Below, in pieces: positions 1 through 63,761 of a DNA stretch of 63,761 bases. Made by a program: the position numbers and the translations under genes. Origin of the DNA: Thermotogota bacterium (GTDB lineage Bacteria > Thermotogota > Thermotogae > Thermotogales > Thermotogaceae). The notes beneath the pieces are model-generated. The model had not been told where the DNA came from. It ran no database searches and was given only the letters and a program-made list of their open reading frames with translations. The stretch is taken from NCBI GenBank assembly GCA_030550515.1, contig JAUQPE010000012.1, forward strand, positions 19,873-83,633, read 5' to 3'. The stretch's first letter is position 1, and each line of letters starts with the position of its first letter.

Positions 1-1587
1 TTGGCAAGACATGGAAAGGTAGCGAAAGGAAGACTTGTGGTTGGCAGTTACGAATACGAGTTGGTCATAATACCACCTCTTCTGAACCTGAGGGCTTCTA
101 CTGTGGTCCTCCTGGATGAGTTCGTGAAAAACGGAGGTACCATCATCGTGCTCGGAGACTTCCGCTACGGGAAGTTCTTCCCAAGCATGGTGGACGGGGA
201 AAGAAAAGAAATGGAGTTTCTGAGCAAAGCCTTGGTAGTCAACGACCTGGAGAAGTTGATCGAGGAGGTGAAAAAGAGGGTAGAAACGGTAGAGGTGATC
301 GACGAAAAGACTGGAAAGAACGCAAAAAGTGTGATGGCACAAAAGAGGGTGTTGGGCAAAGATAATTCGGTGGTCTTCATCGTGAACACGGACATCTCAA
401 GAGAGGTGCACTGCGAAGTGGATCTGAAGCAAAAAGACGCGAACGTCTATGCGCTGGATCTGTACAACTTTTCCGTGTTCCCACTTGAGGGTGGAAAACT
501 CAGCTTGACCTCGTTCCCGGCGGGAAGCGTGTGTTTTTTGATCACAAGGGAACGCATCCCATGCGAGGTGAAATCAAGCGTTGTGATCTCCACGGGCGCT
601 CTGTTTCAGGGAGATTTTCAACTTGAGAAAGCGCTAAACAAGTTCGAAGTCACCCTGTGTGATCCCAACGTCTTGATCCTCGACAAGGTAACATCCTACG
701 AGGTGGAGGGGCGGGAGATCTTCAAAAACGTGCACGTCTCAAGGATCTGGCACGACCACTTTTACAAGCTCCCCGATGGAACGCGTTTCAAAGTCACGTA
801 TTCTTTCGAGGTGAAGGAAAGGCCGAGGAAGCTCTTTTTGGTGGTCGAGTGCGCGGAGAACCTCGACAGGATCGTCGTGAACGGGGAAAGTGTCGTGTAC
901 GAGAGGAAAAAGTGTTCGTTCGACGAGGAACAGAACTTTCTGGATGTGAACTTCGCGAAGATGGAGATCACGAATCTGGTAAAGGAAGGCGAAAATCTGG
1001 TCGTTTTGGAGGGAAAGAAGTTCAACAACGTGACCGCTCCTGGTTGTCACAGGCGGGTGGAAGATCCGGATAACCACAGACCCACAGAAGTCGAGGCGAT
1101 CTATCTGGTCGGGGATTTTTCGCTTTCGAACGTCGACGGAACACGGTACGTGATGGAGGGTCCAAAAACGCCTTGTCACCACGACATCACGCGAGACGGA
1201 TACCCCTTCTACGTTGGGTCTGTGAGGTTGAGGACGTCGTTTTGGTTGAAGAAATCGAAAGGAGCGTCCTACTTTCTCAAGTTGAACGGCGTGAGCGCGG
1301 CCTCGGTGAAGGTCTACCTGAACGGTCGTTTCTGTGGGATGCTGTGTTGGGAGCCGTTCCTCATGGACGTAACGGGGTTTTTGATCGACGGAGAGAACGA
1401 ATTGGAGCTGGTGATGACGAACACGCTGTTCAACCTGATCGAAGCCAACCACAAGGCGGACGTGATGGAAGAAACCTTCAGAAGACCGAGGAGCTTCATC
1501 GATTTCGAGCGTCACACCGACAGGTACATCCTCATGCCCTTCGGCCTGGAGAACGCGGTGGTGTTGTCAAAAGAAATCCAATCTTGA
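1..1587 (+). CDS. C-terminal part of a large glycoside hydrolase-like protein (truncated by window edge)
   Basis: The frame is open at base 1, so the true start lies upstream. The first residues read like the inside of a domain (strand VVGSYEYELVIIPP, then a helix and GGTIIVLG), as in the GATase-like/trimerisation domain that follows the catalytic barrel in several large glycosidases. Two beta-rich segments follow (about residues 215-345 and 400-525), with MEITNLVKEGENLVVLEGKK and VTGFLIDGENELELVMTN resembling galactose-binding-like modules of GH2/GH106-type enzymes. The C-terminal MPFGLENAVVLSKE is typical of alpha-L-rhamnosidase-like proteins. The catalytic residues would be upstream and are not visible, so the substrate is unproven. 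A rhamnose or other plant-sugar role is inference. The gene ends just before a hairpin and the cmr operon. Confidence 0.72.
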   Translation: MARHGKVAKGRLVVGSYEYELVIIPPLLNLRASTVVLLDEFVKNGGTIIVLGDFRYGKFFPSMVDGERKEMEFLSKALVVNDLEKLIEEVKKRVETVEVIDEKTGKNAKSVMAQKRVLGKDNSVVFIVNTDISREVHCEVDLKQKDANVYALDLYNFSVFPLEGGKLSLTSFPAGSVCFLITRERIPCEVKSSVVISTGALFQGDFQLEKALNKFEVTLCDPNVLILDKVTSYEVEGREIFKNVHVSRIWHDHFYKLPDGTRFKVTYSFEVKERPRKLFLVVECAENLDRIVVNGESVVYERKKCSFDEEQNFLDVNFAKMEITNLVKEGENLVVLEGKKFNNVTAPGCHRRVEDPDNHRPTEVEAIYLVGDFSLSNVDGTRYVMEGPKTPCHHDITRDGYPFYVGSVRLRTSFWLKKSKGASYFLKLNGVSAASVKVYLNGRFCGMLCWEPFLMDVTGFLIDGENELELVMTNTLFNLIEANHKADVMEETFRRPRSFIDFERHTDRYILMPFGLENAVVLSKEIQS

Positions 1588-1595
1588 GAAAATGT

Positions 1596-1604
1596 TGGTA
1601 AAAT
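1596..1604 (+). promoter_or_regulatory. Candidate extended -10 promoter ahead of the cmr operon
   Basis: TGGTAAAAT fits an extended -10 box (TGnTAnAAT), a pattern also seen at other promoters in this window. I see no good -35. If used, transcription would start near 1611 and run through the hairpin at 1624-1642 before reaching cmr1. Weak call. Confidence 0.3.
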
Positions 1605-1623
1605 ATTGAGAAAAAGTGAGGCG

Positions 1624-1648
1624 AAAACAGGTTGCCTGTTTTTGTTTT
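1624..1648 (+). terminator. Hairpin with T-rich tail between the glycosidase-like gene and cmr1
   Basis: AAAACAGG (1624-1631) pairs perfectly with CCTGTTTT (1635-1642) around a three-base loop, followed by a T-rich run to 1648. It is placed to terminate the upstream gene. Because only 19 bases separate it from the cmr1 start, any cmr promoter must lie upstream of it, or cmr depends on read-through. Confidence 0.65.
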
Positions 1649-1667
1649 GAAATGAGGGGTGAAGGAT

Positions 1668-2987
1668 ATGGTTGTAAAGACTGTCACTTGTAGAGCGGTA
1701 ACACCTATCATTTCGAGGGGGTTGGATTATACAAAAGTAAGGGATTACAAAGTGTACAGCTTCGAACTGAGACCTCAGAGTGTCAAAGGGGTTTTACATT
1801 TTTGGTTCAGGGCTGTTGCTCCGCGCGTGATCGACGTCAGAAACTTGAACTTCGAAAGCGTAAAAGACGAAGGACAAAGAAAGAAACTTCAGAAGATTTA
1901 CGGAACTCTCGAGTACAAAGGGCTCATGTATTTGGAATCGCTCGTTTTTGGTTCACGGGAATGTAAGGCCCCTTTCGGCCTCAGTGTGGAGTACAAACCC
2001 AGCGATGTGGTTGAAATAGGAAGAGTAGAAGATGGAAAGTTCAAAATCAACAATTTGGAGTTTGACAGAGAAATCCTGTATGCGGTTTACGGAACGTACT
2101 ACTACACCAAAAAGGTTGAGGAGATGGAGAAAAACTTCGTTGAGAAATGTTTGAAAGCCAACGCCACTTTCGAGCTTAAATTTTACTTCAAGAACGAGGA
2201 TGTGAAAGAAGTTATCTTTTCGTTGCTCAAACTGATCTCTGTCCTGGGTGGATTGGGCGCAAAGACAACGAAAGGTTTTGGTCAGTTTGAGATAAAAAGT
2301 TTCGACGACGAAGATGGCTGTTTTGATAGATCAAATTACGTGACGAAGGAAGATATACTGAAGCTTCTCGGAAGTTTCGAAGATTCTCTGAAGAAGTACA
2401 TCGAGAAGTTCGATGAAAAAAAGCTTTTGATTTTAAGTAAGAGCGGTAATGTTGAATTTCCAAACCTTCTGGACGAATCCTTCGAGTTCTCAAACCCATT
2501 GGTGGGTTCAAAGAGAGATTGGAAGGAAGTGATGAGAGAGCTTTACAGGCAAAATGGTTGGTACAGACAACTAAAACGTGAGTTGAGATTTTTCAAAAAA
2601 CAAAATCAAAGACAAGACGTGGTTAGGAAGTTGATAAATTGTCTCGAGGGAAAAGAAAAAGAAGTGGACATCTTCCCGGCGGTTCTTGGTTTGCCTCTAC
2701 AGTATCAAAGACTCAAAAGTAGAATCGAGAAAGTTACTTTCTTTCCTTACGTACCTGGAGAGGAAGAAGACAGAGGTAGAAAGCCTTCGCCTCTCAGGAT
2801 CATCATCAACAGGGGCGGTAACGGTTGGACAGCCTACGCTCTTCTTTTGAAGAGCAAGATCACGGAAGAAGAACGTTTGAAATACAACATCAGAGCAAAT
2901 TTTCAAGCAAAACTCACCATTACCCCGGACGAAGTGTGGAAAATCTTCTTATCTCCGAAGAAGAATAGGGGGGTGCCGAACCAATGA
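1668..2987 (+). CDS. cmr1: Cmr1, type III-B CRISPR RAMP protein
   Basis: Cmr1 caps the 3' end of the crRNA in the Cmr effector complex, which binds and cuts target RNA. The N-terminus (TVTCRAVTPIISRG, then RPQSVKGVLHFWFRA) is the RAMP opening typical of Cmr1, and GGLGAKTTKGFGQFEI near residue 200 is the glycine-rich RAMP loop. I chose ATG 1668 because GAGGGGTGA (1653-1661) lies six bases upstream; the longer GTG start at 1659 would sit directly on that Shine-Dalgarno. The product is 439 residues, normal for Cmr1. It overlaps cmr2 by four bases (ATGA). The DNA is AT-rich compared with neighbours: one 60-base line (2581-2640) has only 17 G/C by my count. Confidence 0.93.
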   Translation: MVVKTVTCRAVTPIISRGLDYTKVRDYKVYSFELRPQSVKGVLHFWFRAVAPRVIDVRNLNFESVKDEGQRKKLQKIYGTLEYKGLMYLESLVFGSRECKAPFGLSVEYKPSDVVEIGRVEDGKFKINNLEFDREILYAVYGTYYYTKKVEEMEKNFVEKCLKANATFELKFYFKNEDVKEVIFSLLKLISVLGGLGAKTTKGFGQFEIKSFDDEDGCFDRSNYVTKEDILKLLGSFEDSLKKYIEKFDEKKLLILSKSGNVEFPNLLDESFEFSNPLVGSKRDWKEVMRELYRQNGWYRQLKRELRFFKKQNQRQDVVRKLINCLEGKEKEVDIFPAVLGLPLQYQRLKSRIEKVTFFPYVPGEEEDRGRKPSPLRIIINRGGNGWTAYALLLKSKITEEERLKYNIRANFQAKLTITPDEVWKIFLSPKKNRGVPNQ

Positions 2988-5371
2988 GAACGGACTGGCG
3001 AGGGAAAATATCCGCTCTCTTGCACGATCCCATAATTAAACCATTTGTGATAAAATCTCACGAAAACGTAGCTGAAGAGTTCTGTAAAGCTGTGGGCATA
3101 GAAAGTGTTGCTGGAGGTAGTCAAGAAGACAGAATCGCAAGTGCTTTCGATAGATTTCCATTACCCTTCGAGCGTTATGGAGGACAGATAGTGGTTCCTT
3201 TCGAAGAATTGGAAGGATTCGTTCATCCCCTTTCTGGACAACGCTTGAACGTTTGTTATTCAAGAATAGATTCTGAAAAGCAAAAGGAATATGTTGAAAA
3301 CTTCAAGAAAATCATCATCGAATTGAGGGAAAGAAATCCCGACGACGAAAAGTTCTACCACGCCCTTTGGTGGGAACTTCCAAACATCGTCGATGTTTCC
3401 CAGTTCCTGCCCGCCGACACGCGCATACCGAATCATTCCGTCATCGATCACCTCGATTCAACCTCCGCCGTTAGAGCCTGTGCCAGGGAGAAAGAAGCGA
3501 ACGTGTCTCTTGCGATGTTATCGATAGGTCCTGTGCAGGAAATCATTTCTCAAGCTCGAAAGACCCTTGACTTATGGGCGGGTAGTTATTTACTTTCTTA
3601 TCTGATCTATCAAGCCATCGAATACATTGGGTTGAATTACGGTTTCGATGCGATCGTGTATCCGTACTTGAGAGGGAACGAATTCGTCAGGAAGACCCTC
3701 GAAAAGAAAGGGGTAAAGTTACTTGATCGGGGCGCACTTCCCCAAGTGAGTGCCAAAGTTGCTTCCCTTCCAAATGTGTTGTTCGCGGTACTTCCCAAAA
3801 GCGATGTTGATCAAGTTCTGGATGATTGTAAAAAGAAAATTAGAGAGAAGTGGCGTTGGCTTGTTGAGGAAGCTTTGAAAATCTTCAGTTCGCCCGACTT
3901 GATCAAATCTTTCGACAAAGGTGAGTTCATGAAACAAGCGGAATTGTTCCCGACGATAAACGCAACGTATGTTGTGTTGACAAAGGAAAAAGATCTCTTA
4001 AATGGTATGCTCAGTTTAATAAAATGTTCTGATTTTCAAAACTACTGGGAATTGCTGGAGAAAATCAGGCAAAAGGGTGGTTACTCTCCCAACGAAGGGA
4101 CCTTTTACAGATACATTTACAGGTTCCTAACTTCGAAAATGAGTGCCATGAAGCTTGTCAAGTACTTTCCGCCTTACACCAGTGATGCAACGCTGAGTGG
4201 AAAAAGGGAATCCGACGATTTCGGAGATCCCGTCAGGGCTTGTGTCGAAGTGGTGGATAAGCAAAAAGATGAAGAGCACGTAGATCTCTTAGGAACTTTG
4301 AACGCCACGAAGAGGTTTTTGAGGGATATTCTGAAAATCGAGGGGATCAAATACGAATCGACAGAAGACATCGCCCAGCAGAACGAAAATCCGGACAGAA
4401 ACAAATACATCGCCATACTGATGATGGATGGAGACGAGATGGGTAAGTGGATCTCTGGTCAGAAAGCACCCTTGGTCAAGGACGTTTTGCATCCGAAAGT
4501 GTTGAAGCGGATGGGGGAAATCGGAATCAACGAAGAAGACCTCAAAATACCTTTTGTCACGCCTTCATACCACAGAGCCGTCTCGAGGACCTTGGGGACT
4601 TTTTCGAGTTTCGTCGAGTACATGGTTGAGGAGAGATACAAAGGAATGCTGGTTTACGCCGGTGGAGATGACATCCTTGCCATATTGCCCGCTTCCAAGG
4701 TTTTAGAGTGTGCAAACGATCTGAGGAAGATGTACAGTGGTCTTGGAGGTGTGAGGATCAAGGTTGATAAGCGAGAGTACGAGTTTAAAGATCAGATGTT
4801 GTACGTGAACGGTCAACCTTACACTACTATGATGGGTGAAAGGGCCACCATAAGTGCCGGAATCGCCATCTTACACCAGAAGAGCCCCTTGAGGTTTGGC
4901 ATACGTTTGGCGAGAGAAGCCATTGAATATGCGAAGAAAAATGTTGGAAGAAATGCCTTTGCGATCTTTCTCATGAAGAGGTCAGGACAAATTGAGCGGT
5001 GTGGATTTCATTGGGATGTGAACGGTATGGACGTCATCTCTGAGGTCTTATCGATAATCGAAAGTGCTGAGAAATTCAAGCTGTCCCATAGAAGTCTTTA
5101 CAAGTTCCGCGATGAAGACCTGATGGTGCTGCCAAAAGAGCACCTCGAGGATCTTGTTAATTTCATCCTGAGAAAGTCTGAAGCGAAAGGTAAGGATTCA
5201 GAGGAATTCAAAAAATTTGCAGAAAAGTTCAAAGGATTTCTCATAACCCTCTGGTATTCGAGTATCGATTCCATCGGTGATGAATCGCCATCTCAGCGCT
5301 TCGAGAAGTTTAGAAAACCCATAGATCTACTCAAGATCGCCCGCTTTACGAAGAGGGGTGAAGAACGATGA
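2984..5371 (+). CDS. cmr2: Cmr2/Cas10, large subunit of the type III-B effector
   Basis: This is the signature subunit of type III CRISPR systems. The N-terminus has an HD pair (H14, D15 in LLHDPIIKP), the position of the HD motif in Cmr2 proteins. The second palm domain carries an intact GGDD at about residues 560-563 (YAGGDDILAILP), the site that makes cyclic oligoadenylate after target RNA binding in Cas10 proteins. At 795 residues it is full length. The ATG at 2984 follows AGGGGGGTG with good spacing and overlaps the cmr1 stop. Intact HD and GGDD motifs suggest active signalling; no CARF-domain partner (Csx1, Csm6, Can1) is in this window. Confidence 0.95.
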   Translation: MRTDWRGKISALLHDPIIKPFVIKSHENVAEEFCKAVGIESVAGGSQEDRIASAFDRFPLPFERYGGQIVVPFEELEGFVHPLSGQRLNVCYSRIDSEKQKEYVENFKKIIIELRERNPDDEKFYHALWWELPNIVDVSQFLPADTRIPNHSVIDHLDSTSAVRACAREKEANVSLAMLSIGPVQEIISQARKTLDLWAGSYLLSYLIYQAIEYIGLNYGFDAIVYPYLRGNEFVRKTLEKKGVKLLDRGALPQVSAKVASLPNVLFAVLPKSDVDQVLDDCKKKIREKWRWLVEEALKIFSSPDLIKSFDKGEFMKQAELFPTINATYVVLTKEKDLLNGMLSLIKCSDFQNYWELLEKIRQKGGYSPNEGTFYRYIYRFLTSKMSAMKLVKYFPPYTSDATLSGKRESDDFGDPVRACVEVVDKQKDEEHVDLLGTLNATKRFLRDILKIEGIKYESTEDIAQQNENPDRNKYIAILMMDGDEMGKWISGQKAPLVKDVLHPKVLKRMGEIGINEEDLKIPFVTPSYHRAVSRTLGTFSSFVEYMVEERYKGMLVYAGGDDILAILPASKVLECANDLRKMYSGLGGVRIKVDKREYEFKDQMLYVNGQPYTTMMGERATISAGIAILHQKSPLRFGIRLAREAIEYAKKNVGRNAFAIFLMKRSGQIERCGFHWDVNGMDVISEVLSIIESAEKFKLSHRSLYKFRDEDLMVLPKEHLEDLVNFILRKSEAKGKDSEEFKKFAEKFKGFLITLWYSSIDSIGDESPSQRFEKFRKPIDLLKIARFTKRGEER

Positions 5372-6468
5372 ACGAAAGACTCTACGCTGTCTACTTTGAA
5401 CCGGAAGATTGGTTGGCTTTCAGGGAAAGTCGCAGGTTCAACCCAGGGGACACCGTCAGATCCGTTTTTCCCTCTCCTTTCCCGTTCTACGGAGCGATAA
5501 GGACCGCCTTGATGAAAAAGTACGGCGTCAAACTGCAGTATCACGAGAAACCGTCATTGTCGCCGGAGTTGTTAGAAAAGTTAGGAGACGAAGAACATCC
5601 GGGTGTCATAAAGCTAATAGGTCCCTTTATCTTCTCGGAAGTGAAAGGAGAAAGAAAACACTATTTTCCGGCACCGAAGAACGTTTACGCGTGTAAGGAG
5701 AAAACAGATTGTGCCGAGAAGATCGTGTACAAAAAAATGCGTCTGTTCGATGCGAAAATACTTGTTGAGAGCTGTCAGATGGGGCTTGCATGGATAGAAG
5801 AGGAGGAAGTGATTGAGACGGGGGATAGTTACATCGAGCTCGAAGAACTGGTAAAGCTTCGATTAGGGCAGAGTTTCACCTTGTGTAAAGTGGAGAACTT
5901 TGAAGAAGAGATCAAGTTGGGCATAGCCTTAGAGGGATTTGAAAAAAAAGCGAAAGAGAGAATGCTCTACACAATGAGGGTGTACAGGTTCAAAAACGGT
6001 GGATTTTTCATGCTGACAGATGACGAGAGAACAGTTGAAGAGATCTCGAAAATCGACGGTGTCTTTCTTGGAGCAAAACAGAAGTGGTGCAGGGTGAGAG
6101 TTGAACCTTTCAACGGCGACATATTCAAAAGGATACCCAGCGAAAAGGTGGCGGTATCGCTTGTGACCCCAGCGATCTACGACGGAGGTATTATCCCAAA
6201 AGGGGGTACTTTTGGTGATGCAAAAATAAAAGCCATCGCGGCTGGAAAAAAGATCGTTGTGTCTGGTTGGAACTACACGTCCGGTAAACCGAAACCGATC
6301 TATCACGCGGTGAGCCCAGGTACCGTGTATTACTTGGATAAGTTTCCAGAGAGAGACGAGGATATAATTGAACGGAGTCTTTTCAGCAAATTCGGTTTTG
6401 GATATTTCGTTTACATCCCGTACGAATCCATCGAATTAACGCAAGGGGGTATCGGAGATGAAGCGTAA
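5368..6468 (+). CDS. cmr3: Cmr3, type III-B CRISPR RAMP protein
   Basis: Cmr3 contacts the 5' handle of the crRNA and joins Cas10 to the Cmr4 backbone. The opening (YAVYFEPEDWLAFRESRRF, then FPSPFPFYGAIRTALMKKYG) matches the Cmr3 pattern, and a glycine-rich RAMP region (GGTFGDAKIKAIAAGKKIVV) lies around residues 275-295. The length of 366 residues is usual. It starts with an ATGA overlap on cmr2 and overlaps cmr4 by 11 bases, so translation is probably coupled through the operon. This family is divergent, and the call relies on position as well as motifs. Confidence 0.9.
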   Translation: MNERLYAVYFEPEDWLAFRESRRFNPGDTVRSVFPSPFPFYGAIRTALMKKYGVKLQYHEKPSLSPELLEKLGDEEHPGVIKLIGPFIFSEVKGERKHYFPAPKNVYACKEKTDCAEKIVYKKMRLFDAKILVESCQMGLAWIEEEEVIETGDSYIELEELVKLRLGQSFTLCKVENFEEEIKLGIALEGFEKKAKERMLYTMRVYRFKNGGFFMLTDDERTVEEISKIDGVFLGAKQKWCRVRVEPFNGDIFKRIPSEKVAVSLVTPAIYDGGIIPKGGTFGDAKIKAIAAGKKIVVSGWNYTSGKPKPIYHAVSPGTVYYLDKFPERDEDIIERSLFSKFGFGYFVYIPYESIELTQGGIGDEA

Positions 6469-7336
6469 AGTCTTCTTGTTGTACGCTGAAACCCAGATCC
6501 ATGCAGGCGCAGGTACAGATGTTGGAATTGTGGATTTGCCTATACAGAGGGAAAGAACCACTGATTTCCCCATCATCCAGGGCATGAAAGGCGCTTTGAG
6601 GGCGAACATAAAAGACAGCGAGCTGGAAGGAAAGGAAGAAGGTATCAAGGGAGAAGATATCTTTGGTAGTAAACCGTCTGAGGAAGGTACTTCGCCTGGA
6701 AAAATCACCTTTTCGGAGGCCAAGATACTCCTATTCCCAGTGAGGAACCCATGCGAACTCTTTGTTTGGGTGACATGCCCGCTGGCTTTGATCAGGTTTT
6801 TCAAAAACTTCGATAAAGCCGAAACGTGGATCGAGCGTGTCGAAGAACTTAACCTGAGCGATTCCACAGCCATTGTGGGAACGAACCAGGCGGACCAGGG
6901 ATATATCTGTCTAGAAGAGATAAGATTGAGTGCCCAGAAGGACTGTCTCCCATCAAAATTGGGAGAAAAGATAGCAAAATGTCTGGAGATCACAAATTAT
7001 ATGAGGAACAAACTGAAGAAAGACATAGTAATCGTATCCGACAAGATGTTTTCCAGAATCGTCAAAACGATGACTGAAGTTATCCCAAGGGTGAGGATAT
7101 CCGAGAAAGGTGTCGTCGAAACGGGAGCGTTGTGGTACGAAGAGTACTTGCCACAAGATACCATCATGTACTTCGTGGCAAGAGAGACGGTTTATGCGAA
7201 AGGAAAAGAACTCGATTTACTTGGAAAAGTTCTGAAGGGTAGGGTCATTTCAGTTGGGGGGAAAGAGACCGTAGGTAAGGGTTTGATGACCGTGGGGGTG
7301 ATCAACTGTGATTGGGGTTGCGAAGAAAGCGGCTGA
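6458..7336 (+). CDS. cmr4: Cmr4, target-RNA-cleaving backbone subunit
   Basis: Cmr4 forms the repeated backbone of the complex and cuts bound target RNA at six-base intervals. The N-terminus reads HAGAGTDVGIVDLPIQRE; its Asp (VDLP) is residue 26, the number reported for the catalytic Asp of Pyrococcus Cmr4, so slicing activity should be retained. The C-terminal RAMP glycine loop reads VGGKETVGKGLMTVG. The 292-residue length fits. ATG 6458 follows AAGGGGG at about eight bases and lies 11 bases inside the cmr3 end. Confidence 0.94.
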   Translation: MKRKVFLLYAETQIHAGAGTDVGIVDLPIQRERTTDFPIIQGMKGALRANIKDSELEGKEEGIKGEDIFGSKPSEEGTSPGKITFSEAKILLFPVRNPCELFVWVTCPLALIRFFKNFDKAETWIERVEELNLSDSTAIVGTNQADQGYICLEEIRLSAQKDCLPSKLGEKIAKCLEITNYMRNKLKKDIVIVSDKMFSRIVKTMTEVIPRVRISEKGVVETGALWYEEYLPQDTIMYFVARETVYAKGKELDLLGKVLKGRVISVGGKETVGKGLMTVGVINCDWGCEESG

Positions 7337-7661
7337 GTTGGTGATGAAAGCCAAGAATAGTCTGAGCGAAAAGGAGAGAGAAGAATACCTCAAAGCTGTT
7401 AGGAGCCTTGGGCCAATGATAATCCGAAATGGTCTGGCGGGAAGTTTGCTGTTTGCAAAAAAGAAAGAGTGGCCGGAGGAACTTGTGAATCATCTGGATG
7501 AGTTGATAGAACTGCAGACAGGAAAGAAAGGAATCTTGAAGAAAGTTGAGAACGGTTCGATCTTTGACGAAGATTATCTCTGGATTCAAATTGCGGCGCT
7601 CGAAAGCGTGAGATGGCTCAAGAGATATTCAGAAATCATACTCGGTGGTGAGGAAACATGA
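7308..7661 (+). CDS. cmr5: Cmr5, small subunit of the type III-B effector
   Basis: Cmr5 is a small helical subunit that stacks along the Cmr4 filament in the belly of the complex. The 117-residue product is almost all helix, with the typical SLGPMIIRNGLAGSLLFAKK segment (in the family, the helix that ends LPxxI..nGLlqtlaf). The start is GTG at 7308 with GTGGGGGTGA six bases upstream, inside the last 29 bases of cmr4. Its stop overlaps the cmr6 start (ATGA). Confidence 0.92.
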   Translation: MIGVAKKAAELVMKAKNSLSEKEREEYLKAVRSLGPMIIRNGLAGSLLFAKKKEWPEELVNHLDELIELQTGKKGILKKVENGSIFDEDYLWIQIAALESVRWLKRYSEIILGGEET

Positions 7662-8455
7662 GCGAATTCTCTCAAAAGATCCAGAAAAACCGAATGGAAA
7701 GTGAATGCATGAACGAATGCATAAACGCCAGTTTGTATTGGGATAAATTCTCTTTCAAAGATTTCAGAACAAGACTACTTTTAAAGAAAGATACACACGA
7801 TCTCGCTTTTGAGATCTGCGTCAAGCTGAACGAGATACTTTCAAAGTCAAGTCAAATCATAGATCACCTCAAAGAACAGAGGGATCGTCTGATCAAGAAA
7901 TTTGTTGAAGATAACAATGTAGTGTTTGACGATGAATTAGCCGTAAAAGGAAAGTTACTTGTGGGAAGCGGTTTGCCTAGTATCCTAGAAGTGGGCATGA
8001 ATCTTTCGAGAAATTACGGCTTGCCTGTGATACCGGGTACAGCATTAAAGGGATGTTTTTCCCACTATTGTAAAGAGAAAAAAATTCTTAACCAAGACGA
8101 TTTCAAAGTTGTTTTCGGAGAGGACACATCTCCTCAAATGGAAAATATCCGCGGTGGGATTATCTTTCTCGATGCATTTCCCGTTGAAAGAGTGGAGTTT
8201 GGACTCGACGTCGTGAACAACCACTTTTCGAGGTACTACATCAACGGCGAAATTCCTAACGATTGGTACAATCCAATTCCTGTGACGTACGTGGTGGTAG
8301 CAAAAGGTGTGTTCAGGTTCACCTTGCTCGCCATCACCGATCTAAGGCAAGATCTCAAAGAAAAGCTGAAAAATGCCTTCAGAGAAATGTTGCGCGATTA
8401 CGGGGTTGGCGCGAAAACCAATTATTCGTATGGCAGGTTCACGGATAAGGCATAA
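7658..8455 (+). CDS. cmr6: Cmr6, type III-B CRISPR RAMP protein
   Basis: Cmr6 sits next to Cmr1 at the 3' end of the crRNA and anchors the minor filament. Family marks are LLVGSGLPSILEVGMNLSRN followed by GLPVIPGTALKGCFSH (the RAMP motif GTALKG), and the C-terminal glycine loop GVGAKTNYSYGRF. The 265-residue length is normal. The first 85 residues, rich in charged helix, are variable in this family. The last 17 bases overlap the 3' end of the convergent PP-loop gene, which marks the right-hand edge of the cmr block. Confidence 0.92.
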   Translation: MSEFSQKIQKNRMESECMNECINASLYWDKFSFKDFRTRLLLKKDTHDLAFEICVKLNEILSKSSQIIDHLKEQRDRLIKKFVEDNNVVFDDELAVKGKLLVGSGLPSILEVGMNLSRNYGLPVIPGTALKGCFSHYCKEKKILNQDDFKVVFGEDTSPQMENIRGGIIFLDAFPVERVEFGLDVVNNHFSRYYINGEIPNDWYNPIPVTYVVVAKGVFRFTLLAITDLRQDLKEKLKNAFREMLRDYGVGAKTNYSYGRFTDKA

Positions 8456-9386
8456 CCCCCACCACCTGGAATGTCCTGAGCCTTTCGTTGGTCGACTCTC
8501 GCCATTCCACCTCTATGGGCGCGGCAAACTCAGGCTGGAGCCTGCCCTCCACTATCCACTTTCGCGCCTCTTCGTTTCTGTAAACGGAAGGGTTCGCAAG
8601 GATTGTGAGTTTTAGAGGTTTCTCCACGAAGTGAACCTCGTCGATGGTGGACTCGCGGGAGAGTTCCCCTTCGATTCTCCTCTTCAGGTGATCTGGTAGG
8701 GGAGGGACGACGTTGATGAGCGCGACGTTCTTCGAGAGAGGACCAACGATCTTCACGTTCGCGAGTTCCGCCCTGTAGCCCTCTTCCTCGAGGCACTTCA
8801 GAAGTATCTCGTTCGCCACGGCGACAGCCCTCCCGTGGTAGTTTGGGTTTATCAACATCTTCAAAAGATGTTTCAGCTTACACCCTTCTCTCTGTGGGGC
8901 TTCTCCTATCCTCTCCACCTCGACGCCGAGGTATTCGAGGATCGCGTTTATCTGGGACTTGTCCAACCTGTAGAGGGGAGAGTACACGCCTTCGAAGACC
9001 TTCAGGCCGGTCTTTCCCCAACTGTCCGAGGAATTGGCACCGCTTGCCACGAGGTTCCCTTTCGCGTATTCTCTCAGAAGCTTCGTCTTCACTTCTCTGG
9101 TGCAGGCGTTGCAGGAAGGGCCATACCTCCAAACTTTCTCTTGTAGGTTTTTCGAAGGGATAAAGGTGTGTCTCAAGCCATGCTTTTCTGCAAATTCCCT
9201 GACGATCTTTTTTGACTTCTCGTACGCGTACGGACCCCAATCGATGGTGACGAGTTCCACTCTCTCCGAACCGAGGGCCATCTTCGCGAGCACAGCGACT
9301 AGTGAGCTGTCTTTGCCGCCGGAAAACGCGACGAACAGTTTTCCGTCTCCCACCGTTTCCCTGATGTCTTCAACCAGTTCTTTCAC
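8439..9386 (-). CDS. PP-loop ATPase with three candidate Fe-S cysteines (tRNA thiolation or sulfur-transfer type)
   Basis: Residues 22-28 (SGGKDSS) form the PP-loop that binds ATP in adenylating enzymes of the TtcA/ThiI/LarE/QueC superfamily. A CxxC pair at C92 and C95 (SCNAC) and C169 (REGCK) are spaced as in PP-loop sulfur-transfer enzymes that bind a 4Fe-4S cluster; that binding is inference. The C-terminal half from about residue 190 carries an extra domain of unclear role. The gene is coupled to the upstream phosphodiesterase by a four-base overlap and meets cmr6 tail-to-tail. The substrate (tRNA, cofactor or other) cannot be read from the sequence. Confidence 0.75.
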   Translation of the reverse strand: MKELVEDIRETVGDGKLFVAFSGGKDSSLVAVLAKMALGSERVELVTIDWGPYAYEKSKKIVREFAEKHGLRHTFIPSKNLQEKVWRYGPSCNACTREVKTKLLREYAKGNLVASGANSSDSWGKTGLKVFEGVYSPLYRLDKSQINAILEYLGVEVERIGEAPQREGCKLKHLLKMLINPNYHGRAVAVANEILLKCLEEEGYRAELANVKIVGPLSKNVALINVVPPLPDHLKRRIEGELSRESTIDEVHFVEKPLKLTILANPSVYRNEEARKWIVEGRLQPEFAAPIEVEWRESTNERLRTFQVVGVMPYP

Positions 9387-9856
9387 CAGTTCCTCAACTC
9401 GAATCTCACTTCACCCCCATCGATCGTCAAGAGCGCGTACGAGCCTTCGGCGAAGCTTCCAGGGTTGATGAACCTCACGCCGGAGAGGGTGACGTCTTCC
9501 GGCACATGGGTGTGGCCGAACAAGATGACCTGAGGCTTTTCCGAAAACGTTCTCAAGATCCTCTCCTTTACATCCCATGGGGCGCCCCAACCGTGACAGA
9601 GTCCAAACGTGACCCCTTCGATCACCAAAACTTTAGAAAACGGGAGCTTCTCCTTGACATCGGGATAGTCCATGTTTCCGTGCACTCCCGTGAAATCCTT
9701 CGAGAACTTCTCCAAGAGTATCACCGTGTCCAGGTCCACGTAGTCTCCCAATCCGATCACGCCGTCGAAGTCTTTCAAACTCTTCAAAAAGTCCTCTGGT
9801 ATCTCCGAAAGCCTCGTCGGAACGTGCAGGTCCGACACCAGAAGGTACCTCTTCAT
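9383..9856 (-). CDS. YfcE/MJ0936-type metallophosphoesterase
   Basis: A small (157-residue) calcineurin-like phosphodiesterase with all metal-binding blocks in order: SDLHV at residues 8-12, GLGDYVD near 36, GNMDYP near 60, CHGWG near 90 and GHTHVP near 115. Proteins of this family hydrolyse artificial phosphodiesters with Mn or Ni; the natural substrate is unknown. It lies between panC (five bases upstream) and the PP-loop gene (overlap). A second, more distant relative is at 34394-34951. Confidence 0.88.
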   Translation of the reverse strand: MKRYLLVSDLHVPTRLSEIPEDFLKSLKDFDGVIGLGDYVDLDTVILLEKFSKDFTGVHGNMDYPDVKEKLPFSKVLVIEGVTFGLCHGWGAPWDVKERILRTFSEKPQVILFGHTHVPEDVTLSGVRFINPGSFAEGSYALLTIDGGEVRFELRNW

Positions 9857-9860
9857 GGGA

Positions 9861-10703
9861 TCACCCCAGGATGACGTTGTCGATGAGCCTGGCCTTCCCC
9901 ACCCATGCGGCCACGGCCACGATCACCTTCTTTTCGATCTTCGAAACAGGTTCCAACGTCTCCTCGTCCACGATCTCCACGTAATCTACCCTCACCTTGT
10001 CGAACCCTCGGAGGAACTCCTCCATCTCTCGTTTTATCTTTAGAGCGTCTCTTTCACCTTTCGTGAACAACTCTTCGGCGAGCCTCAACGAGCGGTAGAG
10101 CGCCAAAGCTTGCCCTCTTTCTTCTGGAGAGAGGTAGACGTTTCTGGAGCTCATCGCAAGACCATCGGGCTCTCTGACTATGGGACACTCGATCATTTCC
10201 ACATCCATGTTGAGGTCCCTTACCATCCTCCTCAAGACCCTGAACTGTTGGGCGTCCTTTTGCCCAAAGTAGGCACGGTGCGGTTTCACGATGTTGAAAA
10301 GTTTTGCCACCACCGTGCACACTCCTCTGAAGTGTCCCGGCCTGGACCTACCGCAGAGGGGTTTTGAGAGTACGGTCTCCTCAACGTAAGTCGAAAAGTC
10401 CTGTGGGTACATCTCTTCCACGCTCGGGTAGAAGACGCAATCGACCCCTTCCTTTTCGAGCAGCATCTTGTCCCTCTCGAAATCGCGCGGGTACCTGTCG
10501 TAATCCTCGTTGGGACCGAACTGGATAGGGTTCACGAAGATGCTCACCACGACGACATCGTTCTCCGCTCTAGCCCTTCTGACGAGGGAAAGGTGCCCCT
10601 CGTGGAGGTAACCCATTGTCGGGACAAAACCTATGCTTTTTCCTTCCCTTCTGGCCATCTCAGAGAAGAGTTTCATCTCTTTCACTTTCTCTATTATCCT
10701 CAT
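9861..10703 (-). CDS. panC: Pantothenate synthetase
   Basis: PanC joins D-pantoate and beta-alanine with ATP, the last step of pantothenate synthesis. The HIGH-type ATP motif appears as [12 protein letters not shown], followed by [17 protein letters not shown]; the FGQKDAQQF and signature [13 protein letters not shown] blocks are also present. I place the start at ATG 10703, giving 280 residues, the length I recall for the Thermotoga maritima enzyme. GGGAGGTG lies just upstream (10711-10718). The 12-residue extension to 10739 is unlikely. Other pantothenate genes are not in the window, but coaBC, acting later in CoA synthesis, is at 60435. Confidence 0.97.
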
Positions 10704-11205
10704 TCGGTCGCACCTCCCTTCGACAGAAAGACTCACCACAGTACCACTGCTCGATCATGCCGAGCACCATCTCACCCACCGGGTTTTCCACCCCGGCCAA
10801 AAAGTCCGCAACGTGAAGGTGCAGACACTTGAGGTGCTTGTAATCTCTGATTCCCCCTGTTCCCACCCTTTCCAAATCTTCCCTGTAAGGGAAATCATCT
10901 GGTACAAGTTCCAAACGACGTCTGATGACTTCTTGGTGCGCCTTCTTCATCTTCTCGAACAGTTCTCCCCGAAGTTCCCCTTCGAACTTCTCTATGAAAC
11001 CTTTCGCTTCGAGCTCTGAGACTTTCTTCTTCAAATGAGGACAGGTGAGCCAGTAAAGCGTGGGGAACGGCTTTCCATTCTTTACGGGTAGGCTCTCTAT
11101 GACCACCGGGTACCCGTGGGGACACCTGTGTACAACTTTTGACATGTTCGTGATCTTTCGTCCAAGCTGCCACCTCACGATCTCTTCATCACCAAAGCGA
11201 TCCAT
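10660..11205 (-). CDS. DUF501 family protein
   Basis: Function unknown. The block [16 protein letters not shown], then [13 protein letters not shown], is the DUF501 hallmark, and cysteines recur later ([15 protein letters not shown]), so metal binding is possible. With ATG 11205 the protein has 181 residues. The start is uncertain: this ATG follows GGAAGG closely and overlaps the prmA end by 31 bases; an internal ATG at 11145 would also keep the conserved block. It overlaps the panC start by 44 bases. In many bacteria DUF501 genes lie among core genes with no assigned role. Confidence 0.78.
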
Positions 11206-11978
11206 TCTCCTTCCTGCTCCCTCTCCACCGGATACCATCCCGTTTCTTTGGCCTTCTCGCACACGAGCGACTCTTTTTCCGAAACGATCCCAGACAAAAT
11301 CAGAGTGGAACGCTCATGCGTCACGCGGTTGACGTCCCGAAAGAGTCTCACGTGGACCTCGGCGAGTATGTTGGAAACTATCACATCAAAAACACCTTCC
11401 ACTTCTTCGAGGAGGTCGGACTTTTTGATGAGTATCTCCACTTCGTTTTTCTTCGCGTTCTCCATGGCCACCTCCACGGCGATCTCGTCCGAATCGACCG
11501 CCACCACGCGTGAAGCCCCCAACTTTTTGGCAACGATGGCGAGGATCCCGGTCCCGCACCCCACGTCCAAGACGCTGTCCCCTTCTTTCACGTACTTTTT
11601 TAGGAATCGAGCGCACATTTTGGTGGTGGGGTGTTGACCCGTTCCGAAGGCGAGCCCCGGTGTTATCCAGACAACGAGCTTACCCCTTGAATCCTTCAAG
11701 GACGCGTCACCGGGGTTCACCACTATCCCATCCACCATCTCGAAGGGTTCGAAGGACACCATCCAATCCTTCGGTGTCGTCGTCCGTTCACCGGTAAAAA
11801 TGAGTTCCTTGGACTTCAAAAAGTCCGGAACGTCTTGATCGTGCCTGAGATAAACTTTGAGTAGCTTCTGTCCTCTTTCTTCTTCCAAAGAGAAATCGAA
11901 GAACTCCTCTTGGTAGAGCTTTTCCAGCCAGACCTCTGGATCGCCCAAGAGCAAGAAAGTCAACTCTTTAAACTTCAT
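11175..11978 (-). CDS. prmA: Ribosomal protein L11 methyltransferase
   Basis: PrmA trimethylates ribosomal protein L11 using S-adenosylmethionine. The class I methyltransferase core is clear: FGTGQHPTT, then [19 protein letters not shown] and the VSNILAEV motif typical of PrmA. The N-terminal 90 residues correspond to the L11-recognition domain, shorter than in E. coli (267 versus about 293 residues in total), as in other Thermotogales. It overlaps rpiB by 11 bases and is followed by the DUF501 gene. Confidence 0.94.
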
Positions 11979-12399
11979 CTATCTTTTGAACTCTCCTTTC
12001 GTGCCTTCCAGCTTCGAACGGGGTGGTCAAGAAGGTGTCAACTATCCAGAAGGCAAGATCCGGTCCCACAAGCCTTCCAGGTAACACCAAAACGTTCGCG
12101 TTGTTGTGCGCCCTGGCGAGTCTCGCCATGTCTGGGAAAAGGCAGAGGGCGGCCCTGATACCCTTGTAGCGGTTCGCCGAAATGGACATACCGATCCCTG
12201 TTCCGCACAACAAGATCCCGTAGTCGACTTCTCCGTTCAAAACCGATGTCACGACTTTTTTCGCAAAATCGGGGTAATCGACGGACGCCGGCGAGTGCGT
12301 CCCGTGATCCAACACCTCTACTCCCTTCTCGAGGAGGTAATGCTTGATTTTCTCCTTGAGTTCAAAACCGGCGTGATCGGAAGCGATGGCCACTCTCAA
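11968..12399 (-). CDS. rpiB: Ribose-5-phosphate isomerase B
   Basis: RpiB interconverts ribose-5-phosphate and ribulose-5-phosphate in the non-oxidative pentose phosphate pathway. [15 protein letters not shown] opens the protein, the catalytic Cys lies in [15 protein letters not shown], and the ribose-binding [10 protein letters not shown] block follows. The 143-residue length is standard. It is coupled to the upstream STAS gene by a four-base overlap. Confidence 0.96.
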
Positions 12400-12752
12400 C
12401 TCTTCTTCACCTCCGCCAAAGCTTCGGAAACCGTGTCGTACACCTTGATCACACGATCGAGAGAGGTGATCCTCAAGATCTTCATGACCTGCTCGTTTGG
12501 TGAGACTATCGCGAAAGAACCGCTTCGGGTGCTCACACTCTTCAGTATGTTCACGATCACACCCAGGCTGAAGCTGTCGATGTTCTCAACCTCCGAGAGG
12601 TCGAGCAAGATCTTGGTTTTACCCTTTTCGATGAAGGTGTCGAAGACCCAGTTCTTGAAGAGGTGGGCGTTCTCTATGTTCAGCCCCCCAAAAGGTTTCA
12701 AAACGACCACCTCGTCGACTTCGGTATACGGGAACACGTTCTCCCTCCTCAA
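12396..12752 (-). CDS. STAS-domain protein, anti-sigma factor antagonist type
   Basis: A single STAS domain fills the 118 residues. The phosphorylation-site region reads DLSEVENIDSFSLGVIVNIL, with Ser at the place of the phospho-serine in SpoIIAA/RsbV proteins, so regulation by a kinase of the RsbW type is plausible. No anti-sigma kinase is in this window. It lies between rpiB and lexA with four-base overlaps on both sides. Confidence 0.85.
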   Translation of the reverse strand: MRRENVFPYTEVDEVVVLKPFGGLNIENAHLFKNWVFDTFIEKGKTKILLDLSEVENIDSFSLGVIVNILKSVSTRSGSFAIVSPNEQVMKILRITSLDRVIKVYDTVSEALAEVKKS

Positions 12753-13342
12753 AGTTTCCTAAAGATTCCCACCACTTTCCCAAGGATTCTCACCTCATCG
12801 GCCTTGAAGAACATGGGAGACATGGCCGGGTTGGAGGGTCTCAACTCCACCGCGTCCCCCTTCTGGTAGAAACTCTTCAAAGTCACCTCGTTACCAACCA
12901 ATGCCACCACGATATCCCCGTTCGACGCCCAGTCTTGTTTCCTGACCACCACGTAATCTCCATCGCATATGTGGTCTCCTATCATGCTGTCTCCCTGAAC
13001 CCTCAACACGAAGTGCTCGAAACCTTCCGAGAGCAAAAAGTTTGGCACTTCCACGTGGTCTTCCAGGTACTCGATGGCCTCTCGTGCCTCACCCGCGCGG
13101 ATCCTTCCAAGTATTGGGATTCTCTTGGACAATTTCTTCAGAACTTTTATGCTTCTAGCCCTTCCATCCTTCCTGTCTATGTAGCCTTTCTTTTCAAGGG
13201 CCCTGAGGTGGTTCAAGACCCCCCTTGGCGTTATCCTGAAGTGTCTGGCGATGTCTCGAACGGATGGGGGATACCCGTTCCTTTCCACGAAATTCTCTAT
13301 GAAACTCAGGATGCTCTTTTGCCTTTCGGTCAGCTCCCTCAA
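12749..13342 (-). CDS. lexA: LexA, SOS repressor
   Basis: LexA represses DNA-damage genes and cleaves itself when RecA is active. The winged-helix domain covers residues 1-65, with recognition helix around SVRDIARHFRITPRGVLNHL. The self-cleavage bond is A83-G84 (RIRAGEA). The serine-lysine dyad is S119 (VQGDSMIGD) and K156 (NEVTLKSFY), all intact. At 197 residues it is normal length. It is translationally coupled to the archease gene upstream and the STAS gene downstream. I could not recognise a LexA operator nearby, as the Thermotogales site is not known to me. Confidence 0.96.
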   Translation of the reverse strand: MRELTERQKSILSFIENFVERNGYPPSVRDIARHFRITPRGVLNHLRALEKKGYIDRKDGRARSIKVLKKLSKRIPILGRIRAGEAREAIEYLEDHVEVPNFLLSEGFEHFVLRVQGDSMIGDHICDGDYVVVRKQDWASNGDIVVALVGNEVTLKSFYQKGDAVELRPSNPAMSPMFFKADEVRILGKVVGIFRKL

Positions 13343-13716
13343 ACGTCAAACACCACCTTTGTCTTCCAAAGTTCCCCATCCTTCTCGAATTTCAACAGAT
13401 GATAAGTGAGGGCCTTGATCTCCACACCGGTTCTCTGTGCCACCTTGCAGAATACCGTCTTCAGCTTCTCTCCGACGAGGTGGAGCTCGATCGGAGCCCA
13501 CCTTTTGGAAATCTCGTATATCCAATCGTTCACAACATCGAAGAAGTTGTCTTCGTTGAAGATCATCTCGTATTCTTTTTTCTTCTCAACAGAACAATCC
13601 ATCACCAATCCCATTTCTTCCACGAGGAGAGAACGAGCCTCCTCGAGAAGATCGAGGTAAGTGCCACCTTCGATCTCGAAAGCCAAGTCCGCCGTGTGCC
13701 TTATCTGTCTTCTCAC
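13339..13716 (-). CDS. Archease, RtcB RNA-ligase cofactor protein
   Basis: Archease speeds the guanylylation and turnover of the RtcB tRNA/RNA ligase. The opening [21 protein letters not shown] is the family hallmark, including the metal-binding His and Asp. The acidic C-terminal end ([22 protein letters not shown]) matches too. Length is 125 residues. RtcB itself is not in this window. The gene is joined to gyrA and lexA by four-base overlaps, an arrangement I recall from Thermotoga maritima. Confidence 0.93.
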
Positions 13717-16127
13717 TCTTTCACCACCACTACCTTAGAAATGGCATCGTTTTCAAGCTCTATCAGTTTCATTCCTTTCGTCACCCTACCGATGACTCCC
13801 ACTTCAGAAACGGGCATCCTGATGGTCATCCCGTTCTTGGTGACAACGATCAACTCCTCGTCGCCTTTCACGTGGTGCACTGACACAACGTAACCTGTCT
13901 TCTCAACATCGGAGACGTTCCTTAGGCCACTTCCTCCGCGTCTCTGTACCCTGTAGAGTTGAAGGGGTGTCCTCTTACCGAAACCTTTCTCGGTCACGGT
14001 GAGGATGTCACCCTCTTCTCCGACGATGACATCCATGCTGACGACTTCATCTCCTTCCGCGAGTCTGATCGCTTGAACACCCATCGCGCTCCTGCCCATC
14101 CTCCGGACTTCCGAAACGGGAAATCTTATGATCATGCCCTTCTTCGTGGCGATCACAACGGTTGCCTTTTCGTCTTCCACCGTCTTGACACTCACAACTT
14201 CGTCGCCCTGGGAGGTGTTTATGGCCCTAACGCCGCGAGTGCTGCTCGCGTTGGAGAACTCTTCAAGCGCCGTTCGCTTCAACTTTCCCTGTTTGGTCAC
14301 TATGAGGAGATCTTTTCCTTCCACGCTGTCCAGCGATACCATGGCGACCACTCTCTCCGTGTCCTCGAGGTTGAGGAGCGCAGAGATGTGCCTGCCTCTT
14401 GTGGCCCTACCGGTGATATCCAAGTCCAGGTTCCTTAGGATGTAGGCCTTCCCAAAACTGGTGAGAAAGAGGGTGGAACCCTTGTTCTTTCCGACGATAG
14501 CGAATTCCACCTCGTCGTCTTCAGACAACTTCGATATCGTGACCCCCTTTCCCCCACGCCTTTGGACCCTGTAGTTCTTCAAAGATGTACACTTCAAATA
14601 ACCCCTCTGGCTCAACGTTATCACGACGTCTTCTTCGACGACGAGCTCTTCCATCTCGTAAGAGATCTCCTCGTTCTTTATCTCCGTCCTCCTCTGGTCT
14701 CCGTACTTCTTCTTCAGCTCTTCGAATTCCGCGATCATAACCTCCTTGACTTTTTCGTCTTTTTCGAGGATCTCTTTAACCTCGGAGATCTTCCTCACCA
14801 GCTCTGAGTATTCCTGTTGAAGTTTTTCGGTCTCGAGCGTGGTGAGACGGGACAACCTCATGTCGAGGATCGCCTTGGCTTGCTCTTCGGAGACTTCCAA
14901 CACCGTGATCAATTCCCTTTTGGCTTCTTCCACGTCCTTGCTGTTCCTGACGATATCGACCACAACATCGATGACTCTAGATGCCTTCAAAAGGCCTTCC
15001 ACGATGTGAGCGCGTTTGGAGTACTGGTTGTACTCGTATTCCGCTCTCCTTCGTATCACCTCGAAACGATGCTTGAGGAAGGCCTCCATCAGCGCTTTGA
15101 GGTTCATGAACCTGGGCCTTTTCTTTTCGTCTATGACCAACATCTGCACGTTAAAGTAATCCTGCAAAGCAGTTCGCTTGTAGAGGTTGTTTATGATCAC
15201 CGTTTCGTTGGCTTCTTTCGGGATTTCGATGACGATCCTCATACCACGCTTGTCCGATTCGTCCCTTATGTTCTTGATGGGAAGGCTCTCGTCCTCCTTT
15301 GCAAGCTTTGCAATCTGTTCCACCAGGGCAGCTTTGCTGACGCCGTACGGTATCTCCGTTATCACGATCCTTTTGAAACGCTTGGCGTCTTCGACGTGGA
15401 CCCTCCCCCTGACGACGATCCTTCCCCTACCTTCCTCGTATATCTTCTCCAGTTCGGAGGCGTTGACGACGATCCCTCCCGTTGGGAAGTCGGGACCTTT
15501 CACGAACTTCATAAGGTCTTTGACGGTGGCGTTTGGATTCCTCAACAGATAGATGAGTGCTTCGATCGTTTCGGTGAGGTTGTGTGAAGGGATGTTGGTG
15601 GTCATTCCCACCGCTATACCGGAAGCACCGTTCACGAGTAGGTTGGGAAACTTCGAGGGAAGGACTACCGGTTCCTTCAGTGTACCGTCGAAGTTGTCCA
15701 CCATGTCCACCGTTTCCTTGTCGAGATCTGCGAGCATTTCTTCAGCGTATTCCGAGAGCCTTGCCTCCGTGTACCTCATCGCCGCGGGGGGATCCCTGTC
15801 TATGGAACCGAAGTTCCCCTGTCCTTCCACCAGGGGATACCTCATCACGAAAGGTTGCGCCATCCTCACGAGGGCTTCGTAGACCGGCGCATCCCCGTGT
15901 GGATGGTACTTACCCATCACTTCACCGACGATCCTGGCGCACTTCTTGGTCGCTGAGTCGTGTGTGAGGCCGAGTTCGTACATGCCGTAAAGGATCCTTC
16001 TCTGAACGGGCTTAAGGCCATCCCGCACGTCTGGGATGGCCCTGCCAACGATCACGCTCATCGAGTACAGAAGGTACGAATCCACCAGTTCGTCCTCTAT
16101 AGGTCTGTTTATCAGAACTTCCGCCAT
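13713..16127 (-). CDS. gyrA: DNA gyrase subunit A
   Basis: GyrA cuts and rejoins DNA during ATP-driven supercoiling. It opens with the breakage-reunion domain ([31 protein letters not shown]); the catalytic Tyr lies in [10 protein letters not shown] near residue 120. From about residue 490 six beta-propeller blades follow, each with a GxKRTxL-like turn, and the GyrA-box-like RVQRRGGKG (about residue 520) is repeated later as [10 protein letters not shown] chose ATG 16127 (804 residues) because GGAGGGG lies five bases upstream; the GTG at 16133 is too close to it. GyrB is elsewhere. Confidence 0.98.
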
Positions 16128-16143
16128 TTCCACCCCTCCAGTG

Positions 16144-18033
16144 TCACGAGATCTTGGCTCCTGGAGCTATATCCCCGTCCACGGTGAGCAACCTCAACGT
16201 TTCCCCGTGCTTTGCCGCCAATAGCATTCCACGGGACTCGTAACCCATGAGTTTGGCAGGTTTCAGGTTGGCAACCACGATTATGTTCTTGCCAACGAGT
16301 TCTTCTGGGGTGTAATGCTCGGCTATCCCCGCGACGATTTGTCTCTTCTCGCTTCCAAGGTCCACGACGAGCCTGATAAGCTTTCTCGAATTTGGGATGC
16401 GCTCGGCCTCCACCACCTTCGCCACGCGCAGGTCCACTTTCGAGAACTCGTCTATCGTTATCGTGTTCTCCTCGACGATCACCGTTTCCACCACCTTCTT
16501 GAGGTTCTGTACCTCCACCTTCTGGAACAATGGTTCCCCATGTTTCACGGCGGATCCCGGCTTCAACACTCCCCACTCTTCCAGGTGTTCGAGCGAAGGT
16601 TTCGCGTCGAAAGAAAGCCTTCCAAAGACCTTCTCGGAGGTGTCCGGCATCACAGGTGAGGTCATGATGGCGACCTTGAGGATGGTTTCGAGGGTGTTGT
16701 ACAGAACGGTCCCCAACCTGTCCATCTTGTTCTCCTTGGCCAAAACCCAGGGCTGGGTGTCGTTGAAGTACTTGTTCACGTCGGCGATGAAGAGCCAGAG
16801 CTTCTCGAGGGCCTCGGTCAACTTGTAGGAATCCATCAGTTTGAGGTACTCGTCCTTTGTTTGGAAGTACCTTTCCTTGAGCCAGTTGTCGATACCTTCC
16901 CCTTCGGAGGGTCTCGGCAGAGAACCGTTGAAGTACTTCTGGACCATGGCGGTGGCCCTGTGCAAGAGGTTCCCGTAATCGTTCGCCAGGTCTGAGTTGA
17001 GTCTTCCTACGAGTTTCTCTTCCGAGAAATCGCCGTCTTTACCGAAGGAGATCTCCCGGACCAGGTAATACCTCACGACGTCGTTTCCGTACTTGTTCAC
17101 GAAATATCTCGGGTCTATAGCGTTTCCGAGGGATTTGCTGATCTTCTGTCCGTTCACCGTGAGCCAACCATGGGCGAAGACTTTCTCTGGGAGTGGCAGA
17201 CCAACGGACATGAGCATCGCCGGCCACACGATCGAGTGAAACCTGTTTATCTCTTTACCTATCAGGTGCACGTTGGCCGGCCACCATTTTTTGAACGTCT
17301 CCTCGTCCCATCCGTAACCGATGGCGGAGACGTAGTTTATCAAGGCGTCCACCCAGACGTATATCACATGGCTTGGATCTCTCGGAAGGGGAACGCCCCA
17401 CTTGAAGGTGGTTCTCGTGATGCTGAGATCTTTGAGCCCCCCTTCCAGTATCTTCAACATCTCGTTCTTTCTGAAGTCCGGCTCCACGAAATCTGGATGC
17501 TCCTCATAGTGTTTGAGCAACGCGTCTCTGTACTTCGAGAGCCGGAAGAAATAGTTCTCTTCTTCGAGCCACTTCACAGGCCTTTTGCACTCGGGACACA
17601 ACACCGAGCTTCCGTCTCGGATCACTTCGTCTTCGTTCCAATAAGTCTCGCACGGGATGCAGTACCAACCTTTGTAGACGCCCTTGTACACGTCACCGTT
17701 CTCTATCATCTTTTCAACGAAAATTTGTACCGTTCTCACGTGGTAATCGTCCGTGGTCCTCACGAAGTGGTCGTTGGTTATCTCGAGCTCCTTCCAAAGG
17801 CTTTTGAACTTCTCTGCGAGCTCGTCACAGAACTCTTTTGGTTCCTTACCGGCTTGCTGGGCAGCCTGGTAGACTTTCTGACCGTGTTCATCGGTTCCCG
17901 TGAGGAAGAACACCTCGTATCCCATGAGGCGTTTGTACCTCGCTATGATATCGGCGATGATCGTGGTGTACGCGCTTCCTATGTGAGGTTCAGAGTTCAC
18001 ATAGTAGATGGGAGTTGTGATGTAGAATTTCAA
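16144..18033 (-). CDS. metG: Methionyl-tRNA synthetase
   Basis: MetG charges tRNA-Met. [20 protein letters not shown] contains the HIGH motif, [11 protein letters not shown] holds the KMSKS-type loop, and CIPCETY...CPECKRP forms the zinc knuckle. From about residue 525 a tRNA-binding (EMAP/Trbp111) domain is fused ([17 protein letters not shown] to the end). I place the start at TTG 18033 because GGAGGTGA lies five bases upstream; this gives MKFYITTP and 629 residues, the length I recall for Thermotoga maritima. The GTG at 18042 overlaps the ribosome-binding site. Confidence 0.97.
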
Positions 18034-18065
18034 GAGGTTCACCTCCTCACCTCTGCCTAATCACA

Positions 18066-18074
18066 ATGATAGCA
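18066..18074 (-). promoter_or_regulatory. Candidate extended -10 promoter for the metG-gyrA-lexA run
   Basis: On the minus strand TGCTATCAT fits an extended -10 box and would start transcription near 18059, about 26 bases before the metG TTG. I see no clear -35. All genes from metG to the PP-loop ATPase point the same way with hardly any spacing, so this may be the main promoter. Confidence 0.42.
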
Positions 18075-18090
18075 CAGGGGGTGTTCGGAC

Positions 18091-18939
18091 GTGAGAACGA
18101 ACAAGGATAGACTTGTGAAGATCTCCGTTGTGGGGGAAGTCGCGCCGGCGAAGTTGAGATCTCCTTACCACGTCGATCGCGAGGGGAAGGTCCTCGTGAT
18201 GCCGGGACTTGGGGGGATCGTGTACAACGTTAAGGTTGGGGACAACGCCTACGGCTGGGAGGGGGACCACGTGGAGCCGGGTGTGTCGCTCTCGGCCAGG
18301 AACAAAGATGAAGAAGTGGCGTTTATGACGCTTTCCTGCATAGGGAACGAGGCCGTGGTTGTCTCGGGTGAAGCGAAGGGAAAGAAGGGTACGGTCACAG
18401 GGAAACATGGAGGGGTGAACCACGTGATCGTGCACTTTGACGAAGACACCCTGAACGCGCTTTCGATCGGAGACAAGGTCTTGATAAAGGCGTTTGGACA
18501 GGGGTTGAAATTACTCGACTATCCCCAAGTGAAAGTCATGAACGTCGATCCTTATCTCTTTGAAAAGCTCGACCTCGTCGAGAAGAACGGAAAAATATTC
18601 GTTCCGGTAGTTGCAAAGGTAGACGCGAGACACATGGGATCGGGTGTGGGATCCTTCAGCAGCGCATCGACGGATTACGACATCATGGGTGATCCCGATT
18701 CACTCGGTTTGCAAAGGTTGAGGTTGGGTGATCTTGTGGCGATTATGGGCCACGACAACACTTACGGTGTGGGTGAATACCGCGAAGGTGCGGTGTCGAT
18801 AGGAGTGGTGGTACACGCGGCGTGCGTTGGGGCTGGGCACGGGCCAGGTGTCGTGGTAATCATGAGTTCGAAAGAGCCAATTATCGTTCCTGAAATAGTC
18901 CAGAGTTATAATATAGCAGAAATTCTGGGATTGAGGTGA
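18091..18939 (+). CDS. DUF4438 domain protein
   Basis: A 282-residue protein with the DUF4438 features: an N-terminal beta domain (VMPGLGGIVYNVKVGDNAYG, GDHVEPGVSLSARN), a middle KOW-like stretch (GEAKGKKGTVTGKHGGVNHV) and a conserved C-terminal end with GHDNTYGVGEYREGAVSIG and GAGHGPGVVVI. A Thermotoga maritima homologue has a solved structure, as I recall, but no function is known. The start is GTG 18091, with AGGGGG about nine bases upstream. It is transcribed away from metG and is followed four bases later by the rhomboid gene. Confidence 0.85.
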   Translation: MRTNKDRLVKISVVGEVAPAKLRSPYHVDREGKVLVMPGLGGIVYNVKVGDNAYGWEGDHVEPGVSLSARNKDEEVAFMTLSCIGNEAVVVSGEAKGKKGTVTGKHGGVNHVIVHFDEDTLNALSIGDKVLIKAFGQGLKLLDYPQVKVMNVDPYLFEKLDLVEKNGKIFVPVVAKVDARHMGSGVGSFSSASTDYDIMGDPDSLGLQRLRLGDLVAIMGHDNTYGVGEYREGAVSIGVVVHAACVGAGHGPGVVVIMSSKEPIIVPEIVQSYNIAEILGLR

Positions 18940-18943
18940 GAAG

Positions 18944-19609
18944 GTGTTCCCTCTCTACGATACGTTACCAAGTAGGAGGAAGCCGTACGTCACCGTTTTC
19001 TTGATCGTCGCGAACGTGATCGTGTTCTTTTACCAGCTCACGCTGGGTAGACGAGAACTCATGTTGTTCATGTACCGATACGGTCTTTTGCCCGCACGCT
19101 TCACGCTGCCACGTTTCAGGGAAATCCTGGGAGCTTCCCCTTGGCCCTTCCTCTCGCACATGTTCATCCACGGAAACTTCTGGCACCTCCTGAGCAACAT
19201 GTGGTTTCTGTGGATCTTCGGAGACAACACCGAAGACAGGATGGGCCACGCTCTCTTTTCCGTTTTCTATCTGACAGCCGGTATTTTCGCAGCTTTGGCG
19301 CAGTTCATCTTCTCCTTCAGGTCCACAGTTCCCATGGTGGGAGCATCTGGGGCGGTCTCGGGTGTCATGGGAGCTTATTTCATGCTCTTTCCTTTCTCGA
19401 GGATAGTGACCCTGTTCCCGGTGTTCTTCTTTTTGACACTCGTTGAGGTACCCACTTACTATTACCTCATGATATGGTTTTTCATCCAGGTCCTGAACAG
19501 CCTTCTTGGTGTGTCTGGGGTGGCATGGTGGGCGCACATAGGGGGTTTCCTCTACGGAATGTTGTGGGGATACGTGATGAGAAAAAGAAGGTATTATCAC
19601 TATTATTGA
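18944..19609 (+). CDS. Rhomboid-family intramembrane serine protease
   Basis: Rhomboids cut substrates within the membrane. The catalytic Ser is S135 in GASG (133-136), the His is H198 in WWAHIGGF, and the oxyanion Asn is N85 in HLLSNMWFLW, with the usual HxxxN pattern ahead (HMFIHGNFWHLLSN). About six membrane segments are visible in 221 residues. The start is GTG 18944, four bases after the DUF4438 gene. The C-terminus ends in a basic, tyrosine-rich tail (RKRRYYHYY). Confidence 0.92.
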   Translation: MFPLYDTLPSRRKPYVTVFLIVANVIVFFYQLTLGRRELMLFMYRYGLLPARFTLPRFREILGASPWPFLSHMFIHGNFWHLLSNMWFLWIFGDNTEDRMGHALFSVFYLTAGIFAALAQFIFSFRSTVPMVGASGAVSGVMGAYFMLFPFSRIVTLFPVFFFLTLVEVPTYYYLMIWFFIQVLNSLLGVSGVAWWAHIGGFLYGMLWGYVMRKRRYYHYY

Positions 19610-19643
19610 TTTATCGATCTGGTCCGAATCGGGGTGGAGTCGT

Positions 19644-20069
19644 ATGAAGAGAAGTAGAAAGTTCATAGTAGTCTTCGGTTGTGGAAGGATCGGTTCCGCG
19701 ATAGCAAGTGTCGCGTCCATGAAGGGACACAACGTTATAGTGGTCGATAAGGACGAAAGATCCTTCAGGAGACTTTCTTCGGAATTTTCCGGTTTCACCG
19801 TTGTGGGGGATGCTGCCGAATTTGAAACCATCAAGAAAAGTCAAGTGGCGAACGCTGACATCGTCTTCGCCTTGACGAACGACGACAGCACGAATTACTT
19901 TATCTCTGTGTGTTCGCGTTACATCTTCGGCGTGGAGAAAGTGGTCGCCAGGGTGTACGACCCAGCAAAGGCGAAGATCTTCGAAGAATCGGGCGTGGAA
20001 GTGGTGTGCCCAGTTACGCTGATGGTGGAGAAACTCAGGTTCTACATAGACGGTGGTGATAAGCTTTGA
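19644..20069 (+). CDS. TrkA-type potassium uptake regulator, RCK N-domain only (first subunit)
   Basis: A Rossmann nucleotide-binding RCK domain (FVVFGCGRIGSAIASV analogue: VVFGCGRIGSAIA) filling 141 residues, with D in IVVDKDE as the ribose-binding acid. It has no C-terminal RCK-C domain. It overlaps the next gene by four bases (TTGA). From memory, the Thermotoga maritima pair TM1088A/TM1088B forms an octameric two-subunit gating ring for TrkH, and this gene corresponds to the short subunit. Confidence 0.9.
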   Translation: MKRSRKFIVVFGCGRIGSAIASVASMKGHNVIVVDKDERSFRRLSSEFSGFTVVGDAAEFETIKKSQVANADIVFALTNDDSTNYFISVCSRYIFGVEKVVARVYDPAKAKIFEESGVEVVCPVTLMVEKLRFYIDGGDKL

Positions 20070-20722
20070 AGATCGTCATAATCGGAGGAGAGATGACCGC
20101 CTACTATCTGGCGCGCACCATGCTCTCCAAAGGGTACGACGTGGTACTCATAAACAAGGACAGCGAGTTGTGTGAGGAGTTCTCAAAAACTCTCAACGCG
20201 ACGGTGATCTTGGGGGACGGTAGCAGGAAGGAAGTGTTGGAAGACGCAGAGCTTTCGACGAACGACGTGGTGGTGATCTTAACACCTCGCGATCAAGTGA
20301 ACCTCCTGATATCTCAACTCGCCATGAAAGTGTTCGGCGTCAAGAGAGTCGTCAGCCTCGTGAGCGATCCAGGAAACATCGAGTTGTTCAAAAGACTGGG
20401 GGTTTCAACCGTTTTGAACCTCACCACCATGATCGTGAACACCGTGGAAGCTCTCCTCTTTCCGGATGAATTCTCGAACATCATCCCCCTCGAGAAAGGG
20501 ATAGAGTTCTTGCAAGTCGTTGTGGATGAGAGGAGCCCGGTGGTGGGAAAGCGTTTGAGAGACATCCAACTGCCGAATGAAAGCGTTGTGGCTGCCATCG
20601 TCAGGGGTGGGGTACTGGTAGTCCCAAGGGGCGACACGGAGATTCTCTCAGGAGACAGGTTGTACGTGATAGTTAATTCAAGAATCAAGGAAGAGGTGGA
20701 AACGCTACTGGTTGGCAGGTGA
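20066..20722 (+). CDS. trkA: TrkA-type potassium uptake regulator, RCK N plus C domains (second subunit)
   Basis: Residues 1-130 form an RCK-N domain, but the dinucleotide loop reads IIGGEMTAYYLA rather than a classical GxGxxG, so ligand binding may differ from that of the partner. Residues 135-218 form the RCK-C domain (VVGKRLRDIQLPNESVVAAI, GDTEILSGDRLYVIV). It starts at TTG 20066 overlapping its partner and lies six bases before trkH, so the three genes should be made together as one potassium-uptake system. Confidence 0.92.
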   Translation: MKIVIIGGEMTAYYLARTMLSKGYDVVLINKDSELCEEFSKTLNATVILGDGSRKEVLEDAELSTNDVVVILTPRDQVNLLISQLAMKVFGVKRVVSLVSDPGNIELFKRLGVSTVLNLTTMIVNTVEALLFPDEFSNIIPLEKGIEFLQVVVDERSPVVGKRLRDIQLPNESVVAAIVRGGVLVVPRGDTEILSGDRLYVIVNSRIKEEVETLLVGR

Positions 20723-20728
20723 AAGGAC

Positions 20729-22219
20729 GTGTTGTTGGAAGACGTCGTAACAAAGACGTTACACAGGATGAGGGTGGCGTGTTGGTACACGGGACAAATA
20801 CTGGTATGGTTTTCCGTCATCTTGATATCCCCGTTGATCTTTGTTGTTTTCTACCCAGATGAAGTTGCGCACGTTCCCGCTTTTTTGATTCCCACAGCTC
20901 TGTCCCTCCTAACAGGTGTCTTCTTCAGAAAGCTCTCGAATCTGGAGAAAACGGAAGTGCTGAGTCCTCAAGAAGGAACAGTGGTGATCGTGCTGGCGTG
21001 GGTCCTCATGATACTGTTTTCAGCCCTTCCCTTCATCGTCTCAGGCTACTTGGATTTCTCTCAGGCGATCTTCGAGGCCACCAGCGGTTGGTCGACGACT
21101 GGCCTCACCATGTTCACGAACGTGGAAGTCTTGCCACGTGTCTTTCTCGTGTGGAGAAGTCTCATGCAGTTCGCGGGAGGGGCTGGCATAGCCGTCATGA
21201 TGCTCGCCACGCTTATAGGTCCTTTGGGAACGTCCCTCTACTCTTCCGAGGGAAGGATGGACAACATCTTGCCCAACATCACGGAGTCGGCGAGGATAAT
21301 AATGGTCATATACTCGACTTACGCAATCTTTGGTGTGATCGCTCTGAAGTTGGCAGGCCTTCCTCTATTCGACGCCTTCAACCATTCCCTCACGGCGTTG
21401 GCCACGGGTGGTTTTTCAACCAGGAACGCGAGCGTGGAATCCTTCAACAATCCGACCGTTGAGGTGATACTGTGCGTTCTCATGTTCTTGGGCGCCACCG
21501 GATTTGGAATTCACTACACCCTGTGGAAGGGAAACATCAAAGCTTTCTTGAAGAACGGTGAACCTTGGCTCATGGGAAGCATCATCTTGGCATCCGTTCT
21601 TTCTTTACTTCCGAAAGCGAGAATGATCTTCGGAGAGAAGGCCTTCCGCTACGTGGTGTTTCAGGTGATATCCGCCCTCACAGGAACAGGTTTTTCCAAC
21701 ACAAACTTGGTCAGATGGCCTTCGATTTTCCCAACAGGTGTCTTCCTCTTAACCGTCTTGATGACGTTCGGTGGTATGATGGACTCGACGTCGGGTGGGG
21801 TGAAACAGTTCAGGTTGCTCCTCATGCTGAAGTTGATCTTCCACTCCATAATGCGTTTCGTGAGCCCGAGAAGGGTGGTGAAAAAGATCTCCGTTTGGAA
21901 GGGGGACAAACAGAGGTTCATAGACGACGAGACCGTCAAGAATCTGCTCGTCTTCCTGGGGTTGTACGTGGTGGTGTACCTGGTGGGGTCCTTCACGTTG
22001 ATGTTGTTTGGTTTCGACCCCACACGAGCGCTTTTTGAATTCGCGTCGGCGATGAACGGTGTGGGACTTTCGGTGGGAATCACCAATCCAGACCTCCCAG
22101 TTGGAGTCATCTGGACCCTCATATTGGGGATGTTTTTGGGTAGGCTGGAGATACTGGTTGTCTTCTTCGCAATCGCTCGAATCATCAAAGATTTCAAGAT
22201 TGTCTTGACGGAGGCGTAG
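20729..22219 (+). CDS. trkH: TrkH potassium uptake membrane subunit
   Basis: A 496-residue membrane protein of the TrkH/KtrB superfamily. The four pore-loop filters are visible in order: SGWSTTGLTMF, LATGGFSTRNAS, ALTGTGFSNTN and MNGVGLSVGITN. The intramembrane gate region is FGGMMDSTSGGVKQFR. The first filter reads TTG, the others TGG, TGF and VGL, as in typical TrkH. The start is GTG 20729, with further TTG codons directly after. It is driven by the two RCK proteins encoded upstream. Confidence 0.94.
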   Translation: MLLEDVVTKTLHRMRVACWYTGQILVWFSVILISPLIFVVFYPDEVAHVPAFLIPTALSLLTGVFFRKLSNLEKTEVLSPQEGTVVIVLAWVLMILFSALPFIVSGYLDFSQAIFEATSGWSTTGLTMFTNVEVLPRVFLVWRSLMQFAGGAGIAVMMLATLIGPLGTSLYSSEGRMDNILPNITESARIIMVIYSTYAIFGVIALKLAGLPLFDAFNHSLTALATGGFSTRNASVESFNNPTVEVILCVLMFLGATGFGIHYTLWKGNIKAFLKNGEPWLMGSIILASVLSLLPKARMIFGEKAFRYVVFQVISALTGTGFSNTNLVRWPSIFPTGVFLLTVLMTFGGMMDSTSGGVKQFRLLLMLKLIFHSIMRFVSPRRVVKKISVWKGDKQRFIDDETVKNLLVFLGLYVVVYLVGSFTLMLFGFDPTRALFEFASAMNGVGLSVGITNPDLPVGVIWTLILGMFLGRLEILVVFFAIARIIKDFKIVLTEA

Positions 22220-22232
22220 GAGGTGGAACCGT

Positions 22233-23501
22233 TTGAGGATCCAAAGGATAAAGGGAACGAACGATATCTTCGGTGAGGAGATATTCTACTGGCGATTCGT
22301 GGAGGAGACGTTCAGGAAGGTTTGTGAAAGTTTCGGAGCCGAAGAGATGAGGACTCCCATCATAGAACCAACGGAACTCTTCGTGAGAAGCGTGGGTGAG
22401 GAAACTGACATCGTTCAAAAGGAGATGTACACCTTCGTGGACAGGGGTGGTAGGAGCGTCACACTCAGGCCAGAAGGGACCGCATCGCTGGTCAGGGCCT
22501 TCATGGAGAATTCACTCGTCAACCGAGGCTTCCCCCAGAGGTTCTACTACGTGGGTCCCATGTTCCGTTACGAGAAACCCCAGTCCGGGAGGTTGAGGCA
22601 ATTCCATCAGATCGGTTACGAGTGTATCGGTTCTCCCTCCCCGAGAGCTGATTTTGAGACGATCTTGCTCCTCAACACGTTCTTGAAAGAAATAGGTCTC
22701 GCGCGTCACAGGGTTTACATCAACTCCATCGGTTGCCCAAGCTGTAGGCCAAATTACAGGAACGCTTTGAAGGAGTACTACAGCTTTAGATACGAACAGC
22801 TCTGCGAGGACTGCAAGAAAAGGTACGAAAGGAACGTGCTGAGGTTGCTCGATTGCAAGGTTGACGCTGAACTTGCGAAAAGCGCGCCAAAAAGTGTCGA
22901 CTTTTTGTGTGAAGAGTGCAGACGACATTACGACGAGCTGAAGGAATATTTGGACAGCGCTGGGATCCCTTACGTGGAAGACCACACGCTTGTGAGAGGG
23001 TTGGATTACTACACCAGGACCGTTTTCGAGGTGAGGCACGAAGGTCTCGGTGCCCAGAACGCCATTGCCGGTGGTGGAAGGTACGATGGTCTGTTCGAAG
23101 ACTTGGGTGGGCCTTCCATCCCGGCTTTGGGGTTTGCCGGTGGGATCGAGAGGATCGTGTTGGCCATGAAAGAGGAAGGAATCTTGCCCCCAAAGGTCAA
23201 CCCCCACGAGGTCTACGTGGTCGTCCTCGGGAAAGAAGCCTTCAAGGTCGGAGTCGAGTTGGCGAAAAAGTTGAGGGAGCGTGGGGTGAACACGGAAGTG
23301 GAGATCATGGAGAGGAATATCTCAGCTCAACTCAAGAACGCGAACAGGTTGGGTGCGAGGTTCTCCATCATCATCGGTGAATCCGAGATAACCCGAAGCG
23401 TGGTGCTGTTACGCGACATGGCAAGCGGTGAACAGTTCGAGGCGGGTATAGACCTTGCCGTCGATCGAGTCGTCGACGCGTTGAAAACGAAAAGCTCGTG
23501 A
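22233..23501 (+). CDS. hisS: Histidyl-tRNA synthetase
   Basis: HisS charges tRNA-His. Class II motif 1 lies at RTPIIEPTELF, motif 2 at MFRYEKPQSGRLRQFHQIGYE and motif 3 at GFAGGIERIVLAM; histidine-specific GLDYYTRTVFE and GGGRYDGL are also present. The C-terminal anticodon domain begins near residue 325. At 422 residues it is standard. The start is TTG 22233 with GGAGGTG upstream. It follows trkH by 13 bases. Confidence 0.97.
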   Translation: MRIQRIKGTNDIFGEEIFYWRFVEETFRKVCESFGAEEMRTPIIEPTELFVRSVGEETDIVQKEMYTFVDRGGRSVTLRPEGTASLVRAFMENSLVNRGFPQRFYYVGPMFRYEKPQSGRLRQFHQIGYECIGSPSPRADFETILLLNTFLKEIGLARHRVYINSIGCPSCRPNYRNALKEYYSFRYEQLCEDCKKRYERNVLRLLDCKVDAELAKSAPKSVDFLCEECRRHYDELKEYLDSAGIPYVEDHTLVRGLDYYTRTVFEVRHEGLGAQNAIAGGGRYDGLFEDLGGPSIPALGFAGGIERIVLAMKEEGILPPKVNPHEVYVVVLGKEAFKVGVELAKKLRERGVNTEVEIMERNISAQLKNANRLGARFSIIIGESEITRSVVLLRDMASGEQFEAGIDLAVDRVVDALKTKSS

Positions 23502-23533
23502 GAGGATGCTATACTTTAGTTAGGTGAAGTTCG

Positions 23534-24052
23534 ATGACCGTGCTTGTTGGATCGTCCGTTTCTTTGGAGGAGTTCGAAGAAGTGGATGTCTTCATATCCT
23601 GGCTGGACGCTTTGCCCAGCTCTGCCAAGTATTCCGTGCTTGGCACCGACAAGTTCTTCATAGTTGGAAGGTACGGGAAAGAAATGTTAAAGAGATCGGA
23701 CTTCGAGGTCGTCAACATTCTGGGGAAGAGGTTTCTCGTTGTCAGCGGTGAAGCCGCCCTGTTTCCAGAGTTGTTTCATTTCGCCAGGAAGAACAACGCA
23801 ACTTTTGTGGTGGCGTTCAACGAGGTCCAAAACCTCATAGATCTCTCTTTCTGCAAAGCCAAATTTTGGGCGCACTCCCAAGAGAGCGATCTCGTGGTTT
23901 TCTCTCTTCTGTGCATGCAGGGGAAGGTCTACAACAACGTGTACGTTCCCCTCAGGAAATCAGAGAACCAAACCGGAATCGTCGCCGAAAGCCTTGCCCC
24001 GGTGTACTTGAGTTTCAGGGACGGAACGTTGGTTTCGGAGGAGAAGAAGTGA
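23534..24052 (+). CDS. Short nitrilase-superfamily-like protein, probably inactive
   Basis: No confident family match. The middle reads GKRFLVVSGEAALFPELFHFARKNNATFVV (quoted in part: FLVVSGEAALFPEL), which lines up by eye with the nitrilase block containing the catalytic Cys (usually ICYDxxFPE) followed by a helix and strand; here the Cys position reads Ser or Gly. Later, AHSQESDLVVFSLLCMQGKVYNN resembles the nitrilase segment around RAxENxxYVV. At 172 residues it covers only part of a nitrilase fold. It lies between hisS and a second, longer protein with the same look, separated by one base. Catalysis is unlikely; a binding or pseudoenzyme role is inference. Confidence 0.55.
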   Translation: MTVLVGSSVSLEEFEEVDVFISWLDALPSSAKYSVLGTDKFFIVGRYGKEMLKRSDFEVVNILGKRFLVVSGEAALFPELFHFARKNNATFVVAFNEVQNLIDLSFCKAKFWAHSQESDLVVFSLLCMQGKVYNNVYVPLRKSENQTGIVAESLAPVYLSFRDGTLVSEEKK

Positions 24053-24053
24053 G

Positions 24054-24914
24054 ATGTTCGACGATCTCGTTTGGAGAGTGGTGAGAAAAAGGCTTGTCGC
24101 GAACAGGAAGATGTCGAGGACGCACCGAAAGAGGAAGGGTGTGAAGAGGGTCGTCTGCGCCTTCCAAACCCTGCCGAAGCCGTTCAAATCCGCGAACGAT
24201 TTCGTGGATCGTCTGTTGGAGGAGATCCGCGACGATTTGGTTTTTGCTGACCTTCTCGTTCTTCCCAGGTTGGTGGGAAACCTCCTGTACGGCGTCTGGC
24301 CGGTTTTGAACAAGAGAAAGATCGATGAGATCTACGAGAGGTTGAAGACACCTTACCTGAACCTTTTGAAGTACATCTCCAAAGAACTTTCCATTTCGAT
24401 AGTTGCGGCCGGTGTGGAGGATTTCAAGAAGCCCCCGGAGGTGTACGTACTCAAGGATGGTTGCCTGATCTACAAGAGGGACCTGTCAGGGGATGAGCAA
24501 CCGACGGCGGTGTTTCTGGACGACTGGGCGATAGCGATTTTGAGGAGAGAAGAGACCTTTTCTTTCGAAAAGATGAGACCTTTAGTCGAAAAGGGTGTCT
24601 ACACTTTCATCCTTCTGGACCTTGAGGAAGAGGATAAGAATTGGTGGATCGAAAAGACGGGACTGTGGGCGAGATCGCAGAGTCTGGAAGTGTTCGGGGT
24701 CAAAGCCTCGCCCTTCGGGCAGTTTTTGGACAGGACTTTCAAGGGGAAAAGTTACGTAAGCGCGCCCGTTCCTCTCACCCCTTCTCTCAACGGTTTCCTC
24801 ACCAAGACTGACGAGAGGAACAGCAAAGTATCCGTGGACCTCGACCTCGAGCTGCTTTCGAGGAAGAGGCACGAAAACTACAAGAGGTTCGTGAGTCTGT
24901 TCAAGGAGACATGA
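24054..24914 (+). CDS. Degenerate nitrilase-superfamily-like protein
   Basis: This 286-residue protein has a carbon-nitrogen hydrolase outline: an N-terminal block (VVCAFQTLPKPFKSANDFVD, then DLLVLPRLV where active enzymes have the Glu of LIVFPE), and a C-terminal block with ARSQSLEVFGV, FKGKSYVSAPVPLTPS and VSVDLDLELLSRKRHENYKR, matching the end of nitrilases. The Glu is Arg, and no Cys lies at the expected ICYD position (WAIAILRREET). So the catalytic triad seems lost. It is coupled to the neighbours: one base after the preceding gene, four-base overlap with the RNase H gene. Confidence 0.6.
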   Translation: MFDDLVWRVVRKRLVANRKMSRTHRKRKGVKRVVCAFQTLPKPFKSANDFVDRLLEEIRDDLVFADLLVLPRLVGNLLYGVWPVLNKRKIDEIYERLKTPYLNLLKYISKELSISIVAAGVEDFKKPPEVYVLKDGCLIYKRDLSGDEQPTAVFLDDWAIAILRREETFSFEKMRPLVEKGVYTFILLDLEEEDKNWWIEKTGLWARSQSLEVFGVKASPFGQFLDRTFKGKSYVSAPVPLTPSLNGFLTKTDERNSKVSVDLDLELLSRKRHENYKRFVSLFKET

Positions 24915-25303
24915 TTTACCTTTACTTCGACGGTGCCTGCAAACCAAACCCTGGGGAGATGGGGATAGGTTACGTTCTGATGGACGAAGGTGGAAACGTT
25001 TTGGAGAAAGGAAAGAAGAGGTTGGGACTTGGTACCAACAACGTGGCCGAATACCTGGCGCTTCTAGAGGGTCTGAAGAGCGCCATGAAATACGGAGACA
25101 GGGTCACAATAAGGGGAGATTCCAAACTGGTGATAGAGCAGCTGAGGGGCAACTACAAGGTGAAGACCCCTCATTTGAGGGAATTGCTCGATCAGGTCTT
25201 GAAGCTCCTCGGAGAGTTCCAAGAAGTACGTGTAGAGTGGATCGATGAAGACAAGAACAAGATGGCCCACGATCTCGCCAACTCGTGCCTTTCGGAGGTG
25301 TGA
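24911..25303 (+). CDS. Ribonuclease HI-family protein
   Basis: RNase HI cuts the RNA strand of RNA-DNA hybrids. The four metal-binding acids are present: D7 (YFDGAC), E47 (VAEYLALLEGL), D70 (IRGDSKLV) and D121 (MAHDLAN). The 130-residue form lacks the basic handle of E. coli RnhA and resembles the archaeal/YpdQ-type short branch. It overlaps the preceding gene by four bases and lies six bases before argS. Confidence 0.9.
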   Translation: MIYLYFDGACKPNPGEMGIGYVLMDEGGNVLEKGKKRLGLGTNNVAEYLALLEGLKSAMKYGDRVTIRGDSKLVIEQLRGNYKVKTPHLRELLDQVLKLLGEFQEVRVEWIDEDKNKMAHDLANSCLSEV

Positions 25304-25309
25304 TGGGAC

Positions 25310-26953
25310 GTGTTGATACCGTTGCTCAGAGAAAGAATAGACGAAATTTTGGAGAGTTTACCCCTCTCGGAAAAGGTGGACTACGAGATAGAAATTCCAC
25401 CGAGGAAGGAGCTTGGAGATCTATCCTCGAACGTCGCCATGAGACTTGCGAGGGTGTTGAGGAAGGATCCCATGGCAGTCGGTTTGGAGCTGGCGGAAAA
25501 GCTCAAAGCGGATACCCTGTTCGAGAAGATCGAAGTTGTGAAACCCGGGTTCATGAACTTCTTTCTGTCCAGTGAAACCCTCAGGAGAGTGGTGAAGAGG
25601 GTTTTGGAAGACGGGGAGAACTACGGAAAGAAAGACCTGGGAAAAGGTGAGAGGGTCCAGTTCGAGTACGGCAGCGCCAACCCGACAGGACCGTTCACCG
25701 TTGGCCATGGACGTCAGATCGTCATAGGTGACGTCCTCTCCAACGTCTTTCGCGAGCTTGGTTACGAAGTGACACGAGAGATGTACATAAACGACGCTGG
25801 CAGGCAGATAAAACTCTTGGCGCAGTCTCTCTGGGTGCGTTACAACCAGCTCCTCGGTTTGGAGATGGAGATACCCGAGGGTGGGTACCGCGGCGAGTAC
25901 TTGGTGGACATAGCGAGAAAGGTGGTCGAAGAAGTCGGAGAAAGGTACAAGAACGTGTGGAACGAGGAAGTGGAGAGGTTTTTCAGGGAAAAGGCTTTGA
26001 GCGAGATCCTTTCCAACATGAAGGAAACCTTGAACAAACTTGGGACCAGTTTCGACGTGTACTACTCGGAGACCAGTCTGATCGAGGATGGCACGGTCAA
26101 AGAGGTTTTGAGCTTCCTTGAGGAGAAGGGTTTCATTTACCAAAAGGATGGAGCCGTGTGGTTCAAGGTGTCCGCCTTCGTGGAAGAGGAGGACAAAGTG
26201 CTGATCAAGAGCGATGGATCTTACACTTACTTTCTCACCGATATCGCGTACCACTACAGGAAGTACAAGAGAGGCTTCAGGAAGGTGTACGACATCTGGG
26301 GAAGCGACCACCACGGTCACATACCAAGGATGAGGGCCGCAATGAAGGCCCTTGGCCTTCCGGACGACTTCTTCAACGTGATACTCCACCAGTTCGTCAC
26401 TCTCAAACGCGAAGGAAAGGTCGTCCGGATGTCGACGAGGGCGGGAGAGTTCGTGACGCTGGACGAACTTCTGGAAGAAGTGGGAAGGGATGCCACGCGT
26501 TACTTCTTCTCCATGATGGACCCGAACACTCACCTCGTCTTCGACATAGACCTGGCGAAGGCGAAAACCATGGACAATCCCGTCTACTACGTCCAGTACG
26601 CTCACGCCAGGGTGGTGAACCTTTTCAACACCGCGGAGAAGAAGGGGATCGCGTTCGTTCCAGGAGAGGGCTTGGAGCTTCTTGGTAACGAGGAAGAGAG
26701 ACTCGTTATGAGAAACCTCGGTATCTTCGAAAGTGTGCTCGAAGACGTCGCGAAGAGTTTCGCTCCCAACAAGCTCACGGGTTACCTCCAAACGCTTGCG
26801 GAATCCTTCCACACCTTCTACACGAAGCACACGATCGTGGATCCTTCGAACGTTGCTCTGACGAACGCCAGGTTGAGCTTATCACTCGCCGTGAAGACGG
26901 TTCTCGCGAAAGGACTGAAACTTCTGGGAGTGACCGCGCCGGACAGGATGTGA
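25310..26953 (+). CDS. argS: Arginyl-tRNA synthetase
   Basis: ArgS charges tRNA-Arg. The HIGH-type motif is in [16 protein letters not shown], the DALR-type anticodon domain lies at the C-terminus ([11 protein letters not shown] to the end), and [19 protein letters not shown] plus [16 protein letters not shown] (the KMSKS region) are typical. The 547-residue length is normal. The start is GTG 25310 with an alternative TTG three bases later. Confidence 0.97.
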
Positions 26954-26959
26954 TGTGAG

Positions 26960-28276
26960 TTGGAAACGGTCAAGATAGAGAAGATCGTCAACAGGGGATA
27001 CGGTCTAGGTAGGCTGAAAGATGGAAAAGTTGTCTTCGTCGAGGGTGCATATCCGGGCGAGGAAGTGATCGTGAGACTCACCCTCCAGAAGAGCGACCAC
27101 GCCTTTGCGGAAGTGGTCTCCGTGGTGAACGGATCAGAAGACCGCGTGAAACCGCGCTGCAAGTACTTCAGAAATTGCGGTGGTTGTCACTGGATGGACT
27201 TGAAGTACGAAAAACAACTCGAGTACAAGAGGGAAGTGCTAAAGGACCTTTTCACCAGGGAAAAGATCAACGTCGAAATCCCTCCCGTCGAAGGCAGCGA
27301 CCTTGCGTTCCACTACAGAACGAAGATGGAATTTCACTTTGAGGGGGAAAAACTTGGGTTGAGAAAGAGAAATTCCAACGTCGTCGTTGACGTGAGAAGG
27401 TGTGAGATATCTCCCGAACCCTTCAACGAGGTCCTCGAAGTGGTGAGGGACGCGGTGAAGGTACTGAAAATACCAATCTACGACTGGGAAGAGAGGGCGG
27501 GAGTACTCAAACACCTTGTGCTCCGCTACGCGTTCAGCACGGATCAACTCATGGTGATCTTCGTGACGAAGACGGAAAACTTTCCGTGGGGAAAGGAACT
27601 GAAGCAGGCCCTCTTGAGGAAGATACCAGGTATCCATTCGATCGTTCACGTGATGAATTCCAAGGATTCCGTGGTCTTGAGGGGACCGTACAGGACCATC
27701 CACGGAGAGGGTGTCATCACAGAAGAGTTCGACTGGGAGAAGTTTCAGATACCGCCGACGGCGTTCTTCCAGAGCAACTACTCCATCACCGCCAAGTTGA
27801 TGAGGCACGTGTTCGAAGAGCTCCAGCTCAAGGGGAACGAGTTCGTGTTGGACCTTTACGCGGGTGTTGGTACCTTCTCGATTCGAATCTCTTACCAATG
27901 CCAGCGCGTCATCGCCGTCGAGTCGAGCAAGGTGGCCGTGAAGGCAGCGAAGGCGAACGCCAACATCAACGGTAGGAGGAACGTGGAGGCGGTAGAAGGG
28001 GATGTGCTGGCGTTTTTGAAGTCCTACGATGGGCGGGCGGACAAGGTGGTCTTGGATCCTCCGAGAGGAGGAGCAGGGAAAGAGGTGATGAGGGAACTTT
28101 TGAGACTCTCCCCAGAGAGGATCGTCTACGTCTCCTGCGATCCACCGACCTTGATCAGGGACCTCAAGGTGCTGCTGGAAGGGGGTTACTCCTTGGTGAG
28201 CTTGAAGGCCTTCGACATGTTCCCCCACACTTACCACATAGAAACGGTGGCAACGCTTGCGAGGGAGGTCAGTTGA
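26960..28276 (+). CDS. TrmA/RumA-family RNA (uracil-5-)-methyltransferase
   Basis: An S-adenosylmethionine-dependent enzyme that makes 5-methyluridine in rRNA or tRNA. Residues 1-55 are a TRAM domain. Three Fe-S cysteines are visible at C67, C73 and C76 (CKYFRNCGGC), with a likely fourth in VRRCEISPE. The methyltransferase core has DLYAGVGTFS, DPPRGGAGKEV and the catalytic Cys in VYVSCDPPTLIRDL. The glycine-rich FFQSN block is present. The 438-residue length fits RlmC/RlmD; the exact target base is not certain. The start is TTG 26960; its stop overlaps the next ATG by one base. Confidence 0.93.
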   Translation: METVKIEKIVNRGYGLGRLKDGKVVFVEGAYPGEEVIVRLTLQKSDHAFAEVVSVVNGSEDRVKPRCKYFRNCGGCHWMDLKYEKQLEYKREVLKDLFTREKINVEIPPVEGSDLAFHYRTKMEFHFEGEKLGLRKRNSNVVVDVRRCEISPEPFNEVLEVVRDAVKVLKIPIYDWEERAGVLKHLVLRYAFSTDQLMVIFVTKTENFPWGKELKQALLRKIPGIHSIVHVMNSKDSVVLRGPYRTIHGEGVITEEFDWEKFQIPPTAFFQSNYSITAKLMRHVFEELQLKGNEFVLDLYAGVGTFSIRISYQCQRVIAVESSKVAVKAAKANANINGRRNVEAVEGDVLAFLKSYDGRADKVVLDPPRGGAGKEVMRELLRLSPERIVYVSCDPPTLIRDLKVLLEGGYSLVSLKAFDMFPHTYHIETVATLAREVS

Positions 28277-28863
28277 TGTTGGGTTTGGCGCTCTCCATAC
28301 TCTTTCCTATACTGTTTTGGAGAAATTTTTCTTTCCTTTCCCTTGTGGTACCAGCAGTTGGAGTCTACTTCTGGTTGAGAAACAAGAAGGAAAGGTACGA
28401 GACCTTCTTTTTGATCACCTTGGTTTTTCTCCTTGTTCTCGGCGTCCTCGGTTCGACCAAGGGCGTCGGATACGGCCTCGCTACCACGTACCTTTTCGCG
28501 GCTCTGCCAGTCCTTCTGGTCCTCGATCTTCTGGAGAAGAAGAAATCAGCCCTGTTCTTCAACTTTTTGTTCTGGTGTTTGGTGGGTCTTGGTCTTTGGG
28601 AAGTTGCGAGAGTCAAGTATCCCAAGCTAGCTTTTCTGGTGTTCTTTGCGGTCGGTGGGCTCTTTTTGAGAGACCTGTTCAGGAGGGGAGAGAATGGTCG
28701 AACGGTATGCCCTCTCACCGATGAAGGACCTGTGGACGGAAGAGGCCAAGTACAGAAGGTGGTTGGAAGTGGAACTCGCGGTGACGAGAGCTTACGAGGA
28801 GTTGGGGATGTTTCCGCAAGGCGTCACGGAGAGGATGAGGAGCAAGGCGAGGATAGACGTTGA
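28276..28863 (+). CDS. Small membrane protein of unknown function whose frame runs into purB
   Basis: Unrecognised. Residues 1-135 form about four or five hydrophobic segments (FLSLVVPAVGVYFWL, FFLITLVFLLVLGVLG, LFAALPVLLVLDLL, FFNFLFWCLVGLGLW, LAFLVFFAVGGLFL). After LRDLFRRGE the frame has no stop and continues for 170 bases inside purB as a hydrophilic, low-complexity tail that looks like out-of-frame purB. The real protein probably ends near 28694 in related genomes. ATG 28276 follows GGGAGG and overlaps the rRNA methyltransferase stop by one base. Confidence 0.6.
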   Translation: MLGLALSILFPILFWRNFSFLSLVVPAVGVYFWLRNKKERYETFFLITLVFLLVLGVLGSTKGVGYGLATTYLFAALPVLLVLDLLEKKKSALFFNFLFWCLVGLGLWEVARVKYPKLAFLVFFAVGGLFLRDLFRRGENGRTVCPLTDEGPVDGRGQVQKVVGSGTRGDESLRGVGDVSARRHGEDEEQGEDRR

Positions 28864-29995
28864 CCTGTTCAAGAGAATTGAGGAGCGCACCAACCACGAC
28901 GTCGTGGCGTTCGTGGAAGGTATAGGGAGCATGATAGGCGAAGACTCGAGGTATTTCCACTACGGTCTGACCTCTTCTGATGTGCTCGACACCGCCACTT
29001 CTCTCGCCCTCGTGGAGGCCGGCAGGATCATACTGAGGGCCCTCGAAGACATGAGGGAGGTCCTCTGGGACCTCTCCGAAAGACACAAGCACACCGTGAC
29101 CGTGGGAAGAACGCACGGGGTTCACGCCGAACCCACCTCCTTCGGTCTGAAAGTGCTGTCTTGGTTTTCAGAGACGTGCAGGAACATGGAAAGGATGAGG
29201 AGGGCGATCGAGGAGGTTTCTTTCGGAAAGATAAGCGGAGCCGTGGGAAACTACGCGAACGTTCCTCCAGAAGTGGAAGAGAAGGCGCTCTCGTACCTTG
29301 GCTTGAAGGCGGAACCGGTCTCGACGCAGGTGGTGCCGAGGGATCGACACGCTCACTTCATCGCCACCCTGGCCCTGATCGCCGCAGGTATTGAACGCAT
29401 AGCTGTTGAATTGAGACACCTTCAAAGGACGGAAGTGCTGGAAGTTGAGGAACCCTTCAGGGAAGGTCAAAGGGGTTCGAGTGCCATGCCTCACAAGAAG
29501 AATCCTATCGTGTGCGAAAGACTGACGGGGCTCTCGAGAATCATGAGATCTTACGTGACGGTTGCCCTCGAAAACGTGGTCCTCTGGCACGAGAGGGACA
29601 TATCCCATTCGTCGACGGAGAGATACGTCTTTCCGGACGCCACTCAGACTCTCTACTACATGGTGGTCACCGTCACCGATCTCTTGAGGGGGCTCAAGGT
29701 GAACGAGTGGCGAATGAAGAGGAACCTGGACCTCACGAAGGGATTGATCTACTCTCAAAGAGTCCTCTTGAAGCTTGTGGAAAAAGGACTCACGAGGAAA
29801 GAGGCGTACGACATCGTACAGAGAAACGCGTTGAGGGCTTGGGAAGAGGAGAAGGATTTTTTGAGCCTTCTACTCGAGGATACGGACGTGAGAAGGTTTC
29901 TTTCGGAAGAGGAGCTCAGGGAACTCTTCGATCCCGCTTATTACCTCAGACACGTCGATAGAATCTACGGCAGGTTCGGAGAAGGAGTGAGATGA
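28694..29995 (+). CDS. purB: Adenylosuccinate lyase
   Basis: PurB acts twice in purine synthesis, releasing fumarate from SAICAR and from adenylosuccinate. The fumarase-superfamily signature GSSAMPHKKNP contains the catalytic loop Ser, and GRTHGVHAEPTSFG carries the catalytic His. The 433-residue length matches the short bacterial type. It directly precedes purA (adjacent stop and start), which makes the substrate for its second reaction, so the two AMP-forming steps are co-expressed. Confidence 0.97.
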   Translation: MVERYALSPMKDLWTEEAKYRRWLEVELAVTRAYEELGMFPQGVTERMRSKARIDVDLFKRIEERTNHDVVAFVEGIGSMIGEDSRYFHYGLTSSDVLDTATSLALVEAGRIILRALEDMREVLWDLSERHKHTVTVGRTHGVHAEPTSFGLKVLSWFSETCRNMERMRRAIEEVSFGKISGAVGNYANVPPEVEEKALSYLGLKAEPVSTQVVPRDRHAHFIATLALIAAGIERIAVELRHLQRTEVLEVEEPFREGQRGSSAMPHKKNPIVCERLTGLSRIMRSYVTVALENVVLWHERDISHSSTERYVFPDATQTLYYMVVTVTDLLRGLKVNEWRMKRNLDLTKGLIYSQRVLLKLVEKGLTRKEAYDIVQRNALRAWEEEKDFLSLLLEDTDVRRFLSEEELRELFDPAYYLRHVDRIYGRFGEGVR

Positions 29996-31189
29996 ATGAA
30001 CAGGGTCGTAGTGGGACTCCAATGGGGTGATGAAGGGAAGGGGAAGGTGGTGACTTACCTGTCCAGGTACCACGATTTCGTGGTCAGGTTCTCCGGAGGA
30101 GCGAATGCCGGCCATACGGTGAACTACGGGGACTTCAAGATGGTACACCACCTGATGCCGTCGGCGGACTTCTCCAGGAACGTTGGAGTGGCCATAGGAA
30201 GTGGTGTTCTCCTCGATCCCGACGTGTTCTCTCAAGAGCATCGAGAACTCTTCGATAAATTCCCGGGTTACTCGGGAAAGATCCTCATATCCGAGAACGC
30301 TCATGTTGTTCTCGACCTACACAAAAGATTCGATGAAATGGTGGATCAGTTGTTGAGGATCGGTACGACGAAGAGAGGAATTGGACCCGCCACCGCTGAC
30401 AGGGCGATGAGGGTTAGCGTGAGGTTGGCGGACATCGATGATCCCGAGAAGATGAAAACGTTGTTGGAAAAGAACCTTTCCCTCAAGAAGATGTACGGTT
30501 TGTCGGCCGAATTGAACGAAATCGTAAGGCGTCTTGAGGGCTTCTATCAGTCGTTTCGAGAGCACATCGTACCCGTACTCCAGTTGAAACGGATCCTCGA
30601 AGAAAAAAGCTTACTCTTCGAGGGAACTCAGGGTGTACTGCTGGACGTCGACGTGGGGACGTACCCGTACGTCACGAGCACGAGTTGTTCCTCGGCAGGT
30701 GTGAGCGCCGGCATGGGCTTTCCGGTCAAAGTGGACGAGGTGGTAGGAGTCTTCAAAGCCTACACCACCAGGGTGGGTGAAGGTCCCTTCCCGACCGAGT
30801 TGAAGGGGAAAGAGGGTGAGCTGCTCAGGGAGACGGGAAGGGAGTACGGCGCGACGACGGGACGTCCCAGAAGGTGTGGATGGCTTGATCTACCCTTGCT
30901 GAAGTACGCTATAGAGGTGGCTGGCGTTGACGTCTTGGTGATGACCAAGGCGGACGTTTTGGTTGGTTTCGAGAAAGTGAAGGTGTGCGTGAAGTACAAG
31001 GGGGAGGGTGAATTGCTCTCCCTGAAGGGCCTGGAGAGGAAGGAACCAGTTTACGAAACCTTCGATGGATGGAAAAGTCTGGAGGACGAAAGGTTCGCTC
31101 GCTTCGTCTCGTTCATAGAGAAAGAAACTGGGAAGAAGATAAAGTACGTATCCACCGGCGAGAAGGTGGGGGATATGTTGGAGGTGTAG
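29996..31189 (+). CDS. purA: Adenylosuccinate synthetase
   Basis: PurA joins IMP and aspartate using GTP, the first committed step to AMP. The P-loop-like GLQWGDEGKGKVV starts at residue 7, followed by GGANAGHTV, the IMP-loop GTTKRGIGPATADRAMR and GATTGRPRRCGWLDLP. At 397 residues it is somewhat shorter than the E. coli enzyme (about 430), as in other Thermotogales. It starts immediately after the purB stop and lies three bases ahead of argF. Confidence 0.97.
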   Translation: MNRVVVGLQWGDEGKGKVVTYLSRYHDFVVRFSGGANAGHTVNYGDFKMVHHLMPSADFSRNVGVAIGSGVLLDPDVFSQEHRELFDKFPGYSGKILISENAHVVLDLHKRFDEMVDQLLRIGTTKRGIGPATADRAMRVSVRLADIDDPEKMKTLLEKNLSLKKMYGLSAELNEIVRRLEGFYQSFREHIVPVLQLKRILEEKSLLFEGTQGVLLDVDVGTYPYVTSTSCSSAGVSAGMGFPVKVDEVVGVFKAYTTRVGEGPFPTELKGKEGELLRETGREYGATTGRPRRCGWLDLPLLKYAIEVAGVDVLVMTKADVLVGFEKVKVCVKYKGEGELLSLKGLERKEPVYETFDGWKSLEDERFARFVSFIEKETGKKIKYVSTGEKVGDMLEV

Positions 31190-31192
31190 GCG

Positions 31193-32134
31193 ATGGGTGT
31201 CAACCTTAAGGGGAGATCCTTGCTCACCCTTCTCGAGTACTCCTCTGAGGAGATAAGGTACCTCTTGGATTTGGCAAAAGCGTTGAAGATGGAGAGTAGA
31301 TCGAAGAGAGTCGGAAAAAGGTTTGAGGGGAAAACTCTTGCGATGATCTTCGAGAAGAGGTCCACAAGGACGAGGTTGGCCTTTGAAACTGCCTTCGCTG
31401 AAGAGGGAGGGCATCCCATCTTCCTCTCCCCGACGGATATCCATCTGGGTGTGAAAGAATCCATCGAAGACACCGCGCGTGTGCTTGGAAGGATGGTGGA
31501 CGCGATCATGTTCCGGGGATACAGACAGGAAACCGTTGAAACGCTGGCACGTTACGCGGGCGTGCCAGTCTACAACGGTCTGACCGACGAGTTCCATCCA
31601 ACTCAGGCGTTGGCGGACCTCATGACGATCGAAGAGAACTTTGGGAGTTTGAGGGGAGTAAAACTCGTCTTCATGGGAGATACCAGAAACAACGTGGCAA
31701 ATTCCCTCATGATCGCGTGCGCGAAGATGGGGATGACCTACGTGGCGTGTGGTCCCAGGGAACTGGCACCGAAGAAAGAACTCTTCGAGACGTGCCTTGA
31801 GATCGCCAAGGAAACGGGCGCGACCATCAGCTACACGAGCGAACCGGAAGAGGCACTACCTGGAGCGGACGTCGTGTACACGGATGTCTGGGTCTCCATG
31901 GGCGAAGAGGGCAAAGAAGCTGAGAGGATAACCTTGCTGGAACCGTATCAGGTGAACAGGAAAACCATGGAGATGACGGGGAAGAGGACCACCATATTCA
32001 TGCATTGTCTACCGGCTGTGAAGGGAAGAGAAGTGACACACGAGGTGTTCGAAGGAAAGCAGAGTCGCGTGTGGGACGAGGCGGAGAACAGAAAACACAC
32101 CATAAAGGCTCTCCTCGTCGCGACTCTGTTGTGA
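31193..32134 (+). CDS. argF: Ornithine carbamoyltransferase
   Basis: ArgF forms citrulline from ornithine and carbamoyl phosphate in arginine synthesis. The carbamoyl-phosphate motif is FEKRSTRTRLAFE, ornithine-specific MHCLPAVKG is near residue 270, and the MGDTRNNVANSL block is present. The 313-residue length is normal. Its placement after purA, rather than with other arg genes, suggests expression as part of a general housekeeping operon. Confidence 0.97.
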   Translation: MGVNLKGRSLLTLLEYSSEEIRYLLDLAKALKMESRSKRVGKRFEGKTLAMIFEKRSTRTRLAFETAFAEEGGHPIFLSPTDIHLGVKESIEDTARVLGRMVDAIMFRGYRQETVETLARYAGVPVYNGLTDEFHPTQALADLMTIEENFGSLRGVKLVFMGDTRNNVANSLMIACAKMGMTYVACGPRELAPKKELFETCLEIAKETGATISYTSEPEEALPGADVVYTDVWVSMGEEGKEAERITLLEPYQVNRKTMEMTGKRTTIFMHCLPAVKGREVTHEVFEGKQSRVWDEAENRKHTIKALLVATLL

Positions 32135-32141
32135 TGCGAAA

Positions 32142-34391
<2,250 letters not shown>

Positions 34392-34393
34392 CG

Positions 34394-34951
34394 TTGAAGG
34401 TTTTGGTGTTGTCGGACACGCACGGTTCACTTGAGGTGACCAGCAAAGTTTTCGAGTTGGTGGGGAAAGTGGACCTGGTCTTCCACCTGGGGGACGTGCT
34501 CTACCACGGTCCAAGAAACCCCATCCCTCGCGGATACGACCCCATGGGACTCGCCGAGTTTCTGAGAGAAAAGAGGGTGATCTACGTGAGGGGAAACTGC
34601 GACGCGGACGTCGACCTGATGGTCTTGGGTCTGCAAGAAATGCCGAGGATGGCTATGGAGTACTTCGAAAACCTGAAAGTACTCCTACTCCACGGTGACC
34701 AGCTGGAGGAGATGGATGTGGTTTCCTTTGCGAAAGAACATGGGTGTCAGGTTGTACTCTTCGGGCACACGCACGTTCCAACCGTGGAGGAAAGGGAAGG
34801 CGTTTTCCTCTTGAACCCGGGTTCCCCATCCTTGCCGAAGTCCCATCACCCCGGAACTTATGGTCTGATAGACACGGAGACCGGATGCTTCTCACTCTTC
34901 AACACCGAAGGGAGTCTAATCAAAGAGGTGAGGATCCTTGACGGAGGCTGA
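34394..34951 (+). CDS. YfcE-type metallophosphoesterase
   Basis: Metal-binding blocks appear in order: LSDTHGS near the start, [25 protein letters not shown] and FGHTHVPT. The insert [18 protein letters not shown] is found in the E. coli YfcE group, which hydrolyses artificial phosphodiesters in vitro; true substrate unknown. I prefer TTG 34394 ([11 protein letters not shown]) because AGGAGG lies eight bases upstream; ATG 34388 would be only two bases from it. The 3' end overlaps rnc by 14 bases. Confidence 0.88.
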
Positions 34952-35660
34952 AAGAAAGGTCATCGAAGCTTTCCAGGAGAGGATGGAGATACGCTTCAGG
35001 GACGAGGAGTTGCTCTTTCAGGCGTTCTGCCACAGCTCTTACGCCAACGAGCAGAGACAAGCGGGAAGAAGAGACGTCGAATCGAACGAGAGGTTGGAGT
35101 TTTTGGGGGATGCGGTACTGGAACTGCTCGTGTGCGAGTTGCTCTACAGGAAGTACCCCGTGAGCGTGGGGGAGATGGCCAGGGTGAAGGCGGCCGTGGC
35201 GAGCGAAGAGGTCCTGGCAGAGATCGCGAGAAAGCTCAAAATAGGCGAGTACCTTTTCCTCGGGAAAGGTGAGGAGAGGACAGGGGGAAGGAACAGGGAT
35301 TCCATCCTGGCCGATGCCCTGGAAGCCCTTATAGCGGCCCTCTACATCGATCAAGGACTCGAAAAGTTGAGGGAGTTGTTCGAGGGTGAGATCACGAGTT
35401 ACGTGGACCGGGTCCTCAAGGGCGAGATACTGTTCGACTACAAGACGGCCCTCCAAGAGATCGTGCAGAAAGATCACAAGTTTCCCCCGGAGTACGTGCT
35501 CGTCCAGACGAAGGGGAAAAGGGACGAGAAGGTGTTCGTTGTGGAAGTGAGGCTCAACGGCGTGACCCTGGCGGTTGGCGAGGGAAAGACAAGAAAAGAA
35601 GCGGAGAAGGACGCCGCGAGGAAGGCATACGAAAAGCTCGTCGGAGGAACCGGGAGATGA
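34938..35660 (+). CDS. rnc: Ribonuclease III
   Basis: RNase III cuts double-stranded RNA in rRNA and mRNA processing, and in some bacteria with CRISPR RNAs. The catalytic signature [16 protein letters not shown] lies at about residues 50-65, a second acid set is in [20 protein letters not shown], and the C-terminal double-stranded-RNA-binding domain spans residues 165-238 ([11 protein letters not shown] to KAYEKLV). Length is 240 residues. The start is TTG 34938. It overlaps the next gene by four bases. Confidence 0.96.
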
Positions 35661-36616
35661 AGATCATCCCCATCTTTCTTCCCTACGTTGGATGCGAGGG
35701 CAGATGCGTCTTCTGTGACCAATTCGGAGCCACGGGACGGGTGGCCGTCCCCACCTTTGAGGAGATAGGAAGAATCATCGAGGAGCACTCGCGTACCTCG
35801 TCGGAATACGAGCTCGCCTTCTACGGGGGAACCTTCACCGCCTTGTCCGTTGAACGGATGAGGGGGTACCTGGAGTTCGCGAGGAACTTTCGCGTGGTGA
35901 AGAGGATCAGGGTTTCGACGAGGCCAGACGAGGTGACGCCGGAAAAGCTTGCCGTGCTCAGAGAGTACGGTGTGGAGACGGTGGAGGTGGGTGTCCAGTC
36001 TTTCGACGAGGAAGTGCTGACGCTCTCTGGAAGGGGATACGGAACGGAGGTGGCGGAGAGGGCCTGCAGGATGGTGAAGGAATGGGGGTTCACGCTCGGC
36101 GTTCATCTCATGTTGGGACTTCCGGGCAGCAACAAAAAAATCGAGATTCTGTCGGCCCTCCGCGCCGTGGAATGCGGAGCGGATCTGGTGAGACTGCACC
36201 CAACGCTTGTCCTCAAAGGTGCTGAACTCTACAAGATGTACACAAAGGGCGAGTACAAACCGCTCTCTTTGGAGGAAGCCGTAGAGCTGTGCAGCGACCT
36301 TTTGACCGTCCTCGAAGGGTGGGGAGTGAAGGTGGTGAGGATAGGCTATTACATCCCACCAGATCAAGCCGAGAACGTGGCCGCGGGTCCATTCGATCCT
36401 TCCTTGGGTGACAAGGTGAGAAAGAGGGTCGTTGAAAAAATCTTCGAACGTTTGAGACCAAAGAAGGTCGTCGTTCCCAGCCGTTACAGGGGTTGGTTGA
36501 AGGATCCGATGGGGGCCGAGGTTTTCGAAGGAGAGGATTTCTCCTTCGACGAGTTGGGGTATTCGGACGCCTTGTTCCTGTTAGGGAAAGAGGTGGTCGA
36601 ATGCTTGAACTCATGA
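35657..36616 (+). CDS. Radical SAM protein of the Elp3/HemN-like kind
   Basis: The 4Fe-4S cysteines are C13, C17 and C20 (CEGRCVFC, the CxxxCxxC radical SAM motif). [10 protein letters not shown] is the GGE-type SAM-binding block, and [13 protein letters not shown], then VHLMLGLPG, match the Elp3/YhcC branch. The C-terminal 80 residues contain a domain that in relatives binds substrate. At 319 residues it is shorter than Elp3 and has no acetyltransferase domain. Substrate unknown. It is coupled to rnc and overlaps the first antiporter gene by 16 bases. Confidence 0.88.
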
Positions 36617-36936
36617 TGTTTCTGGTGTCGATGGTGGGTTTTTTAGGGCTTCTGGTGAACAAAGACTTGTTGAAAAAGATCATCTCGCTTGACGTGATGG
36701 GAGCCGGTGTGGTGAGCCTTTTCGTGGTGATCTCTTCGAGACAAGGCAGGAAGGTTCCCATCCCGTTCTCTCCGGAGACGGCGGACCCTCTTCCACAGGC
36801 GTTGATCATCACGGCCATCGTGATAAGTTTTGCGACGATCTCGCTACTCGTCGTGTTGTCCGGTGTCGTGTCCTCCAGGACTTCCTCTTCTGACGTCGAG
36901 AAGATAGAGAAGTACTTGGAGGGGGACAAAAAGTGA
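36601..36936 (+). CDS. mnhC: MnhC/MrpC-like antiporter subunit (NuoK family)
   Basis: A 111-residue three-helix membrane protein. DPLPQALIITAIVISFA is the hallmark of MnhC/MbhG proteins, which form the NuoK-like part of Mrp cation/proton antiporters and membrane hydrogenases. The start is ATG 36601, inside the last 16 bases of the radical SAM gene; an upstream extension to 36493 is out-of-frame reading of that gene. Its stop overlaps the GTG of the next gene (GTGA). Confidence 0.88.
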   Translation: MLELMMFLVSMVGFLGLLVNKDLLKKIISLDVMGAGVVSLFVVISSRQGRKVPIPFSPETADPLPQALIITAIVISFATISLLVVLSGVVSSRTSSSDVEKIEKYLEGDKK

Positions 36937-38300
36937 GCTTCCTGGTGTTCAACCTGACGCTCATAGGGATGGGCCTGTTGGGTTTCCTGCTCGAGAAGAT
37001 CCCGTACAGGTTTTTTGCCGTCGCCAACGCGCTTTACGCGCTCTACCTCTTCGCGAGAAAACCTTTCTTCAACCTGGTACTGCTTGGAAGGCACGGTGTA
37101 CACTTGGTTTTGGACGATCTTTCCACGTGTTTCCTCCTTCTGACGGCTGTCGTGTTCCTCGCCGTTTACACGACGGAGATGGAGGGGCATCTTCCCCAGC
37201 TTCTCGCGGTGACGCTCGGCGTGTTGAACTTGATGTTCGTGAGCAACGACCTGTTCAACATCTACGTGATCCTCGAGATCCTCTCCATCCTGTCAGCTTT
37301 GCTGGTGATCGAGGGGAGAAAACTCGTTCAGTACTGGTCCGCGCTGAAGTACATCGTTTTGAGCAGTGTGGGGATGAACCTTTACCTCATCGGAACAGCC
37401 ATCATCTATTCCAACAACGCGACTCTCTCCATCTCCCAAGTGGAAAAGGTCAACCAGATCGCTGTGGGGCTCATTCTGGCCGGCGTGTTGGTGCGAACGG
37501 GTGTTTTCTTGTTCGGCGTTTGGCTCCCCGATGTGTACTCTGAGGCGGAAACCGCTGTGTCCGCGGTTCTGTCGGGTGTGATGGCGAAGACGGGCGTGTA
37601 CGCACTGCTCAGGCTGTGGCCTCTGTTTGACTGGAACGTCCTCAAGCCCTTTGCCTTGCTCTCAATTCCGATGGGGGCACTTTTGGCGTTCTTTTCGAGA
37701 GATTACAAGAGAATCCTCGCCTACTCGTCGATCTCCCACCTTGGAGCGATACTGATCTCGCCGATCTCCGCTCCCATATATTCGCTTTCCCACGCCGTAT
37801 CAAAGTCTTGGCTCTTCCTCTTGAAGGAGGAACTCCCGGACAGGGACGTCTCCAACTGGCGGGAGCTGAGTTTTTCCAGGTGGTTTCCGTTGATTCTAGC
37901 GAGTCTCTCGATCATGGGTCTACCGGGACTGGCTGGTTCCGCAAAGACCTTGGTTCTCGAAAACCTCGGCGATTTCGAGAAGTTCTTCCTAGAGGCCTCT
38001 TTCGCGGTTTCGGTGGCTCCATTCTGGAGATTCCTCTTCAAAACACCAGTTCGAAGAGAAAAGCTTACACTTAAAACCCGCGACATCTTCTTGCTCGCAA
38101 CTTCTCTAGCGGTTGGAATAACGTTTTTCAAGGCTGAGAAAGTGTTGGAAAACCTCTTGGTGATCCTTGCAGGGCTCCCGATCTTCCTCATCTTCGACAG
38201 GTACAGGATCGAGTGTCGCTTCATCGAGAAGCTCGACGTGTCTTTGTCTCTCTATTCCGCCCTGGTGGTGATAGCGTGTCTGTGCTCTTTGCTGTACTGA
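36933..38300 (+). CDS. mnhD: MnhD/MrpD-like antiporter subunit (NuoM/NuoN family)
   Basis: A 455-residue proton-conducting-type subunit with about 12-14 helices. The conserved Glu of the fifth helix is in YVILEILSILSALL. The segment VRTGVFLFGVWLPDVY corresponds to the family's KAALFPLHFWLPD, but the key Lys is Arg here; the later Lys residues are kept (GVMAKTGVYALLR, GLPGLAGSAKTLVL). The start is GTG 36933. This is the only large antiporter-like subunit in the cluster; no MnhA is present. It overlaps mnhE by 25 bases. Confidence 0.9.
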   Translation: MSFLVFNLTLIGMGLLGFLLEKIPYRFFAVANALYALYLFARKPFFNLVLLGRHGVHLVLDDLSTCFLLLTAVVFLAVYTTEMEGHLPQLLAVTLGVLNLMFVSNDLFNIYVILEILSILSALLVIEGRKLVQYWSALKYIVLSSVGMNLYLIGTAIIYSNNATLSISQVEKVNQIAVGLILAGVLVRTGVFLFGVWLPDVYSEAETAVSAVLSGVMAKTGVYALLRLWPLFDWNVLKPFALLSIPMGALLAFFSRDYKRILAYSSISHLGAILISPISAPIYSLSHAVSKSWLFLLKEELPDRDVSNWRELSFSRWFPLILASLSIMGLPGLAGSAKTLVLENLGDFEKFFLEASFAVSVAPFWRFLFKTPVRREKLTLKTRDIFLLATSLAVGITFFKAEKVLENLLVILAGLPIFLIFDRYRIECRFIEKLDVSLSLYSALVVIACLCSLLY

Positions 38301-38647
38301 TCGGTACCACTTTCTTTGTGGTTCTGTACGGTAGAATCGACACCGAGCTGGTCTTGTACGGGGTACTCATCAGTTTTCTTTCCTACGAGCTGACCAGGCC
38401 TCAACGTTTGGAGAGGTTCCCCATCATGGTTTTCAAACTCTTCCTGAACCTTCCAAAAGCCGTTTACGAGTCCGTGATCTTGATTTTGGGAATGGAAGAA
38501 GGCAGGTCACTGATCGAAGAGAGCGTGAAAGACGAATGGGAAGATTTGGAGAAGACCCTTACCATCACGCTCACACCCAAAACCCTTGTGATCGTCTCCG
38601 AAGAGGAACGCATAGTGGTGCACAAGTTGGGGGGAAGGGAAAGATGA
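38276..38647 (+). CDS. mnhE: MnhE/MrpE-like antiporter subunit
   Basis: Two or three membrane helices (VLFAVLIGTTFFVVLYG, LVLYGVLISFLSYEL) followed by a cytoplasmic beta domain with TLTITLTPKTLVIVSEEERIVVHKL, which matches the MnhE TPGT/LTPxT block. The length of 123 residues is slightly short for the family. GTG 38276 is the best start, with GGTGGTG just ahead; it lies within the 3' end of mnhD. The stop overlaps mnhF by four bases. Confidence 0.85.
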   Translation: MSVLFAVLIGTTFFVVLYGRIDTELVLYGVLISFLSYELTRPQRLERFPIMVFKLFLNLPKAVYESVILILGMEEGRSLIEESVKDEWEDLEKTLTITLTPKTLVIVSEEERIVVHKLGGRER

Positions 38648-38889
38648 TTTGGTTTTTCCTCTCCGCACCAATACTTCTGAGTTTCCTTCAGGTCGTCTCC
38701 GGAAGAGACGTTTGGGAAAGGCTTTTGGGTTTCTCTTCACTCTCCACGAAGGTTGGGGTACTCATCTACGTGCTGTCTTTCCTCCTGCCCGAGCTTTACA
38801 TGATCAGAGACGTCGCCTTTTTCTACTTGTTCACGAGTGGAGGAGGGGTTCTGCTGTTCTCTTACTTCTTAGGGAGGCGGAAGGGATGA
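38644..38889 (+). CDS. mnhF: MnhF/MrpF-like antiporter subunit
   Basis: An 81-residue protein with three hydrophobic helices (FFLSAPILLSFLQVV, VLIYVLSFLLPELYM, FFYLFTSGGGVLLFSYF). MnhF has this size, helix number and position between MnhE and MnhG. The sequence itself is too divergent to be decisive: the usual RxxxGPsxxDR block reads VSGRDVWERLLGFSSLS. ATG 38644 overlaps the mnhE stop and its own stop overlaps mnhG. Confidence 0.8.
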   Translation: MIWFFLSAPILLSFLQVVSGRDVWERLLGFSSLSTKVGVLIYVLSFLLPELYMIRDVAFFYLFTSGGGVLLFSYFLGRRKG

Positions 38890-39134
38890 CGTACGTTGGT
38901 TTGGCCCTCATGATCGTTGGCACCCTTTTCTCTTTGCTCAAGAAGGACTTCCTCTTGAAAGTTCACTTTCTGGGGATATCGGACACGGTGGGAGCCGTCC
39001 TGGTGGTGCTAGGTCTTCGGGGAGACGCGCCCAGAACGATTCTGATGGTCGTCGTCCTCTTGGTTTGGGGGCCGTTCATCTCACACGTCCTCGCGAGGAT
39101 GTACTCGGAGGGTTCTTCGAGATGGAATACGTGA
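38886..39134 (+). CDS. mnhG: MnhG/MrpG-like antiporter subunit
   Basis: An 82-residue membrane protein. TYVGLALMIVGTLFSLLKKD, HFLGISDTVGAVLVVLGL and the final helix with GPFISHVLARM match MnhG, including the HxxGxxDTxGA-like block. ATG 38886 overlaps mnhF by four bases. The 3' end overlaps the next gene by 13 bases. Confidence 0.87.
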   Translation: MTYVGLALMIVGTLFSLLKKDFLLKVHFLGISDTVGAVLVVLGLRGDAPRTILMVVVLLVWGPFISHVLARMYSEGSSRWNT

Positions 39135-39790
39135 TCGCAATCCTCATGCTTTTCTTCTCGATGCAGGCGATCCTCTCCGGTCAAAAGGCGTACGCCATCT
39201 TGGGGAGGGCGTCTTTGAGTTCTCTTGCGGTTCTCCTCTATTCGATCCTTGGTGCTCCCGACGTGGCGATCACCGAGGCTTTGCTGGGGGCCTTGCTCAC
39301 CACTCTGATCTATCTGATCGCGCTGAAGGCGAGAAACACCGTGAAGGTGGGGTTTTCACCGGTTCGTCTGCTGTTCGAAAGGCACGGAAAACACTTCATG
39401 GGTTTCGAGTACGAACTCTTGAACAGGTTCTTCGAAAAGTACGATTTCGAAGCGAAATACTTGGCCTTCGCGTCGATGGAGGAAGTGCTGAAGGCTCTGA
39501 GGGATGGGAAGGTGGATGTGGCGTGTGGAGGGGTGTTCGAAGAAGGAAAAGACGGCTATCTGGAGACCAGGATATTCCAACTGGACGGGGAAAAGATTGA
39601 TCTGTTGAGGTACCTGGAGAGGGTTTACAAGGGGGAGAGGGTGGAAACGCTCGGGGAATACGAGGGAAGCTACCGTTTCCTCTTTCAGGACAAAGAGATG
39701 GAGTCTCTGTTCAAAGATTTTCTGAGAGAGGAAAGGGAGTTCTTCGAGTCCCTCAAGAAGAAGTACTTCGGGGAGGAAGGAGAGGCGTGA
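39122..39790 (+). CDS. MbhD-like (DUF4040) antiporter subunit fused to a solute-binding-like domain
   Basis: Residues 1-70 are three membrane helices with GAPDVAITEALLGALLTTLI (45-64), the hallmark of MbhD/the C-terminal part of MnhA (DUF4040). Residues about 80-222 are soluble and read like a family 3 periplasmic-binding domain: GFEYELLNRFFEKY, then FASMEEVLKALRDGKVDVACGGV (117-138), a typical lobe with a DGKVDV turn. Such a fusion is unusual; standard MbhD proteins end after the helices. The domain is shorter than a full binding protein (about 145 versus 220 residues), so it may be partial or a regulatory sensor. The start is ATG 39122, after the run-on from mnhG. Confidence 0.75.
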   Translation: MEYVIAILMLFFSMQAILSGQKAYAILGRASLSSLAVLLYSILGAPDVAITEALLGALLTTLIYLIALKARNTVKVGFSPVRLLFERHGKHFMGFEYELLNRFFEKYDFEAKYLAFASMEEVLKALRDGKVDVACGGVFEEGKDGYLETRIFQLDGEKIDLLRYLERVYKGERVETLGEYEGSYRFLFQDKEMESLFKDFLREEREFFESLKKKYFGEEGEA

Positions 39791-40389
39791 AGTGGGTTGG
39801 TGTGATCTCGATCGTTTCGCTGTGCTTTTTGGTTCTCGCGAAAGCCGACTTTTCCAAGGCTTTCTCCGCTTTCGAGGATTTGTTGGTCGAAAACCCCGTA
39901 ACTCAGATATACCTCTTCAACAGGCTCTACGACACCGTGTTCGAAGTTCTCGTGTTCTCACTCGCCGTCTTGGGTGTGTCGATGCACTCTTCTTTACTTC
40001 CGAGCCCTCCCACAATCAGGGTGATCACGGACGTGTCCATGAGGATCTTTGCGAGGTTCATCGCCTTCTTCCTCATGGTGAGCTCCCTTTACCTCGCCCT
40101 AGAGGGTTACAGGAGCCCTGGAGGTGGGTTTTCCGCCGGGGTTGCCGGGGGAACGGCCTTCGCCCTCGTCGGCATGGTCGAAGAGTTCGACGAGTTCGAA
40201 AGGAAGTTCACAAGATGGAAGGCACCCATCGCGGAGAAACTTTCAGCGGTTCTCTTCCTGGCTGTCGCAGCGTTCTCTTTCTTCGGCGTTCCCTTGATTA
40301 CACCCCTGAACGTGGTGGTCTACGCCAAGGTGGCGTTCGGGAGTTGGATGATCGTCTACTGTTTCATAAAACACCGGGGTTTACTTTAA
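39787..40389 (+). CDS. mnhB: MnhB/MrpB-like antiporter subunit with an MbhE-like N-terminal part
   Basis: Residues 30-70 (ENPVTQIYLFNRLYDTVFEVLVFSLAVLG, quoted here in part as NRLYDTVFEVLVF) resemble MbhE, the segment that follows DUF4040 at the C-terminus of MnhA. From residue 85 the MnhB domain follows with EGYRSPGGGFSAGVAGGTAFA, the family's GHxxPGGGFxgG block, and four helices. So one gene seems to cover MbhE plus MnhB. The start is GTG 39787 overlapping the preceding stop. It ends the antiporter operon and overlaps the convergent prepilin-like gene by nine bases. Confidence 0.85.
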   Translation: MKWVGVISIVSLCFLVLAKADFSKAFSAFEDLLVENPVTQIYLFNRLYDTVFEVLVFSLAVLGVSMHSSLLPSPPTIRVITDVSMRIFARFIAFFLMVSSLYLALEGYRSPGGGFSAGVAGGTAFALVGMVEEFDEFERKFTRWKAPIAEKLSAVLFLAVAAFSFFGVPLITPLNVVVYAKVAFGSWMIVYCFIKHRGLL

Positions 40390-40830
40390 AACGCATATGT
40401 CGAAGACGAGGTCTCCCACGGTGAGGGAGATGGTGTTTCCCGTCCTCACAAAGGACAACTTCTTTTTCGTCTCGATGAGCACGTTGTTTCCTTCCCCACT
40501 CAAGCCGATTCGAACGACCTTGGTGATCCCCTTGTCCTCGACGATCTGGTACATGATCCTGCCGGTTTTTCCGTTGTAATCGGCCCTGAAGTTGAAGTAA
40601 TTCTTCGAAAAGAACACGGCTGGATCTTTCGCGTGTTTGTACTTGTACTCCTGGACTACGAAGTCCACGAGGAAGAGTTCGTCGACGAGCGCCTCCAGGT
40701 CTTTCATCAGGGAGTACTTTGCGGCGAGGACGTTGGAGACGGAGAGGAAACCAACGTACGCGATGATACAGAAGCACAGAAGGAACACGAGCGTTTCCAG
40801 GAGGGTGTACCCAAAAAAGAAATGCACCAC
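40381..40830 (-). CDS. Prepilin-like protein (type IV pilin N-terminal signal)
   Basis: The product opens MVHFFFG and then YTLLETLVFLLCFCIIAYVG, a class III prepilin signal: short leader, Gly before the cut, Glu at position 5 of the mature protein, then a 20-residue hydrophobic helix. The remaining 110 residues are a soluble head without recognised domain. The likely start is GTG 40830 (or 40827), with GAGGGTGG a few bases upstream. Start codon and ribosome-binding site lie inside the 3' end of the SRP RNA gene; the frame upstream of this point is RNA-coding, not protein. The prepilin peptidase at 53426-54151 could process it. It may be a minor pilin or pseudopilin. Confidence 0.75.
   Translation of the reverse strand: MVHFFFGYTLLETLVFLLCFCIIAYVGFLSVSNVLAAKYSLMKDLEALVDELFLVDFVVQEYKYKHAKDPAVFFSKNYFNFRADYNGKTGRIMYQIVEDKGITKVVRIGLSGEGNNVLIETKKKLSFVRTGNTISLTVGDLVFDICVLK
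40813..40823 (-). terminator. T-rich tract ending the SRP RNA
   Basis: On the minus strand the closing helix of the SRP RNA is followed directly by ATTTCTTTTTT, a terminator-like tract. The same bases encode the His-Phe-Phe-Phe of the prepilin-like leader. Read-through would be needed for the prepilin-like gene to be expressed from the SRP RNA promoter. Confidence 0.6.
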
Positions 40831-41095
40831 GCACCCACCCTCGACAATCCCGGACCGGTCCGCGTGCGATCTTCCAGCTCCGGCTGGGCTCCCCCACGGC
40901 ACACAGGGGCACCTGCTTATGGCTGCTCCCTTCCGGGCCTGACCAGGTTCACAGGGCCCTGTTGCGTGGGACCCAACCTTCGTCGCCTTCCGACCGCACC
41001 GGTCCCCGACCCGAGAAGCCTCAGGTGGGAGTTCGGCCCCGCGTGTGGCGGATTTCGGGTTCAGGGGACCGCCAGCCCCCCGCCTAGCGTGGTGC
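40824..41095 (-). ncRNA. ffs: Signal recognition particle RNA, large (Bacillus-type) form
   Basis: On the minus strand GGTCAGGCCCGGAAGGGAGC contains the GGAA tetraloop and asymmetric loop of SRP helix 8, where Ffh binds, followed by AGCC. The 5' end (GCTAGGCGGGGGG, then GGTCCCCTGAACCC) matches the Alu-domain start of large bacterial SRP RNAs. The ends GCACCACGC (41087-41095) and GCGTGGTGC (40824-40832) are perfectly complementary and close helix 1, giving 272 bases, almost the size of the Bacillus subtilis RNA (271). GC content is very high, as expected for a thermophile RNA. It targets secretory proteins with Ffh, which is encoded elsewhere. Confidence 0.96.
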
Positions 41096-41101
41096 AATGA
41101 T

Positions 41102-41130
41102 ATTCTACGACATTTCCGCATCCTTTTCAA
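41102..41130 (-). promoter_or_regulatory. Promoter of the SRP RNA gene
   Basis: Minus strand: -35 TTGAAA (41125-41130), 17-base spacer, -10 TAGAAT (41102-41107). The spacing predicts a start about seven bases before or at the first base of helix 1 (41095), agreeing with the structural end. The -35 box lies directly after the cupin stop. Confidence 0.8.
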
Positions 41131-41132
41131 CT

Positions 41133-41402
41133 TCAAAACAGGTTGTAATGTTTTCTAACGGGCTCTACGACCTTCCACCTACACCTGAGACCTTTTGGGA
41201 AAGTGACGAGGTCACCTTTTTGTATGACGTACTTCCTCCCGTCTGGCGTGGTCACTTCCACTTTGCCCTCCAGGATGTAACAGGTCTCGTTCGTATCGTA
41301 GTACCAGTCGAACTCGCTCACCTCTTTCTCCCAGATGGGCCACTCCTCCACACCGAGGGACTTGAGTTTCTCCTGCGTTGGCCTTTCGATTTTCACTTCC
41401 AT
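41133..41402 (-). CDS. Small cupin-fold protein (DUF861 type)
   Basis: An 89-residue single-domain cupin. EWPIWEKEVSEFDWYYD, then CYILEGKVEVTTPDGR and GDLVTFPKGLRCRWKV carry the cupin_3 pattern; it closely matches what I recall of the Thermotoga maritima TM1112 structure protein. The usual His metal ligands of cupins are not all present (DWYYDTNE, then FPKG), so metal binding is uncertain and function unknown. ATG 41402 gives the family length; the upstream extension to 41438 is unlikely. It lies just upstream of the SRP RNA promoter. Confidence 0.88.
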   Translation of the reverse strand: MEVKIERPTQEKLKSLGVEEWPIWEKEVSEFDWYYDTNETCYILEGKVEVTTPDGRKYVIQKGDLVTFPKGLRCRWKVVEPVRKHYNLF

Positions 41403-41448
41403 ACTCCTTTCACCCCCACGCATCAACGAAGAATCCACTTATAACGGA

Positions 41449-41457
41449 ATTATACCA
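41449..41457 (-). promoter_or_regulatory. Candidate extended -10 promoter for the cupin gene
   Basis: Minus strand TGGTATAAT, a full extended -10 box, about 47 bases before the cupin ATG. No -35 is needed for this class. The rest of the 195-base gap (41403-41597) holds T-rich runs; I could not identify a convincing plus-strand promoter for the secreted-protein operon there, although TATAAC near 41440 is a possible -10. Confidence 0.55.
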
Positions 41458-41597
41458 TGGTGTCCGTGCTGAACCTCCATTTAGTTTTTTATCAAATTTT
41501 CACAGCGTTCTTTTTGGATTCGGATGAGATTTTTTTCCTCATTTCATTGGGAGGCGTACACTGGTCTCCGGAGTTGAGAGAATGGAGGCGTTTCCTC

Positions 41598-42533
41598 GTG
41601 GAGAAATGGGTGATAGTTTTCTTGGTTTCGGTGTGTGTCCTTTCGTTTGGAATGACGACGTACAGGTACAACAGGGAGACCGGGAGGTGGGAGAGAAAGA
41701 TCGACACCTGTGGTTTCTTCTCACCAATTCAAACTGTCTCATCCCTTGTTCCCCCAACCGCACCTCAGGGTGCCGTCAAAGGAGGACAGTGGTATTACTG
41801 GATGGAATACTCACTTCACGAAGGCGAAAAATCCTTCACCCTTTGGGCGGGGAAGACGGTCGATGTGGGCGTCGTCACCGTTCAAACCGATGGGAGAAAT
41901 TTGCGCATCGACGTGGAGCTTTGGGAAGGTTACCTCGCCACCGAATCACACCTCGATGTCGCCTTGGCGGAACCGACGGGAAACCAAGTTCCCGGCCACT
42001 TCCCATACAAAACAACCTACAACCCTGCGACATCCAGTTTCAGCTACGAGGTACCCCTCTCCGAAGTGTTTGCCAAAAACCGAGGAGCCTCTGAGACGTT
42101 CTACATCCTGCTGCACGCGAAAATCCTCGCGAACGGTGGAGAGGAAACCGCTTGGGGTGGGAAACCATCGGATTCTTTCTGGGTAGTCTTAAGCGGAACC
42201 AACTTGAACTGGTTCGTGAGAAAGCCGGGAGTGTACGTGATCAAGGCGATGGATATCCAGATCAAGACGAAGAAGGTTCTTCAGGTGATCGTTTCCGTTC
42301 AGAATCCTTCCAACGAAAAGGGAGAGCTTGAAACCCTCGTCGGTATCTCTTCTGGACGGGATCTTCCCACGAACTGGCAAAAATCGCTCTCTTTCTCGAC
42401 GTACAGCGGTTTTGCGATTTGGCAAAAGGTGATCGTGTCGCAAGAATCGATTTGCACCTACAGGGGAACGGGGACCATCACCTTCAGCATCACAAACTGT
42501 GAAGTTCACATCGATGGCTCACCTGAAAGGTGA
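41598..42533 (+). CDS. Secreted protein of unknown function, WFVRKPG family (longest of three)
   Basis: Unrecognised. From GTG 41598 the product has a signal peptide (WVIVFLVSVCVLSFG) and about 311 residues, mostly beta-rich. It begins after the signal with YRYNRETGRWERKIDTCG, like the second paralogue. Residues about 190-305 contain LNWFVRKPGVYVIKAMDIQI and a later CTYRGTGTITFSI; both blocks recur in the next two genes, so the three form a family. The N-terminal half (residues 20-190) is extra, with YYWMEYSLHEGEKSFTLWAG echoing the LEWSL block. It opens a co-directional run ending in a secretin and a barrel-like protein. A structural or surface role is inference. Confidence 0.7.
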   Translation: MEKWVIVFLVSVCVLSFGMTTYRYNRETGRWERKIDTCGFFSPIQTVSSLVPPTAPQGAVKGGQWYYWMEYSLHEGEKSFTLWAGKTVDVGVVTVQTDGRNLRIDVELWEGYLATESHLDVALAEPTGNQVPGHFPYKTTYNPATSSFSYEVPLSEVFAKNRGASETFYILLHAKILANGGEETAWGGKPSDSFWVVLSGTNLNWFVRKPGVYVIKAMDIQIKTKKVLQVIVSVQNPSNEKGELETLVGISSGRDLPTNWQKSLSFSTYSGFAIWQKVIVSQESICTYRGTGTITFSITNCEVHIDGSPER

Positions 42534-42551
42534 GAAAAGGAGGGAGTCTCT

Positions 42552-43223
42552 ATGAGGAAGCTTCTCTGGTTAGTTTTGGCGGCAGCGTTGTTCACCTTCG
42601 GCATGGCCCAAATGCCACTCGAAGTGTGGAAATACGATCCGGAAACGGGACAGTACATCTCTCTTCCAGCCACGAACAACCTCGCCAGGGCCTTCAGCTC
42701 GGATCCAGCGAGTGGTTCCTGCAACAGGAGACAGTGGACCGTCGAGTTCACAACGGAAGTGCAAGTCGCACAGTGGTTGGAATGGAGCTTGAACGCGACG
42801 AAGTGGACGTGGTTTGTGAGGAAGCCGGGAGATTACTACGCAAACTCCGTGATCGGCACGATCGCGAGCAACGGTGACGTAGTTGTGAGTTTTGCAGGTT
42901 TCGACGATCTGCAGTACACGGGATCTTCCAGCGTAAACCCATTCATAGAGACGTACTACGCGGTCACAAGTGGCGCTCTTCCCGGCACGAACGACTGGAT
43001 CAGGGCTTCCAACCTCAACCAGATGACCGCGACGATAAGGGACAGCGCTGCACTTCACGCTGGGAAGTCTTTCTACCTCTGGAACAGGATCAAGGTAGTG
43101 GAGTGCAACTCCGCATCCACTTACAGGGACACCGGCTACGTGTACCTGACGCTCCAGAACCAGAAACCTTGGATAGACGAGCAGGGAGAATTCGTGCCTA
43201 ATCTTGAAGAGTACGTGCAGTGA
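42552..43223 (+). CDS. Secreted protein of unknown function, WFVRKPG family (second)
   Basis: A 223-residue protein with a clear signal peptide (LLWLVLAAALFTFGMAQ). The mature part is beta-rich: SGSCNRRQWTVEF, VAQWLEWSLNATKWTW, FVRKPGDYY, VVVSFAGFDDLQY, then ECNSASTYRDTGYVYLTL and the end NQKPWIDEQGEF plus NLEEYVQ. Two cysteines (in SCNRR and ECNSA) are shared with the next paralogue and may form a disulfide. Strong GGAGGGAG ribosome-binding site. The acidic, identical C-terminal EEYVQ in this and the next protein suggests a recognition signal, perhaps for the secretin or chaperone-like protein downstream (inference). Confidence 0.75.
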   Translation: MRKLLWLVLAAALFTFGMAQMPLEVWKYDPETGQYISLPATNNLARAFSSDPASGSCNRRQWTVEFTTEVQVAQWLEWSLNATKWTWFVRKPGDYYANSVIGTIASNGDVVVSFAGFDDLQYTGSSSVNPFIETYYAVTSGALPGTNDWIRASNLNQMTATIRDSAALHAGKSFYLWNRIKVVECNSASTYRDTGYVYLTLQNQKPWIDEQGEFVPNLEEYVQ

Positions 43224-43255
43224 CCTTGATGTTCAAAAAATGAGGAGGGATGATC

Positions 43256-43891
43256 ATGAGGAAGATTCTTTTTGTGCTCGCGTTGGCAATGATTGGTTTG
43301 ATAACGTTCGCCCAAGTATCCGTTCCCGTTTACTCTTACACCGGGAATGCCTCTGATGCCAGGGCGTACATCAGCGACCCAGCGGGTGGTTCCTGCAACA
43401 AGAGAGTTTGGGAGATCCCGGTCACCGTGGAAGCCCAAATCGCGCAGTGGGTGGAGTGGTCCCTCACCGGTACGAAGTGGACGTGGTTTGTGAGGAAACC
43501 CGGTATCTACGTTGCGAACTGCATAACTGCAGTGCTCAGGAGCAACGGTAACCTCGGAATCACGTTCAGCGGCTTCGACCATCTCAAATACGTCCAGGGC
43601 AACAGTGTCGACGATACCATAGAAGTTGAATACGCCTTCGGTCCACAACTTCCTCCACAGGCTTGGATACCAGCACCTGACCTCAACAACCTCCAGCTTG
43701 TAATCGAGGACAGTTCAGTCCTCCACAGAGGTGCCACCTACAAGCTCTGGAACAGGATATACGTGGAAAGATGTAACAGTGCCTCCACGTACAGGGACAG
43801 CGGTACCATCACGCTCACCCTGTTGAACCAGAAACCTTGGATAGACGATGAGGGGAACTTTGTGGAAGATCTGGAAGAGTACGTGCAGTAA
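43256..43891 (+). CDS. Secreted protein of unknown function, WFVRKPG family (third)
   Basis: A 211-residue paralogue of the preceding gene. Signal peptide ILFVLALAMIGLITFAQ, then GGSCNKRVWEIPV, IAQWVEWSLTGTKWTW, FVRKPGIYVANC, ITFSGFDHLKYV, ERCNSASTYRDSGTITLTL and NQKPWIDDEGNF, ending LEEYVQ. An extra Cys (VANCIT) is present. I place the start at ATG 43256, six bases after GAGGAGGG; ATG 43250 is too close. A strong hairpin follows (43909-43938), so this is the last gene before an expression step-down. Confidence 0.75.
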   Translation: MRKILFVLALAMIGLITFAQVSVPVYSYTGNASDARAYISDPAGGSCNKRVWEIPVTVEAQIAQWVEWSLTGTKWTWFVRKPGIYVANCITAVLRSNGNLGITFSGFDHLKYVQGNSVDDTIEVEYAFGPQLPPQAWIPAPDLNNLQLVIEDSSVLHRGATYKLWNRIYVERCNSASTYRDSGTITLTLLNQKPWIDDEGNFVEDLEEYVQ

Positions 43892-43908
43892 AAATCTTGT
43901 TCCATCGA

Positions 43909-43944
43909 TAAGGGCGGGGGATGAGACCCTCGCCCTTACATTTT
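43909..43944 (+). terminator. Strong hairpin with T-run between the secreted proteins and the downstream machinery
   Basis: TAAGGGCG (43909-43916) pairs with CGCCCTTA (43931-43938); inner G and C bases extend the stem to about 12 pairs with a six-base loop, followed by CATTTTCG. It lies within a run of genes on one strand, so it may be a partial terminator that lets the small subunits be made in excess over the secretin and chaperone-like protein. Confidence 0.7.
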
Positions 43945-43964
43945 CGTTGGGAGAGTGATGGGGT

Positions 43965-45596
43965 ATGAGAAGGTTTCTTCTGATCGGCTTGAGCCTCTTG
44001 AATTTTTTGATCGTATTCTCTCAAGGGATTTCTCTGAGGATGGATCCTATATTGGTGACCAAGAACGTACAGGCCGGTGCCAGTTTCAGTTACGAGATAT
44101 TCCTGGAGAACGGCGACGAGTTCGATCCAGTCACGTTGAAGGTGCTCGTGCTGGACATCGTGGAAAACTTGGAAGGCGCTTACGATCTCAAAGAACCAGG
44201 CAGCACAAGGTACTCGATTGCAAAGTTCGTGAAGGTTGAACCTAGCGTTTTGACGATTTCTCCGAAAGAAACCAAAATTGTTCGAGTCACCGTGAACGTC
44301 CCAAAGAACGCTTCGGGAGGGTTGTACGGAGCGATCGCGTTCGAGATACAGAGCACGGAACCAACCGGCGAAAGACCGGCGGAAGAGGGTGCTTACGGTG
44401 AACTCGAATTCAAGTACAGGATGGCGAGCTTTCTGGAAGTCACTGTGGAGGGTGGGAGGAAGGTTCTCACAGCGTTTCCTTCACACTTTCTGGTTGAAAG
44501 GTCAGAAAACGTTCCCTCCGCAAAGACCTTGGTTGGAGAAGGTGCCCTTGTCTTCACACTCGGCGTCTTGAACAAGAGCAACGTCCACATCGTGACGAAG
44601 GGTACGTTGACGATAAAGACCTCGGACGGAAGGACCATAGCGAAGATGCCTCTGGGTGGTGGAAGGGGAGTGATACTCCCAGAAGCCACGGTGAACATGA
44701 GGACCATCACTCGAAGAAACCTTCCACCCGGCGAGTACGTGGCTCGTGCGGTCGTGGAATACGGAAGTCAAAGGCCAATCGTTGTCGAGAAGAGCTTCGT
44801 CATCTCATCGGAGGGAATAGGTGGAAAAGAGGAAAAAAGAGAAGAACATCCCATAATGCTGGTAGTCGATCCGATGAACCTCGAGATCATGACCTCCCCC
44901 GGTGCGTTCAGGTCCGAAACCGTGAAAGTCACGAACTTGGGGAAAGAAGAAATCCAAGTCACGGCTTCAGTCTATCCCCTCCTCTACGATCTGTACGGGG
45001 AACCAGTTCCCAAGGAAGAAAGGGGTGTTGCACCAAGTTGGATCGAGGTGACCCCGGTATCTTTCAGTTTGAAGCCCAACCAGTCCAGAAACGTCAGGGT
45101 CTCCGTGAGGGTTCCGAAGGAATTTTCGGGCAGCTATTACGCCGATTTGATGTTCAGAACAGAGGGAAACCTCCAGGCGGAAGTTGGAGCCAACCTGTTG
45201 GTTTTCGCGGGAAAGGCCGAAAGCATAACGAAGAAGGCGAGTGTGGACATGACACACCAGGTGATGAAAGGGGAGGGTGTGTACCTGGACATCGTTTTCG
45301 AAAACGTTGGAAACTATCACCTCTCGCCAACGTTCGTTTTCGCACTCGACAAGGTGAAACCCCAGACGGTGACAGAGGAGGGTTTGATCGTTCCCGAAGA
45401 GAGTCAAAGGTTAATCCAGCAGGACATCACGACGAACTATCCGGTGCTTCCCAACACGAAGAGAGTCTACAGGGTCTTCATCCCCATGAACCTGGAACCG
45501 GGAACCTACAACTTGTTAGTCAGGTGCGATTTCGGAGGGGAGAACCCTGTGATCTTGAGGAAGACGTTTCAAATAGAAGGGAGTGATGGGGAATGA
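43965..45596 (+). CDS. Exported tandem PapD-like/DUF916-type protein
   Basis: A 543-residue protein with a signal peptide (FLLIGLSLLNFLIVFSQG). It contains two similar halves. In the first, VEPSVLTISPKETKIVRVTV, NVPKNASGGLYGAIAFEI; in the second, VTPVSFSLKPNQSRNVRVSV, RVPKEFSGSYYADLMF. This PapD-like immunoglobulin pattern (strand, then KP or PKE with an Arg/Val strand, then P..A/SGGxYxG) occurs in pilus chaperones and in DUF916 surface proteins linked to WxL proteins. Each half continues with a second beta domain (EVTVEGGRKVL; NLLVFAGKAES). No membrane anchor is visible at the C-terminus. It is coupled to the secretin gene by four bases. A chaperone or scaffold role for the upstream secreted proteins is inference. 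Confidence 0.72.
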   Translation: MRRFLLIGLSLLNFLIVFSQGISLRMDPILVTKNVQAGASFSYEIFLENGDEFDPVTLKVLVLDIVENLEGAYDLKEPGSTRYSIAKFVKVEPSVLTISPKETKIVRVTVNVPKNASGGLYGAIAFEIQSTEPTGERPAEEGAYGELEFKYRMASFLEVTVEGGRKVLTAFPSHFLVERSENVPSAKTLVGEGALVFTLGVLNKSNVHIVTKGTLTIKTSDGRTIAKMPLGGGRGVILPEATVNMRTITRRNLPPGEYVARAVVEYGSQRPIVVEKSFVISSEGIGGKEEKREEHPIMLVVDPMNLEIMTSPGAFRSETVKVTNLGKEEIQVTASVYPLLYDLYGEPVPKEERGVAPSWIEVTPVSFSLKPNQSRNVRVSVRVPKEFSGSYYADLMFRTEGNLQAEVGANLLVFAGKAESITKKASVDMTHQVMKGEGVYLDIVFENVGNYHLSPTFVFALDKVKPQTVTEEGLIVPEESQRLIQQDITTNYPVLPNTKRVYRVFIPMNLEPGTYNLLVRCDFGGENPVILRKTFQIEGSDGE

Positions 45597-46744
45597 AAAG
45601 CCTGACGATGGTAGTGTTGTTGCTTGCCGGCGTCGTGCTCTCGCAAGTTGTGACCAACATCTTCCAGGACACCTACATACTCGATGCTCTCGCGGACATC
45701 TCCGCCCAGACGGGAATCCCGATCGTGGTCGACACGATGGTCACGGGATTCGTCACGCTCGAGTTGAACGAGGTTCCCTTAGAACAGGCACTCCAGATGA
45801 TACTGATGCCCGGTGGTTACGTCTACAAGAAGATGGATGGCTTTTACTTTGTGGGATCTCCGGATCCGAAGAACCCCGCGTACAGGTTCCTCACGGAAAC
45901 GGAAGTGATCAAACTGAAGCACATCAGCGTGGCGGACGCTCAAGAGTTGCTGCCCACCCATTACAAGGATTACGTGAGATTCAGTGAGAAGACCAACACG
46001 GTCTCCATTTCCGCACCCAGCGAGATTGTGGAAAAGTTCAAGCGAGACCTCGCGAAGATAGACGTTCCCATTCCTCAGGTCAAGGTGAACGTGGTGGTGA
46101 CCGAGATCTCGAAGGGTTACTCCCAGGAACTTGGGTTGAACAGCTTGACCTTCTCCTTCGGGGCTGGGGAGTCCCTCAACCAGGAATGGCAGGCTACCAT
46201 CGGTATCGTTGGGGGCCTCTTGAACCTGGAAACGGACATCTTTGGGCGTATCCTCTCGCGGCTGAAGCTCTTGGAAGAGGAAGAAAAGGCGAAGATCACG
46301 GCGGATCCTTGGATCATCGTGAAGAGCGGCGAGACGGCCTCCCTGTTTCTGGGAGAAAGGCAGATAGTTCTCCTGGAGGCCGAAGGAGCGGTGAGTAGGA
46401 TCGAATCGATAGACATCGGCGTACGCGTGGACATAACACCGAAGGTACTCGAGAGCGGTGAAATAGAGCTGAGTCTTTCCCCGCGTGTGAGTCACTTTGT
46501 GGGTGAAAGGCTTGGAAACATCGCCATAAAACAGAACGAGGTGTCGACGACGATCCGCGTAAAGAGCGGCCAAACTGTCGTGATCGCTGGTGCCACGGTT
46601 GAGGATAAAAGCCAGACCAGCAGTGGATTCCCTATCCTGAGCAGGATACCACTCCTTAGATACCTCTTCGGTGGTACCACGAAGACCGAGACGGAAAAAG
46701 AGCTTTACATCCTGCTCAAGGTGGACCTCCAGGGAAGTGAGTGA
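45593..46744 (+). CDS. Secretin-family outer-membrane channel protein
   Basis: A 383-residue protein with signal peptide (LTMVVLLLAGVVLSQ), an N-terminal N0/STN-like domain (DALADISAQTGIPIVVD, PLEQALQMILMPGGYVYKK), an N1-type domain (EVIKLKHISVADAQELLP, VSISAPSEIVEKFKRDLAKID) and a C-terminal secretin domain (VKVNVVVTEISKGYSQELG, ADPWIIVKSGETASL, VKSGQTVVIAGATVEDKSQ, SRIPLLRYLFG). Secretins form the outer-membrane gate of type II secretion, type IV pili and related systems. It is short for PilQ or GspD, with fewer N-domains and no visible lipid anchor. No ATPase or inner-membrane platform gene lies beside it. Confidence 0.9.
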   Translation: MKSLTMVVLLLAGVVLSQVVTNIFQDTYILDALADISAQTGIPIVVDTMVTGFVTLELNEVPLEQALQMILMPGGYVYKKMDGFYFVGSPDPKNPAYRFLTETEVIKLKHISVADAQELLPTHYKDYVRFSEKTNTVSISAPSEIVEKFKRDLAKIDVPIPQVKVNVVVTEISKGYSQELGLNSLTFSFGAGESLNQEWQATIGIVGGLLNLETDIFGRILSRLKLLEEEEKAKITADPWIIVKSGETASLFLGERQIVLLEAEGAVSRIESIDIGVRVDITPKVLESGEIELSLSPRVSHFVGERLGNIAIKQNEVSTTIRVKSGQTVVIAGATVEDKSQTSSGFPILSRIPLLRYLFGGTTKTETEKELYILLKVDLQGSE

Positions 46745-46746
46745 AG

Positions 46747-47859
46747 ATGAAAGGATCCTTTTTCTTCGTTTTCGTTTTCCTGTTCTTCTCTCTTTCCCTG
46801 CTCTTTGGGGAATCGCCCGTGTTTCTGTACCAGTTCGCGCTCGCCCAGGTGAAGGAAGTGAAAGGAGCCGATTTGAAGTTCAAGGAGCTGGGGTTGGAAA
46901 AAGGTGAAGAGGGCGCCATCGTTTTCGAAGACAAAAACTTTCTGCTGAAGTTGTTTCGTTTCGAACTCTCCTTCGACCTTCCAAGAATCCAGGAAAACTA
47001 CGAAGTGCTAGGAAAGCCTTGGATCGTGGTGACGATGGGAAACAAGGCAGCGCTGAAGATGGAAAAAGAAGAGTTCCTCGGAAGAGCGGGTTGGACGGTG
47101 ACTGGAGGATTCGCGTTGGAAGTGACACCAGTTCAGGTGGATGAGAAGAGAGGGGTCTTGACCGAAATCGATGTCGGCGTGCCCCCTTCTAGCTTGAAGA
47201 CAAAACTTTGGTTGCGGGAAGATGCCTTTACGCCTCTCTTTTCTTGCGAGTTGAAGACGAAGGAGAGCAGAAAAAAGCTCGCAGTGTTTGCCAAGGTGGT
47301 AGTTTTGAAAGAGCTCCCAAAAGAGAAAGTCGTCGTGATGGGCGACCTGAGAGGTTTCGAAGAATTTGCGCCGAGTGTGGAAGCGGAAAAGGAGAAATCC
47401 TCGATCACGGTCTCATCCTTGCCGGATCTCGAACTCAACGTCTGGCTTACGGGAAAGCTGAGGATAAGTGTTTCCAGCGATTGGGCTTTTTTGGGAGCCA
47501 AGATCTCCAAGGAAGGTTTGATGGTGGGAGCGATCCTTGTGTACGATGGGGAAATCGGGGTTGGCCTCTTCGACAAATCAGATTTGTCCAGCGGGACACT
47601 CTCGGGTGGTGCGTGGATCTTGATCGACGCGAAAAGTTGGAGTTTCTCAGGTCTTCTGTTCATGGGTGGAGTGGAGATAGGTTCCAGAAGGCTCTACCTC
47701 GATTTCTCCTTCGCTTGTAAGTTGGGGGGGAACGGCAACTCTCAGAAGGCCATCCTGAGGGTTGGTTACAGGGTCAACGAGTACTTGGTGGTCTTCACGG
47801 GAGTCGCTTTGGGAACAGACAGCACGCGCGCAATTGTAGGATTCAGGATAGAGTTCTAG
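46747..47859 (+). CDS. Exported beta-rich protein, possible outer-membrane barrel
   Basis: Unrecognised. Signal peptide FFFVFVFLFFSLSLLFGES is followed by about 345 residues rich in beta strands. The last 130 residues alternate polar and non-polar residues in strand-like runs (VGAILVYDGEIGVGLFD, SFSGLLFMGGVEIG, LYLDFSFACKLG, AILRVGYRVNEYLVVFTGVA) and the chain ends VGFRIEF with a terminal Phe, the usual C-terminal signal of outer-membrane barrels. The N-terminal two-thirds look soluble. ATG 46747 follows GGAAGTGAG; GTG 46741 overlaps the secretin stop. It could work with the secretin as pilotin, partner barrel or anchor. Confidence 0.65.
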   Translation: MKGSFFFVFVFLFFSLSLLFGESPVFLYQFALAQVKEVKGADLKFKELGLEKGEEGAIVFEDKNFLLKLFRFELSFDLPRIQENYEVLGKPWIVVTMGNKAALKMEKEEFLGRAGWTVTGGFALEVTPVQVDEKRGVLTEIDVGVPPSSLKTKLWLREDAFTPLFSCELKTKESRKKLAVFAKVVVLKELPKEKVVVMGDLRGFEEFAPSVEAEKEKSSITVSSLPDLELNVWLTGKLRISVSSDWAFLGAKISKEGLMVGAILVYDGEIGVGLFDKSDLSSGTLSGGAWILIDAKSWSFSGLLFMGGVEIGSRRLYLDFSFACKLGGNGNSQKAILRVGYRVNEYLVVFTGVALGTDSTRAIVGFRIEF

Positions 47860-48899
47860 TGAGCCACGTCGTAATCTTCCTTCTCTATCCCCATTTCTCC
47901 CAACGCCTTGATGATCCTATCCTCTACGATCTGGCGTCTCTGCGGTGAGCAGTTTATCAACAGGTACATCCTGTTCTTCTCCACCGAGACAACGTCGCCT
48001 TTTCGAAGCAGGGACGCCAGCTTTTTCGACAGGAGAGACACGTCCACCCCTTCCTTGAAGGTCAAAACGAATGCAATTGTGTCCGGATTTCTCTTCCTGG
48101 ACTCTATTAACGTGAGCTTGTCGAACAATTCCTTGCTCACAACGATCGCTTTGTTACCGTCTTGCAGTATCTTCTCGTCCTGCTTCAAAACTTCCTCCAA
48201 GGTGAGCTGTGGCTCGAGGTTGAGCTCCCTCAAACGTTCTTTCATGCGTTGGTAGAGGTTCACAACTTGCGTGATGTTCCCTTCCCTCTTCAAGATCTCC
48301 ATGGCCTTGTAGTAGATCTGTTCGTCGTAGGGCTCCCTTCGAAGGTAGATCCTCAACACTTCGGACGCTTCCTCGTACCTCCCCTCCTGTAGGTAGAAGT
48401 TCAGCGACTCCCTCAAAACGTCCGTGTACATGCTTTCGTACCTTTCCCTCTCCTCTTCCACCCACTCTTCGTAAGGATCTTCCACCATGAACGGCCCTCT
48501 GTACATTTCTCTCAGGTCCGCCAGAATTTTTTCTTTATCTTCTCTCGAAAGGTTTGCGTGTTTGAGACGGGAATGGAGAGTCTCTAACGCATCGGCATCG
48601 ATCTCCACGCGCTTGGATGGAAAGAAACCACAAGTATCGCCCTTCAGATGCAACTCCTCAGGAGTGAGACCCACCGTCTTCCTTATCAGGTAGAGGGTGG
48701 TGTTCAAGTTGGACCTCGCGTACTCCTCGTCCATATCCTTCCAGAACAACTCGTAAATCTCTTCCAAAGGTATCCTGCGGTTTCTCTTGCAGACCAAGTA
48801 TCGAAACAGAGAAAAAGCCTTTTGGGACGTCCAATCTTCCGCATCGATCACTCCTTCTTCGGTTGTTACCCGAAAACCCCCAAAGGTTTCTATCCTCAT
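47856..48899 (-). CDS. SARP/BTAD-type transcriptional regulator
   Basis: Residues 1-95 form an OmpR-like winged helix (IETFGGFRVTTEEGVIDAEDW, SQKAFSLFRYLVCKRNRRIP, EEIYELFWKD, ARSNLNTTLYLIRK), and residues 100-250 a bacterial transcriptional activation (BTAD) domain of TPR-like helices (YEEWVEEERERYESMYTDVL, YEEASEVLRIYLRREPYDEQ). The last 90 residues are a separate small domain (PDTIAFVLTFKEGVDVSLLS) of unknown kind. No receiver domain is present. It converges on the barrel-like gene with a four-base overlap and has its own promoter. Control of the adjacent secretion cluster is possible but not shown. Confidence 0.85.
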   Translation of the reverse strand: MRIETFGGFRVTTEEGVIDAEDWTSQKAFSLFRYLVCKRNRRIPLEEIYELFWKDMDEEYARSNLNTTLYLIRKTVGLTPEELHLKGDTCGFFPSKRVEIDADALETLHSRLKHANLSREDKEKILADLREMYRGPFMVEDPYEEWVEEERERYESMYTDVLRESLNFYLQEGRYEEASEVLRIYLRREPYDEQIYYKAMEILKREGNITQVVNLYQRMKERLRELNLEPQLTLEEVLKQDEKILQDGNKAIVVSKELFDKLTLIESRKRNPDTIAFVLTFKEGVDVSLLSKKLASLLRKGDVVSVEKNRMYLLINCSPQRRQIVEDRIIKALGEMGIEKEDYDVAH

Positions 48900-48929
48900 G
48901 ATCTCTTCTCCCTTTCAAGAGGTAATCAG

Positions 48930-48938
48930 ATTATAACA
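48930..48938 (-). promoter_or_regulatory. Promoter (extended -10) of the BTAD regulator gene
   Basis: Minus strand TGTTATAAT, an extended -10 box, about 30 bases before the ATG at 48899, in an AT-rich gap of 75 bases. No clear -35. Confidence 0.6.
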
Positions 48939-48974
48939 CATTGTACCTAAAAAAATTAAGTTTAAGAAAGAATA

Positions 48975-51080
48975 TCAAACGCCGTTTTTGAGCAGTTCCA
49001 AAGCTATTTTCAGAATTTCGGGATCCCACTGAAAATTCTCGTTTTTTTCGAGAATCGCTATCGCTTCTTCTTTACTCAACGCCCTCCTGTACGGTCTGTC
49101 GCTGGTCATGGCGTCGAAGGCATCGGCCACAGCGATGATTCTCGACTCTAAGGGGATCTCATCCCCTTTCAGACCGTCGGGATAACCTCCCCCGCCGTAC
49201 CACTCGTGGTGGTGTCTCACGATCTTCGCCACGTCCTGGAAACTTTTTATCTTCATCAGTATGCTTTCACCCAGCTCGGTATGCTTTTTAACTTCTTCGT
49301 ATTCGGCGCCGGTGAGTTTCGAAGATTTGTTGAGTATGGTTTCTCTCACGCCGATCTTTCCAACGTCGTGTAGGAGGGCCGCTATCTTGACCTTCTCCAC
49401 GCGTTCTTTCGGAAGACCCATCCGTTCCGCGATCTTCACGGAAAGTTCCATCACCCTTCTGCTGTGACCGTGCGTGTAAGGGTCTCTGAGTTCGACCGTG
49501 TACGAGAGAGTTTCCACGATCTGGAAGAAGGTCTCCTTCAACTCGTTGTACAAGATGAGCCTTGCGAATATCAAACAGACTATTCTCACGAACATCTTGA
49601 GCAGAGAAACGTCCATGTTCGTGAACATCTCTTTCCGCTCCACTTCCACCACCACCGGGGGGATCCCAGGGACTTCGAAGAAGAGGGCCACCGCCGCCCT
49701 GGCCTCTCCTCCCGTCACGTCGTAGAAACTTTCTTCTTCTTCGACGTTCTGCACGATCACGTCCCGCTTCGCTTCGAAAGCCTCTAGTACGAGGCCCTTC
49801 TCCAAGTAGATCTCTTTCAGGCTATCGGTGAAGTAGTACGTCTTCACCTTTTCACCTTCTTTTATGGACAGGGACGAGAGTACCGAGTCTGGGAACATTT
49901 TCTTTACGCTGATCAAGATGTTCTCTATTATTTCCTCGCGGGTTTCCTTCGAAAGTATGGCGTTCAGGGACTCTATCATGTCGCCCAGGGAGGTCTGCTG
50001 CCTTTCGAGTTCTTTGTAATCCCTGTGTGCCTTCAGAACGAAGGTCACAAGGTTGAGCACCGATTCCACGTAGAACTCTTCGTCTTTTTCCAAGTCTCTG
50101 GACACGTAGATCTCCACTTCCACATCTTCATCGCTCTTGACCACCACGAATTCCCACATTTCTCCCCACTGCCTCGTCGTGCCGTTGATCTTCACGCTCA
50201 TACCCTTCACAGCATCGATCACAAGTTGCAGGTCTGAGAATATCCTCTCGACGGTCCAGAAGGGATCTTCCTTCACGTCGATGCTTTGGAGGATGCTGAT
50301 CGTCTCTCTGAGTTGGTTGGAGAGGTTCAAAAGACTTTCGTAAGAGGCCTCCAGTTCTTCGTTCATCGCGGTGAGTTCCTCGTTAAGGGCGCTGAGTTCT
50401 TGGTTGGCCGCCGTGAGTTCCTCCCTCGTCTCTTGAAGTTTTTCTTCGAGTTCCCTGGTGACTTTTTTCTTGATGGTGTTCGAAAACACGGAAAAAAGAA
50501 CCGCACTCGCGAACGCAGCGGACGAGAGAGCCGTGGATGAAAAATCCCTTCTGGGAACGGTTTCTACCAAGATGGAACCGGCGAAGAAGATTAGCAAAAA
50601 TTGCATCACAAACCACGCGATTTCCCTCTTTTCCTTCAATCGAACGGTGTAGGCGATGAAAACAATCGTGTAGATGCAGGAGAACGCAACCGTGAAGACG
50701 AAATCGTTCTTAAAGAAAAGGAACGGAAGGCTCAAGAAAAACCATCGGGTGGGCATCGAAAAGACGGCAAAACTTACGAAACCAAAGAGGGACACGCAGA
50801 AGACATCGCGCCCTCCCAAGAGAAAGGGAAGAGAAAGAAGGGCGTTGTACCCCACACGCTTCCAGTTCTTCCCGTGGAACACCAGAAATAGGACGAGCAA
50901 AACACATACCACAAAAGAAAGCCTTGGATTCAAGGAAGAAGCCACGGAGAAAGCCATCAAGGAGACCGCGACCAATACCCTGAGACGCGCAGGATACCTT
51001 TCTTCTTCGATGATCCCTGTCAGGGCAACCGTTCCAAAGAAGAAGTAGGGAATCAGGTAGAAGAGTAGACTTCTATCCAA
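48975..51080 (-). CDS. Membrane-bound HD-GYP domain protein, cyclic-di-GMP phosphodiesterase type
   Basis: From TTG 51080 (GGAGGG nine bases upstream) the protein has 701 residues. Residues 1-190 hold six or seven membrane helices; a coiled coil follows ([20 protein letters not shown] and on, about 200-260); a GAF-like sensor region covers about 280-520; the HD-GYP domain ends the chain, with the HD pair near residue 571 ([10 protein letters not shown]), HHHEWYGG, and [12 protein letters not shown] near 632. HD-GYP proteins usually break down cyclic-di-GMP. The longer reading to 51248 is out-of-frame aminotransferase. It overlaps that gene by 28 bases. The sensed signal is unknown. Confidence 0.92.
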
Positions 51081-52246
51081 GTTTTCAGACCCTCCAAGAG
51101 CACATCCATCGCCCTCGCGAGATCCTCTTCTTTTAGAACGCACGCGATCCTTATCTCGTCCCTTCCAAGGCCCGGTGTCGAGTAGAAACCTCTCAAGGGG
51201 GCCACCATGGTCGTTTCCATCTCCAAGTTGAAGTCCTTGAGCATCCATTTCGCGAACTCCTCAGCGTCCTCCACGGGGAGTTTCACGGTCACGTAGAACG
51301 CCCCACCAGGCCTGGTGAAACTCTTAATTCCAGCCCTTTCGAGCTTTTCGCAGACGATCTTCACCCTCCTGAAGTAAGTGTTCCTCACGAACTCAAAGAA
51401 CTCGTCTCCCAAGTTCAAAAGTCCTATCGATCCGATCTGCTCGAGGAGGGGTGGCGCGAGCCTACCTTGAGCAAGTTTCATCGCGTTCCTCAAGATCTCT
51501 TCGTTCTTCGTGATGAGACATCCCACTCTGGCACCGCAGGCGCTGAACTTCTTGGAGACACTGTCCACAACGACCACCCTCTTGGAGTCCAGAGAGAGAG
51601 CCGTCGCGAAGTCCCCACCAAAAACGATCTCGCTGTACACTTCGTCGACGATGAGGTAAAGGTTGTGTTTTTCGGCGATCTCGAGCAACTTCTCCATGTC
51701 TCTCCTCCCGTAGACCACGCCGGTTGGGTTGCAAGGATTTGACAGCACGATCGCCTTCGTCTTAGAGGAGATCACCTTCGAGAACTCCCTCTCTTCCGGT
51801 ATCGCAAAACCGTTTTCTTCTCTCCTGGTCACCGGCACAAGATGGGCACCCACGATCCTCGCGAAAGTCTCGTAATTGGCGTAGAACGGCTCCAAAGCCA
51901 ATATTTCATCTCCAGGATTGGTCACTATGGAGAAGGCAAAAAGGATGGCCTCGCTGGCACCGTTCGTCACCAAAACGTGATCTGGGCTCACGTCGACCCT
52001 CTGTCGTCTCTTGTAGTACTCGGCGAAGGCCTCCCTGAGTTCCCACAAACCGGCGGAGTGGGAATAGTACACGACCTTCGGCCTGCTCGCTAGGATGTAC
52101 TCGTAGAACACGGAAGGCGTCTCCAAGTCGGGCTGGCCAATGTTGAGATGGTAGATTCTGATGCCTCTCTTTTTCGCCTCTTCAGCGTACGGGACGAGCT
52201 TTCTGATCGGGCTCTCTTCCGCCTTCAATATTCGGTCCGAGAGCAT
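51053..52246 (-). CDS. Class I/II aminotransferase (aspartate aminotransferase-like)
   Basis: A PLP-dependent enzyme of fold type I. The PLP lysine lies in [31 protein letters not shown] is the NPTG block, [15 protein letters not shown] carries the PLP-contacting Asp and Tyr, and DEIRIACV includes the C-terminal Arg that binds the substrate carboxylate. Length is 397 residues. The active-site lysine block reads SKKFSACG, slightly different from the SKxFxxxGxRxG norm but with the pattern intact. Substrate range is not certain. It lies between the RlmI-like gene and the HD-GYP gene. Confidence 0.92.
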
Positions 52247-52252
52247 GCCCTC

Positions 52253-53425
52253 TCACCTCTTCTCCACTTGAAGGATGAAAAACTTCAAGTAATTCGTTTC
52301 CGGGATGTTCAACGTCACGGGATGATCCGACGGTTGTCCCCCTCTCTTAAGCACCGTGAGGATGGTCTTCGTATCTTGGGAGACCTCCACCAAGATCTCC
52401 TTGAACGTCTCTTCGCTCACCACCTGCGTGCAGGAAGACGTGACCAAGATGCCAGGTTTCTTCAAGACGCGCACCGCACGGAGGTTGACCTCCTTGTAAC
52501 CCCTCTTTGCGTTCTCAAGGCTTTTGGCGCTCTTGGCAAAAGAAGGGGGATCTAGCACGACCAAGTCGAAGACTTTGCCATCCTTGTCGAACACCTTCAG
52601 CAGGTCGAACGCGTTGGCGTTTATCAACTCGAACTTCCCTTCAAAGCCGTTCATCATCAAGATCTCTTTCGCCACTTCCAGAGCCCTTTCAGAGTAGTCG
52701 ATCAACGTGACGTGTTTCGCGCCCCCTCGAAGGAGGTGTGCCGCGAAGTTCCCAGTGTACGAGAAAACGTCGAGACAAACCTTGCCATCGGAGAAGTCTA
52801 TCACCATCCGCGCGTTCTCCCTTTGGTCCAAAAAAGCCCCCGTCTTCTGTCCCTTCAAGTCCGCCAAGAACTTCAACCCGTTCATCTCGAACTCGATCAG
52901 TTCGGGACCGTTCCCGTAGATCCACCCTTCGAAATCCTGCAACCCTTCCTTCTCCCTGAAACTTCCGACGGATTTCTCGTAGATACCGGCTGGCTCGAAG
53001 ATTTTCAAAAGGCTGTCGATCACTTTCTCCTTCAACTTTTCCATCCCCAACGTTGTGAACTGGACTACGAGGTAATCCCTGTACTTGTCCACCACGAGAC
53101 CCGGCAAGAAATCCCCCTCGCTGTGCACGACTCTGAAGGCGTCCGTATCTTTTACGAGCCTTTTTCTCAGTTCCAACGCTCGTTTGATTCTCTCTTCAAA
53201 GAAGACTTCATCGATCTTCTCGTTTTTCCTGGTGAGCAGCCTCACGCGTATCAACGAGCGGTCGTTTACGTAACCTTTCCCGAAAAACGACCCGTCTGGT
53301 CTGAAGACGTCGACCAAGTCTCCGTTTTCGTAATCTCCTTCCACTCTCCCTATCTCGTTCTCGTATATCCAAGGATGCCCGCCCTGTAACCTCGCGTTCA
53401 GCTTTTTGAGGAACACCTTCGGCAA
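52253..53425 (-). CDS. RlmI-like class I SAM-dependent rRNA methyltransferase
   Basis: Residues 1-75 form a PUA domain (LQGGHPWIYENEIGRVEG, GKGYVNDRSLIRVRLL), the middle an EEHEE-type domain, and residues 190-390 a Rossmann methyltransferase (DVFSYTGNFAAHLLRGGAKH, VVLDPPSFAKSAKS, VTSSCTQVVSEETF). This order matches RlmI, which methylates 23S rRNA cytosine 1962 in E. coli. Length is 390 residues. The start is TTG 53425, one base away from the prepilin peptidase stop, suggesting one operon. Confidence 0.92.
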   Translation of the reverse strand: MPKVFLKKLNARLQGGHPWIYENEIGRVEGDYENGDLVDVFRPDGSFFGKGYVNDRSLIRVRLLTRKNEKIDEVFFEERIKRALELRKRLVKDTDAFRVVHSEGDFLPGLVVDKYRDYLVVQFTTLGMEKLKEKVIDSLLKIFEPAGIYEKSVGSFREKEGLQDFEGWIYGNGPELIEFEMNGLKFLADLKGQKTGAFLDQRENARMVIDFSDGKVCLDVFSYTGNFAAHLLRGGAKHVTLIDYSERALEVAKEILMMNGFEGKFELINANAFDLLKVFDKDGKVFDLVVLDPPSFAKSAKSLENAKRGYKEVNLRAVRVLKKPGILVTSSCTQVVSEETFKEILVEVSQDTKTILTVLKRGGQPSDHPVTLNIPETNYLKFFILQVEKR

Positions 53426-54151
53426 TCAGAACCACCCCGTTCCACGTTCGAGTAGGAAGAACAGGTACCCTCCAAGGGCAAGAAACGGCCCAAAGGGTAT
53501 GCGTAACTTCAGTCCCAGGTTCTTTCGGTTGGTGATCGTCGCAAAGAGTATACCAGAAACCGCCGCCGTCAGTACAGCGAGGATGCCGGAAAAAGGGGTA
53601 AGTAACAGGCCGACACCCATGGCGAGGATCACGTCGCCACTGCCGAGCCCCTCACGGTAGACAAGTTTCAGGACCAAGAAGATTCCGGCTATGACGCCGA
53701 AGGAAATCAGATGTTCCAAGAAATCTCCTTTGATCGCCAAAACGAGAGAGCAACCAAGCACGGTGAAGTTCAAAAAGTCCGGTATGAGCATCGTCTCGAG
53801 ATCCACGAAAGACAACGCGATGAGCGAGGAAGAGAGCAAACACGCAAGAACGAAGGAAAAAAGGTCATCCTTGAACACGGTGAAATTCAACAAGAAAGAA
53901 ACCCCGCCCAAGAGTTCCACAATCGGATACCTCAGCGGTATCTTCCATCCACAGCTCCTGCAGCGTCCCTTCAGGATCAGGTAACTCAAGATGGGTACGT
54001 TGTCGTACCACGCGATCTTGCTCTTGCAGTTCGGGCAGAAAGAAAAGGGAGGAGACCAGACCCTTAAACCCTCCTGTGTGCTTCTGTAGATGAGGACGTT
54101 CAAAAAACTACCCACGCAGATCCCAACAAGAAAGCTCAGGAGATACCACAA
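53426..54151 (-). CDS. pilD: Prepilin leader peptidase / N-methyltransferase
   Basis: An inner-membrane aspartyl protease that removes prepilin leaders and methylates the new N-terminus. The zinc-type cysteines C39, C42, C64 and C67 (CPNC, CRSC) mark the methyltransferase loop. The catalytic Asps are D117 (VDLETMLIPD) and D173 in the GSGD motif. About seven membrane helices in 241 residues. It overlaps the TPR gene by 16 bases. Substrates could include the prepilin-like protein at 40381-40830. Confidence 0.95.
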   Translation of the reverse strand: MWYLLSFLVGICVGSFLNVLIYRSTQEGLRVWSPPFSFCPNCKSKIAWYDNVPILSYLILKGRCRSCGWKIPLRYPIVELLGGVSFLLNFTVFKDDLFSFVLACLLSSSLIALSFVDLETMLIPDFLNFTVLGCSLVLAIKGDFLEHLISFGVIAGIFLVLKLVYREGLGSGDVILAMGVGLLLTPFSGILAVLTAAVSGILFATITNRKNLGLKLRIPFGPFLALGGYLFFLLERGTGWF

Positions 54152-55209
54152 ACTCTTCTCTCCTCTTCGCTCAGGAACTCTTCAAACAGTTCTTTTTTTC
54201 CATAATAATACCACACGTTCCTCTGCTTGAAGTCCTCCAGGATCTCCCTTGCGTGGTCAAGCATCCCCAACTTGACGTAAGGTATCACGAGCAAGAGCCT
54301 GAGGCCGACGTTCACGGGAGAGCTTTCCGCAAACCTCTCCAACACCTCCCTTGCGCGTCCGTATTCTCCGTACTTGAAGTGCACCCTCGCCCAAATCTCG
54401 ATCTCGCTGGGGTATCTGGGGGTGAGTTCCAAGATCTTCCTCTCGTAGAAGACCGCCTTCTCTTCGTTTCCGCTCTCCCTATAGAGCTGGGACAGTTGGT
54501 AGGATGCAACGATGTTGCTTGGATCTCTCTTCAAAAGCCTTTCGAGGACGTCTATCGCCAGATCTTTCCTGTTCACCTTTCGATAGGTTTCCGCCAACAT
54601 GAAGTAGGTGAGCTTGTCGTCTGGAGAGTATTCCAACTCTCTTTCCCAGTATTGGATAGCTTTATCGAACTCTCCCAGGTTGTAATACGCCTCGCCCAAA
54701 GAAGCGTACGCTTGAACGAGCCACGGGTCTATCTCTATCGCCCTGTCCAGGTACCTGATCCCTTCCTCGACCTTCCCTTCCTCGATCAAGAGCGATCCCA
54801 TGAGCTCGTAAGCCGGAGCGTAATTCCTGTCGATCTCCAACATGAACTTGATCACGTCGTAGGCGGTCTCGTACGAGTTCTTGTCGGCGTATTCAAGGGC
54901 GAGATCGTAGAGGCCGTTCAGGGAGACGTGGTTGAAGTCTTCCACGCTTATCCCTTCCTCTTTCATCCACTCCTTCAACTCCGAGAAAACGATGGGATCG
55001 TAGACTGTCTCGTCGAGCCGGACGATCTTTTCCAGTTTCTCACACTTTTCCACCTCTTTGATCAACTCTTCTTTTTGTTTCAAGTCTTCCTTCATGAGGG
55101 TCCAGTCTCCCTCGTAGAACAGGTCCCTCAACATGACGACGAAAGGTGTAGAGGTGGTGACGTCTACCCTTTCTTCACCCAGTTTCAGGGTGATCAGATA
55201 CTCCGACAT
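54136..55209 (-). CDS. Tetratricopeptide repeat protein
   Basis: A 357-residue protein without signal peptide. From about residue 100 to 340 it contains seven or so TPR units (APAYELMGSLLIEEGKVEEG, VQAYASLGEAYYNLGEFDKA, LTYFMLAETYRKVNRKDLA, IVASYQLSQLYRESGNEEKA). The N-terminal 95 residues (LITLKLGEERVDVTTSTPFV, a long charged helix) are unlike TPRs. ATG 55209 is chosen because AGGAGGG lies six bases upstream; ATG 55215 touches it. It leads the operon with the prepilin peptidase, so a pilus-assembly scaffold role is possible. Confidence 0.85.
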   Translation of the reverse strand: MSEYLITLKLGEERVDVTTSTPFVVMLRDLFYEGDWTLMKEDLKQKEELIKEVEKCEKLEKIVRLDETVYDPIVFSELKEWMKEEGISVEDFNHVSLNGLYDLALEYADKNSYETAYDVIKFMLEIDRNYAPAYELMGSLLIEEGKVEEGIRYLDRAIEIDPWLVQAYASLGEAYYNLGEFDKAIQYWERELEYSPDDKLTYFMLAETYRKVNRKDLAIDVLERLLKRDPSNIVASYQLSQLYRESGNEEKAVFYERKILELTPRYPSEIEIWARVHFKYGEYGRAREVLERFAESSPVNVGLRLLLVIPYVKLGMLDHAREILEDFKQRNVWYYYGKKELFEEFLSEEERRVCGIS

Positions 55210-55249
55210 CTCCATCCCTCCTGAAACTTTTCTTTCACCTTCAATTCAC

Positions 55250-55255
55250 ATTATA
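55250..55255 (-). promoter_or_regulatory. Promoter -10 box for the TPR-pilD operon
   Basis: Minus-strand consensus TATAAT, about 40 bases before the ATG at 55209. The upstream CTGAGA at 18 bases is a poor -35. Confidence 0.55.
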
Positions 55256-55291
55256 CACCATCTCTTCAAAATTTCTCAGAGATACAAGGAA

Positions 55292-55300
55292 TGTTAAAAT
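55292..55300 (+). promoter_or_regulatory. Candidate extended -10 promoter for the thiI operon
   Basis: TGTTAAAAT fits an extended -10 box and predicts a start near 55307, giving a very short leader that just contains the GGGGTGA ribosome-binding site (55309-55315) before the TTG at 55321. Confidence 0.5.
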
Positions 55301-55320
55301 CACATCCGGGGTGAACAGAG

Positions 55321-56478
55321 TTGAGAGTCTACATACTGAGGTACTCGGAGATCGGCTTGAAGAGGAAGAACAGAGCGGATTTCGAGAAAGCCCTCAGGGA
55401 GAACATCGAGAGGGTGACGGGAAAAAGGGTTCTGAGGATCTGGGGAAGGTTTCTCCTGCCCATCGAAGACGGTGTGGTGCTGGACGAGAAGCTGAAAAGA
55501 ATCTTCGGGATCCAAAGCTTCAGCAAAGGTTTCTTCACAGACCACAACTTCGAGAACATCAGGAGGTTTTCCCTGAAGGTCGTCGAGGAAAGGGTTGAAA
55601 GGCAACCCGCCAAAACCTTCAAAGTCCAAACTAAAAAGGCCTACAAGGAGTACAAGATGGGGATCTACGAGGTGAACAGAGAAATCGGGTCACTCGTTCT
55701 GAGAAACTTCGAACAACTCAGCGTGGACGTGCACAACCCCGACTTCGTCCTGGGAATAGAGATCAGGCCTGAGGGGACCTTGATCTACGCGGACAGGACG
55801 GAGTGCTACGGGGGTCTTCCCGTTGGAACAGGTGGTAAGGCGCTCCTGTTCCTGTCAGGGGGAATAGACAGCCCCGTTGCGGGTTGGTACGCTTTGAAGA
55901 GGGGTGTCATATTCGAAGCCGTGACGTTCGTTTCACCCCCCTTCACGTCCGAGGGTGCCCTGGAAAAGGTGAGGGAGATCTTGAGGGTTCTCAAAGAGTA
56001 CAGCAGCGGCCATCCGCTGAAGCTTCACGTTGTCAACCTCACTAAGGTGCAGCTCGCCGTGAAGAAACACGCGCCGGACAAGTACTCCCTGATCCTGTAC
56101 AGGAGGTCGATGATGAGGATAGCGGACATGATCGCGGACGAAGTCGGCGCCAGCGCCTTCTACACGGGAGAGAACGTGGGTCAGGTGGCGAGTCAAACCC
56201 TCGAGAACTTGTGGAGTATAGAGAGTGTCACCACCAGGCCGGTCATAAGACCCCTTTCAGGTTTCGACAAGATGGAGATCGTCGCGAAGGCGAAAGAGAT
56301 AGGGACTTACGAGATATCGGTGAGACCCTTCCAAGACAGCTGCGTGTTCTTCGCACCGAAAAATCCCGCGACGAAATCGCGCCCATCGATACTCGAAGAG
56401 ATAGAGAGGAACGTGCCGGAACTTTCCCAACTCGAGCGCGAGGCCTACGAGACCAGACGGGTAGAGGTGATAGGGTGA
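55321..56478 (+). CDS. thiI: tRNA 4-thiouridine synthetase
   Basis: ThiI adenylates U8 of tRNA and inserts sulfur. An N-terminal ferredoxin-like domain plus THUMP domain (RVEREP-like region VERQPAKTFKVQTKKAYKEY, then LIYADRTECYGGLPVGTGG) precedes the PP-loop SGGIDS at residues 179-184. A Cys in FQDSCVFFAPK near residue 342 is conserved in the short form. The 385-residue protein lacks the rhodanese domain of E. coli ThiI, so the persulfide must come from a partner; the cysteine desulfurase two genes downstream is a good candidate. Start TTG 55321. Confidence 0.95.
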   Translation: MRVYILRYSEIGLKRKNRADFEKALRENIERVTGKRVLRIWGRFLLPIEDGVVLDEKLKRIFGIQSFSKGFFTDHNFENIRRFSLKVVEERVERQPAKTFKVQTKKAYKEYKMGIYEVNREIGSLVLRNFEQLSVDVHNPDFVLGIEIRPEGTLIYADRTECYGGLPVGTGGKALLFLSGGIDSPVAGWYALKRGVIFEAVTFVSPPFTSEGALEKVREILRVLKEYSSGHPLKLHVVNLTKVQLAVKKHAPDKYSLILYRRSMMRIADMIADEVGASAFYTGENVGQVASQTLENLWSIESVTTRPVIRPLSGFDKMEIVAKAKEIGTYEISVRPFQDSCVFFAPKNPATKSRPSILEEIERNVPELSQLEREAYETRRVEVIG

Positions 56479-57251
56479 AGAGACTTTTCGTCACCGTCTA
56501 CTTCTACATAATGGCCGTGTTGTACGTATTTTTCTACGGTGGATTCGTGCTGGTGAGGGCGAGATTCATGAGAGACAGGGTCAAGGCGAGGGCCTACGTA
56601 CTCTCCGAGATAGAGAAGTTCGGCAGGAGGGCCTTCAGCTGGCTGTTCTCCAAGGTCGTGGTGGAGGGTGAAGAGAACGTACCGAAAGACAAAAACGTGG
56701 TCGTGGTGGCGAACCACCAGAGTCTGATGGACATACCCTTGATCCTCGGTTTCGTGAAAACGGGCGCCTTCATAGCCAAGAAAGAGCTGAAGAAGATCCC
56801 CGGCATCAATTGGTACATAGACTACCTCGGTGGGGTGTATTTGGACAGGAGTGACCCGAAGAAGGCCGTCCGGGCGATCAGGGAGGTCATGGAGAAGCTC
56901 AAGCAAGGTGTGTCCTTCGTGTTGTTCCCGGAGGGCACCAGGTCACCCACGGGAGAGGTCTTGCCTTTCAAACAGGATAGTTTGATGATCGCCTACAGGA
57001 CGGGAACTCCCGTGCTCCCCATTGCCATATGGGGAACCTACCACATGATTCCGAAGGGCAGGTTCCTGTTCTCGCCACAGACCGTCTACCTCAGAGTGTT
57101 ACCTCCCGTGGACCCGTCACGTTTTTCCTCGGAAGCCGAACTCAGGGAGCACGTGGAAGGTCTCATCAGAGAGCACATAGAGATCTTGAAGAAGAGGTGG
57201 GAGGATGAGGGTGTACCTGGACAACAACGCCACAACCAGACTGGACGATAG
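56475..57251 (+). CDS. plsC: 1-acyl-sn-glycerol-3-phosphate acyltransferase
   Basis: PlsC adds the second acyl chain to make phosphatidic acid. An N-terminal membrane helix (VTVYFYIMAVLYVFFYGG) is followed by the HX4D motif in NHQSLMD, the substrate loop FVLFPEGTRSPTGEV and GTPVLPIAIWG. Length is 258 residues. GTG 56475 overlaps the thiI stop; the reading from 56211 is out-of-frame thiI. The 3' end overlaps the desulfurase start by 47 bases, an unusually long overlap. Confidence 0.94.
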   Translation: MKRLFVTVYFYIMAVLYVFFYGGFVLVRARFMRDRVKARAYVLSEIEKFGRRAFSWLFSKVVVEGEENVPKDKNVVVVANHQSLMDIPLILGFVKTGAFIAKKELKKIPGINWYIDYLGGVYLDRSDPKKAVRAIREVMEKLKQGVSFVLFPEGTRSPTGEVLPFKQDSLMIAYRTGTPVLPIAIWGTYHMIPKGRFLFSPQTVYLRVLPPVDPSRFSSEAELREHVEGLIREHIEILKKRWEDEGVPGQQRHNQTGR

Positions 57252-58356
57252 GGTCCTCGATGAGATGATAGCCTTCTACGGGGAAAAGTACGGCAACCCG
57301 AACTCTGCCCACGGGATGGGGTTGGAGGCGAACCTCCACATGGAGAAAGCGAGGGACACCATCGCGAAGTTGCTCGGTGCCCAGCCGACGGAGATCTACT
57401 TCACCTCGTGCGCCACGGAGGCCATCAACTGGGTGTTGAAAGGTGTGGCCGAGGCCTTTGAAAAGAGAAAGAGGACCATCGTCACGACCCCCATAGAGCA
57501 CAAAGCGGTGCTTGAACCGCTCAGCTATCTGGAGAGGAAGGGGTTCAAGATCAAGTACGCCCCCGTCGACGAGAGAGGCGTGGTGATCCTAGAAGAGTTT
57601 GAAAGGATCGTGGACGAGGACACCTTCTTGGTCTCCGTCATGGCGGCCAACAACGAGGTGGGGACCATCGAGCCGATCGAGGACATCGTCAGGATAGCGA
57701 AGAAGAAGAACCCAGAAGTCCTCGTACACGTCGACGCCGTCCAGGCGCTGGGAAAAATTCCTTTCTCGCTCGAAAAGCTCAACGTCGATTACGCCACGTT
57801 CAGCGCCCACAAGTTCCACGGTCCCAAGGGAGTCGGTTTCGCCTACATCAGGCGCGGTGTGCCCATTAGACCCTTGATACACGGTGGAGGACAAGAGAGG
57901 GGATTCAGGTCGGGCACGCAGAACGTCCCAGGAATCGTCGCAACGGCACTGGCTTTGAAACTTGCCATCGAGGAGTTGGAAGATTCCATCGCCAAGATGA
58001 AGCGCCTCAGGGACAAACTCGTGGAAGGCTTGAGGAAGTTGGGAGCCCACATCATCACACCTCTCGAGATATCCCTTCCAAACACGCTCTCCGTCGCTTT
58101 CCCACCTTACAGGGGCTCTCTCATCCAAAATCTACTTTCCGGTTACGGCGTGTACGTCTCCACCACCTCCGCGTGCACCAGCAAAGACGAACACTTGAGT
58201 CACGTCCTGAAGGCGATGAACGTCGATCCGAAGATCGCACAGTCTGCCATAAGGATAAGCCTCAGCAAGTTCACCACAGAAGAGGAGATCGACTTCTTCC
58301 TGGAGAAAATGAAAGAAATACTGGATTTACTCAAGATAAGTTCGGAAAATCGGTGA
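57205..58356 (+). CDS. NifS/IscS-like cysteine desulfurase
   Basis: A PLP enzyme that takes sulfur from cysteine as an enzyme persulfide. YLDNNATTRLDDRVL opens it, NNEVGTIEPI and HVDAVQALGK are the PLP blocks, the PLP lysine is in SAHKFHGPKGVGF, and the catalytic loop is STTSACTSKDEHLS with the Cys. This matches the Thermotoga maritima NifS-like structure protein (384 residues, from memory; here 383). No IscU/SufU gene is beside it. With thiI it probably supplies sulfur for tRNA thiolation. Confidence 0.95.
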   Translation: MRVYLDNNATTRLDDRVLDEMIAFYGEKYGNPNSAHGMGLEANLHMEKARDTIAKLLGAQPTEIYFTSCATEAINWVLKGVAEAFEKRKRTIVTTPIEHKAVLEPLSYLERKGFKIKYAPVDERGVVILEEFERIVDEDTFLVSVMAANNEVGTIEPIEDIVRIAKKKNPEVLVHVDAVQALGKIPFSLEKLNVDYATFSAHKFHGPKGVGFAYIRRGVPIRPLIHGGGQERGFRSGTQNVPGIVATALALKLAIEELEDSIAKMKRLRDKLVEGLRKLGAHIITPLEISLPNTLSVAFPPYRGSLIQNLLSGYGVYVSTTSACTSKDEHLSHVLKAMNVDPKIAQSAIRISLSKFTTEEEIDFFLEKMKEILDLLKISSENR

Positions 58357-58370
58357 TATTTTCCTTCAAA

Positions 58371-58379
58371 TGGTATAAT
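58371..58379 (+). promoter_or_regulatory. Extended -10 promoter ahead of yicC-remA-gmk-rpoZ
   Basis: TGGTATAAT, a full extended -10 box, 24 bases before the GTG at 58403. The inverted repeat GGAAAAT/ATTTTCC just upstream overlaps the preceding stop but lacks a T-run, so I do not call it a terminator. Confidence 0.68.
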
Positions 58380-58402
58380 CCAAGTAAAAGGAGGAAAAAC
58401 TG

Positions 58403-59281
58403 GTGATGAAAAGCATGACCGGATACAGCCGAGTCGAGGCGATGAGGGGATCGTACCAGTTCAGGGTCGAGGCGAAATCGCTGAACTCCAAAACTCTGAA
58501 CGTCATCCTCCAGATTCCAGGTTTTCTCTCTTCGAAAGAGCTGGAGCTCAACTCCCTTGTGGAAGAGTACGTGAAACGCGGCAGGGTTACCGTGAGGGTG
58601 AACGTGAAGTTCTTGGAACCTCCAAAACTCGTCGAGATCGACAAAAACGCGTTGACAAGCTATCACGCACTCTTGGAAAACGTCGTGACGACGCTTTCTT
58701 TGCCGGAGCCGGTGAAACTTTCGGACCTTCTGAACTTTAGGGAACTCTTCAGGTTTGACCTGTCGGACGAAGAGATAGAAAGCATCTGGCAGTCGCTTGT
58801 ACCCGTGCTGCGCGAAGCCCTCGAAAGACTCGTTCAAGAGAGGATGAAAGAGGGTGAAAGGCTTCGAAAAGATTTGCAAAACATTCTGGAGAATCTCAAA
58901 GTCAAAGTCGATGGAATAGAAAGACTCGCAGGAGAACTCAACAAGGTGTACAGGGAAAGGCTGAGGGACGAGTTGAGAAGACTTCTGCCAGACGGCGTGG
59001 AGGTGAAAGAAGACGTGCTCGAAAATCACCTCGCCGCCATCGCCGTGAGAGCGGACATAAGGGAAGAGCTCGTCAGACTCAGAAGTCACATCGAAAGAGC
59101 GTTCGAGCTTTTCAACGCCGAAGAGCCGGTGGGAACGCACCTCGACTTCGTGTCTCAAGAGATGCTCAGGGAACTCAACACGATCCTTTCGAAGTCGATC
59201 TTGAAGGAAATATCTGAGCTCGCACTCGACGGGAAGGTCCTCGTCGCGCAGTTCAGGGAGCAAGTTCAAAACGTGGAGTGA
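58403..59281 (+). CDS. yicC: YicC/YloC-family endoribonuclease
   Basis: KSMTGYSRVEA at the start and EAKSLNSKTLNV are the YicC N-terminal hallmark; the C-terminal DUF1732 block runs from ENHLAAIAVRADIREELVRL through PVGTHLDFVSQEMLRELNTI to the end. E. coli YicC was reported as a ribonuclease acting on small RNA. Length is 292 residues. GTG 58403 is preferred by its eight-base distance from AGGAGG; ATG 58406 is also possible. It leads a conserved gene set with remA, gmk and rpoZ. Confidence 0.94.
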   Translation: MMKSMTGYSRVEAMRGSYQFRVEAKSLNSKTLNVILQIPGFLSSKELELNSLVEEYVKRGRVTVRVNVKFLEPPKLVEIDKNALTSYHALLENVVTTLSLPEPVKLSDLLNFRELFRFDLSDEEIESIWQSLVPVLREALERLVQERMKEGERLRKDLQNILENLKVKVDGIERLAGELNKVYRERLRDELRRLLPDGVEVKEDVLENHLAAIAVRADIREELVRLRSHIERAFELFNAEEPVGTHLDFVSQEMLRELNTILSKSILKEISELALDGKVLVAQFREQVQNVE

Positions 59282-59293
59282 GGGGGAGAGAAG

Positions 59294-59572
59294 ATGTACG
59301 GTTTGATCAACATAGGTTTTGGAAACGTGATCGCTGGAGACAGAGTCATCGCAATCGTCAACCCGGAGTCTTCTCCTCTGAAGAGGATGAAGGACGAGGC
59401 GAAGATGGAGGGAAAACTCATAGACGCGACTTACGGCAGAAAGACTCGATCCATCATCATCACGGACAGCAACCACATCATCCTCAGCGCCATACAGCCA
59501 GAAACCATCGCCCAGAGGTTCATGCAGAACTTTTACGAAATAGAGAAGAGCCTGAGGGAAATGAAGAAGTAA
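59294..59572 (+). CDS. RemA-like (DUF370) DNA-binding protein
   Basis: A 92-residue protein: [32 protein letters not shown] and [20 protein letters not shown] are the DUF370/RemA pattern. In Bacillus subtilis RemA activates biofilm matrix genes; here its targets are unknown. It lies 12 bases after yicC and four before gmk, an order common in Firmicutes and Thermotogae. Confidence 0.93.
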
Positions 59573-59575
59573 GGG

Positions 59576-60208
59576 ATGAGGGTCGTGAGGGGATCGCTGT
59601 ACGTCGTCTGCGGACCATCGGGTGCCGGAAAGACGAGCATCATCAGGGGGGCTCTGGAGAAGCTCCAAAACGTTGTCTTTTCTGTCTCCTGTACGACCAG
59701 GCCGAAGAGACCAGGTGAAGTCGACGGAAGGGACTACTTCTTCATCTCGGAGGAAGAATTCTTGAACAGGGTGAAGAACGGCGAGTTCTTGGAATGGGCG
59801 AAGGTCCACGGTCACCTTTACGGGACCCTCAAGTCCTTCGTGGAGGAACACCTGAGCGCAGGTGAAGACGTCCTGTTGGACATAGACGTTCAGGGTGCCA
59901 TCTCCTTGAAGCGGAAGGGTGTGGAGGCCGTCTTCATCTACGTCGCCCCGCCTTCCTACGAAGAGTTGAAGAGCAGGATCGCCAAGAGGGGAACGGAAAA
60001 AGAAACGGACGTGATAGTGAGGCTCGAGAACGCCAAGTGGGAGCTCATGTTCATGGACGAGTTCGATTACCTCATCGTGAATTCCGATCTGACCAGATCG
60101 ATAGACCTGCTGGTGTCGATCGTCGAAGCGGAAAGGACAAGGGTGAGCAGGAACAAGGCTTTCATCGACGAACTCGTGATGGAGGTGAAAGGATGGAAAA
60201 GATCGTGA
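59576..60208 (+). CDS. gmk: Guanylate kinase
   Basis: Gmk phosphorylates GMP to GDP. The P-loop is [11 protein letters not shown] at residues 12-22, the GMP-binding block [17 protein letters not shown] follows, then [12 protein letters not shown]. Length is 210 residues. The stop lies 16 bases inside rpoZ, so the two are tightly coupled, as in many bacteria. Confidence 0.97.
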
Positions 60209-60432
60209 AGTTCCAACTCAAGTACGACGAGTTGTTGAAGAAGATACCCTACAAGTACGCCATCCCCGTGGCCGTGGCGAAGAGGGCGGAGGCCTTGAAA
60301 GAGATATCCAAACCCTTCGTGGTGACCGAGGACGAAAACCCCGTCAGCATAGCCTTCATGGAACTCAGCATGAACTACGTGAGGATCAAAAACGAGGAGA
60401 TCCTCAAGGCGCTCATCCCGAAGGTGAAGTGA
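60193..60432 (+). CDS. rpoZ: RNA polymerase omega subunit
   Basis: A 79-residue protein from ATG 60193, with GGAGGTGA directly upstream inside gmk. [25 protein letters not shown] contains the omega pattern (N/YKYxLxxxxAkRArxL), and [17 protein letters not shown] matches the C-terminal helix. The omega subunit helps assemble beta-prime. The position between gmk and coaBC is typical and supports the call. Confidence 0.93.
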
Positions 60433-60434
60433 TC

Positions 60435-61616
60435 ATGAACGTTTTGCTCTGCGTCTCGAGTGGAATCGCCATCTACAAGACGGTCGACCTCGCGAGCAGG
60501 TTGAGGAAGATGGGACACGACCTGAAGGTCGTGATGACACCGAAAGCCGCCGAGTTGGTCTCACCTTCAGTTTTCTCCGCAGTGGGAGGCTGTCCCGTCT
60601 ACGTGGACGAAGAAGACGTGAAAGACGGTTGGATAGCCCACACGGAGATCTCCCGCTGGGCGGATGTCCTGGTGGTCGCCCCCGCCACCGCCAACACCAT
60701 CGCCAAGATCGCCCACGGGTTTGCGGACAACATCCTCACGCTCACGGTCTTGGCTTACAACAAGAAGGAAAAGATCCTGGTCCCAACCATGAACGCGAGG
60801 ATGTACGAAAACCCCATCTTTCTAGAAAACCTCGAGAAGTTGAAGAACGCGGGTTGGTTCGTTGTGGAACCGGAAGAGGGGCACCTTGCGTGCGGTGAGG
60901 TGGGTAAAGGGAGATACCCAGACAACGAGAAGATAGTGGAGGCGATACACGTCCTGACGACACCGAAAAAACTTTTCGGAAAGAAAGTCTTGGTGACGGC
61001 GGGCCCGACCCGGGAGAGGATAGACGACGTGCGTTTCATAACGAACGCCAGTTCCGGGAAGATGGGGTACGCCCTCGCGACCGTCGCCAAGAGAATGGGC
61101 GCTCGGGTGTGCCTCATTTCGGGACCCACACACTTGGCTCCTCCGCACTTTGTCGATGAGTTCGTACGCGTGGAGAGTGCCGACGAGATGTACCAAGAGG
61201 TGATGAAGCGCTTCGAGGACGTCGACCTGGTCATCATGAACGCGGCCGTTGGGGACTACAAACCGAAGGAGAGGTTCCAGGGAAAACTCAAGAAAGACTC
61301 ACCTGAGCTGACGCTTCACCTCGTGAGGACACGCGATATCCTGCGGGAACTTGGAGAGAGAAAGACGAAACAGGTGCTCGTTGGATTCGCCGCCGAGGTG
61401 GAGAACTTTGAAGAAAACGCCAGAAAGAAGATTTTGGAGAAGAATTTGGATTTCATAGTAGTCAACGACGCGCGAAAGACCCTTGGATCCGAGACCGCGG
61501 AAGTTTGGGTGTTCGGGAGGGAGGGACTCCTTGAAAGGATCGAAGAGGGCGATAAAATCTCTGTTGCTCATCGCGTTCTCGATTTGGTCGTCGCTTCTTT
61601 GGGCGGTGAACGTTGA
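60435..61616 (+). CDS. coaBC: Bifunctional phosphopantothenoylcysteine decarboxylase / phosphopantothenate-cysteine ligase
   Basis: CoaBC performs two steps of coenzyme A synthesis. The flavoprotein decarboxylase half (residues 1-175) has VSSGIAIYKTVDLASRL, the HTEISRWADVLVVAPATANT block with catalytic His, and the Cys in HLACGEVGKGRY. The ligase half has TAGPTRERIDDVRFITNASS, GKMGYALA and NAAVGDYKPKE. I start at ATG 60435 rather than GTG 60429 because AAGGTGA sits eight bases ahead. Length is 393 residues. It overlaps the next gene by 86 bases. Confidence 0.96.
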   Translation: MNVLLCVSSGIAIYKTVDLASRLRKMGHDLKVVMTPKAAELVSPSVFSAVGGCPVYVDEEDVKDGWIAHTEISRWADVLVVAPATANTIAKIAHGFADNILTLTVLAYNKKEKILVPTMNARMYENPIFLENLEKLKNAGWFVVEPEEGHLACGEVGKGRYPDNEKIVEAIHVLTTPKKLFGKKVLVTAGPTRERIDDVRFITNASSGKMGYALATVAKRMGARVCLISGPTHLAPPHFVDEFVRVESADEMYQEVMKRFEDVDLVIMNAAVGDYKPKERFQGKLKKDSPELTLHLVRTRDILRELGERKTKQVLVGFAAEVENFEENARKKILEKNLDFIVVNDARKTLGSETAEVWVFGREGLLERIEEGDKISVAHRVLDLVVASLGGER

Positions 61617-62490
61617 CCTCAAACTGATCTCGGATATCAAGGAAGACGGTGTCTTTGTGCACGTGCTCGTGAACTGCGACGAGGGGATAACTCCTCTCTT
61701 CGTCCAGGTGGAGAACCAACAGCATGGGTTCTTCAGGTATTTCGGCAAATGGGTGTGTTGTTTCAAATCCAGCTTGGGGGATGGCAGGAAGGTCATGAAG
61801 GTGTTCTTGGAAACGAAAGATCAAGTGATGGTGCTTGAAAGAGAAGTCTACGTCCTAGAGGGCGTGGTCGTTCCGCTGAGGGGAGAAGACGTGGACTTCT
61901 CGTACAGAATAATCACCGAACACGTCGTGCAACCAGGTGAGACTCTCTGGTCCATAGCGAACAAATACAAGGTGAGAGTGGGAGATCTCATCCTGATAAA
62001 TAGGCTTTCGGATCCGAACAGGCTCTTCGTCGGTCAGAAGTTGAAGATAGGCAGGGTTTCGCCAAAGGAAAGCCCCGTGACGGTCGTGGTGAACGTTTTC
62101 ACTTCGAAACTTGCCGTCTACTACGACGAAAAACTGTTGAGGGTCTATCCTGTGGCGGTGGGACGAAGCGACGCCACACCCGTGGGTAAGTACTGGATAA
62201 TCCAAAAGGAGATAGACCCCGCCCTGTATTGGTTTGGCGAGTACATCCCTCCCCGGATCCCGCTCAACGGGCTTGGAACGAGGTATCTACAGCTTTCCAA
62301 CCCAACTTACGCCATACACGGTACCTCGAAACCTTGGGAGATTGGAAAGAGGATCTCGCACGGATGCATCAGGATGTTCAACAGAGACGTCGAAGAACTC
62401 GACGCCTTCGCGGGTATCGGAACGGAAGTTCTGGTGGTGAATTTCGAAGGGATGTTTCCCGAGAGGCTCTCCGATCTGGCCAGAAGATGA
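61531..62490 (+). CDS. LysM plus YkuD domain L,D-transpeptidase
   Basis: From TTG 61531 (GGGAGGGAGGG upstream) the product has a signal peptide (SLLLIAFSIWSSLLWA), a beta domain to about residue 125, a LysM peptidoglycan-binding repeat (HVVQPGETLWSIANKYKVRV, FVGQKLKIGR) and a YkuD domain with HGTSKPWEIGKRISHGCIRM containing the catalytic His and Cys (SHGCIRM). Such enzymes make 3-3 peptidoglycan cross-links or attach proteins to the wall. Length is 319 residues. The first 86 bases lie inside coaBC. Confidence 0.93.
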   Translation: MKGSKRAIKSLLLIAFSIWSSLLWAVNVDLKLISDIKEDGVFVHVLVNCDEGITPLFVQVENQQHGFFRYFGKWVCCFKSSLGDGRKVMKVFLETKDQVMVLEREVYVLEGVVVPLRGEDVDFSYRIITEHVVQPGETLWSIANKYKVRVGDLILINRLSDPNRLFVGQKLKIGRVSPKESPVTVVVNVFTSKLAVYYDEKLLRVYPVAVGRSDATPVGKYWIIQKEIDPALYWFGEYIPPRIPLNGLGTRYLQLSNPTYAIHGTSKPWEIGKRISHGCIRMFNRDVEELDAFAGIGTEVLVVNFEGMFPERLSDLARR

Positions 62491-62492
62491 AA

Positions 62493-62514
62493 AGGCGGGG
62501 TCTCTACCCCGCCT
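62493..62514. terminator. Bidirectional terminator between convergent genes
   Basis: AGGCGGGG (62493-62500) and CCCCGCCT (62507-62514) form a perfect eight-pair stem with a six-base loop. On the minus strand it is followed by TTTTC, on the plus strand by CTTTC. It lies in the 27-base gap between two convergent stops. Confidence 0.85.
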
Positions 62515-62517
62515 CTT

Positions 62518-62940
62518 TCACCAGCTGCACCTTCTGCCTTTCTTCTCCACTCTCTTTCTATACTCAGCGAGCCTTTGGTTGCTTTCCTTCAAAAACTTTG
62601 AGAGTTTCTTCTCGAAGTCTAGGTCTTTGGGTTTTTCTTCTCCGGTTCTCTCCTGCGTTCCTTGGTTAGCTTGCGTCGTTTGGTTGGTTTGACTCGTTTC
62701 GACTTTCTCCGGTGCCTCTGCGTCCTTTAGGGAGAGTTCCCATCCACCGTTTCTGGAGCGCCCTATGACCTTTGCCGAGATCTCTTGTCCTTCCTTCAAG
62801 TAGTCTTCAACGTTTTTGACGAAACTCTTCGAGATCTTCGAGATGTGTATGAAGCCCTTTTCCCCCCCTTCGATGTCCACGATCGCTCCGAATTTCAGGA
62901 TCTTGGAAACCTTGCCCTTCACTATGTCACCAACTTTCAC
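62518..62940 (-). CDS. S1 RNA-binding domain protein
   Basis: Residues 1-73 form an S1 domain (VGDIVKGKVSKILKFGAIVD, EKGFIHISKIS, VEDYLKEGQEISAKVIG, GGWELSLKDA). It is followed by a low-complexity linker rich in Thr, Gln and Asn (about residues 82-103) and a basic helical tail ending in KKGRRCSW. This resembles the Bacillus YugI/YabR general-stress proteins. The start is GTG 62940 after GAGGAGGG. RNA binding is likely; target unknown. Confidence 0.9.
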   Translation of the reverse strand: MKVGDIVKGKVSKILKFGAIVDIEGGEKGFIHISKISKSFVKNVEDYLKEGQEISAKVIGRSRNGGWELSLKDAEAPEKVETSQTNQTTQANQGTQERTGEEKPKDLDFEKKLSKFLKESNQRLAEYRKRVEKKGRRCSW

Positions 62941-62981
62941 GAAAAACCCTCCTCACAGAATCGTGTTTTCCTAAGTAATCC

Positions 62982-63197
62982 TCAGTAATTCTCTCCGTAC
63001 TTTCTCCTGAACTTTTCCACTCTTCCCTCCGTGTCGACGATCAGGAGACCACCTTTACCACCCGAAGTGTAGAATGGGTGGCAGTTCGAACACACGTCTA
63101 TCCTGATCCTCTCGGCGGTCGTCCAGAAGGTGTGCTCCGCCCCACAGGCGCACTTCACAGTAACTAACCTCATCTCAGGATGAATACCTTTCTTCAT
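62982..63197 (-). CDS. rpmE: Ribosomal protein L31, zinc-binding type
   Basis: A 71-residue L31: [20 protein letters not shown], then [15 protein letters not shown] with the CxC and CxxC zinc ligands, and [18 protein letters not shown] 63197 gives the family start, with GAGGTGA eight bases further up; GTG 63209 adds four residues. The zinc-type form may serve as zinc store. It is followed 41 bases later by the S1-domain gene, probably one transcript. Confidence 0.96.
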
Positions 63198-63238
63198 CCT
63201 TCCCTTCACCTCGCGTCCAGTTTTTTATCACAAAGCAA

Positions 63239-63267
63239 ATAGTACCACATCGATCCTGAAAAATCAA
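63239..63267 (-). promoter_or_regulatory. Promoter of rpmE
   Basis: Minus strand: -35 TTGATT (63262-63267), 17-base spacer, -10 TACTAT (63239-63244). The -35 box overlaps the T-tract and last stem base of the cold-shock gene terminator. Confidence 0.6.
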
Positions 63268-63288
63268 GCCCCCGGGATACCGGGGGCT
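63258..63288 (-). terminator. Rho-independent terminator of the cold-shock gene
   Basis: AGCCCCCGG (minus strand; 63280-63288) pairs with CCGGGGGCT (63267-63275) around a four-base loop, followed on the minus strand by TGATTTTTC. It lies 12 bases after the csp stop. Confidence 0.9.
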
Positions 63289-63299
63289 CATTGGTTTCG

Positions 63300-63500
63300 T
63301 TACTTGATGACTCTCACGTGTGCCGCCTGTGGACCTTTCTTCCCTTGCTGGATCTCGAACTCGACGATCTGGCCTTCCTTCAGCGTCTTGTAACCCTCCA
63401 TCTCGATAGCCGACCAGTGCACGAACACGTCTCCTCCGTCGTCCTTTGTGATGAATCCGTAGCCCTTCTTGGCGTCGAACCACTTAACCTTTCCTCTCAT
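63300..63500 (-). CDS. Cold-shock domain protein
   Basis: A 66-residue CSD protein: [20 protein letters not shown] contains RNP1 (KGYGFI), and [11 protein letters not shown] is RNP2 (VFVHW). The end [11 protein letters not shown] is standard. It binds single-stranded nucleic acid and melts RNA structure. ATG 63500 follows AAGGAGG at eight bases. It has its own near-consensus promoter and a strong terminator, so it is a single-gene unit, probably highly expressed. The extension to 63542 is leader sequence. Confidence 0.97.
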
Positions 63501-63537
63501 ACCACATGCCTCCTTAAAAAAAGATGGTACTGTGGAG

Positions 63538-63566
63538 ATCATATCACTTTTCTTGCCTCATGTCAA
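63538..63566 (-). promoter_or_regulatory. Promoter of the cold-shock gene
   Basis: Minus strand: consensus -35 TTGACA (63561-63566), 17-base spacer, -10 TATGAT (63538-63543). The leader is about 30 bases and contains a run of Ts before AAGGAGG. This is the best promoter match in the window. Confidence 0.88.
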
Positions 63567-63761
63567 ATGGTCTAAGTTTAAACGTTCTTGGAGGAAGATG
63601 GATGCTCTATAGCCACTTTTGCGTCGCACAAAATACATACCGCCTCGTTTGCAGGCGGCGAAACTATCCGTTGTCGTCGGCAAAGGCTCATCATGTTCGT
63701 CCCAGCGCTTCAACTCAGCGTAGTCGTCAAAGTTCGATCGAAACGATGAAAAATGGCTTGG
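63558..63761 (-). CDS. Open frame running off the window edge (possible C-terminal end of a protein)
   Basis: On the minus strand a frame is open from the window edge for 67 codons and ends with TGA at 63558-63560, inside the csp promoter spacer. The residues include NFDDYAELKRWDEHDEPLPT and KRGGMYFVRRKSGYRASIFL, a protein-like mix of charged and hydrophobic residues, but I recognise no family. No start is visible, and the remainder of 63567-63761 shows no RNA gene; a short inverted repeat (CCGCCT/AGGCGG near 63641-63658) lies within it. Confidence 0.3.
   Translation of the reverse strand, partial: PSHFSSFRSNFDDYAELKRWDEHDEPLPTTTDSFAACKRGGMYFVRRKSGYRASIFLQERLNLDHLT

Follow-up and report, generated by a model that had tools for sequence, protein, structure and literature searches.

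A candidate chaperone–secretin pathway with pilin-like subunits in Thermotogota

In a 63,761-nt stretch of a Thermotogota bacterium contig (JAUQPE010000012.1; hereafter, the window), six consecutive genes encode three small exported proteins (P1–P3), a tandem PapD-like protein, a short secretin and a secretin-derived protein with a barrel-type end (gene 6). We read this locus as a chaperone–secretin pathway that builds a surface structure from pilin-like subunits, and we give this reading about even chances. The gene set, the homologies of its products and the linkage of the genes are established by computation, and it is from these that we infer transport, polymerization and the final structure.

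Organization of the locus

The first-pass annotation had called six genes on one strand, and these calls hold: P1 (41598–42533), P2 (42552–43223), P3 (43250–43891), the PapD-like gene (43965–45596), the short secretin (45593–46744) and gene 6 (46741–47859) all lie on the plus strand, the last three being linked by a 4-bp overlap at each junction. The start codon of P1 is GTG, and its relatives use the same start. Signal peptides, previously claimed for P1–P3, are matched by hydrophobic, signal-peptide-like N-termini in all six products.

Two further elements of the locus had been overlooked. Between P3 and the PapD-like gene, a terminator-like hairpin (43909–43938, plus strand; fold z = −4.4) combines a 12-bp stem with a T-rich tail, and a hairpin is found at this boundary between subunit and assembly genes in most related loci. 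It is probably a partial terminator that raises the ratio of subunits to machinery. Downstream of gene 6, the minus strand carries a gene for a BTAD (SARP-type) transcriptional regulator (47856–48899; PF03704, 4e-14). Of the loci examined, 21 have a homologue, in many cases 0–3 kb from the PapD/secretin block, which makes this protein a candidate regulator of the module.

Conservation and linkage

Among 103 Thermotogota genomes, 63 of the 67 full-length PapD-like genes are followed within 300 bp, on the same strand, by a gene for a short secretin (53 genomes), a pairing that spans more than 20 genera. The surrounding order is conserved as well, with genes for small exported proteins upstream of the pair and gene 6 downstream, so the genes do stay together in related genomes, a point on which the earlier proposal depended. 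The same gene order occurs in three metagenome-assembled genomes (MAGs) labelled Firmicutes, Bacillota or unclassified. Where a genome holds several modules, each has its own subunits. Nine distant relatives of the chaperone-like protein have no adjoining secretin. Literature searches on TM1113–TM1118, on Thermotoga fibrils in coculture and on secretins together with PapD returned nothing on the module, and only the neighbour TM1112 proved useful in the first of these.

The small exported proteins

P2 and P3 are 48% identical across their length (E 4e-76) and both finish in LEEYVQ, as expected from the identical acidic EEYVQ ends noted before. P1 joins them only through its last ~110 residues (E 5e-9; profile 4.5e-11), so that the proposed trio of paralogues stands at full length for P2 and P3 and is confined to the C-terminal domain in P1. 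The shared Cys-T-Y-R block likewise needs qualification, reading C-TYR in P1 but C-NSAS-TYR in P2 and P3. Two cysteines of P2, C57 and C185, are invariant among 16 relatives. In P1, the P2/P3-type C-terminal domain is the constant part and the N-terminal domain (about residues 60–196) is exchangeable, a different domain standing there in the related loci L156 and L159. By analogy with two-domain tip adhesins, P1 is a candidate tip subunit; from gene numbering, it is probably the orthologue of TM1113.

None of P1–P3 matched a Pfam, NCBIfam or PDB-sequence entry, and three sets of small subunits gave chance matches only; the similarity of P1 to PF25192 is weak (E 0.03). We therefore rejected a sugar-binding-type or other unrelated known family for these proteins, an outcome that had been named as counting against the proposed system. 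No WxL match emerged for P1 (E up to 0.1–1) or for 16 proteins of the P2/P3 type (E up to 10). A scan of the genome contigs with the single P2 sequence found nothing; an alignment-based scan returned five loci. By the sixth round, iteration of the P2 profile had strayed into gene 6 and the secretins, and these late members were left out.

The modelled fold of P2 may be that of a pilus subunit. When its AlphaFold (AF2) model was compared with the PDB by Foldseek, the best match was CfaB (2e-4), followed by CsuE (1.4e-3) and other chaperone–usher subunits, with probability 1.0. Almost all of the best matches are donor-strand-complemented pilus subunits (CfaB, CsuE, CsuA/B, FimG, FimA and Caf1). 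The model has a pLDDT of only 65, however, and its TM-scores against the best pilins are ~0.5 when scaled to the target and under 0.4 when scaled to the query. The Thermotoga-type subunits begin, once mature, with a short alternating strand (LEVWKY or VPVYSY, for example).

The tandem WxLIP-like protein

The PapD-like protein comprises four Ig-like domains arranged as two homologous two-domain units, and the alignment of its halves with each other (E 2.4e-27) puts the two PapD-like halves seen at first pass on a computed footing, as a tandem duplication. The PapD label itself fits less well: an Ig-type, chaperone-like protein it is, but one nearer to Gram-positive WxLIP than to the PapD chaperones. 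Its first domain matches the WxLIP PGBD family PF06030 above the cut-off (2.6e-8), a family also matched by 20 of 33 tandem relatives, and its profile retrieves EfmWxLIP1 from the PDB (solved structure 9i1y; E 5e-12). The AF2 model (pLDDT 82) aligns with 9i1y in Foldseek at a TM-score of 0.54 of the target, generic Ig arrays standing on top when hits are ranked by E-value. The WxLIP HBD domain PF11797 is weakly matched in 2 of the 33 tandem proteins, and none of the 33 matches the PapD_N family PF00345 at E 0.01; a single-unit relative comes no closer to it than E 0.03. We regard the protein as a candidate periplasmic chaperone. A WxL partner is predicted by AlphaFold to receive an inserted strand from its WxLIP (PMC10599100).

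A classical chaperone–usher system was rejected, since the usher family PF00577 was found above cut-off in 0 of the 103 Thermotogota genomes (the E. coli control was positive) and the tandem proteins fall outside PF00345. Elsewhere, a single-unit chaperone relative (259–265 aa) stands between small exported proteins and a protein of 652–881 aa; by eye, the 881-aa neighbour has an Ig–barrel–Ig layout that parallels ushers.

Kinship with WxLIP raises the alternative that the locus is what Gram-positive WxL clusters would look like in a diderm: a static envelope complex and no fibre, in which P1–P3 and the tandem scaffold would join cell wall, outer membrane and toga, and in which the main task of the secretin and gene 6 would be to anchor the complex in the outer membrane. 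WxL clusters have been portrayed as platforms on the surface rather than as fibres, and have a similar make-up, with small subunits and a larger protein that carries the common domain C-terminally (PMC9772566). We nonetheless consider this rather unlikely, because the subunits contain no detectable WxL domain, and because the chaperone-like protein ends in ...RKTFQIEGSDGE, with no hydrophobic segment and hence no C-terminal membrane helix of the WxLIP type. Moreover, a secretin kept in nearly all loci would be an odd anchor, and the hairpin suggests that the subunits are made in excess.

The short secretin and gene 6

The secretin, already proposed at first pass, is unambiguous (PF00263, 2.1e-36; PF03958, 1e-6) and small (383 aa), with an N0/STN domain, one N1-type domain and the secretin core, and its sequence matches PilQ and GspD structures. 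It is a candidate outer-membrane pore. Being the orthologue of TM1117, which is given as pilQ together with TM0088 (PMC5637354, Table 6), it contradicts the idea that the system had gone wholly undescribed. PilQ scores best among the secretin models, and both PilQ (124.7 versus 284 bits) and GspD (97.5 versus 351 bits) remain far below their curated cut-offs. The published label of TM1117 is probably wrong. As claimed before, no motor ATPase gene is adjacent: the module belongs to contig C9, whereas T2SSE ATPase genes are found on C27 and C6. Classical type IV pilus and type II secretion systems were rejected on these scores and on the missing neighbouring ATPase.

A small type II-like route for soluble hydrolases, with P1–P3 as periplasmic adaptors or cargo, would answer a genuine need. 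A survey of diderms found Thermotogae to lack every protein secretion system searched and raised the possibility that they evolved a toga-adapted system themselves (PMC4793230), yet hydrolases are displayed on the toga, according to a further report (PMC3387000), so some route is needed. We hold this explanation to be improbable, given that the secretin has no motor ATPase beside it, that its constant partners are pilin-like proteins rather than enzymes, and that each module of multi-module genomes keeps its own subunits. The least probable reading makes this secretin an additional PilQ, serving type IV pili or DNA uptake, with its neighbours as accessories: the TM1117 label, the best score and a gene for a ComGF-like minor pilin ~1 kb away on the opposite strand favour it, against which stand a separate 1292-aa secretin in the same genome, the remote ATPases, the low PilQ score and the pairing of the short secretin with the WxLIP-like gene across 53 genomes.

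Gene 6 is, judging from sequence, an exported secretin-derived fragment (about residues 28–223) followed by a beta-rich segment with a C-terminus of the outer-membrane-barrel type. Iteration of its profile fused with the secretins; this reflects real homology, confirmed separately by hhalign (5.7e-7 against the secretin family, and 1e-37 over the N domains for distant relatives). The barrel-type terminal Phe singled out earlier is conserved in kind: F, W or Y is the last residue in 35 of 41 relatives, compared with 0 of 40 secretins, and ~90% are hydrophobic at positions −1, −3, −5, −7 and −9 (controls, 0 of 40 and 1 of 40).

Proposed pathway

The original picture of small subunits, a chaperone-like protein and an outer-membrane gate gains from the P2 fold, the WxLIP homology, the secretin, the gene 6 C-terminus and the near-perfect linkage, and changes in that gene 6 is itself secretin-derived. 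In the chaperone–secretin pathway that we favour, Sec would carry P1–P3 into the periplasm, where the tandem WxLIP-like protein would donate a strand and cap each incomplete beta-sandwich, a step suggested by the WxLIP homology together with the pilin-like fold. Capped subunits would pass to the short secretin as outer-membrane channel, assisted by gene 6, whose secretin-derived periplasmic part would be fixed to an outer-membrane barrel. The N-terminal strand of each subunit would then take over from the chaperone strand in the subunit that follows, and folding energy, not ATP, would thereby power export and polymerization, which would account for a secretin without a motor ATPase. P1, with its exchangeable N-terminal domain, would occupy the tip; the partial terminator after P3 would leave subunits more abundant than machinery, and the BTAD protein would regulate the locus. 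We know of no secretin that exports chaperone-capped subunits, and the WxLIP-like protein could instead be a folded scaffold with no transport at all.

More tentatively, and at somewhat less than even odds, the module would represent a new class of assembly system for donor-strand surface fibres, in which a tandem WxLIP-like chaperone brings pilin-like subunits to a secretin that works without an ATPase and has a secretin-derived barrel protein as its partner. This route for export and assembly at the outer envelope would be native to Thermotogota, present in several specialized copies in some genomes and common to some Firmicutes- or Bacillota-labelled MAGs.

The module offers a concrete, testable candidate for a secretion system of Thermotogota's own. 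If the reading is true, a secretin works without a motor ATPase on energy from subunit folding; Gram-positive WxL clusters, chaperone–usher pili and secretins become connected; the pilQ label of TM1117 is corrected; and structural work gains a heat-stable, pilus-like assembly system.

Comparison with known systems

The matrix fibres of Bacillus TasA/TapA are filaments of beta-sandwiches linked by donor strands, with an Ig-fold protein as dedicated helper and without an usher (PMC10151520), a plan that the putative filaments of the module would share. That system is a single-membrane one with no outer-membrane pore, and we found no sequence relationship between the two.

With the secretins of type IV pili, type II and type III secretion and filamentous phage (PilQ, GspD, SctC and pIV), the module shares N0/N1-type domains and the PF00263 core, its minimal 383 aa being near the 414 residues of the phage virion export protein in 7ofh. 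Unlike them, it has no adjacent motor ATPase, its constant partner is a WxLIP-like protein, and it includes a further gene of secretin descent whose product has a barrel-type end.

Chaperone–usher systems of the archaic and alternative types (Csu, CFA/I) would resemble the module in their pilin-like Ig-fold subunits, as modelled for P2. Both also have a first subunit made larger by an additional N-terminal domain, a periplasmic partner of Ig fold and an outer-membrane protein, and neither has an ATPase. In the module, however, a secretin and a secretin-derived barrel protein take the place of the usher PF00577, the tandem WxLIP-like protein that would act as chaperone falls outside PapD_N, and no pilin family is matched by the subunit sequences.

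Finally, Gram-positive WxL/WxLIP clusters resemble the module in combining small exported subunits with a larger protein, in which the common domain is C-terminal, and with one WxLIP-like Ig protein, homologous to EfmWxLIP1 by sequence and fold. The module differs from them in having no detectable WxL domain, a duplicated WxLIP unit that is without the C-terminal membrane helix, and an outer-membrane secretin and a barrel protein in addition.

Gene order and surroundings of the module

The first-pass annotation had described six genes on one strand, and all six are borne out on the plus strand: three small exported candidate subunits, P1 (41598–42533; GTG start, with close relatives beginning VRKWG/MRKWG at the same place), P2 (42552–43223) and P3 (43250–43891), a chaperone-like tandem PapD-like protein (43965–45596), a short secretin (45593–46744) and a last gene, gene 6 (46741–47859). 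Every one of the six products has a hydrophobic, signal-peptide-like N-terminus, and 4-bp overlaps join the last three reading frames, which suggests that their translation is coupled. A hairpin with a 12-bp stem and a T-rich tail (43909–43938; z −4.4) separates P3 from the PapD-like gene, and most other loci carry one of different sequence in the same gap (z −5.1 to −0.5). Since partial terminators are usual between abundant subunit genes and assembly genes, we infer such a role here. The module is followed by a BTAD-type regulator (47856–48899, minus strand), homologues of which recur in 21 of the loci. The gene beside it (48975–51248, minus strand) encodes a product whose N-terminal half is hydrophobic and which carries HD_5 at its C-terminus, possibly a cyclic-di-GMP phosphodiesterase.

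Directly upstream of P1 lies a divergent orthologue of the TM1112 cupin (41136–41399, minus strand; PDB 1lkn/1o5u, 4e-53), and a cupin of this type adjoins P1 in 7/7 Thermotoga-type loci tested. Because of this neighbour, and because TM1117 is given as a 'pilQ' secretin (PMC5637354, Table 6), the six genes probably correspond to TM1113–TM1118, as mapped from locus numbering. The same region holds a large bacterial SRP RNA gene (40827–41092, minus strand; RF01854, 175 bits) and, directly downstream of it, a prepilin-like protein (FFGYTLLETLVFLL...; 40381 to about 40830, minus strand) with a weak hit to ComGF, a minor pilin of competence systems (E 2.5e-4).

Conservation and variants

Searched with a profile built from 33 PapD-like sequences, 65 of 103 Thermotogota genomes gave matches, 57 of them at full length or nearly so. 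The genes stay together in these relatives: 63 of the 67 full-length or near-full-length copies, from 53 genomes, lie <300 bp upstream of a same-strand short secretin, a linkage whose computed chance is negligible if the genes were unlinked. The four exceptions comprise two genomes (G020, G021) with the secretin 2.5 kb away, one 574-bp gap and one contig end. The order small exported proteins, PapD-like protein, short secretin, gene 6 holds in nearly all of 40 regions examined, and several genomes have two modules with different subunits. It also appears in three MAGs deposited as Firmicutes, Bacillota or 'bacterium' (L156, L158, L159); in two of them, L156 and L158, the secretin is followed by a gene for a shorter protein that has no recognisable relationship to gene 6.

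The window's own genome carries a decayed second module on another contig, C19 (L172, 4734–7485), with a subunit gene, no PapD-like gene, a secretin reduced to residues ~283–378, gene 6 and, last, a further small exported protein; such a protein also trails the second module in L135. One family has a two-gene variant, PapD-like protein plus gene 6, with no adjacent secretin or subunits (L163 6364–9233, L164 4374–7362, L165 6186–9139).

Secretin and gene 6

The short secretin consists of N0/STN, one N1-type domain and the core, and scores far below the curated PilQ and GspD cut-offs. A separate 1292-aa secretin is encoded elsewhere in the same 1.61-Mb Thermotogota genome, and the T2SSE ATPases lie on contigs other than the module's, in agreement with the earlier claim of a short secretin lacking an adjacent ATPase. 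The identity of the short secretin and its linkage to the module are well supported. We take G090 to be T. maritima and G091 T. neapolitana; three secretins are found in the latter, the number listed for T. neapolitana (PMC5637354, Table 6).

A secretin origin of gene 6 is well supported by profile alignment: the window-type family aligns with secretins over ~190 columns (5.7e-7), and a distant family aligns through the N domains (1.3e-37). Its relatives end in F/W/Y in 35/41 cases, against 0/40 secretins and 1/40 PapD-like proteins, as expected from the barrel-type Phe first noted, and positions −1, −3, −5, −7 and −9 are hydrophobic in about 90%. As read from sequence, the C-terminal part has an outer-membrane-protein-type end and is a candidate barrel.

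The PapD-like protein

The two halves previously noted are homologous (hhalign 2.4e-27), domain 1 pairing with domain 3 (1.5e-18) and domain 2 with domain 4 (2e-15); by these comparisons the protein therefore arose by duplication of a two-domain Ig unit. With WxLIP_PGBD, domain 1 scores above cut-off (2.6e-8) and 20/33 relatives match at E 0.01; among solved structures, a profile search picks up EfmWxLIP1 (5e-12). PapD_N gave no match to the protein. Its model (pLDDT 82) aligns to WxLIP with a TM of 0.50–0.54 of the target, and generic Ig arrays beat WxLIP by E-value in the structural search. Homology to WxLIP, the Ig-type partner of WxL proteins in Gram-positive clusters, is well supported.

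The subunits

The three subunits had been called paralogues. This holds over the full length for P2 and P3 (48% identity), whereas the similarity of P1 is confined to its last ~110 residues, preceded by an extra domain. Residues 86–143 of P1 (41854–42027, plus strand) are weakly similar to PF25192, a diatom pyrenoid shell protein family (E 0.03, below cut-off). A known unrelated family was looked for, and sequence searches with P1–P3 and with the small proteins from other modules hit neither a curated family nor a solved structure. C57 and C185 (P2 numbering) never vary in 16/16 P2/P3-type proteins, which makes a disulphide linking the GSCN block to the CNSA block likely; more distant small subunits share a conserved Q-W ... 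S-N-G pattern.

The AlphaFold model of P2 (seven sequences; pLDDT 65) has a beta core, residues 76–205, exceeding 70 in most blocks. Its best PDB structural matches are CfaB (2e-4), CsuE (1.4e-3) and CS17, followed by type 1, CFA/I, Csu, CupE and Caf1 subunits, and the top 50 are mostly donor-strand-complemented pilins or other fibre proteins. The model thus lends moderate support to a pilin-like fold. The mature N-terminus of Thermotoga-type P2/P3 is a conserved alternating strand (LEVWKY, VPVYSY), a candidate donor strand.

Discussion

Chaperone–usher pili need no ATP, folding itself driving assembly. A module that combines pilin-like subunits with a WxLIP-like partner and with a secretin lacking an adjacent motor ATPase would fit the same folding-driven logic, with the secretin replacing the usher. 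This chaperone–secretin mechanism, proposed from genes and single-chain models, is our best reading, and we give it an about even chance of being correct. The main rival is a static WxL-like envelope complex; the WxLIP homology bears on both, and the only moderately confident P2 model is one of the weakest links of the mechanism. A chaperone role for the PapD-like protein is supported by L166/L167 and L168 (3330–7954, 3480–8064 and 5054–8473), where a single-unit relative (259–265 aa) is flanked by small exported proteins on one side and by a 652–881-aa protein on the other. Read by eye, the 881-aa protein has Ig domains ahead of a barrel-like middle and two beta-sandwich domains at its C-terminus, which suggests an usher-like layout; it has no usher Pfam match and is possibly an unrecognised usher type.

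According to PMC4793230, the Thermotogae lack every known protein secretion system, so that a phylum-wide, uncharacterised and testable candidate export module is of real interest. Gram-positive WxLIP proteins have a C-terminal membrane helix, whereas the PapD-like protein does not; AlphaFold predicts a WxLIP strand inserted into the WxL partner in donor-strand-like fashion (PMC10599100). In L156 and L159, the C-terminal domain that P1 shares with P2 and P3 is joined to a different N-terminal domain. Pilus tip adhesins and large WxL proteins (PMC9772566) are built in a similar way, with the C-terminal domain constant and the N-terminal one exchangeable. No usher was found in the 103 Thermotogota genomes, and where the chaperone–usher pathway has its usher, the Thermotogota module would have a secretin.
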